Origin: Trachipleistophora hominis
Taxonomy: Eukaryota > Microsporidia > Pleistophoridae
Reading direction: 5' to 3'
Length of the DNA: 20,976 nucleotides
Assembly: GCA_000316135.1 (NCBI GenBank)
Contig: JH993813.1
Coordinates: forward strand, 1-20,976
Part shown: piece after piece, positions 1 through 20,976 of the stretch
How positions within the stretch are numbered: position 1 is the first letter of the stretch
Layout of the letters: every line of letters begins with the position of its first letter
Translations under genes and position numbers: made by a program
The notes under the pieces: generated by a model
The model's database searches: none
What the model was told of the DNA's origin: nothing
Seen by the model: only the letters and a program-made list of their open reading frames with translations

Positions 1-201
1 ATAAAAAGCATTTTTAATTACTTAACCACGAACACCTACCAAATATGTTCTGACAGTGTGTTAACGCCTACTGCCCCTCTTTTAACATTTAATCGGTAGG
101 TCCAGGACAACCATAACTGCATACTACCACTTCTATTTAAACGCTGTATCATAAGAAGTTTGGCGTTCTATTTTTTAGCAGGTCTCTCCTCGTAAATATT
201 T

Positions 202-229
202 ACTCGCCAACACTTGATTTGTTGCGAGT
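202..229. repeat. Hairpin: 10-bp stem, one bulge, 7-nt loop
   Basis: Bases 202-212 pair with 220-229 (actcgc-caaca against tgttgcgagt) with C208 bulged and a loop at 213-219. It lies just outside the tail side of element A, so it may belong to the insertion target site. Function unknown. Confidence 0.4.
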
Positions 230-242
230 GGTGTGTAAGCAT

Positions 243-370
243 TGCTTTTTTACTTATTTTTTTGCCCGAAACTCTGTTTAATTAGTTACTCACACACCAA
301 AAGAACTCTCCTGGTGCGCTAATTGCCGACCGTGATCTTGACGACCATTAGTTCATGGTGCCTTTTACTT
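243..370 (-). mobile_element. SINE-like element A with flanking repeats
   Basis: Read on the minus strand, the body runs from 358 to 257 (about 102 nt). It begins CCATGAAC, contains TTAGCGCACCAGGAGAGT (322-305) and TAATTAAA (284-277), and ends in seven A (263-257). It is flanked by AAGTAAAAGGCA (370-359) and AAGTAAAAAAGCA (255-243), which match apart from one substitution and one indel, as expected of an aged target-site duplication. The core matches element B (4969-4986) at 17 of 18 positions. TAGCGCACCAGG differs by one base from the Pol III box A pattern TRGYNNARNNGG; no convincing box B was found. The body could instead be a 5'-truncated LINE tail or a retrocopy of a small RNA. Confidence 0.5.
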
Positions 371-1239
371 TAGTTAAGTTTAATTATCGTAAGAAATAAA
401 AAGCATCGTTAATTACGGAATACCTATCGGAACTGGTATTAGGACAAAATTAAAATCTGGTATAATTGTCTATAACTACTGTCAGAATTAAATAATAATT
501 GATGTGTTTAACCTGATAACCTATAAAATATAAGAGAAGTAAAATACTTGAGCCTAAGAAATTATTTTTCATTAGCATAGTATGTTATAACATTAGACAG
601 AGCAATAATATGTTGTAAGGTGATAATTAAACAGATTTTTACATAAAAAAGAGACAGAGCAATAGAAGATACGATTATATGTAAAGAATAACGAAAAAGG
701 GAAATTTAATACATCTATGGATGTAAGGAGGTGTGCAAACGATGAATAGATGAAATGAGGATACAAGTAAAGAAAATTTATCACCAAACTCTCCGTAATT
801 ACGTATACAAGCAGCGATTAAAAAAATAAAAATGGTAATTATCTAATTAACAGGTGCAATAGCTCAATGTAACACTCTTTTTATACCAACCATGGCATGT
901 ATACCCGATCACGTTGTAAATTATACCATTTTCTTCAAGCAAACATTTAATTATCCGCCAATCTCTTTACCTTGCATACATTTTTTAGTCTACTAGGGCA
1001 AATTATATCTATGATGGTAATTTCTGTGTTCTAATCTTGTAATTAGTTATAACGGTGTTTAATTCCTTGTTTTATAAAATATCTAAGGAATGTATTAAAA
1101 GCAATTTTTATAATTCACGTGCTTGTTAATTCGTATGTATTAGAACAGTTTAATGATAATTGTATTAGTTGTAAAATTATTAAAAGAGTGTGTAAGAAAG
1201 CGAAGAAATGTAATTATAGTGTCTTTAAAATAGCGTTTT

Positions 1240-1308
1240 AATCATTTCTTATAAAATATTCTCTCGATTTAACGTTAATAGAATGTTAAATCATTTCTTA
1301 TAAAATAT
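1240..1308. repeat. 20-nt perfect direct repeat, 49-nt period
   Basis: The sequence AATCATTTCTTATAAAATAT occurs at 1240-1259 and again at 1289-1308. Similarity extends a few bases on both sides. It sits 170-240 bp upstream of TOP3 and includes TATAAAAT, so it could be a duplicated promoter-type block or simply a local AT-rich duplication. Confidence 0.6.
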
Positions 1309-1463
1309 ATTCTAGCATATCCTCAATATTTCCTCATATATCGTGAATGGCATGTAAAATGTATGAACGTGCACATGTACCGTTCAATCCTGAATTAATT
1401 CACAGCCACGAACAAATTTCATACGCCTACGCGTGATGAGGACCCCTGTTAAAACGGAAAGAG

Positions 1464-1475
1464 CGCCCAACCTGC
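1464..1475 (+). promoter_or_regulatory. C-rich start-proximal motif of TOP3
   Basis: CGCCCAACCTGC abuts the ATG at 1476, and a second C-run (CCCC) lies at 1443-1446. CCC-like motifs this close to the initiation codon are a known microsporidian transcription signal. The motif supports the 1476 start. Confidence 0.5.
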
Positions 1476-4022
1476 ATGAAAATACTCAACATAGCTGAAA
1501 AACCTTCAGTAGCAAAATCTATAACACGTACAATTGCATCCTCTGCATCAGCAGCACGCACAAAGTACAAATACACGCCCGTACACAAATTCACGTACAA
1601 TTCGGACGCTCATCTGTTCACAAGTGTGCTTGGTCATCTGTACACGCAGGAATTTACGGACAACAGAAAATGGACGGAATGCGATCCATTAACACTTTTT
1701 ACGGCAGATATCACGGAGTATATCAAGGATGAGTTCAAGGCACTCAAGGAGAATCTGCTGCACCTGTCAACAGGCGTAGATAAGGTCGTTATTTGGACAG
1801 ACTGTGACAGGGAGGGAGAATACATCGCGCTGGAGATACAAAAACTGCTGAACAGAAAATGCTGGCGGGCAAGGTTCTCGGCGATCACCCGTGATGAGAT
1901 TGTTCGGGCGATGGAGAACTTCCAGGAAATTGACATGAGGCAGTGCGACAGCGTGGCAGCCCGGATGGAACTTGACCTGCGCATCGGTGCCTCCTTTACG
2001 CGTCTCCAAACGCTAAACCTGGCAGCGCACAAGAACGTCGTGTCCTACGGCTCGTGCCAGATCCCCACGCTTGGCTTTGTGGTTGAACGCGCACTCGAAC
2101 ACAAAAAATTTGTTGCTGAGAAATTCTTTACGCTCAAAATTTGCATCGTAAAGGACAGGCACACAAACATTTTCTCGTGGACACGGGGCAACGTCTTTGA
2201 CAAGAACTGCGTTCTTTACTTCTTCAGGTACCTCACGGACGAGCTGGCGGGTACTGTCGTGACAGGTGTTGAGAAGAAGAGTGTGACCAGGTACCGGCCG
2301 CTTCCCTTACGTACAGTGGACATGCAAAAGATACTGAGCAGGTCCATGCCTAGCCATCGGATAATGCAGGTGGCTGAAACGCTCTACCAGCGCGGTATCA
2401 TATCGTATCCGCGTACAGAGACCGACTGCTTTCCAAGAAATTTTGAGTACAACAGGATAAAAACGGAGATTCTGAAGGCAGGCCGGCACAACGTAGCAAA
2501 TACTGCGTTTAGAGGCCCGCGAAGCGGCAGAAACAACGATTTTGCACATTTGCCGATCTATCCGCTGAAGAATCCTGCGAACTTGACCGCTGACGAAAAG
2601 AAGGTCTACAATTTTATTGCTGACCGATTTATAGCATCTGTTTCTGAGGATGCTCTTTTAGAGGAGCACGTCGTTCATCTAAGAATGAAGGACGAGCACT
2701 TCGTGTTGAAAGGAACGAAAGTTGTAAAACACGGGTTCTTAAAGTTTTATCACCACGATCGGGTGGGTGAGAAGGATATAAGCGTGTTTAGAGAGGGGGA
2801 AAGGTTTGAACTATCAAAAATAGAACGTATTTGTTCTCTTGGTGAGGACGAAAAGGATAAGCCTGGCAACGATCGAGATGATGCATCTGAGGATGTGATT
2901 ATAGTAAACGAGGCACCGGGAACATTGAGAGATGAGCACAGAATGAACAAGAACTGCATTTTTGTGAACGATGGCACTACAAAACCGCCAAATTATCTCA
3001 CAGAATCAGAATTAATAGCGCTGATGGACAGAAATGGCATCGGCACGGACGCAACCATTCACGAGCACATAAAAAAGATTCTTGATAGAAAATACGTCTC
3101 TAAAAGGACGAAATACCTCGTACCTACGAATCTCGGGTACAGCCTGATATGCTGCTACAAAACGTTGGGCCTAAATCTTGAAAGACCGCATTATAGAAGA
3201 GACCTGGAGAAGAGCCTTAAAGACATTGAACAGGGCGTTGTTGACAGGATGAACGTTGTTGAGAGGGAACTGGAGTGTTATAAAAGGTTTTATCTGATAC
3301 TGCAGAATAACTTGGATGTTATGAAGGACATATTTAGGACAAACCACGATGATGACAGCGATTTTAGTGGCGGTTCTTCGCCTAAAAGCAGAGGAACGGG
3401 CACATACGCTAAAAGAATCGGCACAGGACGCGTTGTAAGAGGTGCAAGAAAGGAGGACGAGGATAGAACACGATGTTCTGACGAACACCCGTACGACGTA
3501 AAATCGGGCCAAAATAAATTTATGGATGGTGTAGAAGAACAACAATACACGGATAACGGTGATAATGGCGCAACCTGCAGGTTACCACAAATAAAAAATC
3601 AAAATAAAACTACGGGCAGGAACGTTCTACAATCTATCGTGAACGACATCGTGTCGATAAAGCAGAACAGAATGGAAAGGAAGGAAAATAACGCTGGTGC
3701 GTACGTTACTGACGACGAAAATGTTTTCTGCGATTGTCGTGAGAAGGCAAAGGCGAATTTTGTAAAAAAAGGCAAAAATAAGGATAAGGAGTTTTACAGC
3801 TGTGCTAAGTTTCCTGACGGCTGCAACTTTTTTCAATGGAAAGGTTTGAGGAAGCTTAGGGATGAATTTGGGCCGAACGGTGTTAAATGCCTGTGCGGTG
3901 CAGGTGTTAGAAAATTGATATCAAATACTGACAAGAATAGAGGAAAGGCGTTCTACAAATGTAATAAGCGGTATAGACCATGCAATTTCTTTATGTGGGA
4001 GGATGAAATGGCCGATCGGTGA
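1476..4022 (+). CDS. TOP3: DNA topoisomerase III (type IA) with two GRF zinc fingers
   Basis: This is an intact 848-residue type IA topoisomerase, which passes single DNA strands through a transient 5'-phosphotyrosine break. With an Sgs1/BLM helicase it dissolves recombination intermediates in the nucleus. The TOPRIM domain is at about 1-150, with Glu8 in the IAEKPSVA motif and Asp109/Asp111 in DCDREGEY, the expected metal ligands. SYGSCQIPTLGFVVER is at 190-205. The catalytic tyrosine is Tyr311 in GIISYPRTETD, and GIGTDATIHEHI lies at 521-532. A charged low-complexity linker (about 620-745) leads to two GRF-type zinc fingers: Cys752/754/776/783 and Cys805/807/829/836. Two GRF fingers resemble animal TOP3 alpha; budding yeast Top3 lacks this tail. 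The ATG follows a C-rich motif directly, and the stop is TGA. Its 5' half is clearly richer in GC than the flanks. TOP3 alpha versus beta cannot be settled formally, but GRF fingers favour alpha. Confidence 0.95.
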   Translation: MKILNIAEKPSVAKSITRTIASSASAARTKYKYTPVHKFTYNSDAHLFTSVLGHLYTQEFTDNRKWTECDPLTLFTADITEYIKDEFKALKENLLHLSTGVDKVVIWTDCDREGEYIALEIQKLLNRKCWRARFSAITRDEIVRAMENFQEIDMRQCDSVAARMELDLRIGASFTRLQTLNLAAHKNVVSYGSCQIPTLGFVVERALEHKKFVAEKFFTLKICIVKDRHTNIFSWTRGNVFDKNCVLYFFRYLTDELAGTVVTGVEKKSVTRYRPLPLRTVDMQKILSRSMPSHRIMQVAETLYQRGIISYPRTETDCFPRNFEYNRIKTEILKAGRHNVANTAFRGPRSGRNNDFAHLPIYPLKNPANLTADEKKVYNFIADRFIASVSEDALLEEHVVHLRMKDEHFVLKGTKVVKHGFLKFYHHDRVGEKDISVFREGERFELSKIERICSLGEDEKDKPGNDRDDASEDVIIVNEAPGTLRDEHRMNKNCIFVNDGTTKPPNYLTESELIALMDRNGIGTDATIHEHIKKILDRKYVSKRTKYLVPTNLGYSLICCYKTLGLNLERPHYRRDLEKSLKDIEQGVVDRMNVVERELECYKRFYLILQNNLDVMKDIFRTNHDDDSDFSGGSSPKSRGTGTYAKRIGTGRVVRGARKEDEDRTRCSDEHPYDVKSGQNKFMDGVEEQQYTDNGDNGATCRLPQIKNQNKTTGRNVLQSIVNDIVSIKQNRMERKENNAGAYVTDDENVFCDCREKAKANFVKKGKNKDKEFYSCAKFPDGCNFFQWKGLRKLRDEFGPNGVKCLCGAGVRKLISNTDKNRGKAFYKCNKRYRPCNFFMWEDEMADR

Positions 4023-4811
4023 TGCATTATGGTGAATAAGTACATATAATGGACATTAATGATTTAATAGAGAAAGGATGGCATGGACCAGTCTAACTAA
4101 TGGTGTATGTGATAAATAAACCAGAAAGAATCAGACAGTCAATTTTTATCTGTTGTACTCCTAAATGGTAAATTACGGTAGTAGTATTTGATATAGCAAA
4201 CAAGTAAAACATTACTGGGTGAATGGAAAGAAAGTTTTTTACTGATAGAATGAACAATAAAAAATAAAAGCACATGTGATGGTTAACATGATGATGATTT
4301 TAAATCTTTTGTATTGAAACGATGTTTATTATAAAGTATTCTATAGATTAGAAAATAATTGAAAATGGTAAAAAGTGTTATATATTAATTAAAGATCGAC
4401 CTCTCATGACAGACAAGTCTTACATTTTATAAATTTACCTAACAAGGACGGAAATATTTATGTTGGATTGGTGATTACTATGCAATGATATTAAGTAGCA
4501 TGGTGGTTCTGGCTTGTTATTGATAGAGAAGGTTTATATGAAATCATTTCTGGTCATTGAAACGGTAAAGGATATGATAAATTATAACGATGGTATAAAT
4601 TACGAGTAGTTTATTTAAAAACTAAGAAACATAACTTTGTCTTCATTAATAAGGTTATACACGCTATGATTTATTATGATAAACAAATTTGGGAGACACT
4701 GAACGTAAATTGGCACAATGAAGGATATGTTTTGTATTCTCATTTGTATACCGAAATGGATACAGAGTGGTTGAGAAAGATGCTTTTCTTATTGTATAAT
4801 TTATAAAAAAT

Positions 4812-4903
4812 GGCAGCTATAAATATTTTTGATGGTAATAATTCTTGTTGTGATGAAATGTGGAGGTCCTCATCCCTCTGGTCTTTTTACCAAATTAGCT
4901 GCC
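4812..4903. repeat. Short inverted repeat GGCAGCTA / TAGCTGCC
   Basis: GGCAGCTA (4812-4819) and its perfect complement TAGCTGCC (4896-4903) flank 76 nt. A further partial match lies inside (GATGGTAA and TTACCAAA). It could be a foldback or MITE-type remnant or a structured RNA. No target-site duplication was seen. Confidence 0.3.
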
Positions 4904-4939
4904 CTATTCTTTTTAAAGAACAGACTTTCTAAACAATAT

Positions 4940-5054
4940 AAGTGTGATAAATATGCCATGGTAGGTGCTTAGCGCGCCAGGAGAGTCTATTAAAGTGGGT
5001 GGTGATGAGAGGATTTAATTAAATAGACTTCAAAAAAAAAGTGTGATAAATATG
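4940..5054 (+). mobile_element. SINE-like element B: A-tail and 16-bp direct repeats
   Basis: A perfect 16-nt direct repeat, AAGTGTGATAAATATG, is at 4940-4955 and 5039-5054. Between them lies a body of about 76 nt starting CCATGG (4956) and ending in nine A (5032-5040), whose last two A also begin the downstream repeat. Target-site duplication, short body and terminal A-run together are the classic mark of LINE-type target-primed reverse transcription. TTAGCGCGCCAGGAGAGT (4969-4986) matches element A at 17 of 18 positions. Both elements then carry a GTG-rich stretch, TAATTAAA (5016-5023 here) and AGAC/AGAG before the A-run. AGTCTATT (4984-4991) can pair with AATAGACT (5022-5029). No coding capacity. 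Confidence 0.6.
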
Positions 5055-7225
5055 TTTTTTATTCGTATTATCTTCTTTTTTCTGTACATTTTTACGTAGT
5101 TTCTATTGTGTGTAGAGGTTACGAACTAATCTATAATCGGAATTATTTTAATGTTGTTGGTAAAATGCAAATGAACATGGTCCATTAGACGAGAATGTAA
5201 CGGCAGTATGATGCTTTTCTTTTGAAACGAAATCTAAAATATAATTATCGAGAAACGTCCAATACTTATGTTGCAAACCTACATGGGGGTTGTTGAGATG
5301 CACGTTTATATTCAATAGAGCGTTGTGATAGTGGTACAGAGCGTGTACTAAGATAATAAGTATCTCTTGAACTGGTTAATTAGCTTAAGAGTTGCCCTTT
5401 CATTGATACCGATCTGTTATTGGAGGTAATTACTCGATAAATATAGGTTGATTATAACACTAAACATGACTTATTGCTTGTATACGCACATTCTTTGATT
5501 AGTTGGTTCACCATATCAACTTTTATTTAGGTCTACCAGTGCTTGTTTATTTAATATTTCTCGCGATACAAATGTTTTAATATATCGTCTTGTATATCTT
5601 AGCTAATCATTCTCTAACCATTATTTTAATAGTTTTAATGTATGTTATAGTTGACAATATATAATTGTTAGAATTACCATCAATACTTTTAATAACGGTG
5701 TGTTCGGAATTCATTATTGTTTAGAACGATTGAGGGTTATTAATTAACAAGTATTCATAGTGACTGTCATTTTCAATAATAATAATTTTAACTATTCAAC
5801 AGAACGTATTAAAACACATAATTTATTCTGATGACTGCTCGTAGTGTCTGTTACTAAGAATAATTATCGTTTAAGGGCTATTATATCAAATCTTATCTCT
5901 TTTTTGCTAAAAGTGCTTTAATTATTATTTTACATGTCTTATCTTTTAAGTATAGTCTTAGTTTTATGTAAAACATAAACATTAATCGATCAGATAAAGG
6001 CATTACTATACATAATATGATATTGGTTAGAATGGTATAAAGTTAACATTCTTAAAATAAAGATACGTTCTCTATATGTTGTGAATTGAAATGGCTTGCT
6101 CATTTGACTAAATATGCTTTTGGTATCCATTGTTCGGACGATACGAGTAATAAATTGGATATACCAGTATTGATGAAAAGACAACTCACAAGCTGATTGT
6201 TCAATTCGGGAAAAAATCGAAAATATTATTTTATATTTTTGTTAATATTGATAAGTAATATATTGTTATTTAATTTCTAAGTTTCCAAACTCACTCAGTA
6301 ACCATGTACAATCAATATAATTTAGGTAACTATTGCCGTCAGCAGAAAATTAATTTTCTAATCCCAATCGAAGGATATTGATAAACAAGAAATGAATAAA
6401 AACGATCAAATTTAAGATGTTTAGAGAAATTATAAGCCAAACACACACTAATTTAAACCATCCGTTTTATAAATGGAATAGCGCAGCTAGTATACAAAAA
6501 TTAACTACGTTTAATAAACAAATAAATGATGTAATCGGTTTTAAAATTAAAAGTTAAAGGATTATTATCTCTAGTAGATATTCAAAATATGGCACAACAA
6601 TCGTGCTTGCTTTAATTAACTATGTTTTAGAATTAATTGAGGAAAAGGAATATTGACGCCAAAATATATTCTTGTATCAATATTAAAAAATATTTCTTTG
6701 CTTAGAAAAGAGCAGTTGTGAACAAGCGATATGTTATTATTTATAATAACACATGTTAATCCACATTTTCAACTTTTAAAAAAATTCATACAATATACCA
6801 TAGTCATTAATTTATTTTAACTTGTTTCCATGTCTATATCATAAAATTTTTAGTCAAATTGAAGTATTATTTCGTTGATATAGTCCCCTGGAACATTATT
6901 TATGGTTTTATATTAAAGTATTTTTATTCGATTTTCGACTATTCAAGCAAAAAATTATATTGAAATAATTTGCTTTATTAAAATCAATTTTAGTTCATAT
7001 CTAAATTTTTATTATAGCTTGATCTGTTATACAAGTTAAAGTAAGCATTCAACTTAGGAATGTGCATTTGTATTGATCGAATATGAGAAGTAGCAAACTG
7101 ATATGCAATACATTAGACCACCACATTATAACATCAAGTGAAAACTGGATTGATACACTGTAAGTGACCGTACGCTATATAATATTTTTTAAGCTAAAAT
7201 TAAAACATTAATAAGTTTTATTCAA

Positions 7226-7269
7226 ATATTCCTAATATGTAATGACATCATATTCCTAATGTATAATAT
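7226..7269. repeat. 24-nt spaced AT repeat (ATATTCCTAAT)
   Basis: ATATTCCTAAT occurs at 7226-7236 and 7250-7260, each followed by a similar TGTAAT/TATAAT stretch. It lies 60-90 bp upstream of the 7317 reading frame. It may be promoter sequence or simple local duplication. Confidence 0.4.
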
Positions 7270-7316
7270 ATATCATCTTTCAATAAAATATAAAATAAAA
7301 AAAAGTTCATAATAAT

Positions 7317-9706
7317 ATGCTTTGGCTGGTTGTTGTCAGTAATTATATGTGGTATGTTAGTACAACAGGCTATAAAAAACGATCCTGTATAACCATCGAA
7401 GAACAACCGGACAGCAAACCAAAACTTGATGATGCCATGTCGCCGTGTTCATCGTTGGATTCGTCACCGGATTACGCAAACAGATTACATAAAAATCTTG
7501 GAAACACGAATAGTCCTGACAGAGAGCAGCGAACTGTGGACCTGATAATGCAAACAAAAGTGACCATTTCCATGGAAATAGCGAATATGGAGGATAGAAT
7601 TGACAATAATTTGAGAAAAAATGCCGAACTGATTAGAAAAATATATTTGACAAATATATGGCGCATTTAAAACATTGCTGGCCAACATCAAATGCTTGGC
7701 TGCAAAGTCAAACACTGATAAGTACGATTCTGAATAAGTGGGATTTCTTTTTGGAAGAAACAGCAAAACTAATGGAAATGATCGATAACATGGTCGATTG
7801 TGATTTGGATAGTGATTCGGAGGAAGGTGCTAAATCACCGAAAACGAAATTTGCTTTTACACCATTCAGAAATGACACACCAAATGATAAACGGCTACCA
7901 AATAACTATTTGAATACACTCCAGTATCGAAGTGTTAATAGCAAAAAAAAGGATAAAGCTAGTACCGCGCTTAAATATATTGATTCTGTTACAGGAATCG
8001 AAAATAAAGCATCATTACACGACTTCGCCGAAACATCAACAACGAAATATACAACCAATTATTCTTTTAATCGTAACAATGGAACAAAACCTATAAACAA
8101 TTCCCATATATCTCAACCAATTCCTGTCGTACGAAAAGGGTCTGTTCCTCAAAATGGGTCTTTAGTAGATGATTACCATAACTCAAAAATGCATCAGCAA
8201 AATACCATTTTTAACTCAACAAATGATAATAGTATCTTATTTGATAATACACTTATAGCCAGTGAACAGATAAATAGTTATGCAACCACGGAGGATGATA
8301 GTGAAAGAATATATGAATCAATGTTTTTCCCGGAGTCACCATATGCTGATCAAACTATCTACAGTTCACCGCGAAGTTATATAATTAGATCGTCATCTAC
8401 TTTCAGCGGTCAAACTTGTGATTTAGCAAGGCCGGGTAGCTCATTAATTTCAACGAGTCCCAGTGTTAACGATTCTAGTGAAGCACGAGAAGATGATTTT
8501 TATAATTTGACAGATGAAAAATTGGAAAATGAAGCATCTAATATTCGAAATATGGATATATTTGGGCTGTCACATGATTATATTGAAAGTAACATTCGGT
8601 GCTCATCGATTCGAACGAATTTTTCTCCACACAATTCCTCTCTTCCCATCTCTATACCAAGATGTAATTCCAATTGCGTTCGAGAAAACAGTCCTCATAA
8701 TGTCATAAATCCATCTTGCGTTAAAATGATCTGTGAAGAGGTAAAAGTCTCTGGAAACGCGGCAAATCCACATCAGAAGATCAAAAAACGCGCAAAATCG
8801 AAAATTAATCAGGAGAAAAAAACAGTTATAATTACGACGCATATCGGCGATTTGAATACGGCCATCAGAAAAATAGCTCAAAATGGGATAGCACCAGATA
8901 ATTTTTCGGATAACAAAGGAATTATTTGTACGAGAACATGCCGTGACTTCTTGGATTTTGAAATGGCTGCAAACGATGTAGTACTTACCATAACATGTGC
9001 TGATCTTTCCATGATAAATAATACAACCAAGAAAAATAACTTCTTTTGTTCTATGCTGAAGAAGTTATGTTCAAATACAAGCGAATACAACATCAGCTGG
9101 AAAATCCAAAAATCAAAAAGAAATATTAAGATTGAAGTTTTTGAGCTAGAAAATGTTTTTTCATATCACATATTTATCAATGATGTATTATTACACGTAA
9201 TAAAAAACGATAATAAATCTATAAAACATGGCATTATTTTCAAGACATTGAATGAGAAGAGTATAAATAATTTGTACATATATTTAAACAAAATATTCAA
9301 GTGTGAATCAAATCTCTTCCATCATCTTACAGATTATTGTGAAAGGGAAACAGCTGTTATCGAAGTAGATATATTTAATCAGATAACGAACGAAATTCTG
9401 CTATATGTATCTAAAAAACCGTCTATTGATTTTTATCTGTGGAAAAAAGAGCAATTATCTGATTTAGTTGACCAAGTAATAACCGATCTACTTAATTATC
9501 TGTTCCCCATCAATCGGATAGAACATTGGAATGAATCTATTTCAGTCAAAAGACTTTGTCGTATTTTAGCGAGCTCGCTTACTTTAAAGGAGGGATTTTT
9601 GCAGGAGGGAAACAGTCGAGACAACATGCATACAACACTGTTAGAATTACTCTTTGACTGCAGAAATTTTATTATTCAAAAAGAAAAATCGGTAGTTAAT
9701 TCATGA
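7317..9706 (+). CDS. Unrecognised protein, frameshifted near 7640-7735
   Basis: I do not recognise this protein. The first frame (7317-7670, 117 residues) is Ser/Pro-rich and then helical. The second (7658-9706, 682 residues) carries a Ser/Asn/Thr-rich middle with acidic patches (DCDLDSDSEEG near its start), a basic cluster near residues 372-390 (KKRAKSK) that could be a nuclear signal, and a more ordered C-terminal third. The frames join if one base is missing in the A-run at 7637-7641. A short third-frame stretch (about 7672-7732) looks more protein-like than the frame covering it, so up to three shifts may exist. They could be sequencing errors or real decay. There is no CCC/GGG motif before 7317, so the start is uncertain; in-frame ATGs at 7347 and 7437 are alternatives. 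Likely a lineage-specific protein. AATAAA follows the stop within 10 nt. Confidence 0.6.
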
Positions 9707-10199
9707 GAAAATAAAGTTGGTTGAATTTGTGCATATTTTATGACATGAACAGTACATAATTAAAATATGTGATTATCACACTATATTACGAGATTATTTG
9801 GTCATAGTTGATCCCAGTAAACCAAAAAAATGTGTTTATTAGGTATTTAGTAATAAGTAGAAAGTTTTTACCAAAACATTTCCACATCAAGCTATTTTGT
9901 AGTTAAAGTTAGGCCGGGTTAGATTATAAGTATTAAGAATATAATATTGTAAACATGAAATATGTGATGTTTTGTAACTTAGACATTAATAAATAGTGCT
10001 ACCAATTCACTACCTATCAAAATAAAATGGTATTTATATTTATCACATTAGATGCCTTATCATTCCGAACTCATCTTTCTAGTTTATTAGATCTGATCTT
10101 GACTGCGAATCATTAGTTAATTAATAAATCTATTACTTACTGTATCGCAAAGATTCTGTAACCCGGAACTATCGTTTATAAAACGTATTAATATCAGTT

Positions 10200-11050
10200 G
10201 TCGAAATGAAAAGTATGCCCGGGGACGGACAACAACCTCTACGTGATCCTGGATGAAAACGCGCAGTTTGGTCGTGCTACGCGGCTAATGTTGCCTGCCG
10301 GTTAGCTTAAGAGTGCACGGCTTGCTCTCAGCCGTTCATCTCGGACATCTGTTGGGAGAGCTAGCAGCCTTAGGCCGGCCCTCGTATCGAATCGAGGTCT
10401 ATCGTGTCGGTCGGCAGACTCCGACTGACCAGTGATCACTAGCACGCTCGTAATACGGGCATCGTATCCTTGAGCATTGACATCATGTTCAGAGGATGAA
10501 AAAGCCATTCTGCCGATACAGGGTGATGAACAAGCCTACCATGCAGGCACAGACCGTCCTATACGGTCTAGGAATGACACACTCGCATGTCACCAGGTTG
10601 TCAATAGTGTGGAGCGGGCACCTTTGGCAACGAAAATGTCCACGTTGCGGATTCTGAGATCCTTCTTGCAAGGCTTATAATGTGCAAGGAGGTAGGTGAT
10701 AGGCTCTGACGTTTTACAGCTGTTAATGGAAAGAAAGTCTCATACTAAGATCAAAGTATGCGACTTTGTGTATAGTGTGATAATTTCAACGTGCATATCC
10801 CAAGGTAGGAGTAGCTTGGGCGCTCCTAGAAGGGGGGATGGTGGTATATTGTCAGCATACTGCTGAAGTCCTTGTTGCGCTATCCAATATCACTTCAATC
10901 TACGTCTATGGTTCGCTGAACAAAATTCAGGTCTCAACTATGTGGAACGTGTTTGCTTGGTGAGCTTTATTGTGCCTCCAGGAACCAAAGGTCAGTAGCT
11001 ATGGTCTCAGACCCCAGCGGGCCAAAAAAGAGTTATTGTTTTCTGCCGTT
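10200..11050 (-). pseudogene. Possible decayed non-LTR retrotransposon fragment
   Basis: This block is visibly richer in GC than its surroundings, so its origin probably differs. On the minus strand, with frame changes, it gives CQRCPLHTIDNLVT (about 10629-10586), then NGF and SSSEHD (about 10515-10475) and YDARITSVLV (about 10470-10440). Their order and spacing recall, from memory, the C-terminal part of LINE reverse-transcriptase proteins seen in microsporidia (a Cys pair, a T-[IV]-D-[HN]-L-x-T block, a YGF..SS block and a VDTRIT-type block). No YxDD catalytic motif was found. Many stops and shifts show it is not functional. The similarity is weak and untested; it could be unrelated GC-rich DNA. 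Confidence 0.3.
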
Positions 11051-11642
11051 GATAATGAGGAAGCTGAAAGGATATGTTTGTAACGATAATGGTAATGAGG
11101 TGGAAGGTTAATCATCGGATTGTTTCAATAAAGCGCTTTCAATCTAGAAAAAAGTAAAAAATTATCATAACTGGCTGTAACCATGGAATGTGGTATCCAT
11201 GAAGATATGATTTTTGAGCTTAATGTTTTCCGTTATAGATAAATTTGAGGTTACGCATGGTATTCTATTGATAAATTTTATTCAAACACTTTTTAAAACA
11301 TAATTTTAATTGGTGTTTTTGCCAATTTTAGTCGTTTACGAATAAATATAAACGTTTGTATAGCTATCAATGATCAGAATAACAGGTTAAATAATTCAAC
11401 GAGAAGAAAAAGTACATATGGTCAACTTCTTTCTATTTGAAAGACAATAATTACACTGGTTCGTGTTTTCCCAGAAAAAGATCTTCTTTGGCGATGCCAC
11501 GCTATCAGAAATAATTTTTATTTTTTCTAGCCACAAGTCATGTTGTTTATCTCTCCATACATCTCACAACACAAATACATGTTCTATCCATCGGACGCAA
11601 TCAAGATCACTGCTTTCTTTTCATTTGTAATTTTTATATTTT

Positions 11643-11649
11643 GGCCTTG
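11643..11649 (+). promoter_or_regulatory. GGCCTTG motif just before ATG 11650
   Basis: GGCCTTG immediately precedes the ATG, resembling the CCTT-type motifs before SMC5 (GCCCTT) and eL42 (GCCCCTT). It favours 11650 over the in-frame TTG at 11641. Confidence 0.35.
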
Positions 11650-12405
11650 ATGATTTTTGAATATTCACTAGAATTTCGCAAACTATACTTCTATAGCTTT
11701 GTGAATGCAGACGGATTAATACCAGAAAGATTTAAAGTGATTCACGTAGAAACCAGCGGAAATATCGTGATTTATACGATTGAAAGGGAATATGTAATCA
11801 GCGAACAATTAATAGTTGATTTAGCATCACATATTAAAGAAATCTACTGTAGTTGCAATAAGACCATCAACTATCAGAGTTTAAGTTTACTTCCATCTCA
11901 CAACTGGCACGAATACATCGATTTATGGTCATGTCATAATTCAGAATTCAAATCTACGCTCAATTTTACGCCAAAGGCTAGGAAGAATTGCATTATATTG
12001 GGCTCATTCTTTATGATATCAGATAAGCATATATATTGCTGTAAATGCTACAAGGACCGAATATTTTATAACGAGGTTAACATGAGTATCTCCAATGATG
12101 ATATTATATATATGGCGTTTTGCAAATATTTTGAGAGCAATACTTATTTTTACATCAATGAAAGAACAGAAATTATACTATTCGGAAAAAGTTACATTGG
12201 TGACACGAAAAATGGCCGGATGTATCCTGCACTTAAAGTAGGGTTTAAAAGCGTGAAAAGTATCGAAAGAGAAAGCGAACTAATGAACGATTTCTTCCGG
12301 AAGAGAATATTCCATATCATGGAGAAAAACAAAATTGATATTAAAATATTGGATTATGATATTTCATTCATTCCAAAAAGTACCCCGGCAAAAGTTATGC
12401 TATAA
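11650..12405 (+). CDS. UBE3D/HECT_2-like protein (putative)
   Basis: This intact 251-residue protein carries PSHNWHEYIDLWSCH (82-96). It closely resembles the P-S-x-x-W-x-E-x-x-D-x-W-x-C-H signature that I associate with the HECT_2 family (human UBE3D, yeast Ipa1). Upstream Cys67/Cys69 (YCSCN) match the position of the family's Cys pair, and Cys130/131/133 (IYCCKC) provide more potential metal ligands. In fungi and animals this family supports mRNA 3'-end processing through the cleavage-polyadenylation nuclease, and UBE3D was described as an E3 ligase; that role here is inference from one motif. No signal peptide or membrane segment is seen. It converges on the acyltransferase gene with 114 bp between stops, and AATAAA lies about 25 nt after its stop. 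The ATG at 11650 is preferred to TTG 11641. It is shorter than the usual family members. Confidence 0.55.
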   Translation: MIFEYSLEFRKLYFYSFVNADGLIPERFKVIHVETSGNIVIYTIEREYVISEQLIVDLASHIKEIYCSCNKTINYQSLSLLPSHNWHEYIDLWSCHNSEFKSTLNFTPKARKNCIILGSFFMISDKHIYCCKCYKDRIFYNEVNMSISNDDIIYMAFCKYFESNTYFYINERTEIILFGKSYIGDTKNGRMYPALKVGFKSVKSIERESELMNDFFRKRIFHIMEKNKIDIKILDYDISFIPKSTPAKVML

Positions 12406-12519
12406 GACAACATTAGCAGCTTTTGGTGAATAAATTGATTTATAACAGCAACCAGTCATTTTAAAATATGATAACATTTTTAGTTCCTGTGCATTCCATA
12501 TATCATAATAAAACTGTTT

Positions 12520-13593
12520 TTAATAAAGTAACCACTTGGCGGCCATACTAACCAAATAAATCATTCCTATTGTCCAAACCGTGAAGTAAAGCAGGTACAG
12601 CAAATTTCGATGTCTTATTAATGTGATCTCAATAAAATCGTAGTTTCCTGATTTTATCTTAGCGAACTTTTTAGTAAAATCGTTCACATCTTCAATCGAT
12701 TTAAATAATTGGCAGCTTTGCTTGTACTTCTCGATCAGTATTTCCTTCTTTTCGAATATTTCGTAGAGCCAGTCCTTAGAGGTGACATTATTCATAAAAT
12801 CTACAAGAAAGAAAAATCCTATTTTACCAACGTTGCGGAAGTACACGTCTGTGTACGTGAATGTTTTTTGAGGATACTGGTAGTATGGCCTTACGAATAG
12901 CGTCACGTCTATAATACCCTCCATGGTATCCTTTAACTCGTTATATATCATGTTTGTTCCGGATGTACGTGGTATCAATACATTCTGAGGCGAAAAACTG
13001 GTATCTCTCAACTTAACATTCATTTTCTGTGAGTAAGTTATTGATTTGCTGTGCGTACTCGGGACTAAAATTGTTCCCTCGGGAAAAATTAAGAAAAACA
13101 ACTTACTTTTCGTGTGTAAATAATTCAACGATTTCTTTAGCGTATTCAAATCCTCGCTCCAGCTCCTTTTGATAAATACGTAACCGAACGCTTTCATGGC
13201 ACTTCCAAATATTGGTATCTGTGCGAGCGAGCTCTTCACGAGTATACACACATCCCTGTACATGTCGAATTTCTGGAGGACTATCAATATTATTAGCCAA
13301 TCATAGTTTGTTTGATGATTAGATATTACTAAACAGCGCTTTTTCTGCAGTATTTGCTTGTTATAGGCCACGTAAACAGGGTGTGGGAAAAAAATACACC
13401 CGTAAGCGATTGTCAAATGGAGCCATTCACATTTCTGCCATGCTACAATTTTCTGACGAATACCTGGAAAAGGTAGTATCAGCTTCAGAAAACCACAGAC
13501 TACAAATCCAACTGTTACACTGGTTATATAAACTATCGATGCAAGTGGAATAACAACATATTTTTTTAGAGCGTTGAAAAGTAGCATCGTCAT
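12520..13593 (-). CDS. LCLAT1/AGPAT-like acyltransferase, copy 1
   Basis: This 357-residue membrane enzyme of the PlsC superfamily would move an acyl chain from acyl-CoA to a lysophospholipid such as lysophosphatidic acid, at the ER. All four blocks are present: NHQTNYD (His93, Asp98) for catalysis, GYVFIKRSW (137-145), FPEGT (170-174), and LIPR (206-209). Hydrophobic segments at about 12-40 and 327-350 suggest anchors at both ends. Length and C-terminal extension fit the LCLAT1/AGPAT3-5 branch better than the shorter classical AGPATs. The ATG at 13593 is chosen because a GGGGGTCC motif sits a few bases upstream (13597-13604). It is paralogous to the 19712 gene: the segment FFPHPVYVAYNK and the NH-x4-D block are nearly shared. 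Substrate is not readable from sequence. Confidence 0.88.
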   Translation of the reverse strand: MTMLLFNALKKYVVIPLASIVYITSVTVGFVVCGFLKLILPFPGIRQKIVAWQKCEWLHLTIAYGCIFFPHPVYVAYNKQILQKKRCLVISNHQTNYDWLIILIVLQKFDMYRDVCILVKSSLAQIPIFGSAMKAFGYVFIKRSWSEDLNTLKKSLNYLHTKSKLFFLIFPEGTILVPSTHSKSITYSQKMNVKLRDTSFSPQNVLIPRTSGTNMIYNELKDTMEGIIDVTLFVRPYYQYPQKTFTYTDVYFRNVGKIGFFFLVDFMNNVTSKDWLYEIFEKKEILIEKYKQSCQLFKSIEDVNDFTKKFAKIKSGNYDFIEITLIRHRNLLYLLYFTVWTIGMIYLVSMAAKWLLY

Positions 13594-13596
13594 TAA

Positions 13597-13609
13597 GGAC
13601 CCCCGCCCA
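13597..13609 (-). promoter_or_regulatory. G-rich start-proximal motif of acyltransferase 1
   Basis: Minus-strand GGGCGGGGGTCC lies 3 nt before the ATG at 13593. It is a GGG-type version of the motif seen at the other starts here and is conspicuous in otherwise AT-rich DNA. Confidence 0.5.
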
Positions 13610-14747
13610 GTTTAATAAATAAATGTGGCAATCCAAAGCGTAGATCAGAAGATGATACAGATTTTATTCAAATCAGCAACAATAATATGTAAATAATGTC
13701 TAAATTATAAAACAAACTGTATCAGGTACAACCAAAGCTGAAAAATTAATTTCTTTGGATATATGAGCAGATTTGGTTTAATTAAAGCACAAATTTATCA
13801 AATTATAAGATACATTCCATGTCATGTTATAGCTTATTTTATCCATTTAACTATTTCGTTAAAAACATTTAATTTACTGGTGATCATTACAAGAAAAGAA
13901 ATTGAATGTTTTTGGAAAGTAGGATCTGTCAAATCGTGAAACAGGTATTGTTAGTAATACAAACGAACAAAATATTGTTTTCATATGCGCCGTATTTATA
14001 ATCGAAATTAATACTACGGTTGCAAGCATTTAATTAATACGGGCTTGCTCGGCTATTACAATATGTTGAATTCATTAATAAAAGATGAGGATTCAAAAAC
14101 AAAACATGTTTATAAAAGAAGGTCTGTGACACGAAAACGATCTAAACATATCAAAACAGGCAAAGAGTTACATTAACATGTTAAATTTAACTGTTTCATA
14201 TTGCTAACTCTTGCTGTATAAGATATCCGTGATAGGATATAGTTTGTTAGCAGGTACCGTTTCAACAAATAAAGAATAAAAATGGTTCCAAGTCTGTATG
14301 AAACTAGTACTGTTGTATCTATTTGACTCGTCAAAGATTCATCTATTGATTGTTTTTCTGACAAACAAACCTTTTCTCTTCTGTTTATTTTCGTAGTTTA
14401 TACAAATTATATTTCCCTTTAATATTTAATCGAAGTTAAATCGTAAAATTTAACTATATTTGCATACGGACAGTGTATTTTACAGTGCTTTCTTATCGGT
14501 TATTTGATCGTTGCTATAATAGCACAACCGGTGCAGTTTCTGTATAGTTTATCATAACTACGAAACAATGCTTAGTTTTTTATTACCAGATCAAGCTCTT
14601 ATTAGCCATGTAAACTGATATATTGAAGATTCTCCAACAACAAGTAGATTTAACATTCTCGATCTCTCATATAGCGGATCATAGTTTACTCTAATTTTGT
14701 ATTTGTCCCTGCTAATACAAATCATTGGAAAAACTACGAATTAACGG
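13610..14747. other. AT-rich spacer between divergent genes
   Basis: No gene or RNA recognised. The stretch presumably holds divergent upstream sequence for the acyltransferase (minus) and SMC5 (plus). The frame at 14173-14364 (minus) has no support beyond being open. Confidence 0.5.
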
Positions 14748-14754
14748 AGCCCTT
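14748..14754 (+). promoter_or_regulatory. GCCCTT motif directly before SMC5 ATG
   Basis: GAGCCCTT abuts ATG 14755. This decides the start in favour of 14755 over the in-frame TTG at 14725. Confidence 0.45.
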
Positions 14755-17700
14755 ATGTACGAAGAATTCAGAGATGGCAGTATTATATCATTGCAGCTTC
14801 ATAATTTTCAGACCTATTCTGACGTTAAGTTTGATTTTCATCCAAGACTTAATTTTATTGCAGGTCCAAACGGTTCCGGAAAAAGTACCATAGCAAATGC
14901 CATAGCTTTCATTTTTGGAGGGAGCACGAAGGTGCTAAGTAAAGCAAAAGATCTCATGGACTTCATAAAATTTGACACGAACGACTCGTACATCGAGATA
15001 AAAATAAAATACACGGGTAAAGTTACAACGATACGGCGGGCACTAGTTCCCCTGAAAAACAGCTCATTATGGTTTCTCAATGGCTGTTCAACGCCATATA
15101 TAAAGATACAGCAAATGTATAATGAGCTAAAGATTAACATCAATAATATTTGTAATTACCTGCCACAAGAGAAAGTGGCAGAATTTACGCGATTCTCTCC
15201 CGAAGAGTTATTTAGAACGTTTATCGAGACGTATCACGAGCAGAATATCGTTGACAAAATAAATACGCTGATAGATATGGAAGGCTTCTACGACAGTCTG
15301 TCGGGAGATCTCGAGAAAATATTGTGCAATAAAATGGCTATTGAGAAAGTTATAAGCGGCATGTCCAGAGACATCGAAAAGGTAAAGGAAAAGAAGAGGC
15401 GGAGAAAAGGATAGAATTAATGAACAGCAAGAAGAAATGGTTGATTTACGAATTGGAGAAGAAGGAATATCTCATATTGAAAGCGAACTCAGTTAAAATA
15501 GAAGGAGAGATAAAAACGATACAGAAAGAAATGAGCGAGTATGATAATAAAATCAAAAGCAGCTCCGATAGTAAAGAGGCTAAGGATCACGCAAGAAAAT
15601 TGGCTGATATTAAACAAAATAACGTTGCTCTGGAGAGATTTGCTGAGAGAATTGAGAATTACATGCACGAGAAAGAAAAGATTAAGGTGGACCTCAAGTC
15701 GAATGAAAAGAAAAAAGAATGTGCACTGGAAAAAGTAGATGCGTTAGAAATGGAGAGACGCAACAACATAGAAAAGTTGGAAGGTTTTAAATTGCCTAGT
15801 AAGCCTTCAATGAGCGTTAATAAAGATTTTGATAAGATGGAGCAAGAAATGATGGAATTAAAGCAAGAGCTGGCAGAACTGTACAAGCAAGGATGTAAGA
15901 TTTCAAGTGAAGTAGAGGAATTGACCAGAAAGAAGAATCTCATCGTTGATATAGAACTAAGGAGACTTGAAATACTGAAAAATTACCACAAGGACACGTA
16001 TACAGCCGTGATGTGGTTGAGAAATAACAAGGATAAATTCCGAGATGAAATTATTGAGCCATGTATACTGAGCCTGTCGCTCAAAAACGCAAAATTTATA
16101 AACGAAATCGAGGGATTTCTTTCTTATCAGGCGTTAACATCATTTATCTGTAAAGATTTTCGTGACTTTGAATTGCTTATGAAAACGCTAAAAGACAAGA
16201 TGAAACTGGCCATAAACGCGTTGAATACAATTTCAAGGTTGATAAGGCCCCGTACACAAGAGAGTATATCAGAACGCTAGGGGTTTGACGGGTATCTTAT
16301 CGATTACGTGGATGATAGAAAAGAGGTTCTTGATTTCTTGTCGGCATTGCTCGATTTTTCGAGCATTCCTGTCACGAAAAACGACGTAGATGAAGTATCG
16401 ATCTTTAAAAAGACCAGTTTTGTGAAGATGGCCGTGAATAACACGTATCTGGCGATAAAGAAGAACAAGTATGATCACCGGGATTTTACAATAATAGAGA
16501 ATAAACTTCGGAAGGTGAACCTGTTTAACAAATTTACACCACACGATGAATTGGCCACTTTGGAAAAAAAATTAGAAGAAATTGAAGATAAGCGTGTTAG
16601 GAATCAGAGCGTGTATAAGGAGAAGCTGGAGAATGTTGAGAAATTAAAATCGTGTTTTCAGAAGATTCAGGCAACTAGAGATGAGGAAAAAAGAAAAATA
16701 TACGAGTATGAGCGAAAAGTGGCGCATAGAGAAAGACTCATCGATGAAATTAAGGACTTAGAGATTCAGCTGGAGAGGAGTAAAAGATCTTAGCGTGTTT
16801 GATACGCGACAAGTGCAGTTAAATGATATGATCTGTGATGTCGATGCAAAAATTAGGGCCGAGTTTGAAGACCTGAAATCGTTCACGACAGACACAGAAA
16901 TCATTTTTTTCAAACGGTAAAAGAAACGATGGCGATACAGGAGAAGTTGCGCTCGTTTATGGATGAAATAAGGAACTTGAAAATAAGGTTAGAGCTAGAC
17001 AAACACAAAATTGAGGAGCTCAACGTGCAAAAAGCTTTTCTTGACAAAGAAAGAGAAAATAAGAAAAGAAAAATTAGCAAAATCAAGACTGAGCTGGTGA
17101 AGTACACGACGGAACAGATGTCCTATGTCACGGAATTGCCGGAGGACATTGAATCGCTGGAGAAGCAAATTGCCTCGGAGCTAGCAAAGATAACATTTCT
17201 GAACGCGGACAAAAAGGTGCTTAAAGATTACAAGGAAAAAGAAAAGCTGCTGAACGATTTTCATCTAAAAGAGCTTGAAATGGAAAATAAGCGGAAGGTT
17301 TCTAATCAGGACATAAACAACCTCAGAGAAGACCTCATTAATAGTTTGAATGAGAAAGTGGCGGTTGTTAACGATAACTTTGCAAATTTTTTTCAGAAAC
17401 TGAGTTTTGATGGCAAAGTAGAGCTTGAAACAGAAAATATGAAAGCGTCTAAGTGGAAATTGAACATTCTTGTAAGATTTAGAAAGGAGGAGCAGATGCA
17501 ACAGCTGTGCTCATACATACAAAGCGGGGGTGAGCGCAGCGTTTCTACAATAATATTCCTTCTTTCACTTCTTGAGGCAACGCCTGCGCCGTTTCGGCTA
17601 GTTGATGAGATTAACCAGGGAATGGACTCTTACAACGAAAGAATCGTGCACAACCTCCTTGTCGATTTGATCAGGAATAAAAACTCGCCGCAGTTCTTCA

Positions 17701-17828
17701 TTGTAACACCGAAATTGGTTGACAATCTCAACTTTAATGACAGCATGCGCGTATTTATCATATATGCGGGAGAATTTGGTCGGATAGGAAACAAATTTGA
17801 AGAATGCAAGACCGCACTAATGCAATGA
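14755..17828 (+). CDS. SMC5: SMC5, Smc5/6 complex ATPase, with five one-base frame breaks
   Basis: This encodes Smc5, the nuclear ATPase that pairs with Smc6 in recombination and replication repair. Walker A GPNGSGKST is at residues 37-45. A coiled coil leads to a hinge (about 15990-16250) beginning with the SMC5-like VMWLRNNKDKF. A second coiled coil leads to the signature QSGGERSVST (about 17519-17548) and Walker B LVDEINQGMD (about 17598-17627). Five single-base shifts break it: missing A in 15389-15392, missing T near 16239-16240, extra G in 16280-16283, extra A in 16782-16785, missing T in 16904-16910. Allowing for them, the span is 1025 codons including the stop, close to the usual 1050-1100. 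All breaks fall in mononucleotide runs and both ATPase halves are preserved, so base-calling error is likelier than decay. Smc6 is not in the window. AATAAA lies about 70 nt after the stop. Confidence 0.9.
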
Positions 17829-18000
17829 ACACGTTTATGTCAAATCATCGCTCAACTGATCAATGATATACTGCTCAGCAGACAATAATGTACCACAAAA
17901 TAAAGATAAAAGTAAATTAATGATAATATGAACGTACGTATATTAAAAACACGTATGTTATTATTGGCAATGTTTATATCTTTGCAACCATTATAGCCGT

Positions 18001-18338
18001 TTAATAAACTAACGCCTCGCCCTTCACCTTCTTCTCTCCACCAAATTCTACGTGCTTCGCACGTCTGCATACTTTGAGCTCAACCTGCTTGCATTTCGTG
18101 CATTCCAGCTTCAGCACCAATTTCTTGGTTATTTTTGCCTTTCTCCTCAGTATTGGTTTGGTCTGGCCGTGACAACCCTTCTGCTTTCTTTTATATCTTC
18201 TTGCACCCTGTCGTCTCGGGTTTTCCTTGCCCTTTTTTGCAAGACTCTGCTTCTTTTCTTGATAGCAAGCACATTTTTTGCAGTATGTCCTTCTGGTCTT
18301 TGGAACGTTTACCTAATTAGAGCAAGTGCACTTACCAT
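18001..18338 (-). CDS. RPL42: 60S ribosomal protein eL42 (L44), spliced
   Basis: The gene is join of 18336-18338 (ATG only) and 18001-18312 on the minus strand, giving 104 residues against a usual 105-106. The protein opens [15 protein letters not shown]. Zinc-ribbon cysteines are Cys12/Cys15 and Cys72/Cys75. The conserved GQTKP at 50-54 is the loop that reaches the E-site tRNA end; its proline corresponds to the residue linked to cycloheximide sensitivity in yeast L42. Without splicing, translation meets a TAA after nine codons, so intron removal is obligatory. The gene converges with SMC5 (172 bp between stops). Its upstream GCCCCTT and AAATTT motifs match the pair described for microsporidian ribosomal-protein genes. 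The plus-strand frame at 18052-18435 is only its antisense shadow. Confidence 0.95.
18313..18335 (-). other. 23-nt spliceosomal mini-intron in eL42
   Basis: Directly after the ATG, the minus strand reads GTAAGT (donor), then nine bases, then CTAATTAG, where the branch-type CTAAT overlaps the acceptor TAG. Exon 2 starts GTAAACGTTCCA, giving V-N-V-P as in other eL42 proteins. The 23-nt length is at the lower limit known for microsporidian introns. Position immediately after the start codon is typical of their ribosomal-protein genes. Confidence 0.9.
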
Positions 18339-18341
18339 TTT

Positions 18342-18358
18342 ACAAGGGGCAAAAAAAA
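18342..18358 (-). promoter_or_regulatory. AAATTT and CCCC motifs upstream of eL42
   Basis: The minus strand reads AAATTTTTTTTGCCCC ending about 7 nt before the ATG. A CCC motif next to an AAATTT motif at the start is the arrangement reported for highly expressed ribosomal-protein genes of microsporidia. Confidence 0.6.
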
Positions 18359-19703
18359 TTTGCAAAAATATGGGGAAAGGGCGTAGAATAAAGGCTGTAT
18401 ACGGTGATCAGTCTCATGAATTTACATTCATGTAGTTATTTTATGTTTAGTATTGTAATGTTTAATATTTAATTTTAATATTGTGTTAATATTGTAATGT
18501 ATAGTGTTTGCCATTGAATACGGTAAAACCTTTGGATAACTACTAAAGTATAGAATAAGAGATGTTTTCGTTTTTTTGATTTATATCGGCAGCGTTTACG
18601 TGGAGTGTATAAAGGTGGTAATATGAGGAGATAGTTAAACTAATTTTTACTTGAAAATAAATTGGTAGCGTTATAAATAAAAACTAATGTTTTACTCACT
18701 ATAAAGAGCTTAATTATATAATACGTACAGTATAATACACCAGAATGTATAAAATATCTACGAAATGAAACGTTATTAAGTTTTGTTAAATCGATAACAT
18801 GAAACAGATAACCAAGAAATAGATGCTATCTGCGATTGCTAAAAAAAACAAACAATACGTTACATGTAAGAGAATCGTAGAATGTTGACAGATATTTAGT
18901 GGTATTTGATATGTAACCTTAATGATTGTGGACATTTAAAGACTACATACGCTAATCAATGGTTCTACGTGCTAGCTGTTTAATAAAAATGTATAGATGT
19001 AGATTTAATTGTTAATATTTGTTTAAGCTTAACATTCAAGTAACATTAAATGAAGCTGAGACCAATACGAATGAATAGATGCGTTTTGATACAATTTGAA
19101 TGAAACTAACAATAAAAATGTATAAATAGTTGCACTGATGTGGTAAGTGAAACGTTAAAATAGTTACGTATTTGTTGTTACTAATAATTTGCGACACAAC
19201 ACGGTCTCTCTATTCTTAAGAAGTAACACTATTCTAGAAAAAATTGATTGCTGGTTTGATAAGTACAGATAACACTAATTAAGTAATTAACGGTGTACTA
19301 TCAGATACAATTAAAATATTTAGTGTTAAATCATCAAAACTAAAGTATTTATTGATCCTAATGTCGTCTTGAAAAGAATAACTAACAATTTACATGTTCG
19401 GTTATGAGGCGACAATGAACGTATAAGAATAGAAAGCTGTCAACTAATCCTAAAGAAACGTGCTTTTGAGGAATAGTTTATTTGTGGTAGCAAATTAAAG
19501 AAATCTAATCAAAGATCGTGTATAAATGCTCATCATAACCATGGTCTTTATTAGTTTGTTAGTAGGTCATTACTCGCACTTAAACCAAAAATGTTACAGC
19601 GTCAGAATATGTCCAGCTGTCTAATCATTTCGCTTGTAAAAGACAAAACGCAATTACCAATGAGTCAGAAGTCTCTTTTAATTAAACTAAAAAAATAAAA
19701 CAC
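18359..19703. other. AT-rich spacer between eL42 and acyltransferase 2
   Basis: No gene or RNA recognised. There are short AT-rich near-repeats (TATTGTAATGT near 18452 and 18491; AATAAAAATGTATA near 18982 and 19110) with no evident function. Confidence 0.5.
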
Positions 19704-19711
19704 CAGGGGTA
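19704..19711 (+). promoter_or_regulatory. AGGGGTA motif directly before ATG 19712
   Basis: CAGGGGTA abuts the ATG and is the only G-rich run nearby. It supports 19712 rather than the out-of-frame ATG at 19717. Confidence 0.45.
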
Positions 19712-20767
19712 ATGTTATGGACCAAAATATACTGCTTCGCCAAAATCTGCTCAATCGCGATTTTCTACTTTACTCTGTCGTTCTACGTCGGTACTCTCCT
19801 GTTATTGATAAGGCTTGTATTAAGACCGTTCAAAAATGCAAGATCCCGCTTTACCAAAATCATAAAAGGATACTGGTTGAGTCTGACTGCATCGGTCTGC
19901 TACTTTTATTTCCCACATCCTATTTACGTGGCTTACAACAAGGAAATCTTGAAGAAAAAAAGGTGCCTGATCGTATCGAATCATTTAACAAATTTAGATT
20001 GGATCTTTATAGTCGTTATACTGAACGAATTGGGGATGTATGAGGAATTATGTATAATTATGAAATACAGTCTATCAAAACTGCCCATTTACGGATACGG
20101 AATGAAATGCTTTGACTACATTTTTTTGAAAAGACGATGGCAGGAAGACATACATATTCTGTCACAGGGCCTAGAAAAAATGAAGAAAAAGGAAAATTTT
20201 TATCTGCTTTTCTTCCCAGAAGGAACAATATTGGACTCGGAAACATATGAAAAGTCGCAAAAATACGGAAGAGACCTTAATATGACCATTGACGGTAGGT
20301 TATATAACCCTCAATTCTGTTTAATACCACGAGTTAAAGGTATTAACAAAATATACGAGGTTTTGCAGGAAGAAATAGACGGTGTTATTGACATAACACT
20401 TTTTATAACACCATACAAAAGATACTTGGCGGAATATTACGATTATTGCGACGTACTTTTTAACTTGCAGCGAATACCTCGTTTTTACATTGTGCTTGAC
20501 GAGTACAAGGGAAAAATGAACGGGGAATGGCTTCACAGGATATTTGATAAAAAAGATAAATGTCTGAGAGGTGTTGTGACGAGAAGTACGAGTGTTGAGA
20601 ACATAACATGCTTGGCAGATTTTGCAAAACTTTTTGGTGGTTTATACCAAAAAAAGTTTAATTATTTTGGTAAGACAATGTGGTCAAATAATTTCTATCT
20701 GAATCTCTGTGCCTTTTTTATAATTTGCGCGTCTAATATTTATTTGCTGAAGAAACTGTTCTTTTAA
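19712..20767 (+). CDS. LCLAT1/AGPAT-like acyltransferase, copy 2
   Basis: This intact 351-residue paralogue of the 12520-13593 gene has the same architecture. A hydrophobic N-terminal segment (about 8-36) is followed by FPHPIYVAYNKEI and the catalytic NHLTNLD (His91, Asp96). Then come DYIFLKRRW (135-143), FPEGT (168-172), LIPR (204-207) and a C-terminal hydrophobic anchor (about 325-348). It should acylate a lysophospholipid, such as lysophosphatidic acid or a lysocardiolipin-like substrate, at the ER; the acceptor cannot be told from sequence. The two copies face away from the SMC5-eL42 block in opposite orientations, about 6 kb apart. They are clearly diverged, so this is an old duplication, and both keep every catalytic residue. 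Confidence 0.88.
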   Translation: MLWTKIYCFAKICSIAIFYFTLSFYVGTLLLLIRLVLRPFKNARSRFTKIIKGYWLSLTASVCYFYFPHPIYVAYNKEILKKKRCLIVSNHLTNLDWIFIVVILNELGMYEELCIIMKYSLSKLPIYGYGMKCFDYIFLKRRWQEDIHILSQGLEKMKKKENFYLLFFPEGTILDSETYEKSQKYGRDLNMTIDGRLYNPQFCLIPRVKGINKIYEVLQEEIDGVIDITLFITPYKRYLAEYYDYCDVLFNLQRIPRFYIVLDEYKGKMNGEWLHRIFDKKDKCLRGVVTRSTSVENITCLADFAKLFGGLYQKKFNYFGKTMWSNNFYLNLCAFFIICASNIYLLKKLFF

Positions 20768-20976
20768 TGCACGAAGGGTCTGCGACATCTATGACTGTGT
20801 TTTTGTAGTATTAAAGTAAAAATGCTCTAAAATTTTCTTTTTCGTTGTATCAGGCCATACTGTTTACTTTTTTAAACTCAGAAATTCATTTAAAAAATCT
20901 AGAGGTTAATATTCTGCCACTAGCGCATCCATTTTAACGTATTGTTTATTTACGTCAACTTTTCAAACGAGTTTTT
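20768..20976. other. Downstream spacer to window end
   Basis: AT-rich sequence with no recognised gene. No AATAAA is seen soon after the stop of acyltransferase 2; ATTAAAGTAAA at about 20809 may serve as a poly(A) signal variant. Confidence 0.4.

Follow-up and report, generated by a model that had tools for sequence, protein, structure and literature searches.

A short, SINE-like retroposon family in Trachipleistophora hominis that probably represents a free-standing LINE 3' UTR

Microsporidia are textbook examples of genome reduction. Short non-coding retroposons related to autonomous partners are known from trypanosomatids where, according to PMC2323293, ingi without its central part gave RIME and a 3' deletion of L1Tc produced NARTc; the first 78-79 nt of each are common with those of its partner. 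For T. hominis, PMC3486916 reports non-LTR retrotransposons whose coding sequences are frameshifted and which were judged to be no longer active, and PMC4202319 gives counts for the non-LTR retrotransposon families; the term SINE does not occur in the main text of either paper. The initial annotation of the DNA analyzed here stated that SINEs are essentially undescribed in microsporidia, which is nearly right. No described microsporidian SINE family was found in the literature searched, which consisted mostly of papers outside subscription, and the sole mention there is a table entry for Nosema bombycis, in which 28,669 bp (0.18%) are listed as 'SINE' and for which the available text of that source describes no family (PMC3614468).

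The window, that is, the whole stretch of 20,976 nt that was analyzed, is contig C9 of the T. hominis genome assembly used for the searches (5.5 Mb in 119 contigs). It contains a small non-coding insert that we interpret, with a probability of roughly 0.8, as a 5'-truncated retroposon copy of recent origin; the short, non-coding retroposon would be a stand-alone LINE 3' UTR mobilised in trans by a LINE. The parts of the insert are as follows.

4940-4955, no strand assigned: target-site duplication, upstream copy, 16 bp, AAGTGTGATAAATATG; the final G may be the element's own
4956-5031, + strand: element body, 76 nt, subfamily a, 5'-truncated, family positions about 23 to 100
4964-4978, + strand: hairpin 2 (4964-4968 with 4974-4978), with predicted counterparts in LINE 3' UTRs and the SINE clade
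4984-5029, + strand: long 3' stem (4984-4991 with 5022-5029), predicted for LINE 3' UTRs and the SINE clade as well
5032-5040, + strand: A9 tail, of which the final two A's are also the first bases of the downstream repeat
5039-5054, no strand assigned: target-site duplication, downstream copy, 16 bp, AAGTGTGATAAATATG, identical to the upstream copy at 16/16 positions

This anatomy agrees with the initial annotation, which had described a perfect 16-bp duplication around a 76-nt body and an A9 run joined to the downstream repeat; the two repeats are identical throughout, and two A's belong to both run and repeat. The lack of coding capacity noted there extends to the family, which has no long reading frame. 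The possible stem between 4984-4991 and 5022-5029 also held up: its arms are perfectly complementary, it is part of the predicted fold, and it is kept across the family. Taken alone, the fold of the window insert is not unusual (z -1.61; 13/200 shuffles were equally good). The window repeat has a score of 16, and the best score among 4160 mismatched flank pairs, in each of which the left flank of one of 65 stand-alone copies was compared with the right flank of another, was 12. Full-length copies begin farther upstream, so that the window copy is without the first 22-23 nt of the full-length unit. Its nearest relative, a longer copy on C20, is 99% identical. A search of the same genome for a paralogous empty site corresponding to this copy found none; both flanks are single-copy except that 109 nt of the downstream one have a match of 75%.

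Elsewhere in the window, the best named matches of the predicted proteins are largely microsporidian, and the topoisomerase III is 73% identical to that of Vavraia culicis, so the microsporidian source implied by the initial annotation was right. An SMC-like protein at 14755-17828 (+), with matches to SMC_N and to an SMC tail, is split over four frames (219, 286, 121 and 299 aa), and this gene may be a pseudogene or may reflect assembly errors. Two paralogous acyltransferases that are 36% identical lie in opposite orientation on either side of the SMC-like region, at 12520-13593 (-) and 19712-20767 (+).

When used as a query, the window insert had 8 matches (E <= 0.001) within the genome it comes from. 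A longer copy matched 15 places, a subfamily b copy at least 41, a subfamily c copy at least 42 and the LINE 3' end at least 48; the match lists from different queries overlap one another. The other genomic copies for which the initial annotation had proposed a search were found with each of the four element queries. A profile derived from the first 15 copies was run over the fetched loci, and its matches, merged by position, comprised at least 94 elements. These were sorted by the DNA similarity of their upstream sequence to the LINE C-terminus, most of the short fetched loci exposing only 86-95 nt for this purpose, into 65 stand-alone and 29 LINE-linked copies. Sixteen further places found with the subfamily c query were all stand-alone, giving totals of at least 81 stand-alone and at least 29 LINE-linked copies. 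Three of the 30 loci fetched for the LINE 3' end query (L042, L049 and L056) had no profile match and lie outside these counts. A full unit measures about 100 nt plus an A-run. At the DNA level, no LINE coding sequence was found upstream of the 81 stand-alone copies. At the protein level, a LINE match was present in 29/29 LINE-linked rows and in 2/81 stand-alone ones; one of these two matches, at a copy adjacent to a LINE, is in the opposite orientation, and the second (C4:20624) is weak (26 aa upstream, E 0.004). The copy at C45:31904, sorted as stand-alone, is located about 1.2 kb downstream of a same-strand piece of LINE reverse transcriptase (RT), and that LINE may have this copy as its 3' UTR. 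One exact pattern of the element gave 0 matches among IMG/VR sequences.

The initial annotation expected each copy to end in an A-run and to have its own flanking repeat. The first expectation holds for most stand-alone copies (A5 or longer in 59/65) and the second for about half of them: the own-flank repeat score exceeded the 99th percentile of the 4160 mismatched pairs in 34/65, including 11 above the maximum, and 31/65 had no duplication above that level. Among the LINE-linked rows, which served as a control because no duplication is expected at that place, 0/29 exceeded it. The clear duplications vary in length from about 9 to 22 bp. Flanks that align past the proposed ends, which had been named as an argument against a retroposon, were not seen around stand-alone copies with the exception of three upstream pairs (downstream pairs, 0); a few copies may therefore be segmental duplicates. 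A rougher empty-site comparison is provided by an older copy nested in a LINE on C111, where paralogous LINEs run on without the copy; its duplication is too diverged to define. In some copies (L060, L087, L088, L104, L043 and L085) a T run directly precedes the A-run, and T5 followed by A5 occurs in 3/65 stand-alone and 4/29 LINE-linked copies.

The unit is homologous to LINE 3' UTRs over its whole length, from the first to the last position (62-72% in near-full-length alignments). Within the defined part of the LINE loci, it aligned only at 3' UTRs and at nested copies. In a tree of 82 near-full-length copies drawn from the 94, subfamilies a and b formed a clade of 45 stand-alone copies with 0 LINE-linked members (bootstrap/SH-aLRT 78/94), and copies of this clade are at most 75% identical to any examined LINE-linked 3' UTR. 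After 14 of the 16 later (c) copies were joined to give 96 rows, the LINE-free side comprised 47 rows with mixed support of 87/17; with this support and about 105 columns, the LINE-free split is moderately supported. In subfamily c, the identity between stand-alone copies and LINE-linked 3' UTRs reaches 97%; the two are intermixed on the tree, with at least 16 changes of state, and the stand-alone copies could be derived directly from LINE mRNA. Nearest-neighbour identity is 0.882 for stand-alone and 0.879 for LINE-linked copies, so neither set is clearly younger.

The three hairpins that RNAalifold predicted from the 37 rows of the LINE clade are also those predicted from the 45 rows of the SINE clade. 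Over all 82 rows the paired fraction was 0.898 and fell to 0.25-0.52 when the partners were slid, and 0/300 column shuffles matched either the paired fraction or the number of double changes; these tests used the same rows from which the structure came and are biased in its favour. For the SINE clade alone, 0 and 1 of 300 shuffles matched the paired fraction and the double changes, respectively. The corresponding numbers for the LINE clade alone were 87 and 163 of 300, and the structure is thus without independent support in that clade.

The LINE RT is represented in this genome by RVT_1 pieces on C111, C45, C12, C21 and C107, with R2 (E 3.7e-11) and LINE-1 ORF2 (E 2.6e-8) as solved relatives. 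No intact LINE RT was found in this assembly: every match is interrupted or short, most have stops, and the longest open frame at any match is 152 aa. The 99% identity of the window and C20 copies, together with perfect duplications, suggests that a LINE was working recently or that a working one is missing from the assembly. At four LINE ends (L033 at C107:9632, L039 at C95:32601, L047 at C45:56032 and L061 at C63:11367) a second, 5'-shortened unit follows the LINE 3' UTR and A-run head to tail; three of these four units begin at family positions 20-24. One repeated protein family ends in LDKETYQIK, and in three cases, at L025/L030 (C111), L028 (C107) and L029 (C12), a LINE copy is found a few hundred bases downstream of one of its members. 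The LINE-bearing loci of C111 and C107 are 94% identical duplicates, and the proximity of LINEs to this protein family may reflect duplication or an insertion preference. A different, Ty3/gypsy-looking RT with interrupted frames, judged from the reading frames, is present at L024 (C108) and L027 (C16).

The 5' ends of the copies bear directly on whether the stand-alone elements are ordinary 5'-truncated LINE copies, templated by LINE mRNA and ended by frequent fall-off at the start of the 3' UTR, perhaps at hairpin 1 or near a ribosome stalled at the stop codon. Such an origin would agree with the finding that the whole unit is LINE 3' UTR and with the intermixing of c-type stand-alone copies, up to 97% identical, with LINE-linked ones. 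A second recurrent 5' end, internal to the unit, also looks like a stop imposed by structure: positions 20-24, within the 3' arm of predicted hairpin 1, account for 5 of the 14 internal ends, that of the window copy among them (P about 3e-4, for a window picked after viewing the data and with second tandem units counted in), which suggests that reverse transcription stops at structure. Set against this is a fixed outer boundary. Stand-alone copies start at family positions 1-3 in 55/65 cases, and at query positions 1-3 in 14/16 of the later copies; since the profile cannot reach beyond position 1, the real boundary was read from the duplications, which end at most 3 nt from the element start in 29 of the 34 clear cases. 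In the LINEs this preferred 5' end corresponds to about 6 nt past the stop codon. The LINE-linked copies, in contrast, have LINE homology extending 68 to at least 1635 nt farther upstream, with scattered end points (n=25, four second tandem units left out), and the scattered truncation points of 5'-truncated LINEs are not the pattern of the stand-alone copies. If ends fell at the density of the LINE-linked set, which has 9 copies within 200 nt of the 3' UTR, at least 10 of them would share a 7-nt window with P about 2e-12. Simple truncation also fits poorly with a 45-copy a/b clade that has no LINE-linked member and no more than 75% identity to the examined LINE-linked 3' UTRs, and we consider it unlikely as the source of the family.

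A classical Pol III SINE, in which a tRNA, 5S or 7SL head has diverged beyond recognition and the tail is common with a LINE, would likewise have a discrete length, an A-run, duplications and a LINE-shared 3' end. The family is indeed short, dispersed and multicopy, with an A-rich tail, its own duplications and a 3' end common with the genome's LINE. The element is homologous to the LINE from position 1 onward, though, which leaves no room for a separate head, and neither a tRNA/5S/7SL head nor an internal Pol III promoter was found in the element by Rfam (the window and the loci of four copies), ARAGORN (15 loci) or box scans. Box A patterns occurred in 2/65 copies (shuffled mean 4.3) and box B patterns in 2/65 (shuffled mean 1.3), and the same patterns matched a tRNA gene of the same genome. 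The Rfam matches were one chance match in the window, far below its cut-off; in the loci of the four copies, only a chance microRNA match and a tRNA lying about 1 kb away from one copy; and two chance matches in four LINE loci. An inverted-repeat hairpin at L021:2388-2496 gave a chance-level microRNA match on both strands. An origin of the element from a known RNA was rejected, being without support from Rfam or ARAGORN, and the Rfam runs gave no support for an HDV-like or hammerhead ribozyme at the 5' end. We therefore regard a classical SINE with an unrecognizable head as very improbable. Least credible of all are three other origins of the insert: direct repeats that arose by chance, the scar of a tandem duplication, and a DNA element of the MITE kind. 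Its very short length would suit such an origin, but the copies are dispersed in unrelated flanks, 59/65 have A5 or more, no inverted repeat pair is present within 4700-5300, and the duplications are not of fixed length.

The evidence thus supports the non-autonomous, LINE-mobilised retroposon suggested by the initial annotation: the copies are numerous, have A-runs and duplications of their own, include truncated members and are homologous to a LINE 3' UTR. Like LINE-derived non-autonomous retroposons, the family derives from an autonomous element and has no coding sequence. With no Pol III-type head found, we do not file it as a classical SINE, although it works like one; from sequence comparison, the best reading is a headless, SINE-like family in which the entire element appears to be LINE 3'-UTR sequence. 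By this reading, a discrete RNA intermediate of roughly 100 nt with a fixed 5' end would be a template for the LINE reverse transcriptase, which would recognise in it the 3' end of the LINE itself. Target-primed reverse transcription at a nick in the target DNA would then insert a copy, giving duplications of variable length. No promoter was found, so transcription of the element from its own sequence is hypothetical. A bolder proposal, to which we give somewhat less than even odds, is that the LINE 3' UTR is itself mobile, a three-hairpin RNA of ~100 nt serving both as RT recognition site and as free-standing retroposon. A signal of its own located just beyond the stop codon, for initiation or for RNA processing, would set its 5' end; LINEs would repeatedly spawn headless SINEs (subfamily c), some of which became self-propagating lineages (a and b).

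A SINE-like family consisting only of a LINE 3' UTR would, if confirmed, show the minimal sequence needed to parasitise a LINE: a SINE at its bare minimum, free of any Pol III head, in a eukaryotic group whose reduction is among the most extreme. A small microsporidian genome thus appears to host a parasite of a parasite. The dozens of natural variants would be a resource for determining what a LINE reverse transcriptase recognises, and the insertions could be used as markers to distinguish strains.

In comparison with described systems, the T. hominis family resembles the trypanosomatid RIME, NARTc and SIDER elements, as presented in PMC2323293, in being short and non-coding, in deriving from an autonomous retroposon rather than from tRNA, 5S or 7SL RNA, and in having an A-rich tail and duplications. 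RIME and NARTc kept the 5' 78-79 nt of their partners, whereas the T. hominis element, as far as seen, retains only the 3' UTR. The SINEs EhSINE1 and EhSINE2 of Entamoeba histolytica also come from a parasitic protist and have target-site duplications, but at about 0.55-0.7 kb they are longer than the T. hominis element of about 0.1 kb (PMC3716655). AfuSINE2-1a of Aspergillus fumigatus, as described in PMC5063351, also has a 3' end that resembles a LINE 3' UTR and duplications (4-14 bp in that case), and is likewise present in few copies in a fungal genome; the head of AfuSINE2 is tRNA-related and includes degenerate A and B boxes, whereas the T. hominis element, in which no head was found, appears to be LINE 3' UTR from end to end.
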